This document shows positions 1 through 64,000 of a stretch of DNA of 64,000 nucleotides, piece after piece. The stretch comes from Pseudocolwellia sp. AS88 (GTDB lineage: Bacteria > Pseudomonadota > Gammaproteobacteria > Enterobacterales > Alteromonadaceae), in NCBI RefSeq assembly GCF_030551755.1, contig NZ_JAUPEC010000024.1, positions 1 to 64,000 on the forward strand, written 5' to 3'. The number at the start of each line of letters is the position of its first letter. Position 1 is the first letter of the stretch. Under the pieces are notes generated by a model that did not search any database, had not been told where the DNA came from, and worked only from the letters and a program-made list of their open reading frames with translations. The position numbers and the translations under genes were made by a program.

Positions 1-103
1 CATAAATGCTTAACTAAACCTTTCAAAACTTTCACTTGGCTTTCCATATGAAGTGAACTAAGTATTTCCTATACTTACCTTCTCTTGGTTCCCCTTAAGA
101 AGT

Positions 104-138
104 GGAGCGCATTCTAACGATCTTTTTGATCCAAGCAA
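104..138 (-). promoter_or_regulatory. rRNA-type promoter reading off the left edge
   Basis: On the minus strand there is a -35-like TTGCTT (133-138), a 16-nt spacer and a -10 TAGAAT (111-116). It is followed at once by the GC-rich discriminator GCGCTCC (104-110). An A/T-rich stretch of A-tracts lies upstream (about 139-200), like an UP element. TAGAAT followed by GCGC is the usual look of stringently controlled rRNA promoters in gammaproteobacteria. Transcription would run leftwards through an uncoded leader containing a 7-bp inverted repeat (31-37 with 51-57) that could be a boxB-type hairpin. The 16S gene itself would lie outside the window, so the identity is inferred. A tRNA operon promoter is the main alternative. 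Confidence 0.55.
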
Positions 139-365
139 GCTTTATTTCATATTTTCTTTGATTTTTTGTTTGTTTGCTCCTTTAATATACACTTTGATTG
201 TTTTTCTTACATTAACACCCGATCTTTTGTTTATAACGGTTTGCTTTTATATACGTATTTAATTTAATTGAATAAAAATACCACTATATAGTTGCACATT
301 AAAAAAAGCTGGGTAACATGGAATTGCATTTTATAAATTTTAAAAATAATAATTAGGTATTCATT
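139..365. other. AT-rich intergenic region before the RRM gene
   Basis: No coding region or RNA gene is evident here. The stretch is strongly A/T-rich. It probably combines the upstream element of the leftward promoter with the promoter of the rightward RRM gene. A weak ribosome-binding site (AGG at 356-358) precedes the ATG at 366. Confidence 0.4.
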
Positions 366-812
366 ATGAAATCCCCTCAAATATCAACAGTAATTACTGC
401 ATTAGTTTTTTCTGGTTTAGCGTTCTTTGTTTTTAGTTTAATTGAACCTACCCAAACAACAGTTGCTATCGCTATTTTCATTATTGCTTTAGTTAGTCCT
501 TTAATAAGTTTTGATGGTACATCTGAAAGTGTTGTTTCAGATGATGTTAAAACACTTTATGTAGGTAACCTTCCATATAGAGCAAATGAAGCTGCTGTTA
601 GAGAATTATTTTCTACTGTTGGTCAAGTTCATTCAGTTCGTTTAATGAAAGATAAACATACGGGTAAGAGACGTGGCTTTGGTTTTGTTGAAATGTCAGC
701 TAGTGACACAGATAAAGCAGTAGAAGCATTAAATGATCAAGAATTCCAACAACGAACTTTAAAAGTTAGAGAAGCTAAAGAACGTCCAGAAAAAGATTCT
801 GAAGCAGAATAA
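366..812 (+). CDS. Membrane-anchored RRM RNA-binding protein
   Basis: The first 50 or so residues contain two hydrophobic segments (about 8-25 and 31-49) with a short turn, predicting a hairpin membrane anchor. A single RNA recognition motif follows at about 62-138. Its RNP2 (LYVGNL) and RNP1 (RGFGFVEM) strands are both intact, so it should bind single-stranded RNA. The tail is short and charged (KERPEKDSEAE). Small RRM proteins of this kind are common in marine gammaproteobacteria and often cold-associated, but their targets are mostly unknown. The gene stands alone, and a hairpin follows its stop. The RNA-binding role is firm from motifs. Membrane tethering is inferred from hydropathy. Confidence 0.85.
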   Translation: MKSPQISTVITALVFSGLAFFVFSLIEPTQTTVAIAIFIIALVSPLISFDGTSESVVSDDVKTLYVGNLPYRANEAAVRELFSTVGQVHSVRLMKDKHTGKRRGFGFVEMSASDTDKAVEALNDQEFQQRTLKVREAKERPEKDSEAE

Positions 813-820
813 TTATATTT

Positions 821-848
821 CGCCTACACAGTATTTATTGTGTAGGCG
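821..848 (+). terminator. Hairpin after the RRM gene
   Basis: A perfect 10-bp inverted repeat (CGCCTACACA / TGTGTAGGCG) with an 8-nt loop lies 8 bases after the stop codon. The U-tract is poor, so termination strength is uncertain. Confidence 0.6.
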
Positions 849-1017
849 TATTCCCTTCTGTTAAACCATTATCTAATCTATTTAATCTTTCTATTTTTTA
901 TTTAACTTCTCTTTTATCTTCACACATCATTCTTATTGTTTATCCATTTAACACTAGACAAAATAGTTACTCGCGCTAAAATCTGCCCTCATTTTAAAAT
1001 CAGTATTAAGGTATGTC

Positions 1018-2112
1018 ATGTTTAGTCATATAAATCCCAGTAATTATTCTCAGCAGTTAGAGGATAAAAAGAATGACATTGCACATTTATTTTCTAATTA
1101 TGACCTACCAACCTTAGATGTTTTTGAATCTGAGCCAATCAATTATCGTTATAGAGCTGAGTTTAGGATCTGGCACGAAGGTGATGATCTTTATTACATA
1201 ATGTTTAATAGTGAAACGAAAGAGAAATATAAGGTTGAATACTTCCCTGTAGCCTCTCAACTTATTAATCAGTGTATGTCGCAACTATTAATTGAAATTA
1301 AAGATAACGAGTTATTGAGGCAACGCTTGTTCCAGGTTGATTTCTTATCGAGTAAAAGCGGTGAGATTCTAATTAGCCTGCTCTATCACAAACAGTTATG
1401 TGATAAGTGGGAAATAGAAGCAGAGCAATTAATTGATAGATTATCTTCTATTGCACCAATCAATATTATTGGGCGTGCTAGAAAACAAAAAGTGATCTTG
1501 CATAAAGATTATTTAATGGAAAAGTTAACGGTTGGTAAGCAATCATATATATACCATCAAGTTGAAAATAGTTTCACTCAACCAAATGCTTCTGTTAATG
1601 AGAAGATGTTACTTTGGGCTCAGGAAGCAACGTTAAATTCTCATGGTGATTTGATTGAATTATATTGCGGTAATGGTAACTTTAGTATTGCTTTGGCTCA
1701 AAACTTTGATCGTGTTTTAGGTACTGAGATTTCTAAATCTTCAGTAAAGTCAGCTCAAGTTAATATTGCAGAGAACAATTTAGATAATATACATATAGTA
1801 AGAATGTCGAGTGAGGAATTCAGCCAAGCAATGAATGGTGAACGTAAATTCAGACGTTTGGAAGGTTTCGATTTAACCGCTTATAATTACGATACTGTGT
1901 TAGTTGATCCTCCTAGAGCCGGCTTAGATCCTGATAGTATTGAGTTAGTGAGTCGATTTAACAAGATTATTTATATTTCGTGTAATCCGAATACTTTGCA
2001 TGAAAACCTATCACATTTAGTTAAAACACATAAAATTGAGCAATTTGCTTTGTTTGATCAATTCCCGTACACCCATCATGTTGAAACAGGTGTAATTCTA
2101 ACTAAACTTTAG
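1018..2112 (+). CDS. trmA: tRNA (uracil-54-C5)-methyltransferase TrmA
   Basis: S-adenosylmethionine-dependent enzyme that makes 5-methyluridine (ribothymidine) at position 54 of the tRNA T-loop. The 364-residue length matches TrmA, which lacks the TRAM domain of RlmD. Visible motifs are the substrate-side FTQPN region, the SAM-binding segment [21 protein letters not shown], the nucleophile loop ISCNPNTL with its catalytic Cys, and a C-terminal HHVETGVIL with the conserved Glu. An AAGG ribosome-binding site precedes the ATG. It converges on fabR with an 11-bp overlap of coding ends. The same trmA-fabR neighbourhood exists in E. coli (with yijD between), which supports both calls. Confidence 0.97.
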
Positions 2113-2737
2113 TTTTAATTTTTAATAACTCTGTTCTCCCATTAAATTCAGTAGCACCTTTAGCAATAAAGCGGAGCTGCTGAATAGTTCTATTGGCTAA
2201 CTGTTCATAATCTTTTGCTTCTATATCTAATGCATCAGATCCCGCACTAAATACAATAGTAACAGCAGCATTTGCTTGTAAGTAGGCAACTTCAGCATCC
2301 AGCTTATTTACTTGTTGAAGGTAATCACATAACTCCATAGTAAAATAACGTATTTCGCGGTTCACCGCTGCCCTAAATGCAGGAGAAGTACCAGAACGCT
2401 CTCGTAATAGTAATCTGAATATATTGCCGTTGTTCTCAATGAACTCCATAAAAGTAATTACAGATATTTGAATAACTGAACCACCTTTCTCTATTCTTTG
2501 CCGTGCTTGTCGCATTAGTTGTCTGAGCGTTAACCCTGCCTCATCGACTAAAGTTAATCCTAATTCATCCATATCAGTGAAGTGACGATAAAAAGAAGTT
2601 GGCGCTAATCCAGCTTCTTTTGCTACTTCTCTTAAACTTAAACTGGAAAAGCTTTTCTCGCTACTTAACTGCCCTAACGCAGCATCAATTAGCTGACGAC
2701 GAGTTTTTTCTTTTTGTTGGGCGCGGATACCACTCAT
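2102..2737 (-). CDS. fabR: TetR-family fatty acid regulator FabR
   Basis: Repressor of unsaturated fatty acid genes. The N-terminal TetR helix-turn-helix (about residues 8-55) includes [20 protein letters not shown], essentially the FabR/YijC recognition helix region. The 211 residues match the E. coli protein (about 215). The remaining helical domain should bind acyl-ACP or acyl-CoA. It is divergent from a fatty acid desaturase, with a palindromic operator-like site between them, so it likely represses that gene and possibly itself. Its 3' end overlaps the trmA 3' end by 11 bp, so the two genes share their ends without a separate terminator. Confidence 0.93.
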
Positions 2738-2838
2738 TGATAAATAACCTAAAAATATAGAGAATTGTAATTATAATACTATTAACACGCTCTAATATAC
2801 ATATTCCACTTGACGTATGTACAGTGATGAATAAAAAT

Positions 2839-2856
2839 AGTGTACACGCGTACGCT
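2839..2856. promoter_or_regulatory. Probable FabR operator
   Basis: The 18-mer AGTGTACACGCGTACGCT is an imperfect palindrome of the form AGYGTACRC/GYGTACRCT. It resembles known FabR sites, which carry AGCGTAC-type half-sites. It sits between fabR and the desaturase start at 2888, where it could cover the desaturase promoter or 5' leader. Assignment to FabR rests on position and pattern only. Confidence 0.6.
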
Positions 2857-2887
2857 GAATTCTTATTACTATAGCTTGGAAAAATCC

Positions 2888-4006
2888 ATGAATAAACCAC
2901 CAATCATTTGGTTAAATGTTTTTGTTTTCATTATTACTTTTTTAGTTGCTGCAATAGCAGTGCCTTACAGAGCTTTCACACACGGCTTTGATTCTGCAGA
3001 AATTATTTTCGCACTTTTATGCTTTATCTATTGTGGAATGTCTATTACTGCGGGATATCATAGATTATGGTCTCATAGAACGTATCAAGCTCATTGGAGC
3101 TTCAGACTTATTTTCGCTATTGGCGGAGCCTTTGCACTACAAAATAGTATTTTGCATTGGTCTTCAGACCACCGTGTTCACCATAAACATGTAGATAACA
3201 ATGATGTTGACCCTTATTCGGCGAAGAAAGGCTTTTGGTATTCACATATTGGTTGGATGATAAGACGCTACAATCCTGAAACATATTCTGATTATTCTAA
3301 TGTAAGAGATTTGCAAAAAGATAAGATTGTTATGTGGCAGCACAAAAATTATTTACTTTTATCTCTTGTGACTAATTTTGGTATTCCTATTATATTTGGT
3401 GTTATTAATGGCGATATTTTGAATGCTATTTTACTTGTAGGTTTTCTCCGTTTAGTTTTAAACCATCACACTACATTTTTTATTAATTCATTAGCTCATA
3501 TCTGGGGTAAGCAAACTTACACTGATAAAAACACAGCTCGTGATAATGGCTTTCTAGCATTTTTTACTTTTGGTGAGGGTTACCATAATTATCATCATAT
3601 TTTTGAAAATGATTATAGAAATGGTATCCGATGGTGGGATTTTGACCCTACTAAATGGTTGATAAAATCAGGTGAATATTTGGGGTTAACTTCTAACTTG
3701 AGAAAAACACCTCAAGAGAAAATTGAGAAAGCACGTATCAAAATGGTTTTACAAAAGAGCCAACGTAAACTGAAATATCATCCAAATGGTGATCAGTTAT
3801 TAGAAGCTTTACAACACGAATATGATGCACTGATTTTAAAAATTAATGCATTTTATGAAGTGAGAAAAAACATTCTAACTGCCAGAAGAAACAACCTAAT
3901 TAAAAATGTTGAAGATTCAGAGCTTTTTACACAATACAAAGAACTAAAGAATCATTTAACAACTCAGCAAAAAAGTTGGCAAATGTTTCTAGCTGAGTTG
4001 GCATAA
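2888..4006 (+). CDS. Membrane acyl-lipid/acyl-CoA delta-9-type fatty acid desaturase
   Basis: Di-iron membrane desaturase that introduces a double bond into acyl chains, likely tuning membrane fluidity in the cold. The three histidine boxes are present: HRLWSH, a HRVHHKH-type box and YHNYHH. Hydrophobic helices surround them. I start at ATG 2888 (MNKPPIIW), which follows a GGAAAA sequence, rather than at an in-frame ATG 48 bases upstream that would cover the operator. The last 120 or so residues are a charged, helix-rich extension with coiled-coil character beyond the usual desaturase end. It sits beside fabR and a FabR-like site, so repression by FabR is likely. Exact regiospecificity and substrate (phospholipid or CoA) cannot be told. 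Confidence 0.9.
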   Translation: MNKPPIIWLNVFVFIITFLVAAIAVPYRAFTHGFDSAEIIFALLCFIYCGMSITAGYHRLWSHRTYQAHWSFRLIFAIGGAFALQNSILHWSSDHRVHHKHVDNNDVDPYSAKKGFWYSHIGWMIRRYNPETYSDYSNVRDLQKDKIVMWQHKNYLLLSLVTNFGIPIIFGVINGDILNAILLVGFLRLVLNHHTTFFINSLAHIWGKQTYTDKNTARDNGFLAFFTFGEGYHNYHHIFENDYRNGIRWWDFDPTKWLIKSGEYLGLTSNLRKTPQEKIEKARIKMVLQKSQRKLKYHPNGDQLLEALQHEYDALILKINAFYEVRKNILTARRNNLIKNVEDSELFTQYKELKNHLTTQQKSWQMFLAELA

Positions 4007-4065
4007 AGCTTCAGCGTTAGCTAATATTAATATTCATCATAGTTAGCGGTACAAAAGAGAGATTA

Positions 4066-4548
4066 ATGAAATATTTATTTTTTTTATTGATGTTCAGTTT
4101 TCAATGTACCGCTAATACTTTCCACCATATTTATTTAACAACTCAAGCCGAAACAAAACACAAAAATATTAATCCAAGCCTTTCAAATTGTGGTCGCCTA
4201 AGAGCACATCAACTATCTACATTATTAAGTTATTCTGAAATTGAACGTATATATAGTACAACTGAACGAAGTACGATGGAAACAGCTAATCCTTTGGCAA
4301 CAAGAAATGGAATACCTGTAAAAATATTTACTGAGAAACTATTAGACAGTTTAGCGGTAACGGTAATGCAAGAAACTAAAAATGTGTTAATTGTTGCAGA
4401 CCAAGGAACAATTGAATTTCTTGTTGAATTTATAAGTGATCATAAAATTAATACAACAGAAAAAAATAAACATACCATTTTGTATCAAATCACCATAACC
4501 GACGAGCATCAGATTGTAACGGCCTTAAAGCAACCTTTAGAGTGTTAA
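4066..4548 (+). CDS. Exported histidine phosphatase-fold protein lacking catalytic residues
   Basis: A 160-residue protein with a signal peptide (about 1-16, hydrophobic MKYLFFLLMFSF). The body follows the SixA/phosphoglycerate mutase-like pattern: a first beta strand, then NPSLSNCGRLRAHQLS, IERIYSTTERSTMETA, and a late strand NVLIVADQGTIEFLV. However, the catalytic RHA(E) motif reads TQA(E), and the second histidine motif (normally GH) reads AD. Both active-site histidines and the first arginine are therefore missing, while the fold-defining residues persist. It is probably a periplasmic pseudophosphatase or binding protein. It lies between the desaturase and degS and may share a promoter with neither. 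Function is unknown. Confidence 0.7.
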   Translation: MKYLFFLLMFSFQCTANTFHHIYLTTQAETKHKNINPSLSNCGRLRAHQLSTLLSYSEIERIYSTTERSTMETANPLATRNGIPVKIFTEKLLDSLAVTVMQETKNVLIVADQGTIEFLVEFISDHKINTTEKNKHTILYQITITDEHQIVTALKQPLEC

Positions 4549-4655
4549 CATTTAACCAAAATGTTGTGTTTTAAGCTCCATAGCTTATTTCATTTATTTA
4601 TTGTCTCGCGTATTTTATGGTACGATTTACAAAAGCCTAATTAGACTATAATCCA

Positions 4656-5726
4656 TTGAAATTTATCTCATCTTTAAAATATATTATCCACTCTGCTTTC
4701 TATGGCGTTGTTATCGCTATTGCTCTAATTTTGTTATTTCCACATTTGAGAGATAGCAGCTTTTCAGGTATTGAATTTTTCAATCCTCCAGAACCAGTTG
4801 TTCAACCATTGTCTTATGCTAAGGCAGTGCAAAATGCAGGACCATCTGTTGTTAATATTTATTCTGAAGAAATTCAAACATCTCAAGGATATGGGAGAAA
4901 AGCATCAAGCAGTATTAGCTTAGGTTCAGGTGTAATAATGGATAGTGCTGGTTACATATTAACGAATTATCATGTTGTTCAAAATGCCAATTCAATCATA
5001 GTGTTATTACAAACAGGGCAATCTCTTTCTGCTGAGTTAATTGGCTTCGATATATACACTGATCTAGCTGTATTAAAAGTAAATGCTATCAACCTCCCAG
5101 TTATTCCACAGCGCGAAGGGCTAATCTCTCGTGCTGGTGATGTAGTTTTAGCAATAGGTAACCCACTTAATTTAGGGCAAACCATCACACAAGGTATTAT
5201 AAGTGCAACAGGTCGTAATGGCGGTGGTCTAAGTATCACTAGTTATTTAGAGTTTTTACAAATGGATGCCGCTATTAATGATGGTAATTCTGGTGGTGCA
5301 CTAATTAATACTAATGGTGAATTAGTAGGTATCAATTCTCGCAAATTTATCGACCAGAAGCATAACATTCAAGGTATTTTCTTTGCTGTGCCTTATAAAC
5401 TTGCTCATAAGGTTATGCAAAAAATCATAGCAACAGGTCGAGTTACTCGCGGTTGGCTAGGTGTTTCAACTAACTCAACTAGAGCGGGTGAAATAGGAAT
5501 AACTATTGAAGCAATTGATCCTAATAGCCCAGCTCAGAAATCAGGTCTTCTTCCTGGCGATACCATTCTAAAAATATCAGATACACCAATTACTTCTGTT
5601 GCCCAGGCATTAGATCTCGTTGCTGAAACAATTCCAGGGACCTCATTAGTTTTTAATGTATCTCGTAAGAAGAAGTTGATGAATATATCGGTAACGATTG
5701 AAGAGAAAGTAGATACGTTTAAATAG
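4656..5726 (+). CDS. degS: Inner-membrane serine endoprotease DegS
   Basis: Site-1 protease of the sigma-E envelope stress cascade. It cuts the periplasmic face of RseA when its PDZ domain senses unfolded outer-membrane proteins. One N-terminal membrane anchor is visible (about residues 12-30) in place of a cleaved signal peptide. The trypsin-like domain has the triad His106 (NYHVV), Asp136 (YTDLAVL) and Ser212 (GNSGGAL). A single PDZ domain occupies about 255-345. At 356 residues it matches E. coli DegS (355), not the two-PDZ DegP/DegQ. The start is TTG at 4656. No in-frame ATG exists before the catalytic domain. DegQ, often adjacent, is absent here. Confidence 0.93.
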   Translation: MKFISSLKYIIHSAFYGVVIAIALILLFPHLRDSSFSGIEFFNPPEPVVQPLSYAKAVQNAGPSVVNIYSEEIQTSQGYGRKASSSISLGSGVIMDSAGYILTNYHVVQNANSIIVLLQTGQSLSAELIGFDIYTDLAVLKVNAINLPVIPQREGLISRAGDVVLAIGNPLNLGQTITQGIISATGRNGGGLSITSYLEFLQMDAAINDGNSGGALINTNGELVGINSRKFIDQKHNIQGIFFAVPYKLAHKVMQKIIATGRVTRGWLGVSTNSTRAGEIGITIEAIDPNSPAQKSGLLPGDTILKISDTPITSVAQALDLVAETIPGTSLVFNVSRKKKLMNISVTIEEKVDTFK

Positions 5727-5738
5727 AGGTTTAATAAA

Positions 5739-5771
5739 AAAGGATAAGAGTTCACAAACTCATTATCCTTT
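5739..5771 (+). terminator. Hairpin after degS
   Basis: AAAGGATAA pairs perfectly with TTATCCTTT. An inner GAGTT/AACTC stem lies around a CACA loop with one bulged A. It lies 13 bases after the degS stop. The U-run is short. Confidence 0.65.
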
Positions 5772-5852
5772 GATAATCACGGTTAGTCCAACTCGGGATA
5801 ATGAATCTATCAACACCAATAAACAGAATGATTTATCAATAGATTAAAAGAA

Positions 5853-5949
5853 CTACCAGAGCACTTTGCATGTAATATAATTACTCAATACTGGTAGCTT
5901 TATGCCTAACAACTAAATACCTACATCCATGTAGGCAACAATGTTAGGC
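5853..5949. repeat. Nested palindromic repeat element (REP/MITE-like)
   Basis: Three inverted repeats lie in the 319-bp gap between degS and murA: CTACCAG/CTGGTAG (5853-5859, 5891-5897), and GCCTAACA/TGTTAGGC (5904-5911, 5942-5949) enclosing CCTACAT-cc-ATGTAGG (5920-5935). The inner unit with its flank ATGTAGGCAACAATG recurs in variant form near 53833-53920, suggesting a dispersed family. No coding capacity is seen. The rest of the gap shows nothing else. Confidence 0.6.
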
Positions 5950-6045
5950 TTAAAAATAACTTATTGAGTCACTTTGCTTAACCCAAGTTGAGGTTAACTT
6001 ACAAATTTACTCTAAGATCTGAGTAAAGCTTTATCAACAAACCGA

Positions 6046-7317
<1,272 letters not shown>

Positions 7318-7328
7318 TTATATTAAAT

Positions 7329-7586
7329 TTATAGAGGGAGATTAAACATTTTTTCACGCTGCCATTCGGTCGTGGTAAATGTTTTTATAGTTACAGCGTG
7401 TATCGCACCTTCTTTAATTGCTTCTGACAAAGGTGAATAGATTGTTTGTTGTTTTTTTACTCGGCTTAAGTCACCAAGAAAATCAGCAATTGCGATAACT
7501 TTACATTGAGAACCGTCAAATTTCACATGAAGTTCATCAAGTTCAACTGCATCATTTATTAATTTTTCTATATCTGAATTTTCCAC
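7329..7586 (-). CDS. ibaG: BolA-family protein IbaG
   Basis: Small BolA/IbaG protein of 85 residues. Family members partner monothiol glutaredoxins in [2Fe-2S] cluster handling, and ibaG is linked to acid stress and envelope integrity. The BolA signature is visible in the segments VKFDGSQCKVIAIADFL, SRVKKQQTIYSPL and IHAVTIKTFT. The start is GTG at 7586 (MENSDIEK), which aligns with the E. coli start. It sits between mlaB and murA, the conserved location that gave it its early name yrbA. Confidence 0.93.
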   Translation of the reverse strand: MENSDIEKLINDAVELDELHVKFDGSQCKVIAIADFLGDLSRVKKQQTIYSPLSEAIKEGAIHAVTIKTFTTTEWQREKMFNLPL

Positions 7587-7633
7587 AGGGCTACCTTTAT
7601 TATGTGATTACTTTATTGTGAATCACATTTTTA

Positions 7634-7933
7634 TTAAATTTTGGTTGGAAGGAATAGATCAACCGCGCTTAGTTTTGCTAATTTTATCAAATCTGGCGGG
7701 ATATTGTGAAAACTTATTTCTGACTTTGTTTTATTAGCCTCTTCAACTAAGCATAAAAGCCAAGCAAGGCCTGCAGTATCAATTTTGCTGACACCGGCTA
7801 AATCTATAACAACATTTTTATTATGAAATGAATGCAGCGTTTTCTTCTCAAAAGCTGTATCTATAGTGAAAACAGAAAGCTCTCCATGAAAAGTAGCCAC
7901 ATCATTCTCATAAGTCCAATCTACGCTTGTCAT
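7634..7933 (-). CDS. mlaB: STAS-domain protein MlaB
   Basis: Cytoplasmic STAS subunit that stabilises and activates the MlaF ATPase in the MlaFEDB phospholipid transporter. At 99 residues it is a single STAS domain. It has the typical switch-loop region DLAGVSKIDTAGLAWLLCL with the conserved Asp-Thr-Ala-Gly core, which interacts with MlaF. It overlaps the mlaC stop by one base, implying translational coupling. Confidence 0.92.
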   Translation of the reverse strand: MTSVDWTYENDVATFHGELSVFTIDTAFEKKTLHSFHNKNVVIDLAGVSKIDTAGLAWLLCLVEEANKTKSEISFHNIPPDLIKLAKLSAVDLFLPTKI

Positions 7934-8631
7934 TAATTAATTCCGTCTTTAAAAACAATATCTTTACTGCTTTTTTCTATCAACATTTCAGTAACGTGAG
8001 GTAAACCTTTTTGACGAATAATACTAGATAACTCAGCCTGTTTACTATCAAGCAAACTCACACCTTCAGCCACCATATCATAGGCTTTCCAATCGTTTGT
8101 TTTTTTATTCTTACGCACTCTAAAGGAAATATTAATAGGTTCGCGTCCAGGTTCAATTACCGAGGTATTTACAGACACGATCTTTTCATTTTTTAACGTT
8201 TTAGCTGGTTCAAAAGTTACTTCTTGTTGCTTATACAAAGTAAATACTTGTGCATAAGAAGTAATTAGATAATCTCTAAAAACAGGTACAAAAGCCTTGC
8301 GTTCTTTTTCTGTTGTACTCTTAAAATTTTGAGCACCTATCACTTTGTATGCTGAATATTTATAATCAATATACGGCATCAATTCTTCATTCACTATATT
8401 CTTGAGCAAGTTAGGATTTTCTTGAATTGCAGACTGCTCATTAGAAAAGCGCTTAAATGTTTTTTCAGCAACTTTTCTGATCATCAAATACGGATTCTTC
8501 TTATCAACACGTTCACTTGCTTCAGGTTGATTAAAAATAGTAACCGATTGTATAGCCGATGTGTTTACATCATTAGCTAAAGCTGATGTCGCAATAAATA
8601 GTGGTAATACTGTTAAAAATTTCTTAATCAT
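7933..8631 (-). CDS. mlaC: Periplasmic phospholipid-binding protein MlaC
   Basis: Soluble shuttle that carries phospholipids between the outer-membrane MlaA-porin complex and the inner-membrane MlaFEDB complex. It has a clear signal peptide ending at ALA-ND (about residue 19), then the MlaC/Tgt2 domain. Its 232 residues are slightly longer than E. coli (211). The conserved segments YIDYKYSAYKVIG and FRDYLITSYAQVF are recognisable. It is the fourth gene of the mla operon, between mlaD and mlaB. Confidence 0.93.
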   Translation of the reverse strand: MIKKFLTVLPLFIATSALANDVNTSAIQSVTIFNQPEASERVDKKNPYLMIRKVAEKTFKRFSNEQSAIQENPNLLKNIVNEELMPYIDYKYSAYKVIGAQNFKSTTEKERKAFVPVFRDYLITSYAQVFTLYKQQEVTFEPAKTLKNEKIVSVNTSVIEPGREPINISFRVRKNKKTNDWKAYDMVAEGVSLLDSKQAELSSIIRQKGLPHVTEMLIEKSSKDIVFKDGIN

Positions 8632-8657
8632 AATAAACCTACTCTTACTCTTTCGAG

Positions 8658-9128
8658 TTAATCATCGCTTCCTTGGCCGAATAAAAACTGCCCAATAAGC
8701 TCTTCTAACACTAATGCTGGCTTAGTATCTTCGATAAAGTCGCCTGGCTCTAATGTTGCTACAGATTCATCAATAAATCCGGGTAATAAACCTATGTATT
8801 GTTCGCCTAATAAACCTGCAGTTAAAATTGAAACTGAAGTCGCTTCAGAAAACTTGTTATATTGTGCATCTAAATCTAAGGTCACAACAGGTGTATAATC
8901 TTCAGCATCTAGAGAAATATTACTTACTCTACCAACCAAAACGCCACCTACTTTAATCGGTGAGCGAACTTTTAAACCACCAATATTGTCGAACTTGGCA
9001 TAAAGTTGATAGGTTTCCCCACTACCTGAAATACCGCTATCTGCAACTTTTAATGACAACATTAATAAAGCTGCAATACCTAGAGCTGCAAAAAGCCCAA
9101 CCATTATTTCAATTTTTTTAGACAACAT
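8658..9128 (-). CDS. mlaD: MCE-domain phospholipid transporter subunit MlaD
   Basis: Inner-membrane anchored MCE protein that forms the hexameric periplasmic ring on MlaFEDB. One N-terminal transmembrane helix (about 7-27) is followed by the MCE domain, with GGLKVRSPIKVGGVLVGRV and the pore-loop area AGLLGEQYIGLLPG. I choose ATG 9128 (MLSKKIEIM), preceded by a GGTGAAAG Shine-Dalgarno-like run. In-frame GTG and TTG codons up to 12 bases upstream are less likely. The product is 156 residues against about 183 in E. coli, the difference being a shorter C-terminus. Confidence 0.93.
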   Translation of the reverse strand: MLSKKIEIMVGLFAALGIAALLMLSLKVADSGISGSGETYQLYAKFDNIGGLKVRSPIKVGGVLVGRVSNISLDAEDYTPVVTLDLDAQYNKFSEATSVSILTAGLLGEQYIGLLPGFIDESVATLEPGDFIEDTKPALVLEELIGQFLFGQGSDD

Positions 9129-9171
9129 GTCTTTCACCAACCAATAATAAAATGTAAATTCGTTATGTTTA

Positions 9172-9948
9172 CTAATTAGTAAACATCAATGCGGTTAATA
9201 CAAAATCTAACGCTAAAACTAATAACGACGACTGTACTACAGTTTCTGTTGTTGCTTTAGCTATACCTTCAGAAGTAGGTACACATTCATATCCTTTATA
9301 AACAGCTATCCAAGTTACAACAAAAGCAAAACATAAACTTTTTATAATGCCGTTCATTATATCTTTACTGAAATCTACTTGTGATTGCATAACAGACCAA
9401 AAAGTTCCGCCATCAACACCAAGCCAATCAACACCAACAAGATGAGCACCGAGAATACCCACAGCTGAAAATATCGCAGCTAATAAAGGTAAACTAATAA
9501 AACCGGCCCAAAATCTTGGTGCTATAACTCTTCTTAAAGGGTCAATAGCCATCATTTCTATGCTAGAAAGCTGTTCTGTAGCTTTCATTAAACCTATTTC
9601 TGCTGTTAATGCAGAACCTGCTCTACCAGCAAAAAGAAGTGCTGCTACTACAGGTCCTAACTCTCTTAATAGAGATAAAGCAACCATAGGTCCTAAGCTT
9701 GCTTCTGCACCATATCCAACCAATATTGTGTAACCTTGTAAAGCCAACACCATACCAATGAAGAGTCCAGAAACCATAACGATAACTAAGGATAAAACAC
9801 CAACCGCATAAAGTTGATTAATGAGTAATGGTGTACCCTTTTTAACATTAGGAATATGAACCAAAGCTGAACAAAGTAAAATAATTGCTTTGCCAAGACC
9901 AATTAGTCGATTAATTACCTTACGACCAAGTAATTGAAATATATTCAT
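9172..9948 (-). CDS. mlaE: ABC permease MlaE
   Basis: Membrane subunit of the MlaFEDB lipid transporter. The 258 residues contain the MlaE-family permease domain with five or six hydrophobic helices and the hallmark stretch [22 protein letters not shown]. Family members sit as a dimer between the MlaF ATPases and the MlaD ring. The gene begins 2 bases after the mlaF stop, so the two are almost certainly co-translated. Confidence 0.96.
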
Positions 9949-9950
9949 TA

Positions 9951-10769
9951 TTACTGTTCCTTACCAATTAATTCATCACGATAAGGAGGAGCAGCATAGT
10001 GAAATGGTACTGGACCATCAGACTCACCTTTAATAAATTGTTGAACAAGAGGAGATGTTTGTGCGGTTATTTCTTCCGGAGTTCCTTGGCCAATAATTTT
10101 TTGCTCTGCAATAATGTAAATATAATCAGCAATACTCATTACTTCAGGTACATCATGAGAAACCACTACAGAAGTTAAACCGAGTGCGTCATTTAAAGCG
10201 CCAATCAATCTAACAATAACCCCCATCGATATAGGATCTTGTCCTGCAAAAGGTTCATCAAAGAGTATTAATTCAGGATCCAAAGCAATGGCACGAGCTA
10301 AAGCAGCCCTTCTTGCCATGCCTCCCGATAGCTCGTTAGGATTAAGATGGCGTGCACCGCGTAAACCTACAGCTTCTAACTTCATTAGCACTATTTTTTC
10401 GATGAGATGTTCTGATAAATTTGTATGTTCTCTAATTGGAAAAGCGATATTGTCGTAAACAGACATATCGGTAAATAACGCACCACTTTGAAAAAGCATA
10501 CTCATACTTTTACGCAATTCATAAAGATCATTTCGTGGGAGTTTTGGAATATCTTGACCTTTGAACATGATACTACCAGACTGCGGTTTTAGTTGTCCGC
10601 CAATCAATCTGAGTAATGTTGTTTTACCTATACCACTTGGGCCCATAATGGCCGTCACTTTGCCTCGAGGGATAGATAAACTAATATCATCATAGATAAC
10701 ACGTTCATCGCGCCTAAAAGACATATTTTTAATATCAACAAGATTATCTGACATATTATTAATGGGCAT
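9951..10769 (-). CDS. mlaF: ABC ATPase MlaF
   Basis: Cytoplasmic ATPase that powers MlaFEDB phospholipid trafficking. Walker A GPSGIGKT, the ABC signature LSGGMARR, Walker [13 protein letters not shown] and the H-loop VVSHD are all present. Three possible starts lie close together: GTG 10772, ATG 10769 and ATG 10754. The last gives [10 protein letters not shown], which matches the E. coli length best, but none has a clear Shine-Dalgarno. It is the first gene of the mlaFEDCB-ibaG-murA run and is divergent from yrbG, with a 296-bp gap that must hold both promoters. Confidence 0.95.
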
Positions 10770-11068
10770 CACAGTTAATTAGTTTAAGTACATGAGAATT
10801 CTAACCCAGCGCAATAAATACTTCATTAGAAATTAATGATTAAATATGTTTAGGCGGCGTTTAAAACCTCGTTGAAGTGTAAGTATTTGTAAGATTATTA
10901 CAGAGTGTTTCAACACTTCTTATTTTTGTTAGCAATGCATTATTTCACATTTGGTTAAAAATTGGCTAATCATTAAGCATTATTGGAATTTTTATCGCTG
11001 ATTCGATAAAATTTCTTTTTATTTTCTCTTCAACCAGCGACAATTTACATAACAGATGGGAGTCGTTA

Positions 11069-12043
11069 ATGTTTATACAAGTTTTAATTTTATTGGTCGC
11101 TCTAGTAGTGCTCGTTTGGAGCGCAGATAAGTTCGTATTTGGAGCCTCATCACTTGCGAGAAATTTAGGTATTTCTCCAATGATAATAGGCTTAACTATT
11201 GTTGCCATGGGCTCCTCAGCGCCTGAAATGATGGTTGCCGCAACTGCTTCTCTTCAAGGTAATCCAAATACAGCTATAGGTAATGCTATTGGTTCAAACA
11301 TCACTAACATCGCCTTGGTTTTAGGTATCACAGCATTGATGCAGCCTCTCACCGTATCCTCCGGTACGATAAAAAGAGAAATCCCACTTATTTTAGCTGT
11401 TACTGCTTTAGCCTATTGGATGCTTGCTGATTATAATTTCAGCTTTATCGAAGGCTTAATTCTAATTATTGGCTTTTTCGCTTACATCATCACCTTACTT
11501 GTTATTACTTTAAAAAGAGCAAAAACAGCGCCAGTTGATGATCCAATGATATTAGGCGCAGAAAGTGACGTACCCGATCCAGTTAGCACGGGAATGTCTG
11601 TAATTTGGTTAGTTGTTGGCATGATATTACTGCCGGTAAGTGCATCCTATTTAATTGACTCTGCTGAATTTATCGCTAAATCTTTTGGTATTAGTGACTT
11701 AGTAATCGGCTTAACTATTGTAGCAATAGGTACAAGCTTACCTGAACTTGCCGCGAGTATTGCTAGTATCCTTAAAAAAGAGGATGATTTAGCGCTAGGT
11801 AATATTATTGGCTCAAATATATTTAATATTTTAGCCGTGTTATCGCTTACAGGACTTATAGCGCCGGGCGATATTGATACCCATGCAGCAACTCGAGATG
11901 CACCAATTATGTTGGGTATCACATTATTATTATTTGTTCTTTGTTTCAGTAGAAAACGCGGTAGCTTCAGAATAACTAGACTGAAGGGCTTATTATTACT
12001 CGCTATTTTCTTTGGTTATCAAATATTACTTTTTTCTCAATAA
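11069..12043 (+). CDS. yrbG: Calcium/sodium antiporter family protein YrbG
   Basis: Inner-membrane cation/Ca2+ exchanger of the CaCA superfamily, 324 residues and about ten helices. The two alpha repeats are visible as an inverted duplication: MGSSAPEMMVA...GNAIGSNITNIALVLG in the first half, and IGTSLPELAASI...GNIIGSNIFNILAVL in the second. These G(S/T)S(A/L)PE motifs carry the ion-binding glutamates. Its conserved position just before kdsD suggests an old operon link with LPS genes, but the physiological substrate in bacteria is poorly established. Confidence 0.93.
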   Translation: MFIQVLILLVALVVLVWSADKFVFGASSLARNLGISPMIIGLTIVAMGSSAPEMMVAATASLQGNPNTAIGNAIGSNITNIALVLGITALMQPLTVSSGTIKREIPLILAVTALAYWMLADYNFSFIEGLILIIGFFAYIITLLVITLKRAKTAPVDDPMILGAESDVPDPVSTGMSVIWLVVGMILLPVSASYLIDSAEFIAKSFGISDLVIGLTIVAIGTSLPELAASIASILKKEDDLALGNIIGSNIFNILAVLSLTGLIAPGDIDTHAATRDAPIMLGITLLLFVLCFSRKRGSFRITRLKGLLLLAIFFGYQILLFSQ

Positions 12044-12066
12044 AATTAGATTAACGAGACAATCTC

Positions 12067-13029
12067 ATGAAACAATTTAAGCAGCTTGCCCTCAATGTTA
12101 TTAATATTGAACAACAAGCCATTGAAGAAATTAAACAGTATATAAACGACGACTTCGAATTAGCGTGCCAATTAATGTTTAATTGTACCGGACGAGTTAT
12201 TGTAATTGGCATGGGAAAGTCTGGTCATATTGGTGGAAAAATAGCAGCGACCTTGGCAAGCACAGGTACACCAGCGTTTTTTGTACATCCCGGAGAAGCC
12301 AGCCATGGTGACTTAGGTATGATCACCCAAGATGATGTGGTACTAGCCATCTCTAATTCAGGTGAAACTGAAGAAGTGCTTTCAATTATGCCAGTGATAA
12401 AGCGAATTGGTAGCAAGTTAATTGCAATGACAGGTAACAATAACTCCAATTTAGCCAGTATCTCTGATACACATATATGTATTAAGGTTTCTAAAGAAGC
12501 TTGCCCATTAGGCTTAACGCCTACATCAAGTACCACTGCAACTTTAGTTATGGGCGACGCATTAGCCGTTGCTTTACTTAACGCCCGAGGTTTTACAGCT
12601 GACGATTTTGCTTTGTCGCACCCTGGTGGCAGTTTAGGTAAACGTCTATTACTCAGACTTTCTGATGTTATGCACACTGATGAGCGCGTTCCAGTCGTGC
12701 AAAGCACTGCAAAAATTAAAGATGCATTAGTTGAGATGTCCTTAAAGGGCTTAGGCATGACTGCTATTGTTAATAACAATAAACTGGTTGGCTTATTCAC
12801 TGATGGCGATTTGCGCCGAATACTAGACCAAAAAATAGATATTCATCAGGATGATATTACCAGCGTAATGACAGAAAAACCTACAGTAGCATCAGCCGAC
12901 ATGTTAGCAGCCGAAGCACTAAAAATAATGGAAGACAAAAAGATTAATGGTCTTATTATTGTAGACGAAAACAACACCCCAATTGGCGCAATGAATATGC
13001 ATGTACTTCTAAAATCAGGGATCATTTAA
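12067..13029 (+). CDS. kdsD: D-arabinose 5-phosphate isomerase KdsD
   Basis: Interconverts ribulose 5-phosphate and arabinose 5-phosphate, the first step towards Kdo for the LPS inner core. The N-terminal SIS domain (about 35-170) has GMGKSGHIGGKIAATLASTGTPAFFVHP and the SNSGETEE phosphosugar loop. Two CBS domains follow (about 205-320). Length (320) matches the family. It is followed directly by kdsC with no gap, and both work in the same pathway. Confidence 0.96.
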   Translation: MKQFKQLALNVINIEQQAIEEIKQYINDDFELACQLMFNCTGRVIVIGMGKSGHIGGKIAATLASTGTPAFFVHPGEASHGDLGMITQDDVVLAISNSGETEEVLSIMPVIKRIGSKLIAMTGNNNSNLASISDTHICIKVSKEACPLGLTPTSSTTATLVMGDALAVALLNARGFTADDFALSHPGGSLGKRLLLRLSDVMHTDERVPVVQSTAKIKDALVEMSLKGLGMTAIVNNNKLVGLFTDGDLRRILDQKIDIHQDDITSVMTEKPTVASADMLAAEALKIMEDKKINGLIIVDENNTPIGAMNMHVLLKSGII

Positions 13030-13575
13030 ATGAATACACTTTATGGAAATGTTTCGACAGAAGTTCTAAACAAAGCTAAAAACATAAAACTTTTTATATG
13101 TGATATCGACGGCGTATTTTCCGATGGTCGAATTTATTTAGGTAATGATGGCGAAGAATTAAAAGCCTTTCACACCAAAGATGGTTATGGGATAAAAGCA
13201 TTGGGCGCAAGTGGCGTTGATGTTGCTGTTATTACGGGTCGGCAATCAAATATAGTTCAAACCAGAATGACAGCCCTCAATGTTAAACATATTGTTCAAG
13301 GAGAAGAAAACAAACTCCCAGCATTAAAAAATATATTAAACACGTTAAACCTAGAACCCGAGCAAGTAGCTTATATTGGCGATGATATGCCTGATTATGA
13401 ATGCATGGCGTATATTGGATTAAGTATTGCTGTAAACGATGCGCACCCACAAATATTAAAATTAGCAGATTATACAACTTTTACTCGTGGCGGTTTTGGA
13501 GCTGTTCGTGAAGTTTGCGATTTAATAATGCAAACTCAAAATACTTTAGCTAATGCAACCGGCGCTAGTATATGA
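13030..13575 (+). CDS. kdsC: Kdo-8-phosphate phosphatase KdsC
   Basis: HAD-superfamily phosphatase that releases Kdo from Kdo 8-phosphate. The catalytic loop CDIDGVFSDG supplies the nucleophile and acid Asp residues. ITGRQS is motif II, and YIGDDMPDYE is motif IV, which binds Mg2+. The 181 residues lack a cap domain, as expected for this tetrameric C0-type enzyme. Its end overlaps lptC by 4 bases, so it is part of a tightly coupled LPS operon. Confidence 0.96.
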   Translation: MNTLYGNVSTEVLNKAKNIKLFICDIDGVFSDGRIYLGNDGEELKAFHTKDGYGIKALGASGVDVAVITGRQSNIVQTRMTALNVKHIVQGEENKLPALKNILNTLNLEPEQVAYIGDDMPDYECMAYIGLSIAVNDAHPQILKLADYTTFTRGGFGAVREVCDLIMQTQNTLANATGASI

Positions 13576-14138
13576 ATAGGCTTTACAGCATAGCTTTTGT
13601 TGCCTTATTAATAGCTTGTATTGCTTACGGATTAATTGAATGGAAGCAATCTAAAAAGCAAATAGTAGAAACAATAGATACAGAGCTAGCACCTGATTTC
13701 ATTGCGGAGTCGCTAAAAAGTAACACGTTTAATGAAACAGGCGCTCTTTCTCATATTATTGATGCGCAAAGAATGGAACATTATTCTGGTATAGAAGTAA
13801 CTCACTTTGAATTTCCAAGTTTAACCTTATACCCAGAAAATAAAGATGTTCCATGGAAAGTTAGCTCAAAAGAAGGCACACTGTTTAAAAACAATCGAGT
13901 GAGCTTAAAAAATAGAGTTAAATTAGAATCTACGGATCCTGATAGCTTAATACAACAAATTCATGGAAAATCGATTGAATTAGACTTAAATACAAACACT
14001 ATTAGCTCAGAACAAGCCATCGTTATAATAGGTAATGGCTTTACCGTGTACGGTTCTGGATTAATTGTTGATATAAACACTAAAAAGATGACACTAACTG
14101 AACATGTACAAACAATTTACCAAAAAACTCAAAAATAG
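13572..14138 (+). CDS. lptC: LPS export protein LptC
   Basis: Bitopic inner-membrane protein that passes LPS from LptB2FG to LptA. One N-terminal membrane segment (about 4-22) is followed by a periplasmic beta-jellyroll region (about 50-185), recognisable by HFEFPSLTLYPENKDVPWKVSS-type strands. Its 188 residues match E. coli (191). It overlaps kdsC by 4 bases and lptA by 35 bases, an unusually long overlap for this operon. Confidence 0.92.
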   Translation: MNRLYSIAFVALLIACIAYGLIEWKQSKKQIVETIDTELAPDFIAESLKSNTFNETGALSHIIDAQRMEHYSGIEVTHFEFPSLTLYPENKDVPWKVSSKEGTLFKNNRVSLKNRVKLESTDPDSLIQQIHGKSIELDLNTNTISSEQAIVIIGNGFTVYGSGLIVDINTKKMTLTEHVQTIYQKTQK

Positions 14139-14649
14139 CTTATTAGTTCTCGTACTATCGTCATTAGCTAGCTCAACAGCTTTAGCTAAAAAGCTCGATT
14201 TAAATCAAGAGCTAAGTATAGATGCGAGTAAACAATCTGCTGATTTAAAAAATAAAATTTTTAGCTATATCGACAATGTAGTGATTAAACAAGGTACTTT
14301 GATCATTAAAGCTGATTTAGTACAAGTGATCACTGATGTAAACACGGGTGAAAAAACTTATATTGCAAAAGGCAAACCAGCAACCTTTGAGCAAACCCTT
14401 GACGATGGTAAACCCATTAACTTACAAGCTAACGAAATTAGATACGAACCCTCTTTAAATACTGTTGTTATTTCAGGTAATGCATTATTAAGACAAGATG
14501 GTAGTGAAGTAAGTGGTAGTAAAATTACTTATAACGCTGAAACAGAATATGTGAATGCTGAAAGTAATGAAAATGACAAAGTTAAAACCGTTATTCAACC
14601 TAAAGCTAAAGAAAAAACAAACAAAGCAACTGCTGAGGAAATCCAATAA
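14104..14649 (+). CDS. lptA: Periplasmic LPS bridge protein LptA
   Basis: Forms the periplasmic beta-jellyroll bridge that carries LPS from LptC to LptD. It has a signal peptide ending at ALA-KK (about residue 28) and an LptA/OstA N-terminal domain with repeating beta strands (DLVQVITDVNTGEKTY, INLQANEIRYEP). The only plausible start is ATG 14104, inside the lptC reading frame, which gives a 35-base overlap. The C-terminus is lysine-rich and probably disordered. Confidence 0.93.
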   Translation: MYKQFTKKLKNSLLVLVLSSLASSTALAKKLDLNQELSIDASKQSADLKNKIFSYIDNVVIKQGTLIIKADLVQVITDVNTGEKTYIAKGKPATFEQTLDDGKPINLQANEIRYEPSLNTVVISGNALLRQDGSEVSGSKITYNAETEYVNAESNENDKVKTVIQPKAKEKTNKATAEEIQ

Positions 14650-14652
14650 AGC

Positions 14653-15384
14653 ATGACAACCTCAACTTTAATTGCAAAAGGTTTGGCTAAATCATACAAA
14701 AGCCGCAAAGTAGTAAAAAATGTTGGCCTAACAGTAAATGCAGGTCAAATTGTTGGATTGCTTGGACCTAATGGCGCAGGTAAAACAACCTCTTTTTATA
14801 TGATTGTTGGCCTTGTACCAAATGATGAAGGCTCAATTGTTTTAAATGATGAAGATGTTACCTTGCTACCTATGCATGAACGCGCCAGAAAAGGCATAGG
14901 CTATCTTCCTCAAGAAGCTTCAATTTTTAGAAAATTAAGCGTATACGACAACATAATGGCAATTTTACAAACACAAAAAGCCTTAAATGAAGTTGAGCGT
15001 GAAACAAAGTTAGAACACTTATTGGAAGAGTTCAACATAGGCCATATAAAAGACAATTTAGGCATGAGTTTATCAGGTGGTGAGCGTCGTAGAGTAGAAA
15101 TTGCACGAGCATTAGCTGCTGATCCTAAATTTATATTGTTAGATGAACCTTTTGCCGGTGTTGACCCAATCTCTGTGGGTGACATCAAGAAGATTATTCT
15201 TCATTTAAAAGAACGAGGCATTGGCATACTCATTACCGATCATAATGTTCGTGAAACACTTGATGTATGTGAACATGCTTATATTGTAAGTCATGGTGAA
15301 TTAATCGCTGAAGGTAATGCAGATGAGATACTTTCAAATCAACAGGTAAGAGATGTATACCTTGGCGAACAATTTACGCTATAG
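14653..15384 (+). CDS. lptB: LPS export ABC ATPase LptB
   Basis: Cytoplasmic ATPase of the LptB2FGC extractor. Walker [11 protein letters not shown]-loop YLPQEASIF, signature LSGGERRR, Walker [14 protein letters not shown] and a late His (ITDHNVRET) are intact. At 243 residues it matches E. coli LptB (241). It starts 3 bases after lptA. LptF and LptG are not in this window. Confidence 0.97.
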
Positions 15385-15438
15385 TGATTAATAATCGTCA
15401 ATAATGTTTATATGATTAATAGGATAAAGAATACGTAG

Positions 15439-16950
15439 ATGCGCCCTTCTTTACAACTCCGTATAGGACAACATCTAACGATGACACCTCAGTTGCAACA
15501 AGCAATAAAATTGCTGCAACTATCAACGTTAGATTTACAACAAGAAATTCAAGAAGCCTTGGAGAATAACCCGCTGCTTGAAGTTGATGAGAGTTCTTCA
15601 AATTCTCAGGATAGTTCTGTTAATAATCTAGAAGATGCATTTTCTGCTAATGCAAAAAATGAAACTGATAAAAACAGTACTGATGGTTCCGAAGACTCGA
15701 CTCCTTCTATTGATGAAATATCAACAACTGAAGCGATGAGTAATACTGACATTCCTGAAGAACTTAATATAGATACAACTTGGGATGAAAGTTACAGCGC
15801 AGGTATTTCTAACACAGGTAGTATAAGCTCTCCTTCTGAAGACTACACTTACCAAGGTGAAACCAAAGATTCACTCCAAGATCATTTGTTATGGCAAATG
15901 GAACTAACTCCTTTTAGTGACACCGATAAAACTATCGCAATAGCAATAATTGAAGCCATAGATGAATCAGGATACCTAACAGTTTCTTGTGAAGATATTC
16001 TCGACTGCGTAGGTATTGAAGATCTTGAATTAGACGAAGTTCAAGCCGTACTTAAACGTATCAATGTTTTTGATCCTATAGGTGTTGGCGCACGCTCTGT
16101 TTCAGATTGTTTACTTATACAACTTAATCAATTTGATACTGCAACGCCTTGGCTTAAAGAAAGTAAACAAGTTGTCAAAGATCATATCGATTTATTAGGT
16201 AATAGAGATTACCGACAATTAATGCGTAAAACGCGTTTAAAAGAAGATCAATTACGCGAAGTATTACGCCTGATTCAATCATTAGATCCTCGCCCTGGTG
16301 ACAGTGTTGTTAAAAGTGAAGAACAATACGTGATCCCTGATGTTTCTGTTGAAAAGAAAAATGGTCGTTGGGTCGTTGAACTAAATCCAGATACAGCACC
16401 TAAACTTTCTGTGAATCAGCAATATGCGTCCATGAGTCGCTCAATGAAATCATCAAATGATACTCAATATATTCGTTCTAATTTACAAGAAGCTAAGTGG
16501 TTTATTAAAAGCTTAGAAAGTAGGAACGAAACATTATTAAAAGTGTCTAATTGTATAGTACAGCGCCAGCAAGGATTCTTTGAACATGGTCCAGAATCTA
16601 TGCGACCTATGGTATTAAATGATATTGCTGAAGCAGTCGATATGCATGAATCAACTATTTCTCGTGTAACCACACAAAAGTATATGCATACGCCACGAGG
16701 CATATTTGAACTTAAGTACTTTTTCTCAAGCCATGTAAGTACCGATAATGGCGGAGACTGTTCTTCTACAGCAATAAGAGAATTGATTAAAAAACTTGTT
16801 GCCGCAGAAATTCCAGCCAAACCATTAAGTGATAATAAAATGGCTGAAATTCTTGCAGAACAAGGGATTAAAGTCGCACGTCGAACTGTTGCTAAATATA
16901 GAGAGTCATTATCAATACCACCATCGAATCAACGTAAGAGCTTAATATAA
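15439..16950 (+). CDS. rpoN: RNA polymerase sigma-54 factor RpoN
   Basis: Alternative sigma factor for -24/-12 promoters that depend on AAA+ activators. Region I at the N-terminus is glutamine- and leucine-rich ([19 protein letters not shown]). An acidic region II follows (about 55-135), then the core-binding domain. The DNA-binding domain contains the HTH ([22 protein letters not shown]) and ends with the RpoN box [10 protein letters not shown], which reads the -24 element. The 503 residues are complete. It sits in the conserved lptB-rpoN-hpf-ptsN order. Confidence 0.97.
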
Positions 16951-16983
16951 TTTTCTAATATGACTAAAAGAGGACGTTAACTT

Positions 16984-17271
16984 ATGCAAATAAACCTAAC
17001 CGGCCACCATGTAGATATCACTCACTCTTTACGCGAATATGTTAATACGAAATTTGTAAGGTTAGAACGACATTTTGATCAAATTAATAATGTGCATGTT
17101 GTATTAACAGTTGAGAAGATTAACCAAATAGCTGAAGCGACTGTGCATTTGAAAGGTGCAGAAGTTCACGCAACGGCAGATAACCAAGATATGTACGCTT
17201 CGATAGACGCCTTAATTGACAAATTAGACCGTCAAATATTAAAGCACAAAGGCAAAACAGCATCCCATTAA
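16984..17271 (+). CDS. hpf: Short ribosome hibernation-promoting factor HPF
   Basis: Binds the 30S subunit near the decoding site and promotes inactive 100S dimers in stationary phase. At 95 residues it is the short HPF form without the C-terminal dimerisation domain. The family fold is recognisable from ITHSLREYVNTKFVRLERHF and EATVHLKGAEVHATADNQDMYASIDALIDKLDRQI. A GAGGACG Shine-Dalgarno-like run precedes the start. It follows rpoN as in E. coli. Confidence 0.95.
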   Translation: MQINLTGHHVDITHSLREYVNTKFVRLERHFDQINNVHVVLTVEKINQIAEATVHLKGAEVHATADNQDMYASIDALIDKLDRQILKHKGKTASH

Positions 17272-17304
17272 CTCTGTAGAATAAACTAGGCTTTAGAAGT
17301 AATT

Positions 17305-17757
17305 ATGACTTTGCAAGACATCTTATTACCAGATTGCACATCTTGTGCAATTTCTGGTTCTAGCAAAAAAAGAATTTTAGACCAAATTTGCACCATAGCA
17401 TCCGACAAGATTGTTGAGCATAGCCCATACGAGTTATTAGAGAGTTTAGTTTCTAGAGAAAAGCTAGGCTCAACCGGAATAGGTAATGGCATTGCTATCC
17501 CTCACGGACGACTTGCAAATGCAAAGTCTGTAGTTGCTGTTGTTGTGACTACAGAAACACCTATTGATTTTGACGCGATAGACAATAAACCTGTCGATAT
17601 TTTTATTGCTCTTTTTGTACCCGAAGATGCCTGTAAGGAACATTTAACCACCTTACAAAGTATCGCCAAATTATTCGGTGATAAGCAAATAGCAAAACAA
17701 GTTAGAAAATGTCAAAGTAATGAAGAATTATTCAATATTATTCAACAAAATGCATAA
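17305..17757 (+). CDS. ptsN: Nitrogen PTS EIIA component PtsN
   Basis: Phospho-acceptor of the regulatory nitrogen phosphotransferase system, receiving phosphate from NPr. In relatives it controls K+ transport and stress responses. The PTS EIIA type-2 domain fills its 150 residues. The phosphorylated residue is His67 in GNGIAIPHGRL. Its partner npr lies two genes downstream, with rapZ between, and ptsP (EI-Ntr) is not in the window. Confidence 0.96.
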   Translation: MTLQDILLPDCTSCAISGSSKKRILDQICTIASDKIVEHSPYELLESLVSREKLGSTGIGNGIAIPHGRLANAKSVVAVVVTTETPIDFDAIDNKPVDIFIALFVPEDACKEHLTTLQSIAKLFGDKQIAKQVRKCQSNEELFNIIQQNA

Positions 17758-17796
17758 GAATAACCTTCCTATTATAAAAAAGGACCGAACAGCTCA

Positions 17797-18651
17797 ATGA
17801 AGTTAATTATCGTCAGTGGACGCTCAGGTTCAGGAAAGTCAGTAGCATTAAGAGTATTAGAAGATTTAGGCTATTACTGTGTTGATAATATACCAGTAAA
17901 TTTACTTCCCGCATTAACTCATACCGTGATCAACGATTACGAAAATGTTGCTGTAAGTATTGATGTCCGTAATTTACCAAACAATCCTCAAGATGTTTCT
18001 GAAATATTAGATTATCTACCTAATACCGTAGACTTAAATATATTATATCTTGATGCTGACGACAGTGATCTTATTAGACGATTCAGTGAAACAAGAAGAT
18101 TACACCCCTTAATCAAAAAAAATATAGCACTTGATCAAGCGATTGCCTTAGAGAAAAAGTTATTAGAACCTATTTCAACACGAACTGGGCTTTATATTAA
18201 TACCAGCCAACTGTCTCCTCATCAGCTTGCAGATTTAGTTAGAGAACGAATTCTAGGTAAAAAGTCAGGCTCTATGGTAGTAGTATTTGAATCTTTTGGT
18301 TTTAAGCATGGCGTACCACAAGATGCTGACTATGTATTTGACGCTAGATTTTTACCCAATCCATTTTGGGATAAAGAGTTAAAAACCTACACCGGATTAG
18401 ATCAGCCTGTTAAAGACTTTCTTTCGAGTCAGCCTATAGTGACTAAATTTATTTGGCAAATTAATAGCTTTATGATGACATGGTTACCTCATTTAGAACG
18501 TAATAACCGTAGTTATGTGACCATAGCAATTGGTTGTACTGGAGGTAAACATCGCTCAGTATATATTGCCGAATTGCTAGCTAATAATTTAAGAAAAGAA
18601 CGTGAAGATGTGCAATCTCGTCATCGAGATATCACCATATCAAGTACTTAA
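17797..18651 (+). CDS. rapZ: RNase adaptor / nucleotide-binding protein RapZ
   Basis: In enterobacteria RapZ binds sRNA GlmZ and presents it to RNase E, linking amino-sugar supply to glmS expression. The P-loop GRSGSGKS (about residues 7-14) is intact. The C-terminal domain has the family segments SFGFKHGVPQDADYVFDARFLPNP and IGCTGGKHRSVYIAE. The 284 residues are full length. Whether a GlmY/GlmZ pair exists in this organism cannot be seen here. Confidence 0.96.
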   Translation: MKLIIVSGRSGSGKSVALRVLEDLGYYCVDNIPVNLLPALTHTVINDYENVAVSIDVRNLPNNPQDVSEILDYLPNTVDLNILYLDADDSDLIRRFSETRRLHPLIKKNIALDQAIALEKKLLEPISTRTGLYINTSQLSPHQLADLVRERILGKKSGSMVVVFESFGFKHGVPQDADYVFDARFLPNPFWDKELKTYTGLDQPVKDFLSSQPIVTKFIWQINSFMMTWLPHLERNNRSYVTIAIGCTGGKHRSVYIAELLANNLRKEREDVQSRHRDITISST

Positions 18652-18665
18652 GATAAGAAAACAAC

Positions 18666-18941
18666 ATGACGACATGCGAAAAAACACTCATCATCACCAA
18701 TAAACTTGGTTTACACGCAAGAGCTGCAACTAAACTAGCTCAATTATGCCAAAAGTTTGATGCTTCAGTTACTGTATCGTTAGACGATAACTCAGCTGAT
18801 GCTAGCAGTATTATGGGGCTAATGTTACTCGCTGGCAGCCAAGGAAAAAGCGTCACTGTTGTAACCCAGGGCGCTGATGCTGAAGCAGCCATTGAGAGTG
18901 TTTGTCAGTTATTCTCAGACAAATTTGATGAAGAAGAATAA
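18666..18941 (+). CDS. ptsO: Nitrogen PTS phosphocarrier NPr (HPr-like)
   Basis: HPr-family protein that relays phosphate from EI-Ntr (PtsP) to PtsN. The 91 residues carry the phospho-site His17 in NKLGLHARAATKLA. The usual HPr regulatory Ser region reads ASSIMGLMLLAGSQG. It closes the rpoN-hpf-ptsN-rapZ-npr operon. No strong terminator follows it. Confidence 0.95.
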   Translation: MTTCEKTLIITNKLGLHARAATKLAQLCQKFDASVTVSLDDNSADASSIMGLMLLAGSQGKSVTVVTQGADAEAAIESVCQLFSDKFDEEE

Positions 18942-19250
18942 AAGCGATTATTAAACGTTATCGTCTCAATCCAAATAGTATTACAGAAAGAAAAAAGCTG
19001 ATAAAACAATAGAGTTAAGATAGAATCATTAATCTCAGTACCTCCTAATACAGTCATATCCGATACCGATAGAATGTGCCGTTTAATATTAATTTCATAT
19101 AAATAGTACAAAATCGACAATCGAAGACTTTATACCAAACGGATTAATTTATTGAGCTCCCGAAGGGCGATAAATCAATCTGTTTGGTATTACTTCAACT
19201 GAATTCAATTAGGAGTAAATGTAACCCACCTAATTTGTACATGAGGGTTT
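18942..19250. other. Intergenic region between npr and mgtE
   Basis: A 309-bp gap without a credible gene. It contains the palindromic element at 19132-19190. I looked for a Mg2+-sensing leader before mgtE and did not recognise conserved M-box sequence. The mgtE promoter should lie here or within the palindrome. Confidence 0.5.
19132..19190. repeat. Long inverted repeat, MITE/REP-like
   Basis: ATACCAAACGGATT at the left pairs with AATCTGTTTGGTAT at the right. The pairing continues inwards through ATTTAT/ATAAAT, giving a stem of about 22 bp whose two mismatched positions become G-U pairs in RNA. The loop centre is GAGCTCCCGAAGGGC. The perfect ATACCAAAC ends look like a mobile palindromic element and not like a terminator, as no U-tract follows. 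Confidence 0.65.
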
Positions 19251-20609
19251 ATGGCAGAAATAGTAGAACAAGAATACAATCAACAAAGACTCCTCGAAGT
19301 TAATGCCGCGCTTAGCAGTGGTATGTTTGTGCATGTTCGAAAACTACTCCAGAAAATGCCAGCCTATGATTTAGCTCTTATTCTAGAATCATCTCCACCA
19401 AAAACACGTGCCATTTTATGGCAGCTTATCGATAACGATAACCATGGTGATGTACTTGAAGAACTAAACGAAGAAGTACGTAAAGGTATACTTAAAAGTA
19501 TGCGTCCTGAAAAACTTGCTGCACTTGCAGAAGGTATGGACGTAGATGATGTTGCAGAGGTATTAAGAACACTTCCTGATAGTGCCTATCAAAACGTATT
19601 AAGCTCGATGGACTCGCAAGACAGAAGTCGAGTAGAAAAAGCCTTATCTTATGAAGAAGACACGGCTGGCGGTATCATGAACACAGATACCATCACTATA
19701 CGCCCAGACGTGTCAGTTGATGTGGTATTAAGGTACTTACGTTTAAAAGGTAAATTACCTGAATCTACCGATTCATTTTATGTTGTGGACCGACATAACA
19801 AATTTATTGGTTCGGTATCTTTATCCGTTATTATTACCGCAAAACCAGATGTTATTATATTAACTTTAGTTAACGACGAAATTGAAGCGGTTAACGTTAC
19901 AATGCCAGAAACTGAAGTTGCCCAACTATTTGAAAGATATGACTGGTTTTCTGCACCCGTTATCGACGAAAAAGGTCATCTTTTAGGTCGTATCACTATA
20001 GATGATGTGATTGATATTATTCGTGAAGAAGCCGAACATTCCATGATGAGTATGGCGGGTTTAGATGACGAAGCCGATACTTTCGCCCCCGTTTTAAAAA
20101 GTACTCAACAACGCTCAGTTTGGTTAGGAGTTAATTTAATTACAGCTTTATTAGCCGTAGCAGTCACCAGTATGTTTGAAGGCATATTAGCCCAGTTAGC
20201 TATTTTAGCTGTATTGAATTCACTGGTACCAAGTATGGGTGGTGTAGCAGGCAATCAAACCTTAACACTTGTAATTCGTGGTATGGCGCTTGGACATGTA
20301 GGCGACAGTAACTCTAAAACATTATTACTTAAAGAATTAGCTATTGGCTTTCTAAACGGTATTATTTGGGCTTTATTAATCGCTACAGTCGTTGCTGTAT
20401 GGAAACAAGATTTTACACTCGGATTGGTTATTGCCTTTGCTATGTTAATGAATATGACCGCGGCTGGTCTTGCAGGGGTTTCAGTACCCTTGTTGCTTAA
20501 ACGAATGAATATTGATCCCGCATTAGCTGGTAGTGTTATATTAACAACCGTAACCGATGTTGTAGGCATATTTGCCTTTTTAGGTACGGCGACCCTATTA
20601 CTTACTTAG
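19251..20609 (+). CDS. mgtE: Magnesium channel/transporter MgtE
   Basis: Mg2+-gated inner-membrane magnesium channel. The N domain (about 30-130) carries superhelical repeats. Two CBS domains (about 135-260) sense cytosolic Mg2+. A plug helix follows, and five transmembrane helices fill the C-terminal 170 residues with the pore motif VPSMGGVAGNQTL. The 452 residues are complete. A hairpin with a T-run follows the stop, so it is likely monocistronic. MgtE commonly follows npr in Alteromonadales. Confidence 0.96.
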   Translation: MAEIVEQEYNQQRLLEVNAALSSGMFVHVRKLLQKMPAYDLALILESSPPKTRAILWQLIDNDNHGDVLEELNEEVRKGILKSMRPEKLAALAEGMDVDDVAEVLRTLPDSAYQNVLSSMDSQDRSRVEKALSYEEDTAGGIMNTDTITIRPDVSVDVVLRYLRLKGKLPESTDSFYVVDRHNKFIGSVSLSVIITAKPDVIILTLVNDEIEAVNVTMPETEVAQLFERYDWFSAPVIDEKGHLLGRITIDDVIDIIREEAEHSMMSMAGLDDEADTFAPVLKSTQQRSVWLGVNLITALLAVAVTSMFEGILAQLAILAVLNSLVPSMGGVAGNQTLTLVIRGMALGHVGDSNSKTLLLKELAIGFLNGIIWALLIATVVAVWKQDFTLGLVIAFAMLMNMTAAGLAGVSVPLLLKRMNIDPALAGSVILTTVTDVVGIFAFLGTATLLLT

Positions 20610-20620
20610 CCATAAACAAA

Positions 20621-20661
20621 AAAAGCGTGTTCACTTGGTAGTGTTCACGCTTTATTTTTTA
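20621..20661 (+). terminator. Rho-independent terminator of mgtE
   Basis: The stem AAAGCGTG/CACGCTTT has an inner CACT/AGTG helix and a TGGT loop. It is followed by ATTTTTT, beginning about 12 bases after the mgtE stop. Confidence 0.8.
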
Positions 20662-20733
20662 GTATGTTTCTCGTTAAATTGTGAAAAACTTAAGTTAAAC
20701 CTCAACTAAGTTCAACTCAAATCCAAAATTATC

Positions 20734-22089
20734 TTAATTACCCGCAACTTGCATTTCATTCATTAATAACGAACCGGTTCTAATACTGCCTCGCATATCA
20801 ACATCGTCACCAACAGCTACTAAGCCATTAAACATATCTTGCAAATTACCGGCAATAGTCACTTCTGAAACAGGAAATGCGATCTCACCGTTCTCAACCC
20901 AAAAACCAGCTGCACCGCGCGAGTAATCACCATTTACAACATTAACGCCTTGGCCCATTAACTCTGTTACTAAAAAGCCCGTGCCTAACTTCTTAAGCAT
21001 ATTATCAAAACTACCGCCTCGACCTTCACCTTCAGCGTTTAATATCCAATTATGAATACCACCGGCATGACCCGTTGTTTGTAGACCTAACTTTCTTGCT
21101 GAATAGCTTGTTAATAAATATGTTTCTAAACAACCTGCCGTAATAATTTCTCTGTCTAGTGTTCGTACACCTTCACTATCAAATGCGCTACTTGCTAACG
21201 CACCTTTAATATGTGGACGTTCGCTAATATTCAAAAACTCTGGAAAAACAGGTTTGCCAATAGAGTCTAATAAAAAAGACGATTTTCTATATAAATTACC
21301 ACCACTGATTGCTGCAATAAAATGCCCAAAAATAGTATTAGCTATATCCGCTTTAAACATAACAGGTACTTTACCTGTAGGTAATTTTTGTGGGTTTAAA
21401 CGTGATAGCGTTTCTCTGGCAGCTTCAGCACCAACAATAGCTGGCGCATCTAATAAATCAAATTTTCTGCTTACGGTATAAGCATAATCACGCTGCATGT
21501 CATCACCTTCACCGGCTATAACTACACAACTTAAGCTATGACGACTACTTGGATATCCAACAAGTTGACCGTGAGTATTACCATAAACTTTAAAACCTTC
21601 AAAAGTATCTAAGCTTGCACCATCAGAATTGGTAATACGTTTATCAAAGGCTAACGCGCTATCTTCACATGCTTTAGCAATTTCAATTGCTTCATCAGTA
21701 TTGATTGCTTTATGGTGGTATAAATCTAAGTCTTCAGGCTCCATCGCAAGTAGCGATTTATCAGCCAAACCAGAGCAGTCATCTACAGAGGTATATTTAG
21801 CAATATTAATAGCCGCTTGTACGGCTTGATGTAATGCGGCTTCAGAAAGATCAGCAGTTGATGCACTGCCTTTACGACCTTCTATATAAACAGTAAGTCC
21901 TAAAGCGCCATCATTAGTAAATTCAACCGTTTCAACTTCGCCCATGCGAGTGCCAACACTTAAACCTTGTTGTTTACTCATTGCAACTTCAGCAGAATCA
22001 ACACCTAAGGTTTCTGCTAATTCAAGTACTTTGGCTACGCGATCTTTTACTTGTTCAAGTTGGTTAATAATGCCGTTTGATTCTGTCAT
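20734..22089 (-). CDS. pmbA: TldD/PmbA-family protein PmbA (TldE)
   Basis: Partner subunit of the TldD/TldE metalloprotease that matures microcin B17 and degrades CcdA in E. coli. Its role outside such peptides is not well defined. The 451 residues cover the full family. The N-terminal half has SAEVAMSKQQGLSVGTRMGEVE, and the C-terminal half has GVNVVNGDYSRGAAGFWVENGEIAFPVSEVTIAGNL. As usual for TldE it lacks the HExxxH zinc motif of TldD. TldD is not in the window. It is divergent from darP, an arrangement conserved in E. coli. Confidence 0.95.
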   Translation of the reverse strand: MTESNGIINQLEQVKDRVAKVLELAETLGVDSAEVAMSKQQGLSVGTRMGEVETVEFTNDGALGLTVYIEGRKGSASTADLSEAALHQAVQAAINIAKYTSVDDCSGLADKSLLAMEPEDLDLYHHKAINTDEAIEIAKACEDSALAFDKRITNSDGASLDTFEGFKVYGNTHGQLVGYPSSRHSLSCVVIAGEGDDMQRDYAYTVSRKFDLLDAPAIVGAEAARETLSRLNPQKLPTGKVPVMFKADIANTIFGHFIAAISGGNLYRKSSFLLDSIGKPVFPEFLNISERPHIKGALASSAFDSEGVRTLDREIITAGCLETYLLTSYSARKLGLQTTGHAGGIHNWILNAEGEGRGGSFDNMLKKLGTGFLVTELMGQGVNVVNGDYSRGAAGFWVENGEIAFPVSEVTIAGNLQDMFNGLVAVGDDVDMRGSIRTGSLLMNEMQVAGN

Positions 22090-22214
22090 GATGGAATTTA
22101 TGTCTCTAATGCATTTAATGATTGATGAAATACTAACAAATAAGGCTATCTACTATTTTTGGATTGCAGAGGTGTAGTATACTATTGCTAATTTCAATTA
22201 TATTACTAAACATT

Positions 22215-22733
22215 ATGCCCCAGTCTGCTAACGATATCGACGAATTAGATGAAGATTTAAAAAGTAAATCTGAAATAAAACGTGAAATGCACAGATTACA
22301 AGATTTTGGACAAAAGATTGTAGAAATGTCTAAACATCAACGTAGTCGTCTTCCTTTAACTGATGAGTTAAAAGACGCCATGGTTTTGGCGGACAAAATT
22401 CTAAATAAGCATGAGGCATTACGCAGACACATTCGTCATATAGCGAAAATACTCTCTGAAACGGATCTAGAGCCAATAAACCAAGCTTTAGATGTAATGG
22501 CGAATAAACATCAGCAAGAATCAGTTAAACATACTAAGTTGGAATCACTAAGAGATGAGTTGATTGAAGGTGGTAATGAAACAATAGAATCATTACTTGC
22601 TGAAAATCCAGCGATGGAAAGACAAAAGCTGCGCCAATTAGTACGCCAAGCATCAAAAGAAGCAAAAGCAGAAAAACCAGCAAAGTATTTTAAAGAATTA
22701 TTTAATTACTTAAAAAGCCATATTGTATTTTAA
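22215..22733 (+). CDS. darP: Ribosome assembly factor DarP (YjgA, DUF615)
   Basis: Late 50S subunit assembly factor. The DUF615 region covers nearly all 172 residues, with KSEIKREMHRLQDFGQKIVEM near the start and RQKLRQLVRQASKEAKAEKP near the end. I start at ATG 22215 (MPQSANDIDELDED), which gives the family-like acidic N-terminus. An in-frame codon 51 bases upstream would add a hydrophobic stretch foreign to this family. The gene is divergent from pmbA with a short shared promoter region. Confidence 0.93.
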   Translation: MPQSANDIDELDEDLKSKSEIKREMHRLQDFGQKIVEMSKHQRSRLPLTDELKDAMVLADKILNKHEALRRHIRHIAKILSETDLEPINQALDVMANKHQQESVKHTKLESLRDELIEGGNETIESLLAENPAMERQKLRQLVRQASKEAKAEKPAKYFKELFNYLKSHIVF

Positions 22734-22752
22734 TTTATACATATCAAATTAA

Positions 22753-22784
22753 TCCAATAACGATCAAATTTAATCGTTATTGGA
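22753..22784. terminator. Hairpin shared by darP and the EamA gene
   Basis: A perfect 12-bp stem (TCCAATAACGAT / ATCGTTATTGGA) with an 8-nt loop lies 19 bases after darP and 26 bases beyond the convergent EamA stop. The T-run is lacking, so it could be a processing or Rho-assisted site. Confidence 0.55.
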
Positions 22785-22810
22785 GCTAACCACTCATAGC
22801 GATGGCTCGA

Positions 22811-23707
22811 CTAAATCGCCTTCGATTTAACGAAAAACTGCTTACTTAATAAAACAAGTGCTATTCCACCTAACACCATAAGTGTTGATATTTGTAAACG
22901 TGTAGTCATCGCTTCATTCATAAATATAACACCACCAATAGTTGCTATAACCGGAACTAAAAGTTGTACAACAGCAGCTTTAGTTGTTGTTAAGCCTGTT
23001 AACGCAACATACCAAATAGCATAACCAACACCAGACATAATAGCGCCCGATAATACTGCCAGTAAAATTCCATCGTAAGAATATTCGGTAGTAGAAAGCG
23101 TTAATAGTAATAAAATAACAACAAGTGGTGTAGTTCTAAAGAAGTTATAGCAAGTATCTATTAATGGTGCTTTAGAACGTTTACCAACTAAAGTATATCC
23201 AGCCCATGCCACACCTGAAACCATCATTAAAATAAATCCAATTAAAGACGGTGTTGTTAATTCAGGATAAATAAGATAAACAAACCCAATACAGGCTAAG
23301 CCTAAACCTAACCATTCACTTATCAACAACTTTTGCTTTGCGATTAATGCTGACAAAATCAAACAAATTTGCACAGAGCCAAACAATATAAGTGCTCCAG
23401 TACCTGTATCTAAATAACCATAGGCATAAGAAAAAGACAGAGCATAAGCAAACAATAAAGCACTGCCTAACCAACTTCCTTTAGATGCAGATAAACTTTG
23501 ATCTAATTTTTCTGGTGAATTATTAGCATTTGGTTTTTTACGGTATTGATGAAAGACCAAAATAAAGTAAAGAGCCATACTTCCCGATAACAGTCTAATA
23601 ATAGTAAAACCCGCAGGATCGATATAATGCTGACCTAATGCAATTCTGCACAAGATTGAATTGGCTGCAAAAGCAATTAAAGAGAGTACTGTTAAAGCAA
23701 AAATCAT
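22811..23707 (-). CDS. EamA/DMT-superfamily transporter
   Basis: Inner-membrane drug/metabolite transporter of 298 residues. It shows ten hydrophobic helices in two EamA halves, each about 130 residues, for example LGLACIGFVYLIYPELTT in the middle and QLLVPVIATIGGVIFMNEAM near the end. Family members export amino acids, nucleosides or other small metabolites, and the sequence does not identify this substrate. It lies 59 bp after the deacylase gene on the same strand, so the two may be co-transcribed. Confidence 0.88.
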   Translation of the reverse strand: MIFALTVLSLIAFAANSILCRIALGQHYIDPAGFTIIRLLSGSMALYFILVFHQYRKKPNANNSPEKLDQSLSASKGSWLGSALLFAYALSFSYAYGYLDTGTGALILFGSVQICLILSALIAKQKLLISEWLGLGLACIGFVYLIYPELTTPSLIGFILMMVSGVAWAGYTLVGKRSKAPLIDTCYNFFRTTPLVVILLLLTLSTTEYSYDGILLAVLSGAIMSGVGYAIWYVALTGLTTTKAAVVQLLVPVIATIGGVIFMNEAMTTRLQISTLMVLGGIALVLLSKQFFVKSKAI

Positions 23708-23766
23708 AATGAAATAGTCATTTTTTGTTCCGTAATCATAAATAGACCTTAGGTTTATCAGTTAAC

Positions 23767-24897
23767 TTACAAAATAAAATAATGGGTAAATACTTTATAA
23801 AGTTCAGTACCTTGGTTAACACTAGCAGAAGCGAAATGAAGAATGGGTAAAACATCGTATTCTAAAGTGATTTGATGCAGAGGTTCACCGTCTCCATAAT
23901 TATCCATACGAAGAATTTGAGCTAAAGGCTCTCCAGCAACTAAAGGCTTTCCAAATTCGGCAAGGTAATCAACCATACCGCCCATAGGTGAATAAAATGC
24001 TTTGTAATCTTTCAAATAACAAGCATAACGTGTTAATTCTTCAGGCTTTAATTGTTTTTCTTCAATAACATTTTTATGTTGAAGGTAGGTCAAAATACTC
24101 AATGCGTCTTGATAAGCTTCAGCTAAGTCAATTTGTTCTTGTGAGCCAAGCTCAACAGTAAAACTTTCTTTTACACATTCAGCAGAACTTATTGAAAAAT
24201 CATTACCCACATAGTTCAATACCTCTTGCAATGTCCACCATGAACAAAAAGTTGCTTCATCTAACGCTCCACTAAAAACATTAGGGATCAATATAGTATG
24301 AGGAATATTAAAATATGATGCACTGCTTTGAGCATATTCAGGACAATAAAGATGCTTACTTGAAATAGGGCCAGTATGTAAATCTAAAACAATATCAGCT
24401 TGATGAGCTAATCGCTGCAACTGGTAAGCAATCCTCTGCCCTGTTGTTAGCCCAAAATCACTATTTTCGAGTTTTTTATCAATACTTTGAACAAGTTGTT
24501 TTTTAAATGCTGATTGAATAACAGAAGATGTTTCATTTTTGTATTGTTCAACGAAAGCAGGTATAAAGCTTTCATCAAAATAATACATACGATTCCAATT
24601 CACTCCTGTTATAGGATCAAATCGTCCTAAAGTATATTCACCATTTTTATGGTTACAACCTACAGGGTTAGCATAAGGAACTAATGTAATATCACCATAA
24701 ACTTGCGAATCTTTTAATATTTCGAGTAATTGAAATATAACCGCATTACCTTGAACTTCTGCACCATGCATATTGGCTTGAATATAAACACTAGGTGCTG
24801 AGGGAGCATTACCTTTAATCCGATAAACTGGAACCGTTAATTGTGCACCACTGGCCATTTCACCTACATGCATGACTTCTTTAGAAATTTTATTCAC
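23767..24897 (-). CDS. Succinylglutamate desuccinylase/aspartoacylase-family zinc deacylase
   Basis: Predicted cytoplasmic zinc-dependent amidohydrolase of the M14-like AstE/AspA family, 376 residues. The zinc ligands are in NMHGAEVQGN (His44, Glu47) and VLDLHTGP (about His174). The late VELGSQ supplies the catalytic Glu. The C-terminal 80 residues form the beta barrel typical of the family. Such enzymes cleave N-acyl amino acids or ectoine-type compounds, but the substrate is unresolved. It follows the two-domain HCCA-like gene by 30 bp on the same strand, suggesting an operon that ends with the EamA exporter. Confidence 0.85.
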   Translation of the reverse strand: MNKISKEVMHVGEMASGAQLTVPVYRIKGNAPSAPSVYIQANMHGAEVQGNAVIFQLLEILKDSQVYGDITLVPYANPVGCNHKNGEYTLGRFDPITGVNWNRMYYFDESFIPAFVEQYKNETSSVIQSAFKKQLVQSIDKKLENSDFGLTTGQRIAYQLQRLAHQADIVLDLHTGPISSKHLYCPEYAQSSASYFNIPHTILIPNVFSGALDEATFCSWWTLQEVLNYVGNDFSISSAECVKESFTVELGSQEQIDLAEAYQDALSILTYLQHKNVIEEKQLKPEELTRYACYLKDYKAFYSPMGGMVDYLAEFGKPLVAGEPLAQILRMDNYGDGEPLHQITLEYDVLPILHFASASVNQGTELYKVFTHYFIL

Positions 24898-24927
24898 TTG
24901 CTACCTGTTTTAAGTAAGGACATATAA

Positions 24928-26160
24928 CTAGGTAGCTAATATAGCATCTTCTATTTGTACTAATCTATCTTGCCCCCAACAGCTTACCTCTTTATATTTA
25001 AAGCAAGGTACGCCCCATAAACCTAAATCATTAAGTGCTAGATAGTTTTTTTCTGACCATTGCTGCCAATCATTTTCTTCACTGTAAGAAATAGCATCTT
25101 CATAGTTGATACCAATTTTCTGACAAATCAATTTGATATTTCTATCAAGCTCTAAATCAATTGGGGTAACATAAATTGCATCAAAGGCAGCTAAAATGAA
25201 CTCATAAGATTTATTTTTTAATTCAGCAAACGAAAACAATGAATAAATGTTCATTACACCTTGATTTAAAGGTTTGGCATATTCTTTTAAAGGGATCTTA
25301 TTTTTATGAGCCACTCTTGTTGCATCGAGCAGCATATAGCGTTGTTTGTGCTCTGATATTACACCACCTTTCATATCCATTGGCAGCATAAGCTTTATCG
25401 ACAAGGGAACTTGATAATGTTCAGTCATTTTTTTAGCTTGTATTAAGCCTAAATAAGCAAACGGACTATTCAAAGATATAAACGCTTCAACCGGACTTTG
25501 ATCAATATTATCTTTAGGCACATCCGAAAACTTTAAGTTATTCCTATTGAAAGAAACCTTACTCTCTTTCTTACTTAAGCCTTTCTCAATTAATAAGAGC
25601 TCTAAATGCTCTAAACGATCAATACCTGAAAACCAGTTACCGCAAAAGAAAACAGCTCCAGAGGCATGGTAACCTCTTCTAAACATTCTACGTTGGTTGT
25701 TAATTTGTGCTGTGATTACTGGAGTTGATATAGGAAAATGCTCAGTAAAATTATCAGACCAGGTATCAGCAAATACTTCTAAGGCTTGCTCTGCCGTTTT
25801 AACATGTAATAACCATGTCTGCTGCCCTGTAACTAAAGTTTTCATCTCAGGGAATAAAGAAACTTTAATTAGATCATATTTATCGGCTATATAATTAGCA
25901 TCTTTTATTGCCCATTGCTTTAATAAAGCAGCATCAACTTCAGAACTTAATGTAGTGTTAGTGACTAAGTACAACCTAAACGTTAGATTAAATCTTTGTT
26001 CTATATCAGATAATACTTGGAGAAGCATAAAACTATGAGGATCATTTAATGAAACATACACATCTGCAATAGGTTTATTACCGAATAAAAGCGGTAGATT
26101 GTAAAATCTATATGTTAAGAATGACTGACGCATACTACTCTGCAGCCAATGCACTTTCAT
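24928..26160 (-). CDS. Tandem 2-hydroxychromene-2-carboxylate isomerase-like (DSBA fold) protein
   Basis: A 410-residue protein with two thioredoxin/DsbA-like HCCA modules. The first (about 30-200) starts with ADVYVSLNDPHSFML and ends in GAVFFCGNWFSGIDRLEHLE. The second (about 220-410) starts with EAFISLNSPFAYLGL and ends in GVPCFKYKEVSCWGQDRLVQIE, the classical HCCA end. Ordinary HCCA isomerases are single-domain glutathione-dependent enzymes of about 200 residues. The second copy keeps the Ser-containing start (SLNSPFAY), while the first is more divergent. It lies upstream of the deacylase and EamA genes on the same strand. The substrate is unknown. Confidence 0.8.
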   Translation of the reverse strand: MKVHWLQSSMRQSFLTYRFYNLPLLFGNKPIADVYVSLNDPHSFMLLQVLSDIEQRFNLTFRLYLVTNTTLSSEVDAALLKQWAIKDANYIADKYDLIKVSLFPEMKTLVTGQQTWLLHVKTAEQALEVFADTWSDNFTEHFPISTPVITAQINNQRRMFRRGYHASGAVFFCGNWFSGIDRLEHLELLLIEKGLSKKESKVSFNRNNLKFSDVPKDNIDQSPVEAFISLNSPFAYLGLIQAKKMTEHYQVPLSIKLMLPMDMKGGVISEHKQRYMLLDATRVAHKNKIPLKEYAKPLNQGVMNIYSLFSFAELKNKSYEFILAAFDAIYVTPIDLELDRNIKLICQKIGINYEDAISYSEENDWQQWSEKNYLALNDLGLWGVPCFKYKEVSCWGQDRLVQIEDAILAT

Positions 26161-26343
26161 CCATGCCTTTATTTTGCTAAAAATAAATTACTCCTTAAAC
26201 CTAAAAACAATGAAATGTTATTTTAACGTTAATATAATGTAAATAACATAACTTTTTAATTTACAATTAAAAGAGGCATTAGGATCAGAGTAATTGTTAC
26301 AGTAGAATAGACGTTTATTCTTCTGTGGTACTAGTAAACCTAT

Positions 26344-27375
26344 ATGTCTTCAATCAATGTGAATCAAATTCTATCGAGAAATATTAATATCTTGGAAGCT
26401 AAGGCTCCCTTATTTATTAATTTAAAAAATGATGTGTTTATTCAAGAATATATAAACCTATATCCTCAAGCAGAGCTTTCTTGTTACAACACGAATTTTG
26501 AAGAATATTGTGATTATAAAACAAACAAGAATATACAAAGTTTTTTTACTGCTCATTATCAAACAGAAAAAAAGCATGACCTAGTGATTATCGCATTTCC
26601 CAAGAGTAAAGCAGAGCTAAACTTTACTCTCAGTATGATCTTTCATGCGACAGATCAAAATACTAACATTGTTATCGTTGGCGAAAACAAAAGCGGTATA
26701 AAAACTCTGAATAAAGTTGCCGAGCAAACACTTGTTAATTGTAATAAATATGACTCAGCACGACATTGTTTACTTTTTGTTGCTCAGTTAGCACAAAATA
26801 TCACTCCCTTTACATTAGATGATTGGTACGATTATTACCAAGTAGATATAGTAAACACGCAAATAAAAGTAGCGGCATTACCCGGTGTATTTAGCCAAAA
26901 GGGCCTAGACAAAGGCACTAAAATTTTATTAGAGAATTTACCTAATATAAAATCAGGCGAGGTATTAGATTTTGGCTGTGGGGCTGGTGTAATTGCTAGC
27001 TTTATTGGTAAAAAACATAATGAGGCAAAATTAAATTTACTTGATGTAAATGCATTAGCATTAGAGTCATCACGTAAAACATTAGCTTTAAATAACTTAA
27101 CGGGTAATGTTTTTGCTTCTAACAGTTTATCTGAAGTGAATAATAAATATGATGTAGTTATTTCAAATCCTCCGTTCCATCAAGGCATAACGACTGATTA
27201 CAGTGCGACAGAAAAATTTTTAGAAGGTATTAAAAGTTATTTACACAAGAGTGCTGATGTTATTATTGTTGCTAATAGCTTTTTAAAATACGAACCTATT
27301 ATGCAGAAAACAATAGGCCAAACTAAGCGCTTACTTTCTCAGCAAGGCTTTACTATTTATCAATGTAAAAAGTGA
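26344..27375 (+). CDS. rsmC: 16S rRNA (guanine-1207-N2)-methyltransferase RsmC
   Basis: Methylates G1207 of 16S rRNA in the 30S subunit. The N-terminal degenerate methyltransferase-like domain (about 1-165) helps substrate binding. The C-terminal Rossmann domain has the SAM motif VLDFGCGAGVIASFI and the catalytic NPPF motif in VVISNPPFHQG. The 343 residues match E. coli RsmC. It stands alone, and an AT-rich 183-bp region precedes it. Confidence 0.93.
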   Translation: MSSINVNQILSRNINILEAKAPLFINLKNDVFIQEYINLYPQAELSCYNTNFEEYCDYKTNKNIQSFFTAHYQTEKKHDLVIIAFPKSKAELNFTLSMIFHATDQNTNIVIVGENKSGIKTLNKVAEQTLVNCNKYDSARHCLLFVAQLAQNITPFTLDDWYDYYQVDIVNTQIKVAALPGVFSQKGLDKGTKILLENLPNIKSGEVLDFGCGAGVIASFIGKKHNEAKLNLLDVNALALESSRKTLALNNLTGNVFASNSLSEVNNKYDVVISNPPFHQGITTDYSATEKFLEGIKSYLHKSADVIIVANSFLKYEPIMQKTIGQTKRLLSQQGFTIYQCKK

Positions 27376-27670
27376 AAAATTGATTAAAATAGCGCCTTAA
27401 AAATAACTTCTTTTGTAATTATCTTAATTTTAATGTTGCAAACTTACGCAAAATGTAAAATTTGTGTTAACTTAAATATATAATAAGATGGTTAAATATA
27501 TTATTACTCAGTACAATCTATTTTATATAAGTAGTACGAGATTGTGTTATTGATTCGTGTTATATAACATAATATACAATTAGTTATTAACTAAAAATAA
27601 ACATACTAATTCTAAATTTATAACTATTATTTAATAAATAAGTACAAAGAATTAACCTGGACGAGATGAA

Positions 27671-28372
27671 ATGCAAAAAACTCATATACTTATCGTTGAA
27701 GACGAAGAAGTTACGCGATTTAGCCTAAGAAATTTATTTGAAGCCGAAGGTTATCTTGTATCTGAAGCTACAGATGGCGAAAGTATGGATCAGCAATTAC
27801 AGCAACATACTATTAACTTAGTCATTATGGATATTAATCTCCCAGGTAAAAATGGTTTACTGCTTGCGCGTGAATTAGCGAGTAACCAAGATATGGGGTT
27901 AATATTTCTTACAGGTCGTGATAGTGATATTGATAAGATTTTAGGTTTAGAAATTGGCGCTGACGATTATTTAACTAAACCTTTTAATCCACGCGAACTA
28001 ACTATTAGAGCAAGAAATATTTTAAGTCGTATTTCAAGCACAACTCCAGAGTCGGAAAATGCCGTTATAAGCTTTAATCAATGGACATTAGATGGTAACT
28101 CTAGAAAAATGACATCTCCTAACGGCGACATCATTTCTATTCCACGTGGCGAATACCGAGCGTTACATTTACTTATAGAAAATGCTGGTCAAATTGTTAC
28201 AAGACAACAACTTATTAAAGAAATGACAGGACGAGATTTACGTTCGAATGATAGAACTGTTGATGTAACCATTAGACGCCTTCGTAAACATTTTGAATCT
28301 ATTGAAGGCTCTAAAGAGTTAATTAATACCATTCATGGTGAGGGATATCGCTTTATTGGTACGCTTGATTAA
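27671..28372 (+). CDS. arcA: Aerobic respiration response regulator ArcA
   Basis: OmpR-family response regulator that represses aerobic respiration genes under low oxygen. The receiver domain (1-120) has the acidic pocket and phospho-acceptor Asp54 ([12 protein letters not shown]). FLTGRD and YLTKPFNP give the conserved Thr and Lys. The C-terminal winged helix (about 135-230) is intact. Identity to E. coli ArcA is high by eye through the receiver ([20 protein letters not shown]). No sensor kinase lies nearby, but a lone Hpt gene is convergent with it. A 295-bp AT-rich upstream region suggests complex regulation. Confidence 0.95.
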
Positions 28373-28410
28373 GTATTAATAAAGATTTATCAGGTTACTA
28401 AGTAAAGCAT

Positions 28411-28761
28411 TTAATATGCTTTACTTAACCATTCACTAAATTCTTTATTCGCTTGCGTATTTATTTCATCTAATTCAACTAAATGCGCTTGTTTAGCACT
28501 CTCAGATTCTTCACTTTTTTCTATTGCTACTAACTTTTTGTGAACGAGTAATAAACCAACACTCCCAGCTGCGCCTTTCATCTTATGACAACTTTCTTGC
28601 CAAAGCTTTTGTTTATCGTCACTTACATTAGCGCGAATATCATCTAAATAAATAGCTGATTGGTTTATGTACAGTTGCAACATTTGTTCAACTACAGCTT
28701 TACCTAAGTTATCAATGTAACCTTGTAATAAATCTAAATCTAAATGTGTTGTGTTATTCAC
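28411..28761 (-). CDS. Stand-alone histidine phosphotransfer protein (HptA-like)
   Basis: A monodomain Hpt protein of 116 residues with phospho-acceptor His59 in CHKMKGAAGSVGL. Such proteins relay phosphate between a hybrid kinase and a response regulator. I start at GTG 28761 (MNNTTHLDLD) because AGGA lies 6 bases before it. An in-frame ATG at 28782 lacks such a site. Its end is only 38 bp from the arcA end. In Shewanella, ArcS lacks its own Hpt domain and a separate HptA phosphorylates ArcA. By analogy this is the ArcA partner. Confidence 0.85.
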   Translation of the reverse strand: MNNTTHLDLDLLQGYIDNLGKAVVEQMLQLYINQSAIYLDDIRANVSDDKQKLWQESCHKMKGAAGSVGLLLVHKKLVAIEKSEESESAKQAHLVELDEINTQANKEFSEWLSKAY

Positions 28762-29059
28762 TTTTATTCCTTGCCTGTTCATCTTTTTTAGCATCTTGTA
28801 GTAAGTTAGCAAAAAAGTCACTGATCATATAGCTTTATCGTCGATAACCGCTATAGATATTGATTTTAAATGTACTTTACGTCAGAATAGCCGCGTTTTT
28901 CATACAGATCCCTTATATCCCCTTATTAATTGTTATATCCAAGAACATATTAATTATTCATCTGTACCAAAAATGCGATAAACTATGCCACACAAAATTT
29001 GTCGATTTAATGATCACATAATAAGCCATTACAACATTTAGCTATATAGCGGAGTATAA

Positions 29060-29986
29060 ATGCCAACATCAATGCCTGATATTGCCAATCACACTAAAGC
29101 ACAAACTGAAGGTACTTTAGATTGGGTAGGTATGAGTAATATCGAGATGCCTATTGTCGTAGCGTCTAAAGACGAATCAGAGCGCATGGTTTCGGCGCAT
29201 GTTGACGCATTTGTTAATCTTAAAGATCCAAAAGCAAAAGGCATACATATGTCTCGCTTGTATCTATTAATTGATGACTTATCGAACAACGGCGTTTTAA
29301 ATTATCAAAGTTTAGTTACTGTACTTGACGGTTTTATTAGTAGCCATCAAGACTTGAGTGATAATGCAAAAGTAGAATTTACCTTTGATTATCATTTGCG
29401 CAGAAAGTCATTAATTAGTGGTAAGCAAGGCTGGAAGTCATATCCTGTTACTGTCACAGGAAGAGTGAATAAAGGTAAACTTACTGTAGAGCTGAAAGTC
29501 GATATTAGATATTCATCAACCTGTCCTTGTTCGGCAGCACTAGCAAGACAACTTATTCAGAAAGCTTTTTCAGATAAGTTTGGCGATGAACAACAAGTTG
29601 ATTTAGAGACTGTTCACGCATGGTTAGGAACAACAGAAGGTGTTGTTGCAACACCTCATAGCCAACGCTCAGTAGCTGAAGTAAAAGTGTTATTAAATGA
29701 TGAAGCTCAAGAATTTCCAATTACCTATTTAGTTGATCTTGTTGAAAACTCATTAAAAACACCTGTTCAAGCAGCTGTTAAGCGTGAAGACGAGCAAGAG
29801 TTTGCCCGATTAAATGGTCAAAACTTAATGTTTTGTGAAGATGCAGCTCGTCGTTTACAATATGAAATGAATAAAGCTACAAACATTGATGATTTCTGGC
29901 TGAAAATAAATCACCTAGAATCATTACATGCACATGATGCAGTGAGTATTACAACTAAAGGTATTCCTGGCGGATATCAGGCATAA
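29060..29986 (+). CDS. folE2: GTP cyclohydrolase FolE2
   Basis: Type IB GTP cyclohydrolase I that makes 7,8-dihydroneopterin triphosphate for folate and queuosine-type pathways. The 308 residues are full length, with the active-site Cys in [15 protein letters not shown] and the family segment TPHSQRS. FolE2 can use metals other than zinc and often backs up FolE when zinc is scarce. A GGAG ribosome-binding site precedes the ATG. I did not find a convincing Zur box. A hairpin terminator follows the gene. Confidence 0.95.
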
Positions 29987-30000
29987 TTAAATAACAACAA

Positions 30001-30047
30001 AAAACAGGATGAATATCTTTTTCTAAGAATAAATCCTGTTTTATTTC
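30001..30047 (+). terminator. Rho-independent terminator of folE2
   Basis: AAAACAGGAT (30001-30010) pairs perfectly with ATCCTGTTTT (30033-30042), starting 14 bases after the folE2 stop and followed by a T-rich run. Confidence 0.8.
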
Positions 30048-30160
30048 CATCAAGAATAACATCCCCATTTTGTTGTATAATTACAGCCAGTTAAACAGCC
30101 CAAATAATAAGAACTTTTCTTAATTCAGTCATTTTTCAGACATTAAAAACAGAATAATTA

Positions 30161-30175
30161 TGTAATTTTTTTACA
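30161..30175. promoter_or_regulatory. HexR-like box 1 upstream of gltB
   Basis: TGTAATTTTTTTACA is a perfect TGTAA-N5-TTACA palindrome, extending outwards to TATGTAA/TTACATA. The spacing equals the HexR consensus TGTAAT-N3-ATTACA known from Shewanella and relatives. The regulator assignment is an inference. Confidence 0.45.
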
Positions 30176-30291
30176 TATAAATGAACATTTAATCAACGAT
30201 TATTTGTTAATCAATATTCAGGGCTTTTACCGAGTGATAAAAGCCTCCAAAAAACACATTTAAATCATTTAAATACAAAGACTTACTTTTA

Positions 30292-30306
30292 TGTAATTAA
30301 GTTACG
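30292..30306. promoter_or_regulatory. HexR-like box 2 upstream of gltB
   Basis: TGTAATTAAGTTACG has the same half-sites and 5-base spacer as box 1, with one mismatch in the last position. It lies 131 bases downstream of box 1 and about 165 bases before gltB. Confidence 0.45.
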
Positions 30307-30470
30307 AGCAAATGCTCTAATTTATATTGACCTTTTTACTAAAAGTGTTTAATGTAGCGGGTTCCTCTTGGTTAAAAAATAGGATGTTTATGCATTTTTT
30401 ACATAACTTTATCTTTTTTAATTCCAATGTTGCCAAGACGATATAATAATTAGGTATTAGGAGAGACAAT

Positions 30471-33400
30471 ATGCAGCTTTATGATCCCAACTTCCAAAAA
30501 GACAACTGTGGATTTGGTTTAATTGCTCATCAGCATGGTGAAACGAGCCATAAGCTCATTAAAACCGCTATTCACGCTTTAGACCGTATGCAACACCGTG
30601 GGGGTATTGCATCTGACGGTAAAACAGGCGATGGCTGTGGTTTATTGATGCAAAAACCAGATTCGTTTTTTCGTGCTATTGCCGAAGAAAATAATTGGCA
30701 ACTAGGCAGTAAATACGCGGTTGGAATGATATTTCTCAATCCTGACCCTATTGAAGCCGCTCTTTCTAAAAGGATTTTCGAAGAAGAACTAACAAGAGAA
30801 ACACTCACAGTCGTTGGCTGGAGAATTGTTCCTACAGATAAAACTATTTTAGGTGAAATTGCCGCTGGTAACTTACCTGGTATCGAGCAAGTATTTATTG
30901 ATGCTCCTGCTGGATGGCGTAGTCGCGATCTAGAGCGTCGCTTATACATGGCTCGTCGCCGTGCTGAAAAACGTATTACCGATGAACGTTTTTATGTTGC
31001 AAGCTTATCTTGCTCGGTAACTATCTACAAAGGCTTAGTAATGCCTGTAGATTTACCAAACTTCTATTTGGATTTAGCAGATATTCGCTTACAAAGCGCA
31101 ATTTGTGTATTCCATCAACGTTTTTCTACCAACACATCACCACAATGGCATTTAGCACAACCTTTCCGCTTTTTAGCTCATAACGGTGAAATCAATACAA
31201 TTAAAGGTAATAGACAATGGAGTCGCGCGCGTACTTACCGCTTCCAATCACCTTTATTACCAGATTTACAAGATGCAGCTCCATTTGTTAATGAAAGTGG
31301 TTCTGATTCATCATCATTAGATAACATGCTTGAGCTATTCTTAGCTGGTGGTATGGATTTATATCGTGCAATGCGTCTACTTATGCCGCCTGCATGGCAA
31401 AACAGTCCTAATATGGATGATGATTTAAGAGCATTTTATGAGTTTAACTCAATGCACATGGAACCATGGGATGGCCCAGCCGGTGTTGTAATGACAAACG
31501 GTCGTCATGTTGCATGTAACCTTGATAGAAACGGCTTACGTCCCGCTCGTTATGTTATTACGCGTAACGGCTTTATTACACTTGCTTCTGAAGTAGGTAT
31601 TTGGGACTACGGCGAAGATGAAGTTGTAGAAAAAGGACGAGTAGGTCCTGGTGAAATGCTTGCTATAGATACTTATACCGGCCAAGTTTACAACTCTGCA
31701 GCTATCGATGGTGAATTAAAAGTACGCCACCCTTACCGTGAATGGTTAGATAATAACATTCGCCGTTTGGTGCCGTTCAGCGAGTTACCAGCAGAGCTTA
31801 TTGGTAAACGAGCTTTTGATGATGCTGAAATATCTAAATACCATAAGTTATTTAACTACAGCTATGAAGAAATTCATCAAGTTGTAAAAACTATGGCTGA
31901 AAATGGTCAAGAAGCGACTGGTTCTATGGGTGATGATACCCCAATGGCAGTGCTATCTAGCCAATCACGTACTTTATATGATTATTTCCGTCAGCAATTC
32001 GCACAAGTTACAAACCCACCTATAGATCCATTACGTGAGCGTTACGTTATGTCTTTAGCTACTTGTGTTGGACGTGAGCATAACGTATTTAATGAAACTA
32101 CGGGCCATGCGGATCGTATTTCATTTGGTACTCCTGTACTTATGTACACTGGTTTGAAACAATTACGCGAACTTGATCCTGAACATTATAGAAGTGACAC
32201 ACTTTTATTAAATTATGATCAAGCAGAAGGTCTAGAAGCGGCTATCATTAGAATATGTGATGAAGCGGTTGAATTAGTTCGTAATCAAAACAGCGTTATT
32301 TTAATACTTTCAGATCGCGGCATTGAAAAAGGTAAATTACCTATTCCTGCGGCAATGGCTGTTGGTGCTGTTCAAAAACGTTTAGTTGATGAGCAATTAC
32401 GTTGTGATTCAAATATTATTGTTGAAACAGGTTCAGTTCGTGATTCTCATCAATTTGCAGTACTTCTTGGATTAGGCGCTACGGCGATTTATCCATACCT
32501 AGCATTTGAAACTATTGAGCAATTAGTTGAACAAGGGCAAATTGATGGCACTGCTCGAGAAGCTATTACTAGTTATCGTGATGGTATCAATAAAGGCTTA
32601 TTGAAAATACTTTCTAAAATGGGTATTTCAACTATCGCAAGTTACCGTTGTGCAGGTTTATTTGAAGTTATCGGCTTAAACGATAACATTATGAAGTTAT
32701 GTTTCCCTGAATTACCAAGTCGTCTTCAAGGTGCTGATTTTGAAGATATTGAACAAGACAACATTAACTTAGCGCGTAAAGCATTTTTACCACATCAGAA
32801 ATTACCTCACGGTGGTTTATTAAAGTATGTACATAATGGCGAATACCATGCGTACAACCCGGATGTAGTAAGCACATTACAAAAAGCCGTTCAAACAGGT
32901 GAATATTCAGATTACCAAATATATGCTGATACGGTAAATAACCGTCCACCAGCAATGTTACGTGATTTACTTGCATTAAAAGAAGATACTCAAAGTATTG
33001 ATATTAGTGAAGTTGAACCTGATAGCGAAATGTTTAAACGTTTCGATAGTGCTGCAATGTCTATTGGTGCATTAAGCCCTGAAGCGCATGAAGCATTAGC
33101 CATTGCGATGAACCGTTTAGGCGGTTATTCAAACTCTGGTGAAGGTGGTGAAGACGAACGTCGTTTTGGTACAGTGAAAAACTCACGTATTAAACAAATC
33201 GCTTCGGGCCGTTTTGGTGTAACTCCTCATTACCTAGTTAATGCTGACGTACTACAAATTAAAGTAGCACAAGGCGCTAAACCAGGTGAAGGTGGTCAAT
33301 TACCAGGTGATAAAGTATCGCCATTAATTGCCAAATTAAGATTCTCGGTTCCGGGTGTAACATTAATTTCACCTCCACCGCATCACGATATTTATTCAAT

Positions 33401-34937
33401 TGAAGATTTAGCTCAGCTAATTTTTGATTTGAAACAAGTTAATCCTAAAGCAGTTGTATCAGTTAAATTAGTATCTGGTCCGGGTGTTGGAACTATCGCT
33501 TCAGGTGTTGCCAAAGCATATGCAGATTTCATTACAATTTCAGGTTACGACGGTGGTACAGCTGCTAGTCCGTTAACTTCTGTGAAATATGCAGGTTGTC
33601 CTTGGGAGCTAGGTTTAGCCGAAGCTCACCAATCACTTGTTGCTAATGGCTTACGTCATAAAGTACGTTTACAAGTTGATGGTGGTTTGAAGACAGGTAT
33701 TGATATTGTTAAAGCAGCTATTTTAGGTGCTGAAAGCTTCGGTTTTGGTACTGCGCCTATGGTAACTTTAGGTTGTAAATTCTTACGTATTTGTCATTTA
33801 AACAACTGTGCTACAGGTGTTGCAACACAAGACGAAGTACTAAGAGAGCAATTCTTCAAAGGTTTGCCTGATCAAGTAATGAATTACTTTAAATTTATTG
33901 CACATGATGTACGTCAAATTTTAGCGAAGTTAGGTGTTGAAAGTTTAACTGAGATTATCGGTAGAACTGATTTACTTGTTCCACTTAAAGGCATTACAGC
34001 TAAACAACAGAAATTAGATTTATCTCCAATTATTGCTCCTGTTGTTGCAGGTCCTAATACGGCTCAATATAAAACAGAAGAAAATATTGCGTACGATGAA
34101 GGTAAACTGAATAAAGAAATGTTAGCTGTAGCTTCAGAAGCGATTATCAATAGTGCTGGTGGCGAATTTAGATTCCCTATCCAAAACACCGATCGTTCTG
34201 TAGGTGCTTCACTTTCAGGTGAAATTGCTCGTCATCATGGCGACCAAGGTATGGCGGCATCTCCAATTAAGGTTCACTTATCTGGTACTGCTGGGCAAAG
34301 TTTTGGTGTATGGAATGCTGGTGGCTTAGAGCTGTACCTTACAGGTGATGCAAACGATTATGTTGGTAAAGGTATGGCTGGCGGACAGCTAACTATCAAA
34401 CCACCTAAAGGTGTTGCTTATCAATCACACGAAACCATGATTATGGGTAATACCTGTTTATATGGTGCTACTGGCGGTAAATTATACGCTTGTGGTCGTG
34501 CTGGTGAACGTTTTGGTGTACGTAACTCTGGTTGTAACGCTGTTGTTGAAGGTACAGGCGATCATACATGTGAATACATGACTGGTGGTATAGTTACTGT
34601 ACTTGGTACTGTTGGTGTTAACTTTGGTGCAGGTATGACAGGCGGTTTCGCTTACGTACTTGATGAAGCAAATGACCTAGACACTAGATTAAACAAAGAA
34701 TCAATTGAAATGTTATCAATTGATATCGATAGTTTAACTATTCACCAAGAGCATTTACGAGGCATTATCAGTGAACACTTTGAAGAAACTGGTAGCCTTC
34801 GTGCACAAGAAATATTAAATAATTTTGATGCTTTTGCACCATTATTTAAACTAGTTAAACCTAAAGCTACTGATATTAAAACTCTATTGGGTCATCGTAG
34901 CCGTTCATCTGCAGAACTTCGCGTTCAAGCACAATAA
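30471..34937 (+). CDS. gltB: Glutamate synthase (NADPH) large subunit GltB
   Basis: Makes glutamate from glutamine and 2-oxoglutarate with GltD. The 1488 residues contain, in order, the class-II glutamine amidotransferase (from catalytic Cys13, exposed by removal of a 12-residue propeptide; DNCGFGLIAH), a central domain, the FMN-binding synthase domain with SNSGEGGEDERRF and GYDGGTAASPL, the [3Fe-4S] cysteines in LGCKFLRICHLNNC, and the C-terminal beta-helix GXGXG domain (GGQLTIKPPKG, GNTCLYGATGG). All parts are intact. gltD follows after 28 bp. Confidence 0.98.
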   Translation: MQLYDPNFQKDNCGFGLIAHQHGETSHKLIKTAIHALDRMQHRGGIASDGKTGDGCGLLMQKPDSFFRAIAEENNWQLGSKYAVGMIFLNPDPIEAALSKRIFEEELTRETLTVVGWRIVPTDKTILGEIAAGNLPGIEQVFIDAPAGWRSRDLERRLYMARRRAEKRITDERFYVASLSCSVTIYKGLVMPVDLPNFYLDLADIRLQSAICVFHQRFSTNTSPQWHLAQPFRFLAHNGEINTIKGNRQWSRARTYRFQSPLLPDLQDAAPFVNESGSDSSSLDNMLELFLAGGMDLYRAMRLLMPPAWQNSPNMDDDLRAFYEFNSMHMEPWDGPAGVVMTNGRHVACNLDRNGLRPARYVITRNGFITLASEVGIWDYGEDEVVEKGRVGPGEMLAIDTYTGQVYNSAAIDGELKVRHPYREWLDNNIRRLVPFSELPAELIGKRAFDDAEISKYHKLFNYSYEEIHQVVKTMAENGQEATGSMGDDTPMAVLSSQSRTLYDYFRQQFAQVTNPPIDPLRERYVMSLATCVGREHNVFNETTGHADRISFGTPVLMYTGLKQLRELDPEHYRSDTLLLNYDQAEGLEAAIIRICDEAVELVRNQNSVILILSDRGIEKGKLPIPAAMAVGAVQKRLVDEQLRCDSNIIVETGSVRDSHQFAVLLGLGATAIYPYLAFETIEQLVEQGQIDGTAREAITSYRDGINKGLLKILSKMGISTIASYRCAGLFEVIGLNDNIMKLCFPELPSRLQGADFEDIEQDNINLARKAFLPHQKLPHGGLLKYVHNGEYHAYNPDVVSTLQKAVQTGEYSDYQIYADTVNNRPPAMLRDLLALKEDTQSIDISEVEPDSEMFKRFDSAAMSIGALSPEAHEALAIAMNRLGGYSNSGEGGEDERRFGTVKNSRIKQIASGRFGVTPHYLVNADVLQIKVAQGAKPGEGGQLPGDKVSPLIAKLRFSVPGVTLISPPPHHDIYSIEDLAQLIFDLKQVNPKAVVSVKLVSGPGVGTIASGVAKAYADFITISGYDGGTAASPLTSVKYAGCPWELGLAEAHQSLVANGLRHKVRLQVDGGLKTGIDIVKAAILGAESFGFGTAPMVTLGCKFLRICHLNNCATGVATQDEVLREQFFKGLPDQVMNYFKFIAHDVRQILAKLGVESLTEIIGRTDLLVPLKGITAKQQKLDLSPIIAPVVAGPNTAQYKTEENIAYDEGKLNKEMLAVASEAIINSAGGEFRFPIQNTDRSVGASLSGEIARHHGDQGMAASPIKVHLSGTAGQSFGVWNAGGLELYLTGDANDYVGKGMAGGQLTIKPPKGVAYQSHETMIMGNTCLYGATGGKLYACGRAGERFGVRNSGCNAVVEGTGDHTCEYMTGGIVTVLGTVGVNFGAGMTGGFAYVLDEANDLDTRLNKESIEMLSIDIDSLTIHQEHLRGIISEHFEETGSLRAQEILNNFDAFAPLFKLVKPKATDIKTLLGHRSRSSAELRVQAQ

Positions 34938-34953
34938 ACTGAACGCGAATTGA

Positions 34954-36384
<1,431 letters not shown>

Positions 36385-36403
36385 ATAACTTAACCACATA
36401 ATA

Positions 36404-36438
36404 AAAAGCCTAAATAATTTAATTATTTAGGCTTTTTT
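36404..36438 (+). terminator. Rho-independent terminator of gltBD
   Basis: AAAAAGCCTAAATAA pairs with TTATTTAGGCTTTTT around a short loop, with a T-run at the end. It is also palindromic enough to serve the convergent gene at 36490. Confidence 0.88.
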
Positions 36439-36489
36439 GATCCAATATCTTTTTAATATCAAATAAGATTAATTCGTTAAGTTGGCACT

Positions 36490-36930
36490 CTATGATGATG
36501 TACTTTTCTTGGCTTCTTCTGCTTCTTTCTTAGCTTTAGCCTTTGCTTTTTTTGCATCTTTCTTAGCTTGAGCAGTTTCCTTCTTAGTCATTTTTTTAGC
36601 GTCAGTTTTATCTGTTTTAGACATGGCTTTATCTTTTGATGAGCTAAGTTTCGAACTCACCTTGTCTGTTGTAGATTTAGTTTTAGATTTCATCGCATCT
36701 GTTTTAGAAGATGAAGCCGCTTTTTCTAGGTTACTTTTTACTTTGGCTGTTCGACAATATCCATTAACAGATACACCATCTTTACGTTTATAACCATCAA
36801 CCCAACTACATGATGAGTTTGATGAACAAGCCGATGACGACATCCCTTTACAATCTGCAGCATTTGCTGATGTTACTGACAAACCTAAACCGATAACTAC
36901 AGCAATTAAACCTTTAATGATCCCTTTCAT
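36490..36930 (-). CDS. Exported Cys-containing protein with a long lysine/alanine-rich tail
   Basis: Unrecognised protein of 146 residues. A signal peptide (about 1-24, ending ANA) is followed by a small domain with four cysteines in a CxxxxxxxC...C...C pattern (DCKGMSSSACSSNSSCSW, then GYCRTAK). The last 85 residues are almost only Lys, Ala, Ser, Thr, Asp and Glu (KSTTDKVSSKLSSSKDK; KKAKAKAKKEAEEAKKS), resembling a histone H1-like tail. I start at ATG 36930 because GGAG lies 6 bases upstream. An in-frame ATG four codons earlier has no such site. It could bind polyanions such as DNA, LPS or teichoic-like polymers in the envelope. Function unknown. Confidence 0.75.
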   Translation of the reverse strand: MKGIIKGLIAVVIGLGLSVTSANAADCKGMSSSACSSNSSCSWVDGYKRKDGVSVNGYCRTAKVKSNLEKAASSSKTDAMKSKTKSTTDKVSSKLSSSKDKAMSKTDKTDAKKMTKKETAQAKKDAKKAKAKAKKEAEEAKKSTSS

Positions 36931-37053
36931 AACGTTCTCCAATTATGTTAATTAATAAAATAATTTACTTAGTTATATATCTTATCTTTAGTAAATTAAC
37001 AAAAATATAACATCTCTGTGTATTTAATCAACAGTTTATTGTTTTTCAGATAT

Positions 37054-37088
37054 AAAAAAGCTTAAGTGCGTTAACACTTAAGCTTTTT
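37054..37088 (-). terminator. Rho-independent terminator of fabY
   Basis: On the minus strand AAAAAGCTTAAGTG pairs with CACTTAAGCTTTTT around a 5-nt loop and continues into a T-run. It lies 18 bases after the fabY stop. Confidence 0.88.
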
Positions 37089-37106
37089 AATGGGTTTATT
37101 AATAAA

Positions 37107-39008
37107 CTAAATCATGTCAGAAAATGGGTTTTCTGTTGGTAAATCTATACCAATACCGAAATCAGGAATATTCATATTTTCTTTCGTTATAACAATATCA
37201 CTTTCTTCAATCATTCCATTGCCAAAACGGTAAATAAGATCAAACTCACCATTATCTGCTTTTTCTTGATAAACTTTTTGCGCTAATGCAACTTTTTCAG
37301 TCTTCTCAAGATACGCATTAAATACTTCAGTACCGTGGCGTGTTTCTAACATTGTTAGCGTAACAGTAGGTGAAAATAATATTGCTGTAGCGTTATTGCC
37401 GCCAAAACCTTTAGAGTTAATAAAAGCCACGTCCATATCACCACAATCCCAGTGTTCTGTAGTAATTTTTAAGTGCTCGTCGTAAACATCTTCAGCTACT
37501 TTATCAATAGTATTAATGCCTGGCATGATGTTATGTGCAAAAATACCTAGTGCCATCGTAAATTGATCGCCACTTGCTGGTGCTATGGTATGTCCTACAT
37601 AAGCCTTGGGTGCTGCTATAGGCCAATCATTAATGTCGAAAGTTTTAGCAATACGATCATAAATTAATGACTCTGTAACTCGGTTTTGGGGAGTACTTGA
37701 ACCATGAGCTAATATAAAGCTGCGTTTTTGTACCGACTCTTCACCTAAAATACTATTGGCTAGTGCGACTGATTTAGCCATAGTAATATAATTACCAGGG
37801 CCTGGAGCCGTAATTGATTTTTTAACACCATCGGCATTAATAAATACATCAGCAACTGAACCTAGTGGCTTAGCACCAAGTTCAATAGCTAAATCGTCAT
37901 CCATTAATACAAAAAAGTGTGCAGCTTCGCCTATAGTAAATCCACAGTTTTGTCCAAATGGGCGACTGGTACGACGATGATCAGCTTCACCATCAGTAAT
38001 ACCATCAAGCTTTTTCAAACCTTCTTCGTTAGCTAAGGCACTCATGTTACCAAAACCTTCAATAATTTCTGGTGTGATCGGACTCTCACTACTACCAACA
38101 ATCGCTACACGAATACGCCCAGCTTTAATGTCTTGAATGGCATTACGTAAGTTATATAAGAAACTTGCACAAGCACCGGTCACAGTTGAAGTTGTACCAA
38201 CACTACCCGTTACGTAGGCGTTGATAAAATCAGATGACATACTATTTAAACCAAGAGCTAAGTTTTTAGTAGTAACACGTTCACCATTCAAACGGTTTTT
38301 CATCATACCGCCTAAACCTTCAGCTTGCATTTGACCGAACCCTGAACTTGAATATGTACCCACTAAATCAGGACTTATCTTGGCAATAATTTCATCCCAC
38401 GAAAAACCAGTTGAATGAATAGCATCTGACGCGCCAAAAATAGTGGTTTGTAAACCACGAGGTTGATAGCGACTGTTGTATAAGTTAGCAGGTTCGAAAC
38501 CTGTAGGAAGTTGGCCTGCTGCTTTAATTGGGTTATTGCGGAAAGTATCGTGCTTAACTTCCAGTTCACCTTCAATCTCAACACGTACTTTCTTTTCTTC
38601 TAACTCTGTTACCTTCCATGTTGCTGGTAAAGGTACAGGTAAATCTCTCTTACGCATTTCAAAACAAATAGCATTATCTGCTGGTTGCATAGTAATTTTT
38701 TGATGTACGTGGGTTGCATCCGGATCAAAATGATTTTTTTCAATCTTTCTGATCAAGGTGCCATCTAGAATTTGTTGTCCAAAAAGGTTTTCAACATCTT
38801 GCTTAGCAACAAGGTTACCTTGAGAGTCAACTAAACTGCCATTTTCAAATTTTATTAGATTCATTAATGACGCTAAGCCAACAAAGGTTTCTTGCCTTGC
38901 TTCAGCATTTAACTTATCAATAATGATGCGACGAAAGCCTTGATGAAAAGAAGAGCGACCAGAAGCATTAACGCCACCCATGCCAACAATAAGAGGTAAA
39001 GCTGTCAT
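37107..39008 (-). CDS. fabY: Beta-ketoacyl-ACP synthase FabY
   Basis: Condensing enzyme of the 630-residue FabY type known from Pseudomonas aeruginosa, where it starts fatty acid synthesis from acetyl-CoA and malonyl-ACP in place of FabH. The N-terminus LPLIVGMGGVNASGRSSFHQGFRR matches that family, and the first 200 residues are an extension beyond FabB/FabF. The thiolase-fold core has Cys280 (TGACASFLYN), His in LAHGSSTPQN and His in YVGHTIAPASGDQ. No fabH lies nearby. It is divergent from a GlxA-type regulator. Confidence 0.88.
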   Translation of the reverse strand: MTALPLIVGMGGVNASGRSSFHQGFRRIIIDKLNAEARQETFVGLASLMNLIKFENGSLVDSQGNLVAKQDVENLFGQQILDGTLIRKIEKNHFDPDATHVHQKITMQPADNAICFEMRKRDLPVPLPATWKVTELEEKKVRVEIEGELEVKHDTFRNNPIKAAGQLPTGFEPANLYNSRYQPRGLQTTIFGASDAIHSTGFSWDEIIAKISPDLVGTYSSSGFGQMQAEGLGGMMKNRLNGERVTTKNLALGLNSMSSDFINAYVTGSVGTTSTVTGACASFLYNLRNAIQDIKAGRIRVAIVGSSESPITPEIIEGFGNMSALANEEGLKKLDGITDGEADHRRTSRPFGQNCGFTIGEAAHFFVLMDDDLAIELGAKPLGSVADVFINADGVKKSITAPGPGNYITMAKSVALANSILGEESVQKRSFILAHGSSTPQNRVTESLIYDRIAKTFDINDWPIAAPKAYVGHTIAPASGDQFTMALGIFAHNIMPGINTIDKVAEDVYDEHLKITTEHWDCGDMDVAFINSKGFGGNNATAILFSPTVTLTMLETRHGTEVFNAYLEKTEKVALAQKVYQEKADNGEFDLIYRFGNGMIEESDIVITKENMNIPDFGIGIDLPTENPFSDMI

Positions 39009-39144
39009 AACAAACCCTAAAATAGTGATCTAAAAAATAATTAACAGCATTCTATAGTTAAAGCCAAACAAAAAACATGTAAATTACGCCAAAAATAATG
39101 TAATAATAGCCAAAAATAGTTTTTTAACTTAGCTAAGGCTGTTT

Positions 39145-40152
39145 ATGAATACTGGAAAACATGAAAAGATTAAAGTTGCATTAATACTTTATAACCACAT
39201 GTTATCAACGAGTGTGAGTTTACCTGTAGAAATGTTACGAGCAGGTGAAGCTTTTGCTTTACGTAAAAATAAAACAGCGAAACGACTTTCTATTGAGATG
39301 GTTGGAGAAGACTTGTCTCCAGTAACAACACGTGCATTAATAAAATTACAACCTGACTTTAATATTGAACTTGCCAGCAAACCTGATTTTATTTTTATAC
39401 CTAGCTTATGGCGTAACCCTAGACCTTTATTAAAAAAGCATCCTAAAATCATTTCGTGGTTAAAAAACATGTGGTTAGATGGAACCACTTTGATCGGTGG
39501 AGGAACAGGTGTTTGTTTTATTGCTGAATCAGGCGTGCTTGATAACCATCCGGCAACCACCCATTGGCACTACGTAGAACAATTTAAACGTGCCTACCCT
39601 AAAGTTAAATTAAAACCTGATTTTTTTATTACACAATCTGAACGCATGTATTGTGCTGCAAGCTTAAATGCTTTAGCCGATATTGTTGTTCATATTATTC
39701 ATCAAACCTATGGTGAAGAAGCAGCGCAACACGTAGAGCGCAATTTTTCTCATGAAATAAGAAAACCTTACGAAGACCAACGTTACTTAGAAGGAGCTGT
39801 AGATCGTCACCCTGACGAGCTTATAACTCAAATACAATTCTGGATGCGCACTAATTTATCAACTACCATTTCTTTAAATCAATTAGCAGATGATTTCAGC
39901 ATTAGCCAAAGGACATTGACTCGACGATTTAAGATCGCAACAGGTAAAACACCATTAGAGTATTGGAAAAAAATAAGATTAGAAGCCGCACAAGAATTAT
40001 TAGCTTCAAGTAACTTATCGATACAAGAAGTTGCTTTTCAAATAGGCTATCAAGATCAAGCAAACTTAACCCGCTTGTTCAAACAAACCATGAAAATTAC
40101 ACCCAGAGAATATCGAGCTACAGTAAGAAAGAAATTATTTAGTCAGCATTAA
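39145..40152 (+). CDS. GlxA-family AraC-type transcriptional regulator
   Basis: The N-terminal DJ-1/PfpI-like sensor domain (about 8-185) has the elbow region GGTGVCFIAESGVLDNHPATTHW. The C-terminal AraC/XylS DNA-binding domain (about 225-325) has two HTH motifs, LADDFSISQRTLTRRFK and VAFQIGYQDQANLTRLFK. The 335 residues are complete. It is divergent from fabY across 136 bp, so control of fabY or of lipid metabolism is plausible. GlxA regulators more often govern catabolism of choline-type or amino acid compounds. Confidence 0.85.
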   Translation: MNTGKHEKIKVALILYNHMLSTSVSLPVEMLRAGEAFALRKNKTAKRLSIEMVGEDLSPVTTRALIKLQPDFNIELASKPDFIFIPSLWRNPRPLLKKHPKIISWLKNMWLDGTTLIGGGTGVCFIAESGVLDNHPATTHWHYVEQFKRAYPKVKLKPDFFITQSERMYCAASLNALADIVVHIIHQTYGEEAAQHVERNFSHEIRKPYEDQRYLEGAVDRHPDELITQIQFWMRTNLSTTISLNQLADDFSISQRTLTRRFKIATGKTPLEYWKKIRLEAAQELLASSNLSIQEVAFQIGYQDQANLTRLFKQTMKITPREYRATVRKKLFSQH

Positions 40153-40180
40153 TGATTTAAGTTTCAAAAAGCATAAATAA

Positions 40181-40208
40181 AAAAGCTCACAAATAAAGTG
40201 AGCTTTTA
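40181..40208. terminator. Bidirectional terminator between glxA-type gene and efp
   Basis: AAAAGCTCAC pairs with GTGAGCTTTT around a 7-nt AT loop. It has an A-run upstream and sits between convergent genes, so it can act on both strands. Confidence 0.8.
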
Positions 40209-40234
40209 AGAACTAAATAAAATTGTTTATTTAA

Positions 40235-40804
40235 TTACTTAGACGCTCTTGAAACGTAGTCGCCTGTTCTTGTATCAACTTTAACAACTTCGCCAATTTG
40301 CACAAATAAAGGTACACGAATTACAGCACCAGTAGATAAAGTTGCCGGTTTACCGCCAGTTCCTGCAGTATCGCCTTTCAAGCCGGGATCAGTTTCTGTG
40401 ATTTCAATTTCTACAAAGTTAGGTGGTGTTACTGAAATTGGAGAATTATTCCACAATGTAATCGTACAAAGATCACCTTCAACTAACCATTTAGTCGCAT
40501 CGGCAACTGCTTTATCGTCTGCAGCAACTTGCTCAAACGTTTCATTATTCATAAAATGCCAGAATTCACCATCAGCATACAAATAAGCAAGTTCTATATC
40601 CATTACATCTGCGCCTTCAACTGAGTCGCCAGATTTAAATGTTTTTTCAAGAACTTTGCCAGAAATAAGCTTACGAATTTTCACTCGGTTGAATGCTTGA
40701 CCTTTACCAGGTTTAACAATTTCGTTTTCAAGAATGTTACAAGGTTCGCCATCAAGCATGATTTTTAAACCTGCTTTGAATTGGTTTGTACTAAAATTAG
40801 CCAT
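40235..40804 (-). CDS. efp: Elongation factor P
   Basis: Rescues ribosomes stalled at polyproline stretches. Three beta-barrel domains fill the 189 residues. The modified residue is Lys34 in [10 protein letters not shown], the site of beta-lysylation in EpmA/EpmB organisms. It is divergent from epmB across 35 bp, confirming the lysylation route. EpmA is not in this window. Confidence 0.97.
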
Positions 40805-40839
40805 GATAATTGTGCTCTATATAAATACTGAGATTTTTA

Positions 40840-41856
40840 ATGCCGCAAATAATAACCCAAATAGCCAATAAAATGCACATTTCTTGGCAAAAAGAATTGG
40901 CAAATGTTGTAACTGACCCTAAAGAGTTACTAGAATTACTTTCAATTGATGCAAATAAGTACTTACAACACTTCAAAGCAAGACAGTTATTTCCTGTAAG
41001 AGTGCCCCGACCTTTTATTGATAAAATGATAAAAGGCGACATAAACGATCCTTTATTAAAACAAGTCATGCCGTTAAATAATGAATTTTTAGTGACTGAT
41101 GGCTTTTCAACAGATCCGTTAGAAGAGCACGATACTGTTGCAAAGGGTTTACTACACAAATACAAACATCGAGTGTTAATGATTGTAAAAGCAGGATGTG
41201 CGATTAATTGTCGATACTGCTTTAGACGACACTTTCCCTATCAAGACAACAGCCCAAGTAAAGCCGACTGGCAAGAAGCCTTAAGCTACATTGCTGAGCA
41301 TACCGAAATCAACGAAGTTATTTTTAGTGGCGGCGATCCACTGATGGCAAATGACGGACATTTACGTTGGTTAGTTGAGCAAATAGAAAACATCAGCCAT
41401 GTGAAACGTTTGCGACTTCATACGCGACTCCCTGTTGTTATTCCTCAACGTATAACGCCAGCATTGGTTAATTTATTAGAAAGCAGCCGCTTGAAAGCAA
41501 CAATAGTCCTGCATATTAATCATCCAAATGAGATTAATACCGAACTAGATAATGCGCTAGCACCTTTAATAACAGCCCGTATCCCCTTATTTAATCAAAG
41601 TGTTTTACTTAAAGGCATAAATGATGACGCGCAGATATTATCTGCACTCAGTGAAAAATTATTTGATAGCGGCATTCAACCTTATTACCTACACATGTTT
41701 GATAAAGTGCAAGGTGTTGCGCATTTTGAAGTTGATGAACAAGTAGCCATTAATATTGTAAATGAAACGATGGCAATTTTACCCGGTTTTTTAATGCCTA
41801 AATTAGTAAGAGAAATTGCGGGTGAAGCTAACAAAACCCCTATTAATTTGACATAA
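40840..41856 (+). CDS. epmB: EF-P beta-lysylation protein EpmB
   Basis: Radical SAM lysine 2,3-aminomutase-like enzyme that converts alpha-lysine to (R)-beta-lysine for attachment to EF-P Lys34. The CxxxCxxC motif is at Cys120, Cys124 and Cys127 (GCAINCRYCFRR), and the PLP-binding region lies in the second half. The 338 residues match E. coli EpmB (342) and are shorter than clostridial aminomutases. It shares a 35-bp divergent promoter region with efp. Confidence 0.95.
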   Translation: MPQIITQIANKMHISWQKELANVVTDPKELLELLSIDANKYLQHFKARQLFPVRVPRPFIDKMIKGDINDPLLKQVMPLNNEFLVTDGFSTDPLEEHDTVAKGLLHKYKHRVLMIVKAGCAINCRYCFRRHFPYQDNSPSKADWQEALSYIAEHTEINEVIFSGGDPLMANDGHLRWLVEQIENISHVKRLRLHTRLPVVIPQRITPALVNLLESSRLKATIVLHINHPNEINTELDNALAPLITARIPLFNQSVLLKGINDDAQILSALSEKLFDSGIQPYYLHMFDKVQGVAHFEVDEQVAINIVNETMAILPGFLMPKLVREIAGEANKTPINLT

Positions 41857-41899
41857 TACGCACAAAATATATTTACCAAAAAACAAAGAGCTTAAATTC

Positions 41900-42202
41900 A
41901 TGACCAGCACTGTAAATCAACAATTACTTGATAACATTTCATTAGTTTTAAAAAAATCGTTAGCTGCAGATGCAACACTAGCTGATTTAAGAGAGAAAAC
42001 ACAAGCAGGCTTTGAAGCGGTATTTAAAAAAGAAGCAGGCTTTAATTGTACAGCTAATACTTTTCAACCTTATGTTGAAGAAGTTGCAGACGAATTTATC
42101 TTATGGCAAAAAAACCAAGATCAAAAATTACTTATTAACATAGTGAAAAAAATTGAGCAGCTTTTTATCGTACTAGGTAGCTTTGAAGAAAGTTATAAAT
42201 AA
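41900..42202 (+). CDS. Small conserved-looking protein of unknown function downstream of epmB
   Basis: I do not recognise this 100-residue protein. It is mostly helical by composition, acidic, and has no signal peptide or membrane segment. It contains one Cys (FNCTAN) and a Trp in EFILWQKNQDQK. It starts 43 bp after epmB on the same strand and could be co-transcribed. A hairpin follows. Codon use looks like its neighbours, so I consider it a true gene. Confidence 0.7.
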   Translation: MTSTVNQQLLDNISLVLKKSLAADATLADLREKTQAGFEAVFKKEAGFNCTANTFQPYVEEVADEFILWQKNQDQKLLINIVKKIEQLFIVLGSFEESYK

Positions 42203-42213
42203 GCTTTCCTCAC

Positions 42214-42255
42214 TGACTTCATTCCATAACAACACTTTATTATGAAATGAAGTCA
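42214..42255. terminator. Hairpin between the 100-residue gene and the GGDEF-EAL gene
   Basis: GACTTCATT pairs with AATGAAGTC, with an inner ATAA/TTAT helix and a small internal loop. It lies between convergent genes, so it may stop both transcripts. There is no strong T-run. Confidence 0.55.
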
Positions 42256-42311
42256 ACTTGCTAAACATTCATATTAGATTATGGTGCTAACCTTGAATCG
42301 TTATTGAATTC

Positions 42312-45300
42312 TTACTTCTGTTTAACAAAATGAGAAAACTCATTTTCCGGCATCGGACGCCCTAAGAAATACCCTTGCCCATAATCACACTCAAGCGCCT
42401 TTAAAAAGTCTAGCTGCTCTTGAGTTTCAATACCTTCAGCAACAACACGTAAACCCAGTTTTTTAGCCATCAATAAAATCGTCTCAACTAGAGTTTCTAC
42501 TGACGCATCTTTACCTATGTCATCGACAAAGCTTCGATCAATCTTAATAATATCTACAGGAAACTTTATTAAATAACTCAATGATGAGTAACCAGTACCA
42601 AAATCGTCTATTGCTATTTTGACTCCATACCCTTTCAATGTATTTAAAACATCCAAAGCCTTTTCAGAGTCACTTGTTAGTAACCTTTCTGTTATTTCAA
42701 TCGTAATATTTAACTCTTGGCTTAGCTCTTTAATACACACCATCCAATTTTCTAGTGCTTTATCTTTCGTATGAAAAATACGAGGTGAAATATTAATTGC
42801 TAACCCAATATTATGACCATTTTGGTTAATTGAAATAAGTTGTTGCGCCGAGTTTTGTAGCATAGCTAAATCTATTTTATTGATTAAACCCGACTCTTCT
42901 GCCAATTCAATAAATTCTACAGGAGGTACGAATGTTCCATCATCTTTTTGCCATCTGGCTAAAGACTCACTCTTACAAACGGTATTCGTATTTAAATCAA
43001 GAATAGGTTGAAAATAAGGAATGATTTTATTGGCATCAATAACGGCAATTAAATCATTAAGTTGATTATGCCGATATTCCGATTTAACTTGCATTTCAGT
43101 TGTATAAAACTGACAGCCATTTCTTCCACTGCCTTTAACTTCATACATAGCTTGATCGGCTTTTTGAATTAATGACGCAGCATCAACACCATCTTCAGGA
43201 TAAATGGCAATACCAATACTTGCACTACAATATAAAAACTTGTCATCAATGTCGTAACTTTTTTGCATCGCCTCATGAATCTTATCGCTGATGTGTATAG
43301 CATCTGATAATTTATGAATGTCTGAAATGATAACCCCAAATTCATCACCGCTTAATCGCGATACCGTGTCATAATCACGTACACTATGTTTAACTCTATT
43401 TGCAGCAGAAACTAGTAATTTGTCGCCTACCTGATGCCCATGATTATCATTAATATCTTTAAACCTATCTAAGTCGATAAAAAGCACAGCCACTTTATTA
43501 TTTTTTCTTGCAGCTATTTCCATCGCGTTTTCTAAACGGTCATTAAATAAAACTCGATTAGGTAAATTAGTTAGAGCATCGTATGTGGCTTGATGTTCTA
43601 TAATTTTTCCACTCAGCACTTTATCTGTTACATCTTGCATAGTGCCCGTTAAAACATCTTTCATATCTTTTTTAGATACGTTCATGATGACACGAAGCCA
43701 GTCTTTAACTTCTTTATCAGACACTAACTCTAAATCAAGCTCAAAGTGTTTATGAGTAAGAAAAGCTTGTTCTATGCTATTTTTCAACTCATTAAATTCC
43801 GACGTATCGAATAGGTCAGAGACGTCATCTAAAACAAAGGGACGAAAATCTAACGGTTTACCTAATAAACGTGATGATTGCTTGGACCAATCAATAAACT
43901 GTAAATCTTTATCTAGCTTCCATCCGCCTATTTTTGCTACTTGTCCTACATTTTCAAGTAACTCTTGGTTCGTTAAAATAGTTGCTTGAAGTTTTAGTTG
44001 TTCATTTTGTTGTCTAATACGAACCACGGCAAAGACACATATAATCAACGTTGATAGGATTAAGATCATTCTAAAAATGATAATATTAATTTCGGTATTA
44101 TTAATCGTTTTAGGTGTAGCGGCCAACTGCCATGTACCCGCACCAACATTAATAGCTATTTGAATATTATCTGGATTATCAAAAGTAGCCTGTTCACCAA
44201 AAAAAACAGCGCTTTCCCCCCCTTCTATATCAATACTGCGTATCGCCAAATTAAAGTACTTAGTTGTAGCTAGAACACCTGACCTAAGATATAACATGTC
44301 TGAATCCAGTGGCGCAGAAATAATCCCCCATAAATTACGGTCGTCTCCTTTACCTGTATAAATAGGAGCTCTACCAATAAATGCCTTACCTCCTTGAACT
44401 AATAGAACCGGGCCAGCAACCAATAATCGCCCAGTATTAGTCACTTGCATTACCATCTGCTTTTGAGCGACATTTTTACGGTAATCAAGCCCTATCGCCT
44501 TTTCATTGCCTTTTAAAGGATATACATAATTAACAACTAAACCTTTAGCTGCAGCAAAGTTGATAAGCATGGGTTCTTTTTTAAATATCTCTTGTGCATA
44601 ATTACTAAAATCATCTTGATCTAAATTAGGTTCAGCAGAGATATAAGCAGCAAAGCCACTTAACATAGATAAATTTGTTTGTAAGTCTCTTTCAAGTTTG
44701 GCACTAATTGAAGTTAACTGTCTGTAAAGATTTAATTTATTCTTTTGGGCATGGTCTTTATTAAGTATTTTTACAACTTGCAAATCAATAACATATGAAA
44801 ACAAGAAAAGGCATGTAATAGCTAATAATATGCTACGTTTATTCCATGAAATATACATACCAATAACAAGAAGGATTAGTATAAAAAATAAGATAAAACT
44901 AAATGATAAATTTGTTGCTTCATTAAATTTATCAAAAAAGAATTCTTCTTCAACTAGATGAGAATTGACAATCCCCAGTTTTCGTAAACTGTCGTTCATC
45001 GCAATCCAACGATTAGGATCGATTTCGCCAATTGACTGCTCAGGGTAATTTATTAATGAGTCAACTATTTCAGCATAAGCCAGGTTGTAACCATAAAGAT
45101 CTTCATATTTGTATGCATAGCGAGGCAAGTCGTTAACTATTCTATTAATCAGTTCTTTTTTATGGCTTAACGCATACTTCCAACCCTTTTTAGACGCTGA
45201 GATAAAATTAGCGACAAGCTCTGGGTCTCTTTGGGTTAGCTGCAAAGAAGTAAATAACGTATCCCCATAAAAACTCGCACCAAAATCTATTGGGTCTAAT

Positions 45301-45890
45301 TTATTAAGAATGATTCCTTTTTCTTTAGCTTTAAAAGAAATATAAACTTCATGTGTAAATACAGCATCTACTTCCTTATTAATTAATGCATCTATAGGTT
45401 CTGAGGTATTTACAAAATCAATCTTATTAAGATCATAGCCATGAGCAATAAACAGTGCTTCAATCTCAGCTTGACCAGAACTTATGGATGTAGCTCCAAT
45501 GCGTAATTTAGATAGTTGTAAGAGATCCTCTATGGGGGTATCTGAAAGAGAATATGCAGCATATTGGCTTCGTTGAAATATTGAGGATAAAACCACAACG
45601 TCTAAACCATGATCTTTTGCAGTGAGAATATCAACGCCTCCTATGGCGAAGTCAGCATTCCCATTTTGTATTTCGCCCACCGCAGATACAAATGTGCCAT
45701 CAGGCCGAGTTATGGATTTTATATCTAAATCTATACCAACATCTTTGTAGTAACCTTGCCAAAGTGCCGCATAATAACCCGCGAATTGAAATTCATGTTC
45801 CCATTTCAGCTGCAAGACCACTTTATCTGAAGAAGATGCTTGCGACATCATCACGCAGAGAAGAATCATTCCATAGAAAATTTTATACAT
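42312..45890 (-). CDS. NMT1/THI5-CHASE-PAS-GGDEF-EAL sensor for cyclic di-GMP
   Basis: A 1192-residue membrane sensor. A signal peptide (about 1-21) leads into a periplasmic NMT1/THI5-like binding domain (about 25-300), then two close membrane helices (about 325-372). A CHASE domain follows (about 395-600), then another helix (about 612-634), a PAS domain (about 650-760), GGDEF (about 770-930) and EAL (about 945-1190). The cyclase motif reads SGDEF and an RxxD inhibitory site lies five residues before it. The EAL motif reads ESL, but the other phosphodiesterase residues (DDFGTGYSSL, VAEGIE, QGYFLGRP) are intact, so both activities may be real. The ligand may be a pyrimidine-like or other small molecule. 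Confidence 0.9.
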   Translation of the reverse strand: MYKIFYGMILLCVMMSQASSSDKVVLQLKWEHEFQFAGYYAALWQGYYKDVGIDLDIKSITRPDGTFVSAVGEIQNGNADFAIGGVDILTAKDHGLDVVVLSSIFQRSQYAAYSLSDTPIEDLLQLSKLRIGATSISSGQAEIEALFIAHGYDLNKIDFVNTSEPIDALINKEVDAVFTHEVYISFKAKEKGIILNKLDPIDFGASFYGDTLFTSLQLTQRDPELVANFISASKKGWKYALSHKKELINRIVNDLPRYAYKYEDLYGYNLAYAEIVDSLINYPEQSIGEIDPNRWIAMNDSLRKLGIVNSHLVEEEFFFDKFNEATNLSFSFILFFILILLVIGMYISWNKRSILLAITCLFLFSYVIDLQVVKILNKDHAQKNKLNLYRQLTSISAKLERDLQTNLSMLSGFAAYISAEPNLDQDDFSNYAQEIFKKEPMLINFAAAKGLVVNYVYPLKGNEKAIGLDYRKNVAQKQMVMQVTNTGRLLVAGPVLLVQGGKAFIGRAPIYTGKGDDRNLWGIISAPLDSDMLYLRSGVLATTKYFNLAIRSIDIEGGESAVFFGEQATFDNPDNIQIAINVGAGTWQLAATPKTINNTEINIIIFRMILILSTLIICVFAVVRIRQQNEQLKLQATILTNQELLENVGQVAKIGGWKLDKDLQFIDWSKQSSRLLGKPLDFRPFVLDDVSDLFDTSEFNELKNSIEQAFLTHKHFELDLELVSDKEVKDWLRVIMNVSKKDMKDVLTGTMQDVTDKVLSGKIIEHQATYDALTNLPNRVLFNDRLENAMEIAARKNNKVAVLFIDLDRFKDINDNHGHQVGDKLLVSAANRVKHSVRDYDTVSRLSGDEFGVIISDIHKLSDAIHISDKIHEAMQKSYDIDDKFLYCSASIGIAIYPEDGVDAASLIQKADQAMYEVKGSGRNGCQFYTTEMQVKSEYRHNQLNDLIAVIDANKIIPYFQPILDLNTNTVCKSESLARWQKDDGTFVPPVEFIELAEESGLINKIDLAMLQNSAQQLISINQNGHNIGLAINISPRIFHTKDKALENWMVCIKELSQELNITIEITERLLTSDSEKALDVLNTLKGYGVKIAIDDFGTGYSSLSYLIKFPVDIIKIDRSFVDDIGKDASVETLVETILLMAKKLGLRVVAEGIETQEQLDFLKALECDYGQGYFLGRPMPENEFSHFVKQK

Positions 45891-46091
45891 TTAACAATAT
45901 CAGATATTTATTAGTTAACTTGATCGTAGCAGAAATTTACACTTTTTGCTTTTTTGTTGAGCAATGTTCAATGATTTATATAGCGATGAAGTCAACCAGT
46001 TCAGTGCTTAAATTTATAATATTAGCGCTAGATGTAAACTAGATTTAATGAAGTAGAGAAAAGGTAAGAAATACTAGAGATAGTCATTTAT

Positions 46092-46121
46092 ACCTCTATA
46101 CCAAATTAACGGCATAGAGGT
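46092..46121 (-). terminator. Hairpin after the DUF3016 gene
   Basis: ACCTCTAT (46092-46099) pairs with ATAGAGGT (46114-46121), with an inner CC/GG pair. It begins 8 bases after the minus-strand stop. The rest of the 45891-46129 gap shows nothing. Confidence 0.55.
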
Positions 46122-46129
46122 TCGTGGTT

Positions 46130-46627
46130 TTAATCGATTTTGTCTGGTACGAATGTATTTTTAAACCATTTGTCTATCATACGTTTTTCGTAATAAAGGA
46201 CGCTGTTTGATTTATAAGAAGATGAAGAAGTCATAAAGCCCATATCTTTTAAATCCACATCTCCGGAGGCTGCAATACTTTTATCGGTATTGATTAACTC
46301 ATAGCTAAACTCTATACGAGGAATGTAAATATCTTTAACAATACGGACTTGTTGCATACTAGAAAAACGAACATCACCGGCTAAATCAACATTCGTTACA
46401 TTAATTTTAAGTGTTTTCCCTTCAGGTAACTTTTCACTTAATTTGGCAAAGTGTTTTTCAAAATTTTTAAATATTCTTTCTTTAAAATGCTTTCTATTTT
46501 CGTTACCTGAGCGAACATCAGTATATTTATCGGGCTCTGTCCAGATGACTTCAGACTCACCTGCTGTGGCACTTCCTATAGTAGTGAGTAAAAAGAATGG
46601 TATTAAAGATATTTTTAATATTTTCAT
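46130..46627 (-). CDS. DUF3016 exported protein
   Basis: A 165-residue protein with a signal peptide (about 1-22, ending TAG/ES). The DUF3016 pattern is clear: VIWTEPDKYTDVRSGNENRKHFKERIFKNF, then LPEGKTLKINVTNVDLAGDV and DIYIPRIEFSYELI. DUF3016 proteins occur in gammaproteobacteria, and their function is not known. Likely periplasmic. No operon partner is visible, because the next minus-strand gene is 241 bp upstream. Confidence 0.85.
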   Translation of the reverse strand: MKILKISLIPFFLLTTIGSATAGESEVIWTEPDKYTDVRSGNENRKHFKERIFKNFEKHFAKLSEKLPEGKTLKINVTNVDLAGDVRFSSMQQVRIVKDIYIPRIEFSYELINTDKSIAASGDVDLKDMGFMTSSSSYKSNSVLYYEKRMIDKWFKNTFVPDKID

Positions 46628-46868
46628 ATTACCTCCAAAAAAAGTCTGTTGTTATTTAAGTGAACTTTGCAGCAATGTATTCAATTTTAAAGTTTTACTT
46701 AGATGTTGCCATTAACCGTTTTTGTTATACATAAAACGTCTCATGCAATGGAACTTTTCTATCTAAATCACCCTTTATAAAAATAGCTTAACTTTACTGA
46801 CATTATTTAGTAAGTAATTTCATTACTGAAAATGTAATCAAGTGCTACCAACTACACTGAAAAGGACA

Positions 46869-47339
46869 TTATTTTTCCGTAATTAATGCTTCTACCTGAC
46901 ACATATTTTGCGCGCAAACTTGTGTTAAGTTCTTTGCTTGAACATCGCAGTTATTTTGTGGAATTGATTTACCCTCAAAATCTTTTCTCAATTCCTTCAT
47001 TAATAAAGATGCACCAATCGTATTTACAGCGACTACGCAATTCAAACCAACTTCTTTTGTATCAATTAGCACACATTGTGCTGAATTCACGCAGGTAACG
47101 TTTTTAACGATAATATTTTTATAGCGTGTTAGCTTATCTAGATTCACCTTGTCTTTATCAACAAAAGTTAATTGTGCTTTAGGAGAGCTTTGTTCTGTAG
47201 CATTAAGCTTTTCTTGGTTTAGCTTATTTTTAAGAGCAGTTGTTGCAGCTTCGTTTTCTTTAAGTGCATAACCTAAGCTTAGTAATACAACTACAAACCC
47301 AAAGCAAACAATCCCCATAATTGTTAACCATTTATACAT
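46869..47339 (-). CDS. Membrane-anchored Cys-rich protein of unknown function
   Basis: Not recognised. The 156 residues have one N-terminal membrane helix (about 6-25), a Lys/Glu/Gln-rich linker, and a periplasmic C-terminal half. That half has six cysteines (NVTCVNSAQCVL, GLNCVVA, NNCDVQ, QVCAQNMCQV), consistent with disulfides in the oxidising periplasm. It is placed between DUF3016 and the repeat region beside benE. It could be an orphan of this lineage. Confidence 0.65.
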   Translation of the reverse strand: MYKWLTIMGIVCFGFVVVLLSLGYALKENEAATTALKNKLNQEKLNATEQSSPKAQLTFVDKDKVNLDKLTRYKNIIVKNVTCVNSAQCVLIDTKEVGLNCVVAVNTIGASLLMKELRKDFEGKSIPQNNCDVQAKNLTQVCAQNMCQVEALITEK

Positions 47340-47354
47340 TATTAAGCCCCTAAC

Positions 47355-47643
47355 TTATCGACAGAATTCATTCATTATAAATAAAGTTATTATTCCTGCA
47401 ATTAATCCCGTGACATAGAACCTGTTAACCATTGGCACATTTTCATGCCTCTTATTTATTCCTGCAATCAATCCCACAATATAGAACCTGTTAACCATTG
47501 AAACATTTTATGCCTCTATCTATTCCTCCAATCAATCCCGCAATATAAAACCTGCTACCATTTGCACATTTTCATGTCTGTTAATTACCGACGAAATACG
47601 TTCATTATAAATAAAGTAAATATTCCTGCAATCAAGCCCCACA
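47355..47643. repeat. Decayed tandem repeats derived from the benE 3' end
   Basis: A unit starting TTCCTGCAAT occurs at 47393, 47459, 47523 (TTCCTCCAAT) and 47633, the last inside benE. The first three are spaced 66 and 64 bases and share CAATATARAACCTG and CACATTTTCATG-type segments. The outermost copy, read on the minus strand, encodes GLIAGIITLFIMNEFCR and a stop. This is nearly the benE C-terminus (GLIAGIFTLFIMNVFRR and a stop). The region therefore looks like a duplicated gene tail plus expanded short repeats. Confidence 0.8.
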
Positions 47644-48760
47644 TTACTGAACTAATACCCAACATGCTCAAGTCTGATGCTGTGACTAAAAAGGTGATCA
47701 TTGACGCTTCCAGATAATGCTCATCCGATAAAGATTGTTTAATACTATTTGTGATAGTACCAAATAAGGCCAATCCCGCTAGTGCAAAAATTAGTGCGGC
47801 TGGAAATGTAGAAAACACTCCAATGAGGTAACCAGAAAAAATCCCCATAAGAATATAAAAAATGCCTCCAGCAACAGCTGACCAATAACGTTTATTAGGA
47901 TCTGCGTCTACATCTTCACTCATGCACAAAGCCGCAGTTATCGCAGCTAAATTTAAAGAATAACCACCAAAAGGTGCTGCAACTACATTTGCTAGCCCTG
48001 TAAAGCTCAGTATTTTTGAAATGGGCGCTTTATATCCATGTGCTTTTAACACAGCAATTCCAGGTAAATTTTGTGCTGCTATAGTTACAATAAAAAGAGG
48101 AATACCAACACCAAGCACACTCTGCATAGTGAAATTGGGTGCTATGTATGTAAGCCCAACAAAAGTAAATTTGGCATCATTAGGTAGGATCAGACCTGTT
48201 TGATCCGCAACGATTACACCAGCAGCTAATACAAACAACATAGTGTATTTAGGAAAAACACGCTTACTAACAAGATAAACAATAAACATAACCATAATAA
48301 GAAAAGGCTGTGTATTCATTTGATCAAATACACCTATTCCAAAATTAACTAAAACACCTGCTAACATCGCTGTTGCCAATTGAAAAGGGATTTTATTCAT
48401 CAGCTTTTCAAACCAACCGGTTACACCACATAAGAATATGAGTACGGCAGAAAAGATAAAACCTGCAACAGCTTCATTTATCGTGAGCCCTTGGGCATTA
48501 CCAATTAATAATGCTGCACCAGGAGTCGACCAAGCAACTAAAATAGGAATACGATAAAAATATGATAGCGCTATGCTACTAATGCCTAGCGATAAACCTA
48601 AAGTAAATAGCCAACTAGCAGCAAGATTAGCATCACCACCAAAATTAATAACCATTTGATAAATAAGCGCAATAGAGCTTGTAAAACCAATTAGAACAGC
48701 AACAAAACCAGCAAGAGTAGCGTTTAATACTCGATTGACTAACAAAGACCAGACTCCCAT
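47585..48760 (-). CDS. BenE/YdcO-family transporter
   Basis: Inner-membrane transporter of the benzoate:H+ symporter (BenE) family, 391 residues with about 12 hydrophobic helices. Family-like segments are AGFVAVLIGFTSSIALIYQ at the start and ITAALCMSEDVDADPNKRYWSAVAGGIFYILMGIFSG in the second half. It is divergent from an XRE-cupin regulator, the same pairing as ydcO/ydcN (sutR) in E. coli, so it is closer to YdcO than to a benzoate pathway gene. No benzoate catabolic genes are nearby. The substrate is unknown. Confidence 0.88.
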   Translation of the reverse strand: MGVWSLLVNRVLNATLAGFVAVLIGFTSSIALIYQMVINFGGDANLAASWLFTLGLSLGISSIALSYFYRIPILVAWSTPGAALLIGNAQGLTINEAVAGFIFSAVLIFLCGVTGWFEKLMNKIPFQLATAMLAGVLVNFGIGVFDQMNTQPFLIMVMFIVYLVSKRVFPKYTMLFVLAAGVIVADQTGLILPNDAKFTFVGLTYIAPNFTMQSVLGVGIPLFIVTIAAQNLPGIAVLKAHGYKAPISKILSFTGLANVVAAPFGGYSLNLAAITAALCMSEDVDADPNKRYWSAVAGGIFYILMGIFSGYLIGVFSTFPAALIFALAGLALFGTITNSIKQSLSDEHYLEASMITFLVTASDLSMLGISSVMWGLIAGIFTLFIMNVFRR

Positions 48761-48852
48761 AATAAGACGTTTGTATGTTTTAACGTACGCTTGAAAAATA
48801 TTTTAATTATTACTTATAACACCGTGCGCAATAACGCACAAGGAGAATCCAT

Positions 48853-49407
48853 ATTAGCCTTCCTCATAATATTATCGGCCTTCAACTAAAGTCAGCAAGA
48901 AGCAATAAAGGCTGGAGCCTTGATACTACAAGTAAAAATACTGGTGTTTCAAAAGCCATGTTAGGTCAAATTGAACGTGGTGAGTCAAGTCCAACAGTAA
49001 GTAAATTATGGGAAATAGCCAATGGTTTTGCACTACCCTTAACTTATTTCTTTGGTGAATTAGAAAGTAATAATGTAGAGCCTAAAAAACTCATTACGGA
49101 AAAAAGCATCGCTGTTTCTACCTTATTTTCTTTTGATCCGGCAACAAAAAGCGAAATTCTACTATTAACTTTAGAGCCAGCACATCAACATATATCAGTA
49201 CCGCACAGTAAAGGCGTAATAGAACACCTTATTGTTATTGATGGTGAAATGGAATATTTCATTAACAACCAGTGGCATCACTTAAAACAAGGTGAATTTG
49301 TGAAGTTTAACGCAGATGTGGAGCATGGATATCGTAACCTGTCAGCTAAAACAGCAACGTTTCATAATGTGATTTTTTATACGGATGAAGGTAAAAAAAA
49401 CACATAA
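48853..49407 (+). CDS. XRE-cupin transcriptional regulator (SutR/YdcN-like), probable ATT start
   Basis: The HTH_3 domain (about 6-60) is followed by a cupin sensor (about 100-175). An ATG at 48958 would drop the first HTH helices. The frame is open upstream to a stop at 48832 and encodes SLPHNIIGLQLKSARSNKGWSLD, which aligns with family N-termini. No ATG, GTG or TTG occurs there. AAGGAG (48840-48845) is followed after exactly 7 bases by ATT 48853, the likely start. The product would be 184 residues. It is divergent from the BenE-type gene and probably regulates it. In E. coli the relative controls sulfur use. Confidence 0.85.
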   Translation: MSLPHNIIGLQLKSARSNKGWSLDTTSKNTGVSKAMLGQIERGESSPTVSKLWEIANGFALPLTYFFGELESNNVEPKKLITEKSIAVSTLFSFDPATKSEILLLTLEPAHQHISVPHSKGVIEHLIVIDGEMEYFINNQWHHLKQGEFVKFNADVEHGYRNLSAKTATFHNVIFYTDEGKKNT

Positions 49408-49434
49408 AAAAGCCAGTAATTATTACTGGCTTTG
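49408..49434. terminator. Bidirectional terminator between sutR-like gene and tyrS
   Basis: AAAGCCAGTAAT pairs with ATTACTGGCTTT around a minimal loop, flanked by A and T runs and lying between convergent genes. Confidence 0.82.
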
Positions 49435-49456
49435 TATGAAACAATTAAGAGGTGAT

Positions 49457-50656
49457 TTACTTTACTGTTACTTTCGCAAATTTACGTTTACCAATTTGAA
49501 AAATACCTGTTGTTCCAGCTTCAATGGCTAATTTATTATCAACAATTTTTTCACCATCAAGTTTGGCCGCACCTTGTTTTATCATACGCATAGCTTCAGA
49601 AGTGCTTGCAGCTAAACCCGCATCTTTAAACAAGTTGGCGATAGCAATAGTGCCATCTTCTGAATTAACATCAACTTCTGGGATTTCGTCAGGCATTGCA
49701 CCTTTTTGAAAACGGTTGATAAATTCTTGATGAGCTGCTTCAGCTGCGTCTTCGTCATGAAAACGAGCAATTAACTCCTTCGCTAAATTAATTTTAACAT
49801 CACGAGGGTTAGCACCGTTCTCAATATCAGTTTTGTAAGCTTCAATTTCAGCGATCGGCTTAAAACTTAACAATTCAAAATAACGCCACATTAATACATC
49901 TGAAATCGACATCATTTTACCAAACATTTCTGTTGGGCTATCTGTAATACCAATATAGTTGTTTAATGATTTAGACATTTTTTGTACGCCATCTAAACCT
50001 TCTAACAATGGCATCATTAGTACCGTTTGAGGACGTTGCCCTTCAGACTTTTGTAGTTCACGACCCATTAATAGATTGAATTTTTGATCTGTACCACCTA
50101 ACTCAACATCAGCTTCTAAAGCCACTGAGTCCCAACCTTGAACAAGTGGGTACATAAATTCGTGAATAGCAATAGCTTGACCGCCAGCATAACGCTTTTT
50201 AAAATCATCACGCTCCATCATGCGAGCAACCGTTTGGCGAGAAGCAAGTTTCAACATACCTGCAGCACCTAACTGGTCCATCCAAGTAGAGTTAAAAGCT
50301 ACTGTAGTTTTAGCCGGATCTAGAATTTTAAATACTTGCTCTTTGTATGTTTCAGCATTGGCTAGTACATCTTCTTTGGTTAACGGTTTACGTGTAACGT
50401 TTTTACCCGTCGGATCACCAATCATTCCTGTAAAGTCACCAATAAGAAATATAACTTCATGACCTAACTGTTGAAACTGACGTAACTTATTTATAAGTAC
50501 GGTATGTCCAAAGTGTAAATCGGGAGCGGTAGGATCAAAACCAGCTTTTATTTTTAATGGCTTACCTTTTTTTAACTTTGCAAGTAACTCATCTTCTAAC
50601 AAGATCTCTTCTGCACCGCGTTTAATTTCTTCAAACGCTTGGCTGACATCGGTCAT
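49457..50656 (-). CDS. tyrS: Tyrosyl-tRNA synthetase
   Basis: Class Ic synthetase that charges tRNA-Tyr. The HIGH-like signature reads HFGH ([11 protein letters not shown]), and KMSKS is present ([12 protein letters not shown]). A C-terminal S4 domain (about 335-395) ends the protein. At 399 residues it is the shorter TyrZ-like type, and the Shewanella/Vibrio-type neighbourhood beside anmK and a M23 peptidase fits. GGAG lies before ATG 50656. Confidence 0.96.
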
Positions 50657-50812
50657 TCAGGGCTCCAATAGGGGGTAATTTTTGATATTTTATAGACGAA
50701 TTCTACTGCACTTTATGCTTAGGATAAAACCCTATAGCTGTTGTATTTGTTTTTTTTTGTTATAGTTACTCATTCGCCTTTTCGTAAAATTTAGACAATA
50801 GAAGTTAAACGA

Positions 50813-52225
50813 TTGAATATTATACATAATTACTTCCTAGAGCTGCCTAAGCAACATAAAATTATAATTAGTGTTTGCACTATTATATTTGTGCTCTTGC
50901 TTATTTTACCTTCTGAAAAAGCAACTGCGGGACGTCAAACGCAAGATACAGCATTAGAAATTGGTAAAAGATATCAATTACCTGTCCCTCAAAACTCATT
51001 ATCTTCAGCTGAAAGTGAAAAGACTCAAGCGAGTAATACCAATGTTGCTGTAGAAGCTGATGATGAAAATAAAAAAAATGAAATAGATGAAGTTACTGAA
51101 GATGAATCAGAGCTTTTTGAAAGCTATACATGGGATACCGCAAAAGTAAAAAGTGGTGATTCTTTAGCAAAAATATTAAAACGTTTAGGTTACAGCCCCC
51201 GCACAACTCATGAATTAAGTATTGCTAAAGGTAAAGATTCAAAGTTACTACAAAAATTAAATATTGGTGATCAACTTCATATAGCAAAAGACGAAAGCGG
51301 CAAATTAGTAGCGCTTACCTACCCTCTTAGTAAAACAGATACTTTATATGTAAACTGGAATACCGATCATTACGAATCTCACGTAGAAACTAAAACAGTA
51401 GAAATTAGAGAAACTACCGCCCATGGGATTATTAAATCGAATTTCTGGAGTGCCGGTATTGAAGCAGGTTTAGATGATGCTCAAATAATTAACTTAGCCA
51501 ACATTTTTGGCTGGGATATAGATTTTGCTTTAGATATTAGATCAGGCGACAGCTTTCATGTTGTTTATGAAAACAAATATATCGATGGTGAATTTATTGG
51601 TGCAGGGAAAATATTAGCTGCTGAATTTGTTAACCAAAATGAGCCTTTCCAAGCTATCCGATTTACTGATGGTGAATATTACTCAGCTACTGGGAAAAGT
51701 ATGCGTAAAGCTTTTTTACGCGCACCAGTAAACTTTAGATATATTAGTTCTAACTTCAAGCCAAAGCGCTTTCACCCAATACAGAAAAAATGGAAAGCAC
51801 ATAACGGCACTGACTACAGAGCCAAAACAGGCACCCCTGTTGTTGCGGCAGGTAATGGTAAAGTTATTCAGTCAGCTTATAACAAGTACAATGGTAACTA
51901 TGTGTTTATTCAGCATGGTAATGATATTGTGACCAAATACTTACACTTTTCTAAGCGTAAAGTTAAAAAAGGTCAACGTGTTAAACAAGGCGATGTTATT
52001 GGCTATGTAGGCTCTACAGGTATGTCTGAAGCACCACATTTACATTATGAATTTTTACTTAATGGCGTGCATCGCAATCCTAGAACAGTAAAATTACCTA
52101 ATGCAAACCCTTTAGCTAAAAAAGACAAAGCAGAATTTGCAATGCTAGCTGAACAACGTTTAGCTGAACTGGCTGGCTCACGCCAAGTTATGTTAAGTAT
52201 GCAAGAAACACAATCAAATCAGTAA
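50813..52225 (+). CDS. Murein DD-endopeptidase, M23 family (MepM-like)
   Basis: Cell-wall hydrolase that cleaves peptide cross-links for envelope growth. One N-terminal membrane anchor (about 17-33), an acidic linker, an OapA/LysM-like domain (about 105-180), a middle Csd3/SpoIID-like region, and the M23 domain (about 320-425). Zinc ligands are in AHNGTDYRA and APHLHYEF. The 470 residues match MepM (440) and its relatives. The start is TTG 50813, as no ATG is close. It overlaps anmK by one base, so cross-link cleavage and anhydro-MurNAc recycling are coupled. Confidence 0.9.
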   Translation: MNIIHNYFLELPKQHKIIISVCTIIFVLLLILPSEKATAGRQTQDTALEIGKRYQLPVPQNSLSSAESEKTQASNTNVAVEADDENKKNEIDEVTEDESELFESYTWDTAKVKSGDSLAKILKRLGYSPRTTHELSIAKGKDSKLLQKLNIGDQLHIAKDESGKLVALTYPLSKTDTLYVNWNTDHYESHVETKTVEIRETTAHGIIKSNFWSAGIEAGLDDAQIINLANIFGWDIDFALDIRSGDSFHVVYENKYIDGEFIGAGKILAAEFVNQNEPFQAIRFTDGEYYSATGKSMRKAFLRAPVNFRYISSNFKPKRFHPIQKKWKAHNGTDYRAKTGTPVVAAGNGKVIQSAYNKYNGNYVFIQHGNDIVTKYLHFSKRKVKKGQRVKQGDVIGYVGSTGMSEAPHLHYEFLLNGVHRNPRTVKLPNANPLAKKDKAEFAMLAEQRLAELAGSRQVMLSMQETQSNQ

Positions 52226-53376
52226 TGACCACAATTAACAATCAGTTATATATTGGTCTTATGTCGGGTACAAGTGCTGATGGAATAGATTTAGCACTTG
52301 TCGACTTTTCATCAGGTAAACCTGAACTTGTTACTAGTTATTACCAAGCTTACGATGAAAACACCTATCAAAAGATAACTCAACTTTATCAACCTGCATC
52401 TAATGAAATTGATAAAGCCTTTGCTTTAGATGTTTTACTAGCTAAACAGTTTGCCGGAGCTATTGAGGCATTTATTTCTAAAGAGAAGCTCGATAAAAAC
52501 AAAATTATCGCTATTGGCAATCATGGACAAACCATCCGCCATAGACCAACAATAACAGCTGACATAGCGGCTCCATTTACACTTCAAATCAGCTGTAATC
52601 AAACCTTAGCTACTTTAACTAATATAAGAGTTATTGGTGACTTTAGAACAAAAGACATGGTGCTAGGCGGTCAAGGAGCTCCATTAGTTCCTGCCTTTCA
52701 TAAAGCATTATTTCCCAACGAATCTGAAGATGTATTTGTAGTTAATATAGGTGGGATTGCTAACGTAACTTACCTTCCTAAAGACACAAAGACGTCAGTA
52801 TTAGGTTTTGATACTGGGCCAGGAAATGCACTGATCGATGATTGGTATAAAGCTCACAAGCAAGGTCGATTTGATCATAATGGTGAATGGGCGCAATCAG
52901 GTACTACAAACTCAGCACTTTTACAGCACTTTCTTAATGATCCTTATATCAAGTTACCAGCACCTAAAAGTACAGGTAGAGAATATTTTAATCTTGATTG
53001 GGTAAACAAAAATATAACTGAGTTTGTTGAGCTGTCTAAAGATAACATAGAACTAAAAACTGAAGATATTCAAGCTACATTGACCGAGCTAACAGCACAA
53101 ACGATTAGCGATCAAATAAACATTTTAAGTACGAAAGCCAACGTATACCTTTGCGGTGGCGGCACCTTAAACTCTTACCTATTTAATCTAATAAAACAAA
53201 AACTTAACAATCTAAACGTAACAAGTAGCGACACAATTGACATTAATAGTGACGCTTTAGAAGCCTCTGCCTTTGCTTGGTTTGCTTATGCTTTCGATAA
53301 AAAGACTCCAGGCAACATTCCAGCAGTAACAGGGGCTAGCAAAGAAGCAGTTTTAGGTATTGAGTTTCACCCGTAA
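52225..53376 (+). CDS. anmK: Anhydro-N-acetylmuramic acid kinase AnmK
   Basis: Phosphorylates and opens 1,6-anhydroMurNAc from turnover of the cell wall, giving MurNAc 6-phosphate. ASKHA-fold motifs are visible: GLMSGTSADGID at the start, GNHGQTIRH, VVNIGGIANVTYL, LGFDTGPGNALID and LCGGGTLN. The 383 residues are complete. The TAATG overlap with the endopeptidase upstream suggests translational coupling. Confidence 0.96.
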   Translation: MTTINNQLYIGLMSGTSADGIDLALVDFSSGKPELVTSYYQAYDENTYQKITQLYQPASNEIDKAFALDVLLAKQFAGAIEAFISKEKLDKNKIIAIGNHGQTIRHRPTITADIAAPFTLQISCNQTLATLTNIRVIGDFRTKDMVLGGQGAPLVPAFHKALFPNESEDVFVVNIGGIANVTYLPKDTKTSVLGFDTGPGNALIDDWYKAHKQGRFDHNGEWAQSGTTNSALLQHFLNDPYIKLPAPKSTGREYFNLDWVNKNITEFVELSKDNIELKTEDIQATLTELTAQTISDQINILSTKANVYLCGGGTLNSYLFNLIKQKLNNLNVTSSDTIDINSDALEASAFAWFAYAFDKKTPGNIPAVTGASKEAVLGIEFHP

Positions 53377-53521
53377 AAAAGACTAGATATAAAAATGTCT
53401 CTCTCTATAATGATTGTTCGTTGTTCAAAAATAAGACGCGCATTGTTGTAAGATTGTACTACAATTATAAATCAATCTAGTTTGTGCGCCTTACTATATA
53501 TAGTTAAGCTAAGGGGAAATG

Positions 53522-53713
53522 ATGCAATTTGATGATATTCACGTAGGTATGAAATGTGGCAGCAAAAAAGGTAGCGGTACGGTTACTTCAATTGATGGCT
53601 CAACGCGAAGAATTTATATGGCAGACTGTAACGACAGTAACAGTTTTGAAGTAGAATTCGAGGAATTAATCGAAGATCCACAAGCTCATAATAGAGAAGA
53701 CACTTACTACTAA
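53522..53713 (+). CDS. Small acidic protein of unknown function
   Basis: Sixty-three residues with an SH3/KOW-like appearance (VGMKCGSKKGSGTVTSIDG, then RRIYMADC and FEVEFEELIED). No signal peptide. A strong AAGGGG ribosome-binding site lies 5 bases before ATG 53522. The ATG directly before it (53519) is too close to that site. It is preceded by a 145-bp promoter region and followed by a palindromic element. Function unknown. Confidence 0.65.
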   Translation: MQFDDIHVGMKCGSKKGSGTVTSIDGSTRRIYMADCNDSNSFEVEFEELIEDPQAHNREDTYY

Positions 53714-54201
53714 AAATAATATATATGTAAAGCTCTTATTTAGGGTCTGTTGAACTTTCAGAGTTTAATTTTATTCAATTTAAAACGGATTTAATCGCGA
53801 TGTGAGCTTTGTCTCCTGAGTCGCCCTACCTTCTGCATCCATGCAGTCGTATTAAAAAAGCGAACACGGGTTATACGTTCCAACATAACCCAAGTACGGA
53901 CTTCATGTAGGCAGCAATGAGTAAATTCGGTTTAAATGAATCCAAAGGGCAGCATGTGTTTGATATTTCTAACTTTGGATAAACAGGGCGTTATCGTATG
54001 TTCGAGTAGCCAGCTACACGTCACATACTCTGCCTTGTCTAAATATCAAACACCTTGCTGTAAAAACAATCTCGAAAGATCAATAGACACGAATAAGAGC
54101 TTTTTTATTTTAACCATTGATTCATGTCTGTAACTAAATGGCTTTTTGCCGCTTTCCCATTATTATGCTACATTCTTTTCACTAAAAATTATTAATAACT
54201 A
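53714..54201. repeat. Composite palindromic region
   Basis: This 488-bp stretch has no credible gene. It holds CTGCAT-cc-ATGCAG (53833-53846), GGGTTAT/ATAACCC (53868-53874, 53885-53891) and a 110-nt imperfect palindrome. The palindrome's outer arms are CAGCA and GTGTTTGATATTT (53951-53968) against AAATATCAAACAC and TGCTG (54040-54060). Its core is GTATGT, CG, GTAGC, ca, GCTAC, CG, ACATAC. The left part shares ATGTAGGCAnCAATG with the element at 5920-5945. The YHS promoter should be at the right end. Confidence 0.65.
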
Positions 54202-54789
54202 GTGACTAAATTGAAAATAAAAATTATTTTACTTATTTTATTGTCTTTCTCATTATCAGCGCAGGAAATGATAAAAGACAAAAATATATTCTCTAAAGAG
54301 AGTATGTCGAACCCTATTAAAACAAACTCAGCCCAAGAAATGGTAAAAGATAAAAACATCTTCTCAAAAGAGACTATGTCGAATCCTATTCAAGCAAGCC
54401 CAATTCAAGCGAATGAAAAAGGAATTGCTATCGACGGCTTTGATCCTGTAGCTTACTTTACTAAAAATCAAGCAGTTAAAGGTACATCTATACATAGCTG
54501 CCAATATCAAAATAGAACTTGGCATTTCTCATCAGCAGAAAACCGCGATAAATTTTTAGAAAACCCTGAGCAATTTATACCTCAATATGGTGGTTACTGC
54601 TCACATTCAATCCATGAGAACAAGCTTGTTCATTCAAACCCTGAAGCTTTTATAGTGCGTGATAACAAACTTTATCTTTATTTTAATGAAGAGGTTGCCA
54701 AACAAGACGTTAAAGTTAACAAGTTTACTTTTACTCAAAAAAATATAGTAAGAGATAATAACTGGCTTACTTTTAAACGCACGTTCTAA
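54202..54789 (+). CDS. YHS-domain exported protein with internal duplication
   Basis: A 195-residue protein starting at GTG 54202 with a signal peptide (about 1-20, ending LSA). Two near-identical 24-residue units follow (AQEMIKDKNIFSKESMSNPI and AQEMVKDKNIFSKETMSNPI), about 21-65. A YHS domain follows (about 75-125, GFDPVAYF and GGYCSHSIHENKL). YHS domains often accompany metal-binding proteins. Its surroundings do not show a partner. Confidence 0.82.
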   Translation: MTKLKIKIILLILLSFSLSAQEMIKDKNIFSKESMSNPIKTNSAQEMVKDKNIFSKETMSNPIQASPIQANEKGIAIDGFDPVAYFTKNQAVKGTSIHSCQYQNRTWHFSSAENRDKFLENPEQFIPQYGGYCSHSIHENKLVHSNPEAFIVRDNKLYLYFNEEVAKQDVKVNKFTFTQKNIVRDNNWLTFKRTF

Positions 54790-54806
54790 GTAAAATTACA
54801 TATTAA

Positions 54807-54836
54807 AGTGCATATATTAAATTTTATATATGCACT
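54807..54836 (+). terminator. Hairpin after the YHS gene
   Basis: AGTGCATATAT (54807-54817) pairs perfectly with ATATATGCACT (54826-54836). It lies 18 bases after the stop, and no T-run follows. Confidence 0.5.
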
Positions 54837-55055
54837 AAAAAATTAATAAGAACATACTGATTATTCATCTTCTAACAGCACGTTAATATTTGGTTACCTT
54901 AAAGATAAATCATCTAAACAAATTTTTCTCTCACTTTTAAATCTGTAACCTACTCGTCTTAATACTTTTTCTATAGCAACTTACCTCCTATATATGATTT
55001 CCTTATTATAATCTTTCTAAAAATTATTTAGCATAAATTAGTATACATGCTCTAA

Positions 55056-56363
55056 TTGCGCCCTCTGCTAGGTTTGATTTTTTTAGCCTACACGTTTTTA
55101 GTTAATACCGAGTCGAATATCATGTTTGAATACCTGCTTATTGCTTTTGCCGTTCTTGCTTTATTAAGTATTATTTTTGAAGAAGTTACACATATTAATA
55201 AAGCCAAAACCACTCTATTTTTTGGATGTATTTCATGGGTTGCATTGTTTATACATGCACAACCTGATCAACATTCAGCACTTAACCACCATCTAGAAGA
55301 GAACCTTTTAGAAATTGCTGTTTTATGGTTGTTTTTAATGTCTACCATGACCTTTGTTGCCTATTTAAATGCTAAAGGTGTAATTCAGGTTGCCGTACAA
55401 AAGCTTTTCCCCACACAGCTTTCAAAACGCAGGCTTATGTTATTAGTTGCCTTATTCTCGTTAGTTCTATCAGCGATTTGTGACAACGTTACCGCAACAC
55501 TAGTAACCTTAACCTTATTGCAATCTTTTGATTTAGATAAGAAAACCAAGCTTAAAATGGCTGTGTTAACTATTTTTGCCGTTAACTCAGGTGGTGTGTC
55601 TTTGATCACCGGTGATGTAACTACACTTATGATATTCTTAGATGGTCACGTGAAGATCTCTGAACTGTTAATGTTACTTATTCCTGCTATTGCGAGTGTT
55701 TTCTTTTTAGCAATTATTCTTTCTTTTGGTACGAAAGGCCAAGCCAATATAACGCCATCAGAACAAAGTTACGACAGAATAGATATTGTTATTGCTGCCA
55801 TATTTTTTAGTACCATTATCTTAACGATGGCGTTTAACATTTTCTTTAAAATACCACCGGTATTAACTTTTTTATCAGGTCTTTCTATTATGTTTTTAGT
55901 AGGCAGAACCTACAAAACAGATACCGAAGTTACCTTAATATTAGATTATGTACGTAAAATAGAATACGACACTTTGTTGTTCTTTTTAGGAATTTTATTA
56001 ATTGTCGGTATGTTGAAAGAGATTGGTGTTTTAGAACTAATTACTGAAATTTACAATAAATTCGATCCAAATGTTTCCAGCTTCTTAGCAGGTATAGGTT
56101 CAGCCTTACTCGACAATGTACCTTTAACCGCGGCTTTATTAAAAGCTGACCCAGCGTTGACCACACCACAATGGTTAGGACTAACATATGCTGTAGGTGT
56201 AGGTGGCTCATTACTTGTTATTGGTTCATCGGCAGGTATTATTGCTATGAGTAAAATGAAAGAAATTACTTTCATGTCTTACTCTAAGTACATCCCTGCT
56301 TTATTCGCCGCTTATGTCTTTGGCTATGTAGTAACTATAATGCTGGCACAACACTTTTATTAA
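55056..56363 (+). CDS. nhaD: Sodium/proton antiporter NhaD
   Basis: Ion-transporter-superfamily Na+/H+ antiporter for salt and alkali tolerance. The 435 residues have about 12-13 membrane helices. Family motifs are LSAICDNVTATLVTL and GIGSALLDNVPLTAA, each with the conserved Asp-Asn, plus GGSLLVIGSSAGIIAMSKMK. The first 20 residues look like a signal peptide or extra helix. TTG 55056 is listed, but ATG 55122 (MFEYLL) is possible, as no clear ribosome-binding site marks either. Confidence 0.9.
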   Translation: MRPLLGLIFLAYTFLVNTESNIMFEYLLIAFAVLALLSIIFEEVTHINKAKTTLFFGCISWVALFIHAQPDQHSALNHHLEENLLEIAVLWLFLMSTMTFVAYLNAKGVIQVAVQKLFPTQLSKRRLMLLVALFSLVLSAICDNVTATLVTLTLLQSFDLDKKTKLKMAVLTIFAVNSGGVSLITGDVTTLMIFLDGHVKISELLMLLIPAIASVFFLAIILSFGTKGQANITPSEQSYDRIDIVIAAIFFSTIILTMAFNIFFKIPPVLTFLSGLSIMFLVGRTYKTDTEVTLILDYVRKIEYDTLLFFLGILLIVGMLKEIGVLELITEIYNKFDPNVSSFLAGIGSALLDNVPLTAALLKADPALTTPQWLGLTYAVGVGGSLLVIGSSAGIIAMSKMKEITFMSYSKYIPALFAAYVFGYVVTIMLAQHFY

Positions 56364-56390
56364 GTCGCTGTTCAATGTTATGAAATGATT

Positions 56391-56434
56391 GCTTCTATTA
56401 TTCTCTTAATGATTTATAGAGAATAATAGAAAGC
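56391..56434. terminator. Bidirectional terminator between nhaD and phzF
   Basis: TTCTATTATTCTCT pairs perfectly with AGAGAATAATAGAA (14 bp) around an 11-nt loop, flanked by GC on both sides. It sits between convergent nhaD and phzF. Confidence 0.75.
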
Positions 56435-56472
56435 ATTTTCCAATCTACTTTCTCTGGCCTTAAAACGTTAGC

Positions 56473-57288
56473 TTAAATCGTTATTTCGCCTGTCATATAA
56501 CTGACTGCTTGTCCCGTTAAAATGACTCTATCACCTTTAACTTCACATAATACAGTACCGCTTCTTTTAGATACCTGTAACCCTGTTAATATACGAGCTG
56601 AAGAATTAAGATTTTCATTCCAATATGGAGCAATCTCACAATGAGCAGAACCTGTAACAGGATCTTCATTTACGCTTAATTTAGGGAAAAAGCTTCGGCT
56701 AACAAAGTCTACAGCATTATCATCAGCAACAGCGGTAACAACCACGCCGCGTAAATCAAGTGCTAACCATTTTGAAAAATCAGGCTTTAGTGCACGTACT
56801 TCCGCTTCACTATTTAGCACAACAACGTAATCGAATGCTGCCATAACTTTTGTAGGTAAAACTTCATCAGTTGTATTTATGTTTAAACCTAAGCCAGCAA
56901 GTAAAGCTTTCGGAGCCTCTATGACACTTGGCATTGAAGCAGGAAAGTCCATACTAAAACCTTGCTCATTTTTACTCACAATAAGCTCACCACTTTTAGT
57001 AATAAAATTCACTTCTGGTTTAGCATAATCAAGGTATTCATAAAGCACGAAAGCTGCTGCTAACGTTGCATGACCACATAAATCTACTTCTTCCATTGGC
57101 GTAAACCAACGTAAACGAATACTATCCTCAGATATCACAAAAAATGCAGTTTCAGAGAGGTTATTTTCTTCTGCTATTTTTTGTAGTACATCGTCATCTA
57201 ACCATTGAGTTAATGGGCAAACAGCCGCAGGATTACCTTGAAAAATTTTAGATGCGAACGCATCAATCTGATATATTTTTAATTTCAT
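56473..57288 (-). CDS. PhzF-family isomerase/epimerase-like protein
   Basis: A 271-residue diaminopimelate epimerase-fold protein of the PhzF family. The N-terminal half has YQIDAFASKIFQGNPAAVCPL and LSETAFFV with the conserved active-site Glu. RWFTPMEEVDLCGHATLAA follows, and the C-terminal half has NEDPVTGSAHCEIAPYW. Most such proteins are not phenazine enzymes and have no known substrate. It begins 66 bp after the M50-HlyD gene on the same strand, which may be chance. Confidence 0.88.
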   Translation of the reverse strand: MKLKIYQIDAFASKIFQGNPAAVCPLTQWLDDDVLQKIAEENNLSETAFFVISEDSIRLRWFTPMEEVDLCGHATLAAAFVLYEYLDYAKPEVNFITKSGELIVSKNEQGFSMDFPASMPSVIEAPKALLAGLGLNINTTDEVLPTKVMAAFDYVVVLNSEAEVRALKPDFSKWLALDLRGVVVTAVADDNAVDFVSRSFFPKLSVNEDPVTGSAHCEIAPYWNENLNSSARILTGLQVSKRSGTVLCEVKGDRVILTGQAVSYMTGEITI

Positions 57289-57353
57289 ACGTTTTAATAT
57301 GCCAGCCTAATCAACAGACGACCATCCCTAAGTAAATAACAGCAAGTGCTTCA

Positions 57354-59507
57354 TTATAAACCAATTTCACTTGAAAGCACGCGGGCTACTTGCTGAAATA
57401 TACGCGAAGCAAGATTCTTTGATTCAGCTTGTATTTCAACAGCGCCAATAATAGTACGTGCACTATGAACCGACGTAGGTTCAAGGTCTACGGGGGACAG
57501 TTTTAAAAGGTAAACGGGTTGGCGTGGCTTTAATCTTCCATCGTCATCCGTGTCTACAGCAATATCACCACTATTGACTGAGGTGAGTACTCTAAGATCA
57601 ATTTGGTCAGCAGCCACTGGAGCTATTGCGCTTAAAGAAAGTTTAATCGCTGGCGAAGCCGGATCATCAGCAATAAACCGAGCTTCACTTCCCAAAGTTA
57701 ATCGAGATCTATCAATAGCTGGAACATAACCTCGAACATCAGCTTGTGACGATGAAACGATTCTAGAAAGTTGTGCTCCTGACGCCAACCATTGATCTTT
57801 ATGTAAGTTAGGCCGTAAATCACGAACTTCACCAGCCATAGGGGCTTTTATCACCATACGATTATTACGTTCAGTCAGGCGAGTAAATCGATCTTTTTCA
57901 CTGATTAATTCTTGCTGTAGTACTGGTAGTTGAGCTCGATCTACTCTGTCGCTCACCGCTCGATTAATTTGTGCCGTTAATAAATCAATGCGTAGCTGAC
58001 TACGCGTTAATGATACGTCTAATTCTGGAGAAGTTAGTTCAAACAAAGTGTCTCCAGCAGCAACGAGTGCACCATCTTTCACCACAACCTTATGTATGAG
58101 CGCAGACTCAGGTGCCACAATGCGAATATCACCACCGTAGCTATATACTGCAGGGATAGTTACATGGGTATCAATAGGTAAAAAGGTTAATAAAAGTAAT
58201 GCGATAAAAGCCAACATTGTTTTTCGGCTTCTAGAGCCGTTTGAAATTTCACTACGCATAGTCCACCACTGTCTAATTTCGTTCCATATAGGCAACCCAA
58301 TGAAGAATATTATTTCAACCGCAAACAAAATAATGCCTAAAGCTTTGAAAAAGAAATAATAGACCGCAAGTGCAATACCTGTGAATAAAAACACACGATA
58401 AATCCAAGTACCGTAAGCAAAGGCTGTGCGCCAACTAGCACCAAACTTACCTACTACTTCAGGCATCGGACGCCCTAAACCAAAAAGCCATTCACGTAAC
58501 TGCCATTTACCAAAAGCAAATGTTCGCTCTTGTAAATTAGGCACACCAACCGCATCAGACATAAAATAATATCCGTCGAAACGCATAAAAGGGTTCAAGT
58601 TGATAAAAAGACTTAATATCCAACCCGTTGTAGCTAAAACAAAAGCCGTGCTACGTAAATGTCCATCAGGTAATAAAGCCCATGCAAGCCCAGCTAAACC
58701 AGCCACCATTAGCTCCATGCGAACACCTGCAGTATCAACATCTAGCCGCTGTCGTCGTGAACGTAAACGCCAAACATCTGTTGTATCGGTATAAAGCATA
58801 GGAAAAAGCAACATAACAGCAATACCCATAGTCGATATACGGGCGCCATATCGCACCGCTGTATAAGCATGACCACATTCATGAAGTATTTTTACGGCAA
58901 TAAGTCCAATACCATAAAAAATAAAGCCTTGTAGATTAAAAAAGTCGGGGAAAGTAGCTATAAATTGATCCCAACTGCGCGCAATTAAAAATAGACCTAA
59001 AGTTGTTAATATTGCCCATATAACAATGGCTTGGGTAGACCAAATAAAAGCAATACTGGGTAAGGTTTTTCGTAAAAACTTATCAGGGCGAACTAAAGGA
59101 ATACGCGTAAAAAGATAGTTTCTCATCACCCATTGCCAAGCCGTTTGATAACGAGCATCTGCTTGCTCTAAAAGACTTTGCACTGCTTCACCTGGAGGTT
59201 TTTCAGTAAGTGAATTTTTTAGTAAAAATGAGGTGAATTCAGCAAACTCCTCAGGTAATAATTCTCTATGTCTAAGTTTCAATGCTGCGATAAGTTTATC
59301 CAGTACACCTAGGTGCCACAGAGATAAAATTTCGAATTCTCGTTGGCCTATTTCGAAAAAAGCATGACGAATGGGGTCGTAAATAGTCCAACTTGGTGCT
59401 CCTCCAATCAATGGAGCTCCGCGATTTATTTGTAACTCTTGCCTTAGTTCTGGCAACGGAATTTGCGCAACAATAGGATTGATATTTGCTGATACAGTTT
59501 CAGTCAT
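57354..59507 (-). CDS. M50 site-2-type metalloprotease fused to a HlyD-like adaptor
   Basis: A 717-residue fusion. The N-terminal soluble part (about 35-105) resembles a PqqD-like winged helix. A multi-helix membrane core follows (about 150-440). Its zinc motif is HECGH (209-213) with the partner NPFMRFDGYY (Asp311). A HlyD-type periplasmic barrel-sandwich with a coiled-coil hairpin fills about 450-690 (VVVKDGALVAAGDTLFELTS; IKAPMAGEVRDL). It is the last gene of a four-gene run after tolC-hlyD-hlyD. The catalytic motifs suggest an active intramembrane protease or a transporter-like role. The combination is known in genomes but not well studied. Confidence 0.82.
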   Translation of the reverse strand: MTETVSANINPIVAQIPLPELRQELQINRGAPLIGGAPSWTIYDPIRHAFFEIGQREFEILSLWHLGVLDKLIAALKLRHRELLPEEFAEFTSFLLKNSLTEKPPGEAVQSLLEQADARYQTAWQWVMRNYLFTRIPLVRPDKFLRKTLPSIAFIWSTQAIVIWAILTTLGLFLIARSWDQFIATFPDFFNLQGFIFYGIGLIAVKILHECGHAYTAVRYGARISTMGIAVMLLFPMLYTDTTDVWRLRSRRQRLDVDTAGVRMELMVAGLAGLAWALLPDGHLRSTAFVLATTGWILSLFINLNPFMRFDGYYFMSDAVGVPNLQERTFAFGKWQLREWLFGLGRPMPEVVGKFGASWRTAFAYGTWIYRVFLFTGIALAVYYFFFKALGIILFAVEIIFFIGLPIWNEIRQWWTMRSEISNGSRSRKTMLAFIALLLLTFLPIDTHVTIPAVYSYGGDIRIVAPESALIHKVVVKDGALVAAGDTLFELTSPELDVSLTRSQLRIDLLTAQINRAVSDRVDRAQLPVLQQELISEKDRFTRLTERNNRMVIKAPMAGEVRDLRPNLHKDQWLASGAQLSRIVSSSQADVRGYVPAIDRSRLTLGSEARFIADDPASPAIKLSLSAIAPVAADQIDLRVLTSVNSGDIAVDTDDDGRLKPRQPVYLLKLSPVDLEPTSVHSARTIIGAVEIQAESKNLASRIFQQVARVLSSEIGL

Positions 59508-59629
59508 GCCCTCCCCCTACAAGCTTATTCTTTATCGCTTCTTGATTAAATATAAGTTCATGATTTATGTTTGGTTCTTGCCTCATATACCATAATAAAA
59601 CGCTTTCAGTCATACCAACTGTCAACCTA

Positions 59630-61009
59630 CTACAAACCGATTGTTTGACGTGCTGCTGCAATAGGGCGTCGTAGAATACGATAAATCAATGGCACCCAAC
59701 CTCCATAAACCCGTGCAGAACCGTGGGCACCAATACGTACATCATTCTCTCTCTCTGTTGGAATAGCAGCTAAAAGAAAAGCTTCTCGTCCATCGGGTAA
59801 CCGGCTTGAATGGTAAGAGCTACGCGCGACTTTTGCTGCCACAGCACTTAGTGGTGCATTATCGAGATATACGGTTACCTTAGCTTCGAGGGTGATTTCA
59901 ATAAGATCACGCGGCGGTAATTCAATAATAAACTCAACTCTTTTAGGATCAGCTATTTCAACAATATGTTCACCTACCGACACGGCTTTTCCTTCCCAAT
60001 CTCTTCTGTCGCTATATACTGCAATACCATCTTGCGGAGCACGCAATTGTGCACGCTCTAATACGCCTTGAGCATAACTTGCTTCGGTTTCAGCCAGATG
60101 AAATTCAGATTTCGCAATAGCAACATCTCGAGCGGCTTCTTGATCACTAAAAGCTGCACTGCTCGCTCTTGCATAACGAGCGGCGGCGACTTTCAACTTT
60201 TCAGCGGCCATAGCAGCATCATTACGTAGAAGCATGTCTTCCATGCTAATAATTAGCTGCCCTTTTGCTACTTGTGCATTAGGCGATACATGAATTTGTT
60301 CAATAACACCGTTTGTAGGTGCGGCAAGTATAAAGGGACGCTCGGCAACCACTCTTACGGGTGCGAGCACACTCAATCTTACAGGCAAAAATGCAATAAC
60401 GATCAAACAAGCAATTATCATTTTTTTTTGTAGGCTTGAAAAACGTGGTTTTCGACGGTCGACCCAACGCGGAGTAAAAGCTTGCCAAGCATGAGAGTAC
60501 GTACAAATCAATCGCTCTACAATTAACCTTTCCCCTTGTGTCCAATCAAGTGTTCTAGCTAACAATAACCCCGCAAAGTAAGTTCCGTCGCGTTGTTTTA
60601 TTGGTATCCATAACATATGAGTAAATGGGTACTCGTCGGTTTCTGGATCTTGCGAGTCTGCATAAGCGCAAGCTTTGAATTCGTGAGTATTTGCTAAATC
60701 AACATCTTTACTTAAACCTAATATCAACTCTTCAATCCAACGGATCGCGGGCGAATTTCTATCAATAACGGCAAGGCTTGATACGGTATGAACCTGCATT
60801 TCATCTGAACTACCTTCAGGCTTTAGCACAAATGCCTGGCTAAAATTAAGTAAACTTCGGGTTTCATTCACTAAATGATAAAGCAGCTCTAGTTCACTGG
60901 CTTGGTCACGAATTTCAGCTTCAAACTGCAACAGCTTTTCAGGTGTGGCCGTTTTATTTTTTGTGTTTTTTTGCTCTGCTGATGTAGCTATATGTAATTC
61001 AGAATTCAT
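59630..61009 (-). CDS. GAF-like domain fused to HlyD-family adaptor
   Basis: A 459-residue protein from ATG 61009 (MNSELHIATS), preceded by GGAGCAG and beginning right at the end of the upstream hlyD gene. A GTG 39 bases further upstream is in frame but less likely. The cytoplasmic N-terminal part (about 25-185) has a GAF-like layout (SLLNFSQAFVLKP; FTHMLWIPIKQRDGTYFAGLLL). One membrane helix (about 197-213) leads to a HlyD barrel-sandwich (about 220-430; ERPFILAAPTNGVIEQIHV; VLERAQLRAPQDGIAVYSD). HlyD adaptors normally have only a short cytoplasmic tail. Confidence 0.82.
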   Translation of the reverse strand: MNSELHIATSAEQKNTKNKTATPEKLLQFEAEIRDQASELELLYHLVNETRSLLNFSQAFVLKPEGSSDEMQVHTVSSLAVIDRNSPAIRWIEELILGLSKDVDLANTHEFKACAYADSQDPETDEYPFTHMLWIPIKQRDGTYFAGLLLARTLDWTQGERLIVERLICTYSHAWQAFTPRWVDRRKPRFSSLQKKMIIACLIVIAFLPVRLSVLAPVRVVAERPFILAAPTNGVIEQIHVSPNAQVAKGQLIISMEDMLLRNDAAMAAEKLKVAAARYARASSAAFSDQEAARDVAIAKSEFHLAETEASYAQGVLERAQLRAPQDGIAVYSDRRDWEGKAVSVGEHIVEIADPKRVEFIIELPPRDLIEITLEAKVTVYLDNAPLSAVAAKVARSSYHSSRLPDGREAFLLAAIPTERENDVRIGAHGSARVYGGWVPLIYRILRRPIAAARQTIGL

Positions 61010-61010
61010 A

Positions 61011-61904
61011 TCAATTCTGCTCCACTGGGGTAAAGCTTGCGTAGCCACTCATTCCTGGCAAGGTATTTTTTGGAATGCCGTCGAAGCGACCGATCACTCG
61101 AATAGTTTTACTCACAGGGTCAACAGTTGCACCAATACGTAAAACTTTCGCTTTATGAGTTTTGCCATTTTCATCAATTTTAATGGAGAAAGGTGTTCCT
61201 GGCGTTAACCAAGATAGCCAATTAGAAGGCACTATTAGCTTAAGTTCGAGATTACTTTCTCGGTGGATTTTGATCAGAGGAGTACCTGTTGTTGGACTTT
61301 CTGCAAGGCTAGAAAAACGCTCAACAACTTTACCTGAATAAGGCGCTTTTATAATACAGTCTTTAATTGCAGCATCTAAAGCCGCAGCTTCAGATTGTGC
61401 GCGGTTAAGGTTTGCTTCAGAAATAAGCACATCATTTTTTCCGATGGCACCATATTGATCAAGTTCGAGATTACTGTTTAATGTTGTTTCAAGTGCATGC
61501 GCGGCTGCCCATGCGGCTTTAGCTTCTGCTTCGCTGCGAGTACAATCGAAACGTACTAAAATATCACCTTTTTTAAATGCTTCTCCATCACTAAAAGGTA
61601 TTGCTTTGATCATACTACCGTTAATGCTTGAGCTGATGACGGCGGTATCTCGTGCAGCCACAACACCACGTACATAATCACTATTCGAGGCGCCTCTATT
61701 AAAGCCTAAATCTTGATCTTGTGCGAAAACACTGCCAACACTTAACGCCTGAACAACCAATAGATTGATGAATATTGAAAGAGGATTCACCAATCTAGGT
61801 TTGTGATAACCAGCTCTATGAAACACTGATTTTGAATACTTTATAAATGAAATGGTACAACTTAATTTATCCAAATGATTCCGTCCTTCTATAACCTGAT
61901 ACAT
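61011..61904 (-). CDS. HlyD/MFP-family periplasmic adaptor
   Basis: A 297-residue adaptor of the short HlyD/RND type. A hydrophobic segment near residues 42-60 (PLSIFINLLVVQALSVGSVFA) ends like a signal peptide, so the true start may be a later codon than ATG 61904. The barrel-sandwich has VISSSINGSMIKAIPFSDGEAFKKGDILVRFDC and IIKAPYSGKVVERF, and a beta-barrel follows. It lies between tolC (117 bp upstream) and the GAF-HlyD gene. No inner-membrane pump gene is in the run. Confidence 0.85.
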   Translation of the reverse strand: MYQVIEGRNHLDKLSCTISFIKYSKSVFHRAGYHKPRLVNPLSIFINLLVVQALSVGSVFAQDQDLGFNRGASNSDYVRGVVAARDTAVISSSINGSMIKAIPFSDGEAFKKGDILVRFDCTRSEAEAKAAWAAAHALETTLNSNLELDQYGAIGKNDVLISEANLNRAQSEAAALDAAIKDCIIKAPYSGKVVERFSSLAESPTTGTPLIKIHRESNLELKLIVPSNWLSWLTPGTPFSIKIDENGKTHKAKVLRIGATVDPVSKTIRVIGRFDGIPKNTLPGMSGYASFTPVEQN

Positions 61905-62021
61905 AATCCATGATCAAGTGTTGGTATATTTTTTAGCTACCTATGGACTATATATGCCTGACTATAGCTAGCTAAATAACCGTTATTGGTTTAATAAGTT
62001 AATTAAAATTCAGAATTATTT

Positions 62022-63527
62022 TTATTCTTTACTAATAACTTCAGATAACCTTGATTGGTTTGTTCGTGATGCCCATAAATTTTCTAATGAAGAGCTGATT
62101 TGAGTTAAAGATTCTGCGCCAGTAATATCAGGACCAAAGTCATCTATTCCTACCGCTGCAAACAAGTTTGCGTAAGCATTTTGCATGTCTGCGAATGCAA
62201 TATCGTATTTAACTTCGGTAATAAGACTTTTCATTTCTTCGCGGATCAAGGTTTGTTGACTAACAGTATCGGCTTTAAAACCACTACGTATTTGTTCCAT
62301 AATACGCACTTGTATTGAATTCTCTTCTTGTACTGTGGCAAACGTTTTTGATAAGTGATTATAGCGAGCATGGGCTACATGCACTTGTGTCATAACAGCC
62401 ATGGTTAATGCTAATGCACGTGTATCAAGTAAATCATCCTGCGCTTTAATGGCTTTTTTATGCGTAGGATAACGGAAAACATTCATTACATTCCAACTTG
62501 CTTGAGCTCCCCAATTTACCCAGTTATCATTGAACAAAAAGTCGTTTGAGTTGTAGTTAGCCCCCAAAAACATGCGAAAACTCGGAAATACAGAAAGTAA
62601 AGCTGCATCTAATTCATTTTCATTAATACGCAAACGGTAGCTAACTTCACGTAGTTCTGAACGATTCACTAACGCAAAAGTTACCATATCATCTACTTTA
62701 TATGGTTGCTTTAGTACTGGCGAAGAGCGATCGGGTATAACCAGTGAAAACTTGTCATTTGGCGTTAAGTTCATCAAAGCGGCAAGCTGACGTTTGGCGA
62801 TCATAAGTTCACGCTGTAGTCTTTGTATTTCTCTTTTTATACCAATCAACTCTCGTTGGTAGGTAAGAGCTTTTAATGGTGCGGTAGCACGTCTTTTTTC
62901 TAGCTCTCTTGAACCTGCTAAATTGTCTTCAACGTTTTGTTCAAGTCCGTTAAGTTTAGTTAACATACGTTCAGCGCTAACAGCACGCCAAAAAGCGGTA
63001 CGTACATCTTCAATAATACGGTTAGCAACATTACGACGGTTTTCTAAAGCGATTAAGGCTTGGTCGGCTTTTTGTTTACTGCGTACATAAGAAAGACCAA
63101 AATCAAGTACATCCCAACTCAAACTTAGGTCTGCATTTATGCCATCTCTTTCACTTGAAGTAGAAGGCTCTAACGATTCTGTATTAGTAAGTAATGAGCG
63201 ACTTGAAGCACCTGCGTATTTATCTCGTCCTGTGTATCCACCTGTTGCTACGAGTTGAGGTAATAAATCGAAATGAGATAGGTCAACCTCTTTCATTCGA
63301 AGCGCTTCTTCCATTAATTCAACTTTATAATCAAGGTTATATTTTAGTGCTCGTGCCATGGCATCATATAAATTAATCGGTTTAGCTATTGGCTCTTGAT
63401 CCATGGTTACTCTAGATAAACGATCTTGTGCTTGTTTAGATAGCTCGTCGTTATCTAAAGGTTGTGGTATCACCGTACAACCGCCCAGTGACAGAACTAA
63501 TAAGGCTGATAAAATTGGGCTTCTCAT
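62022..63527 (-). CDS. TolC-family outer-membrane efflux lipoprotein
   Basis: A 501-residue outer-membrane channel component. I start at ATG 63527, preceded by AGGAG. This gives MRSPILSALLVLSLGGC with a lipobox (LGGC) for lipidation. An alternative ATG at 63572 overlaps the upstream stop as TAATG but puts 15 polar residues before the signal. The two TolC repeats are visible in QAL...LNYKVELMEEALR and AALLSVFPSFRMFLGANYN...NWVNWGAQASWNV. It stands between the surface-protein fragment and hlyD. Confidence 0.87.
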   Translation of the reverse strand: MRSPILSALLVLSLGGCTVIPQPLDNDELSKQAQDRLSRVTMDQEPIAKPINLYDAMARALKYNLDYKVELMEEALRMKEVDLSHFDLLPQLVATGGYTGRDKYAGASSRSLLTNTESLEPSTSSERDGINADLSLSWDVLDFGLSYVRSKQKADQALIALENRRNVANRIIEDVRTAFWRAVSAERMLTKLNGLEQNVEDNLAGSRELEKRRATAPLKALTYQRELIGIKREIQRLQRELMIAKRQLAALMNLTPNDKFSLVIPDRSSPVLKQPYKVDDMVTFALVNRSELREVSYRLRINENELDAALLSVFPSFRMFLGANYNSNDFLFNDNWVNWGAQASWNVMNVFRYPTHKKAIKAQDDLLDTRALALTMAVMTQVHVAHARYNHLSKTFATVQEENSIQVRIMEQIRSGFKADTVSQQTLIREEMKSLITEVKYDIAFADMQNAYANLFAAVGIDDFGPDITGAESLTQISSSLENLWASRTNQSRLSEVISKE

Positions 63528-63571
63528 TGATTGTTGCTCCTGAGTACATAAATATTTTGCGATAAAATTCA

Positions 63572-64000
63572 TTATTGAAACCTAGTTGTATTAAGTGCTT
63601 GCATTAAAGCCGCTGTCTCTACAGAACTACCATAGGCTTCTTGTGAAATTCGGTTGTCGAAAGTGTCGATATCAACTTGCTCTGGGAAATCTAATTGAGC
63701 GATTTTTCCTGAAAACAAATCCAGCTCAACCGGGTAAATAGTGCTTATTCCACTGGCATCAATAGCATGAATATTTAATTGTATATCTTTCATTTGTTCT
63801 GGCGCCTCTAACAGAGCTAGTCCTTTGTTGTCTAAAGAAATCCAGTCAGGAAGCGCTCGTCCATCTACTCGTGTAACGTTATAATTAATGATAGTAGATT
63901 CTGAGTTATTTGCCATTGAACGAACACTCATGAGTAATGCTTGATTACGAACAATGGTTTCTATAGAAAGTTCTTCCGTGGTTTTGTTGTTGGCACTGTC
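63572..64000 (-). CDS. C-terminal part of a large cadherin/Ig-like surface protein (partial)
   Basis: The reading frame is open through the right edge of the window. Its last 142 residues are visible, including residues beyond the internal ATG at 63931, so it is truncated by the window. The segment VDGRALPDWISLDNKGLALLEAPEQ resembles a putative-Ig/CADG repeat of giant adhesins (LPxWIxxD pattern, then a GxxxIYPVEL strand). The gene ends 44 bp upstream of the tolC start. It is probably the cargo of the export genes. Confidence 0.65.
   Translation of the reverse strand, partial: DSANNKTTEELSIETIVRNQALLMSVRSMANNSESTIINYNVTRVDGRALPDWISLDNKGLALLEAPEQMKDIQLNIHAIDASGISTIYPVELDLFSGKIAQLDFPEQVDIDTFDNRISQEAYGSSVETAALMQALNTTRFQ

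Follow-up and report, generated by a model that had tools for sequence, protein, structure and literature searches.

The regulator gene at positions 48853-49407 of the window (the whole 64-kb stretch of Pseudocolwellia sp. AS88 DNA that was analyzed) appears to be translated from an isoleucine codon instead of ATG, GTG or TTG. With a probability of about 0.82, it encodes a SutR/YdcN-type regulator whose start codon, ATT here and ATC in the sister species, is set by an AAGGAG Shine-Dalgarno (SD) sequence, which would lead to weak, IF3-limited initiation in combination with autorepression, and a similar arrangement would exist in the genus Moritella. Taken for itself, the assignment of the translation start to ATT 48853 is very probable from the sequence comparisons described below. 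The features of the region are listed in Table 1.

Table 1. Features in and around the regulator gene (positions of the window).
Feature	Position	Strand	Basis
Proposed start codon ATT (ATC in the congener)	48853..48855	+	Congener; alignment with relatives
SD sequence AAGGAG, 7 nt (48846-48852) before ATT	48840..48845	+	Sequence; AAGGAGAAT identical in the congener
sutR/ydcN-type XRE-cupin regulator gene, 184 codons from ATT	48853..49407	+	Pfam; alignment with SutR
In-frame upstream stop TAA (TAG in the congener), within the palindrome	48832..48834	+	Sequence
First in-frame ATG, read as internal Met36	48958..48960	+	Within predicted helix 3
BenE-family transporter gene, divergent neighbor, equivalent of E. 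coli ydcO	47585..48760	-	PF03594 (1.4e-129), TIGR00843
Palindrome GTGCGCAATAACGCAC, presumed autoregulatory operator adjoining the SD	48824..48839	+	Motif counts
Possible -10 TATAAC, with TTGAAA at 48791-48796 and an 18-nt spacer	48815..48820	+	By eye

The initial annotation had placed ATG 48958 in frame with a stop at 48832 and had found no ATG, GTG or TTG between them, and all three statements were borne out by reading the sequence. The open frame ends with its stop at 49407 and contains ATG 48958 as codon 36. In the congener, too, no canonical start codon is present in frame between the upstream stop and codon 36, and in the 37 nt from the end of the operator to codon 9 none occurs in any of the frames, neither in the window gene (L001) nor in the congener (L002).

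The product contains an HTH_3 domain (PF01381, residues 12-66) and a Cupin_2 domain (PF07883, residues 105-173), both above the Pfam cut-offs. It shares 42% identity with SutR/YdcN of E. coli (71 of 168 columns), for which a role in sulfur utilization is given in the title of Yamamoto 2015 (cited in PMC8464067). Residue 12 is aligned to residue 12 of SutR, so that 11 residues precede the first aligned residue with the ATT start, as is the case in the E. coli protein. A profile match to the solved chain 1y9q_A has an E-value of 6.8e-54. The best match among the NCBIfam models, the PuuR equivalog NF007408, was rejected, as it reaches 39.8 bits against a curated cut-off of 211. A structure predicted from a seven-row alignment with moderate confidence (mean pLDDT 64.6) shows helices at residues 7-19, 23-30, 34-41, and 47-57, with Met36 falling inside the third HTH helix. 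Among 153 homologous loci of more than 2 kb, 143 gave a match to BenE, the orientation being checked in a part of them.

An AAGGAG exactly 7 bases before the ATT, as claimed initially, is indeed present (48840-48845, with the gap at 48846-48852). Its duplex energy of -8.5 kcal/mol is equaled or undercut in 8 of 106 homologous rows, including itself and the congener, and compares with -0.7 to -5.4 kcal/mol in 13 listed ATG-starting relatives. For the sister sequence L033, a value of -4.7 or, with a slightly wider stretch, of -8.4 kcal/mol was obtained, which derives from a run of G far from the ATG. On both strands of the 64-kb window, 13 AAGGAG sites were counted, 8 of which are followed 5-9 nt later by ATT, ATC or ATA. 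The combination is common by chance in the AT-rich DNA of the window, which makes the motif weak evidence when taken by itself, and the case for the ATT rests on the congener, the codon-level selection, the position relative to the homologs, and the second genus. None of the 13 sites has an ATG, GTG or TTG at this distance, and the full AAGGAG seems to be little used at ordinary starts within the window.

Three Pseudocolwellia genomes were compared. Apart from the genome of the window, the gene is carried by G001, with a protein identity of 84%, whereas no match to the regulator gene was obtained in G002 (94% complete). The congener G001 has ATC at the proposed start codon, preceded by an identical AAGGAGAAT, and TAG as upstream in-frame stop. 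The ATT start would have been called into question by an ATG at this codon in close relatives, and the ATC of the one congener that has the gene speaks for the opposite.

Other near-cognate codons, used alone or several jointly, are an unlikely source of the start, even if they fare best among the alternatives. Isoleucine codons also stand at 48847 (ATC here, ATT in the congener), 48871 (ATT in both) and 48874 (ATC in both), and the Moritella run ATT ATT ATY AAT ATT likewise offers several candidates, with codons -29 and -27 being ATT or ATC in 11 of 11 cases (codons of the homologs were numbered by counting back from the G of the GVSKAM anchor). The spacing from AAGGAG to 48847, 48871, and 48874 amounts to 1, 25, and 28 nt, compared to 7 nt for 48853. 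Moreover, residues 1-19 counted from ATT 48853 are identical in both species, whereas the codon just before it differs, being CAT here and AAG in the congener.

A start at ATG 48958, which would yield a 149-residue protein without HTH helices 1 and 2, is still more improbable. As the first canonical in-frame start, it would be the expected choice of gene finders that are limited to ATG, GTG, and TTG. However, the 34 codons before it are under strong purifying selection. In codons 2-35, the two species differ by 14 synonymous and 3 nonsynonymous changes (dS 1.28, dN 0.039), and 12 of the 17 changes fall on third positions (p = 0.0019). The constraint is looser in codons 36-180 (dS 1.74, dN 0.094), and along the entire frame, which is intact, dN/dS lies far under 1. 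From the selection on codons 2-35 it follows that translation in this frame very probably includes the region upstream of ATG 48958. In addition, the HTH_3 domain begins at residue 12, Met36 lies within predicted helix 3, the sequence before the ATG (tttcaaaagcc) is not a good SD, and a canonical start is found about 30 codons further upstream in 204 of the 218 parsed homologous rows. Translation from 48958, which had been named initially as the observation that would speak against the ATT, is thus opposed by the selection upstream and by the location of Met36.

For the census of start codons, rows were taken from GTDB contigs (the best 80 of 495) as well as from whole genomes at the level of family, order, and genus. 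The input consisted of L001-L224 without the five loci L111-L115, which served other purposes, and 218 of these 219 rows were parsed, L224 being missed. The GTDB and whole-genome loci overlap (L037 and L122, for example, have the same start region), and the 218 rows are therefore not 218 species. In the 204 rows mentioned above, the canonical start falls within codons -38 to -27, with the GTDB part being the best 80 of 495. The 14 rows lacking a canonical start in this range comprise L001, L002, and L153, together with eleven rows from the genus to which Moritella sp. PE36 belongs. L153 has ATGs at -43, -47, and -51, which probably reflects an ordinary N-terminal extension. A canonical start was also present in all of another 14 rows, which include one genome from the first count. 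An earlier pattern-based census had missed 4 of 110 loci, all four of which have an ATG near the expected place. As a rough control with a permissive window of 39 codons, the BenE frames found in the same loci were inspected, and 132 of 132 have a canonical start.

The position of the proposed start agrees with that of the homologs. In a MAFFT alignment of seven rows with one gap in Pseudocolwellia, the ATT/ATC shares its column with the ATG of five relatives; counted gapless, the ATG of the relatives is codon -31, one codon upstream of the ATT/ATC at -30. Altogether, the ATC of the congener, the selection on codons 2-35, the position among the homologs, and the situation in Moritella give good support to the ATT start codon that had been suggested from the window alone.

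The regulator gene is present in all 11 genomes compared from the Moritella genus, and in 10 of them no canonical start occurs at codons -38 to -27, the exception being L121 with an ATG at -35. In L118, L120, and L128 the open frame before the anchor contains no canonical start at all. The seven other genomes have an ATG, GTG or TTG in frame further upstream, at -39 to -54, but its site varies by subgroup within a stretch of variable length. The core of the region is the run ATT ATT ATY AAT ATT CAY, with the exceptions of GTT as first and AGT as fourth codon in L128 and ACT as second codon in L130. Codons -29 and -27 are the only ones in this run which are ATT or ATC throughout. Pooled over 55 pairs and counted gapless from the anchor, pN/pS is 0.86 for codons -45 to -32, 0.63 for -36 to -32, 0.25 for -31 to -23, and 0.19 for -29 to -23. 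A part of the high upstream values is due to misalignment, because of upstream indels in combination with the gapless counting. Judging from the decrease, the coding region seems to start near codons -31 to -29. The most likely start is the ATC/ATT at codon -29, which is favored by the SD spacing. The SD itself is moderate and not generally stronger, with -2.9 to -5.8 kcal/mol in 10 of the 11 genomes and -8.3 kcal/mol in L128. At codon -35, ATC is found in 4 of 11, ATG in 1 of 11 (L121), and other codons in 6 of 11 Moritella genomes. The ATG of L121 lies four codons before the conserved isoleucine run and is possibly a regained or alternative start.

These comparisons also bear on two further explanations, both of which are extremely improbable. 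The gene could be a pseudogene or contain a sequencing error, with an ATG being mutated away or misread, and relatives of 60-65% identity do carry an ATG close by; however, this ATG is missing from two genomes, which differ from each other in the bases of the codon, the reading frame is preserved with dN/dS far under 1, and the pattern recurs in the Moritella genus. A sequencing error at the start codon in particular is, judged from the two genomes, very unlikely. Alternatively, translation could begin at a canonical codon before the operator or in a different frame and reach the frame of the regulator by a frameshift or stop readthrough: GTG 48824 inside the operator opens a frame of 21 codons ending at TAA 48887-48889, likewise in the congener, and canonical triplets in other frames are also seen in some of the Moritella rows. 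But the GTG is part of the palindrome and has no SD before it, all frames of L118 and L120 are free of ATG, GTG, and TTG from the operator end to codon -22, as in L001 and L002, and the stop that would have to be read through is a TAA here but a TAG in the congener.

For the gene tree, duplicates, rows with internal stops, and rows shorter than 120 residues were removed, which left 199 rows, and 76 of them were used, each from codon -25. The 13 rows labeled as having an isoleucine start include L121, which has the ATG at -35. In the tree, the sister of Pseudocolwellia is Colwellia ponticola L033 (support 96/92), a row marked as long and less certain, and the sisters of Moritella are L039 and L040, both of which start with ATG (100/97). 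Two changes of the label are needed and forced by supported branches, and a single change was sufficient in 0% of 200 bootstrap trees. Since the two genera stand apart in the gene tree, the near-cognate isoleucine start probably arose twice, being adopted independently in Pseudocolwellia and Moritella. The alternative history of one early gain followed by several losses is longer and less probable.

Directly upstream of the SD lies the palindrome, for which an exact search with GTGCGYWATARCGCAC gave only the site at 48824-48839 in the 4.3-Mb genome. Of 106 homologous rows, 77 contain the pattern TGCG-N6-CGCA in the 200 nt upstream, and in the gap between ydcO and sutR of E. coli two palindrome sites with one mismatch were found, while a shuffled 12-kb stretch contains 0.07 matches on average. 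With a single exact match in the genome, the palindrome is likely a dedicated local operator, at which the regulator is inferred to repress its own gene. The GTGCGNNATANCGCAC-like palindromes upstream of the sutR homologs in these 77 of 106 rows occur in two copies in some of them. A search for inverted repeats with arms of at least 10 nt did not list the palindrome of the window, the arms of which are shorter. The promoter scan did not report TTGAAA-N18-TATAAC (48791-48820), the -35 stretch of which stands opposite a gap in the congener. In Pseudomonas, XRE-cupin regulators are described as local inhibitors which bind palindromic sites, some with autoregulation (PMC7901475), and a palindromic motif is given for E. 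coli YdcN (PMC8464067).

Based on these data, the following mechanism is proposed. Translation would start at ATT 48853, or at ATC in the sister species, set by the AAGGAG 7 nt upstream. The pairing of the initiator tRNA with AUU or AUC is imperfect, and complexes of this kind are destabilized by IF3, so that each mRNA would yield little regulator protein, which is still expected to begin with methionine. Together with repression at the palindrome before the SD, the weak start would hold the autorepressor low, while the strong SD would offset a part of the loss caused by the weak codon. In Moritella a similar state would have been reached, probably independently. It is plausible by analogy that the weak start keeps the regulator level low. 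The stronger SD in Pseudocolwellia looks like a compensation, however, which may cut against a simple low level; for the poor starts GUG and UUG, compensation by better SDs is described in general (PMC5622118).

Near-cognate starts are already known as a class, and what appears to be new is the sutR gene, the swap between ATT and ATC, and the parallel in Moritella. Among the titles and openings of abstracts listed by a literature search, in which subscription journals were mostly outside, none reported these three. A more far-reaching interpretation, which we regard as rather doubtful, is that in this family of regulators selection has favored AUU/AUC starts on at least two occasions as a brake on the translation of an autorepressor, the start codon being a regulatory element in itself that is conserved in almost an entire genus. 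If this is true, the BenE transporter and the regulon would be tied, through low and IF3-sensitive initiation, to the condition of the translation apparatus. Characterized examples of near-cognate starts are few among bacterial genes, and two cases, probably independent, in a single orthologous regulator form a natural replicate for the question why a poor start codon is accepted by selection. Pipelines that assume ATG, GTG or TTG would truncate the regulator, leaving no working HTH, or misplace its start. Codon-level selection upstream of the first canonical start provides a comparative signature by which more cases could be found.

The gene shares the traits of the near-cognate-start group, as it has no canonical start at its N-terminus, a strong SD, and conservation among relatives. 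The infC gene of E. coli has an ATT start and is subject to autoregulation by IF3 (described in PMC5472188). It resembles the window gene in having an AUU start behind a strong SD (TTGGAGGAATAAGGTATT, with TTGGAGG and 8 nt before ATT), but its product is IF3, whereas a DNA-binding regulator is encoded here, so that no direct IF3 loop follows. In the three Pseudocolwellia genomes, infC (L113-L115) reads TTTGGAGGAACATGGCTATTAAAGG, in which the E. coli-type ATT is kept and ATG GCT lies two codons before. As GGAGG is located 3 nt from the ATG and 9 nt from the ATT, the ATT may be the true infC start, but because of the preceding ATG this gene is not a clean control.

For sigR of Streptomyces, a GTC start (GTT in two species), an extensive conserved ribosome binding site, and repression by IF3 are described in PMC5472188. 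Like the window gene, sigR is a regulator gene with a non-canonical start codon that is swapped among species. It differs in the codon GTC, in encoding a sigma factor with an anti-sigma partner, and in being demonstrated by experiment, whereas the evidence for sutR is comparative. Staphylococcus aureus belongs to a different phylum than Pseudocolwellia. According to PMC13009471, its genes ccpN (AUA) and cvfC1 (AUU) have conserved non-canonical starts with extended SDs, and reporters reached about 10% of the AUG output in poor medium and, for ccpN, up to 30% in rich medium. CcpN is an HTH repressor and CvfC1 a small putative regulator, both from families unrelated to SutR. The pcnB gene encodes poly(A) polymerase and, unlike sutR, not a regulator. 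In E. coli, its expression is limited by an AUU start, as stated in a title cited in PMC13009471.

A poor start codon in a repressor gene is also represented by lacI of E. coli, where the GTG start is described to lower the repressor and to raise basal target expression with an effect on fitness (PMC11445065). GTG is a standard alternative start, which ATT and ATC are not. The closest likeness in gene and context is given by SutR/YdcN of E. coli itself, an XRE-cupin protein encoded divergently from ydcO (BenE) and accompanied by similar palindromes. However, sutR starts there with an ATG behind GGAGGAG, while in Pseudocolwellia an ATT or ATC very probably takes this place behind AAGGAG.
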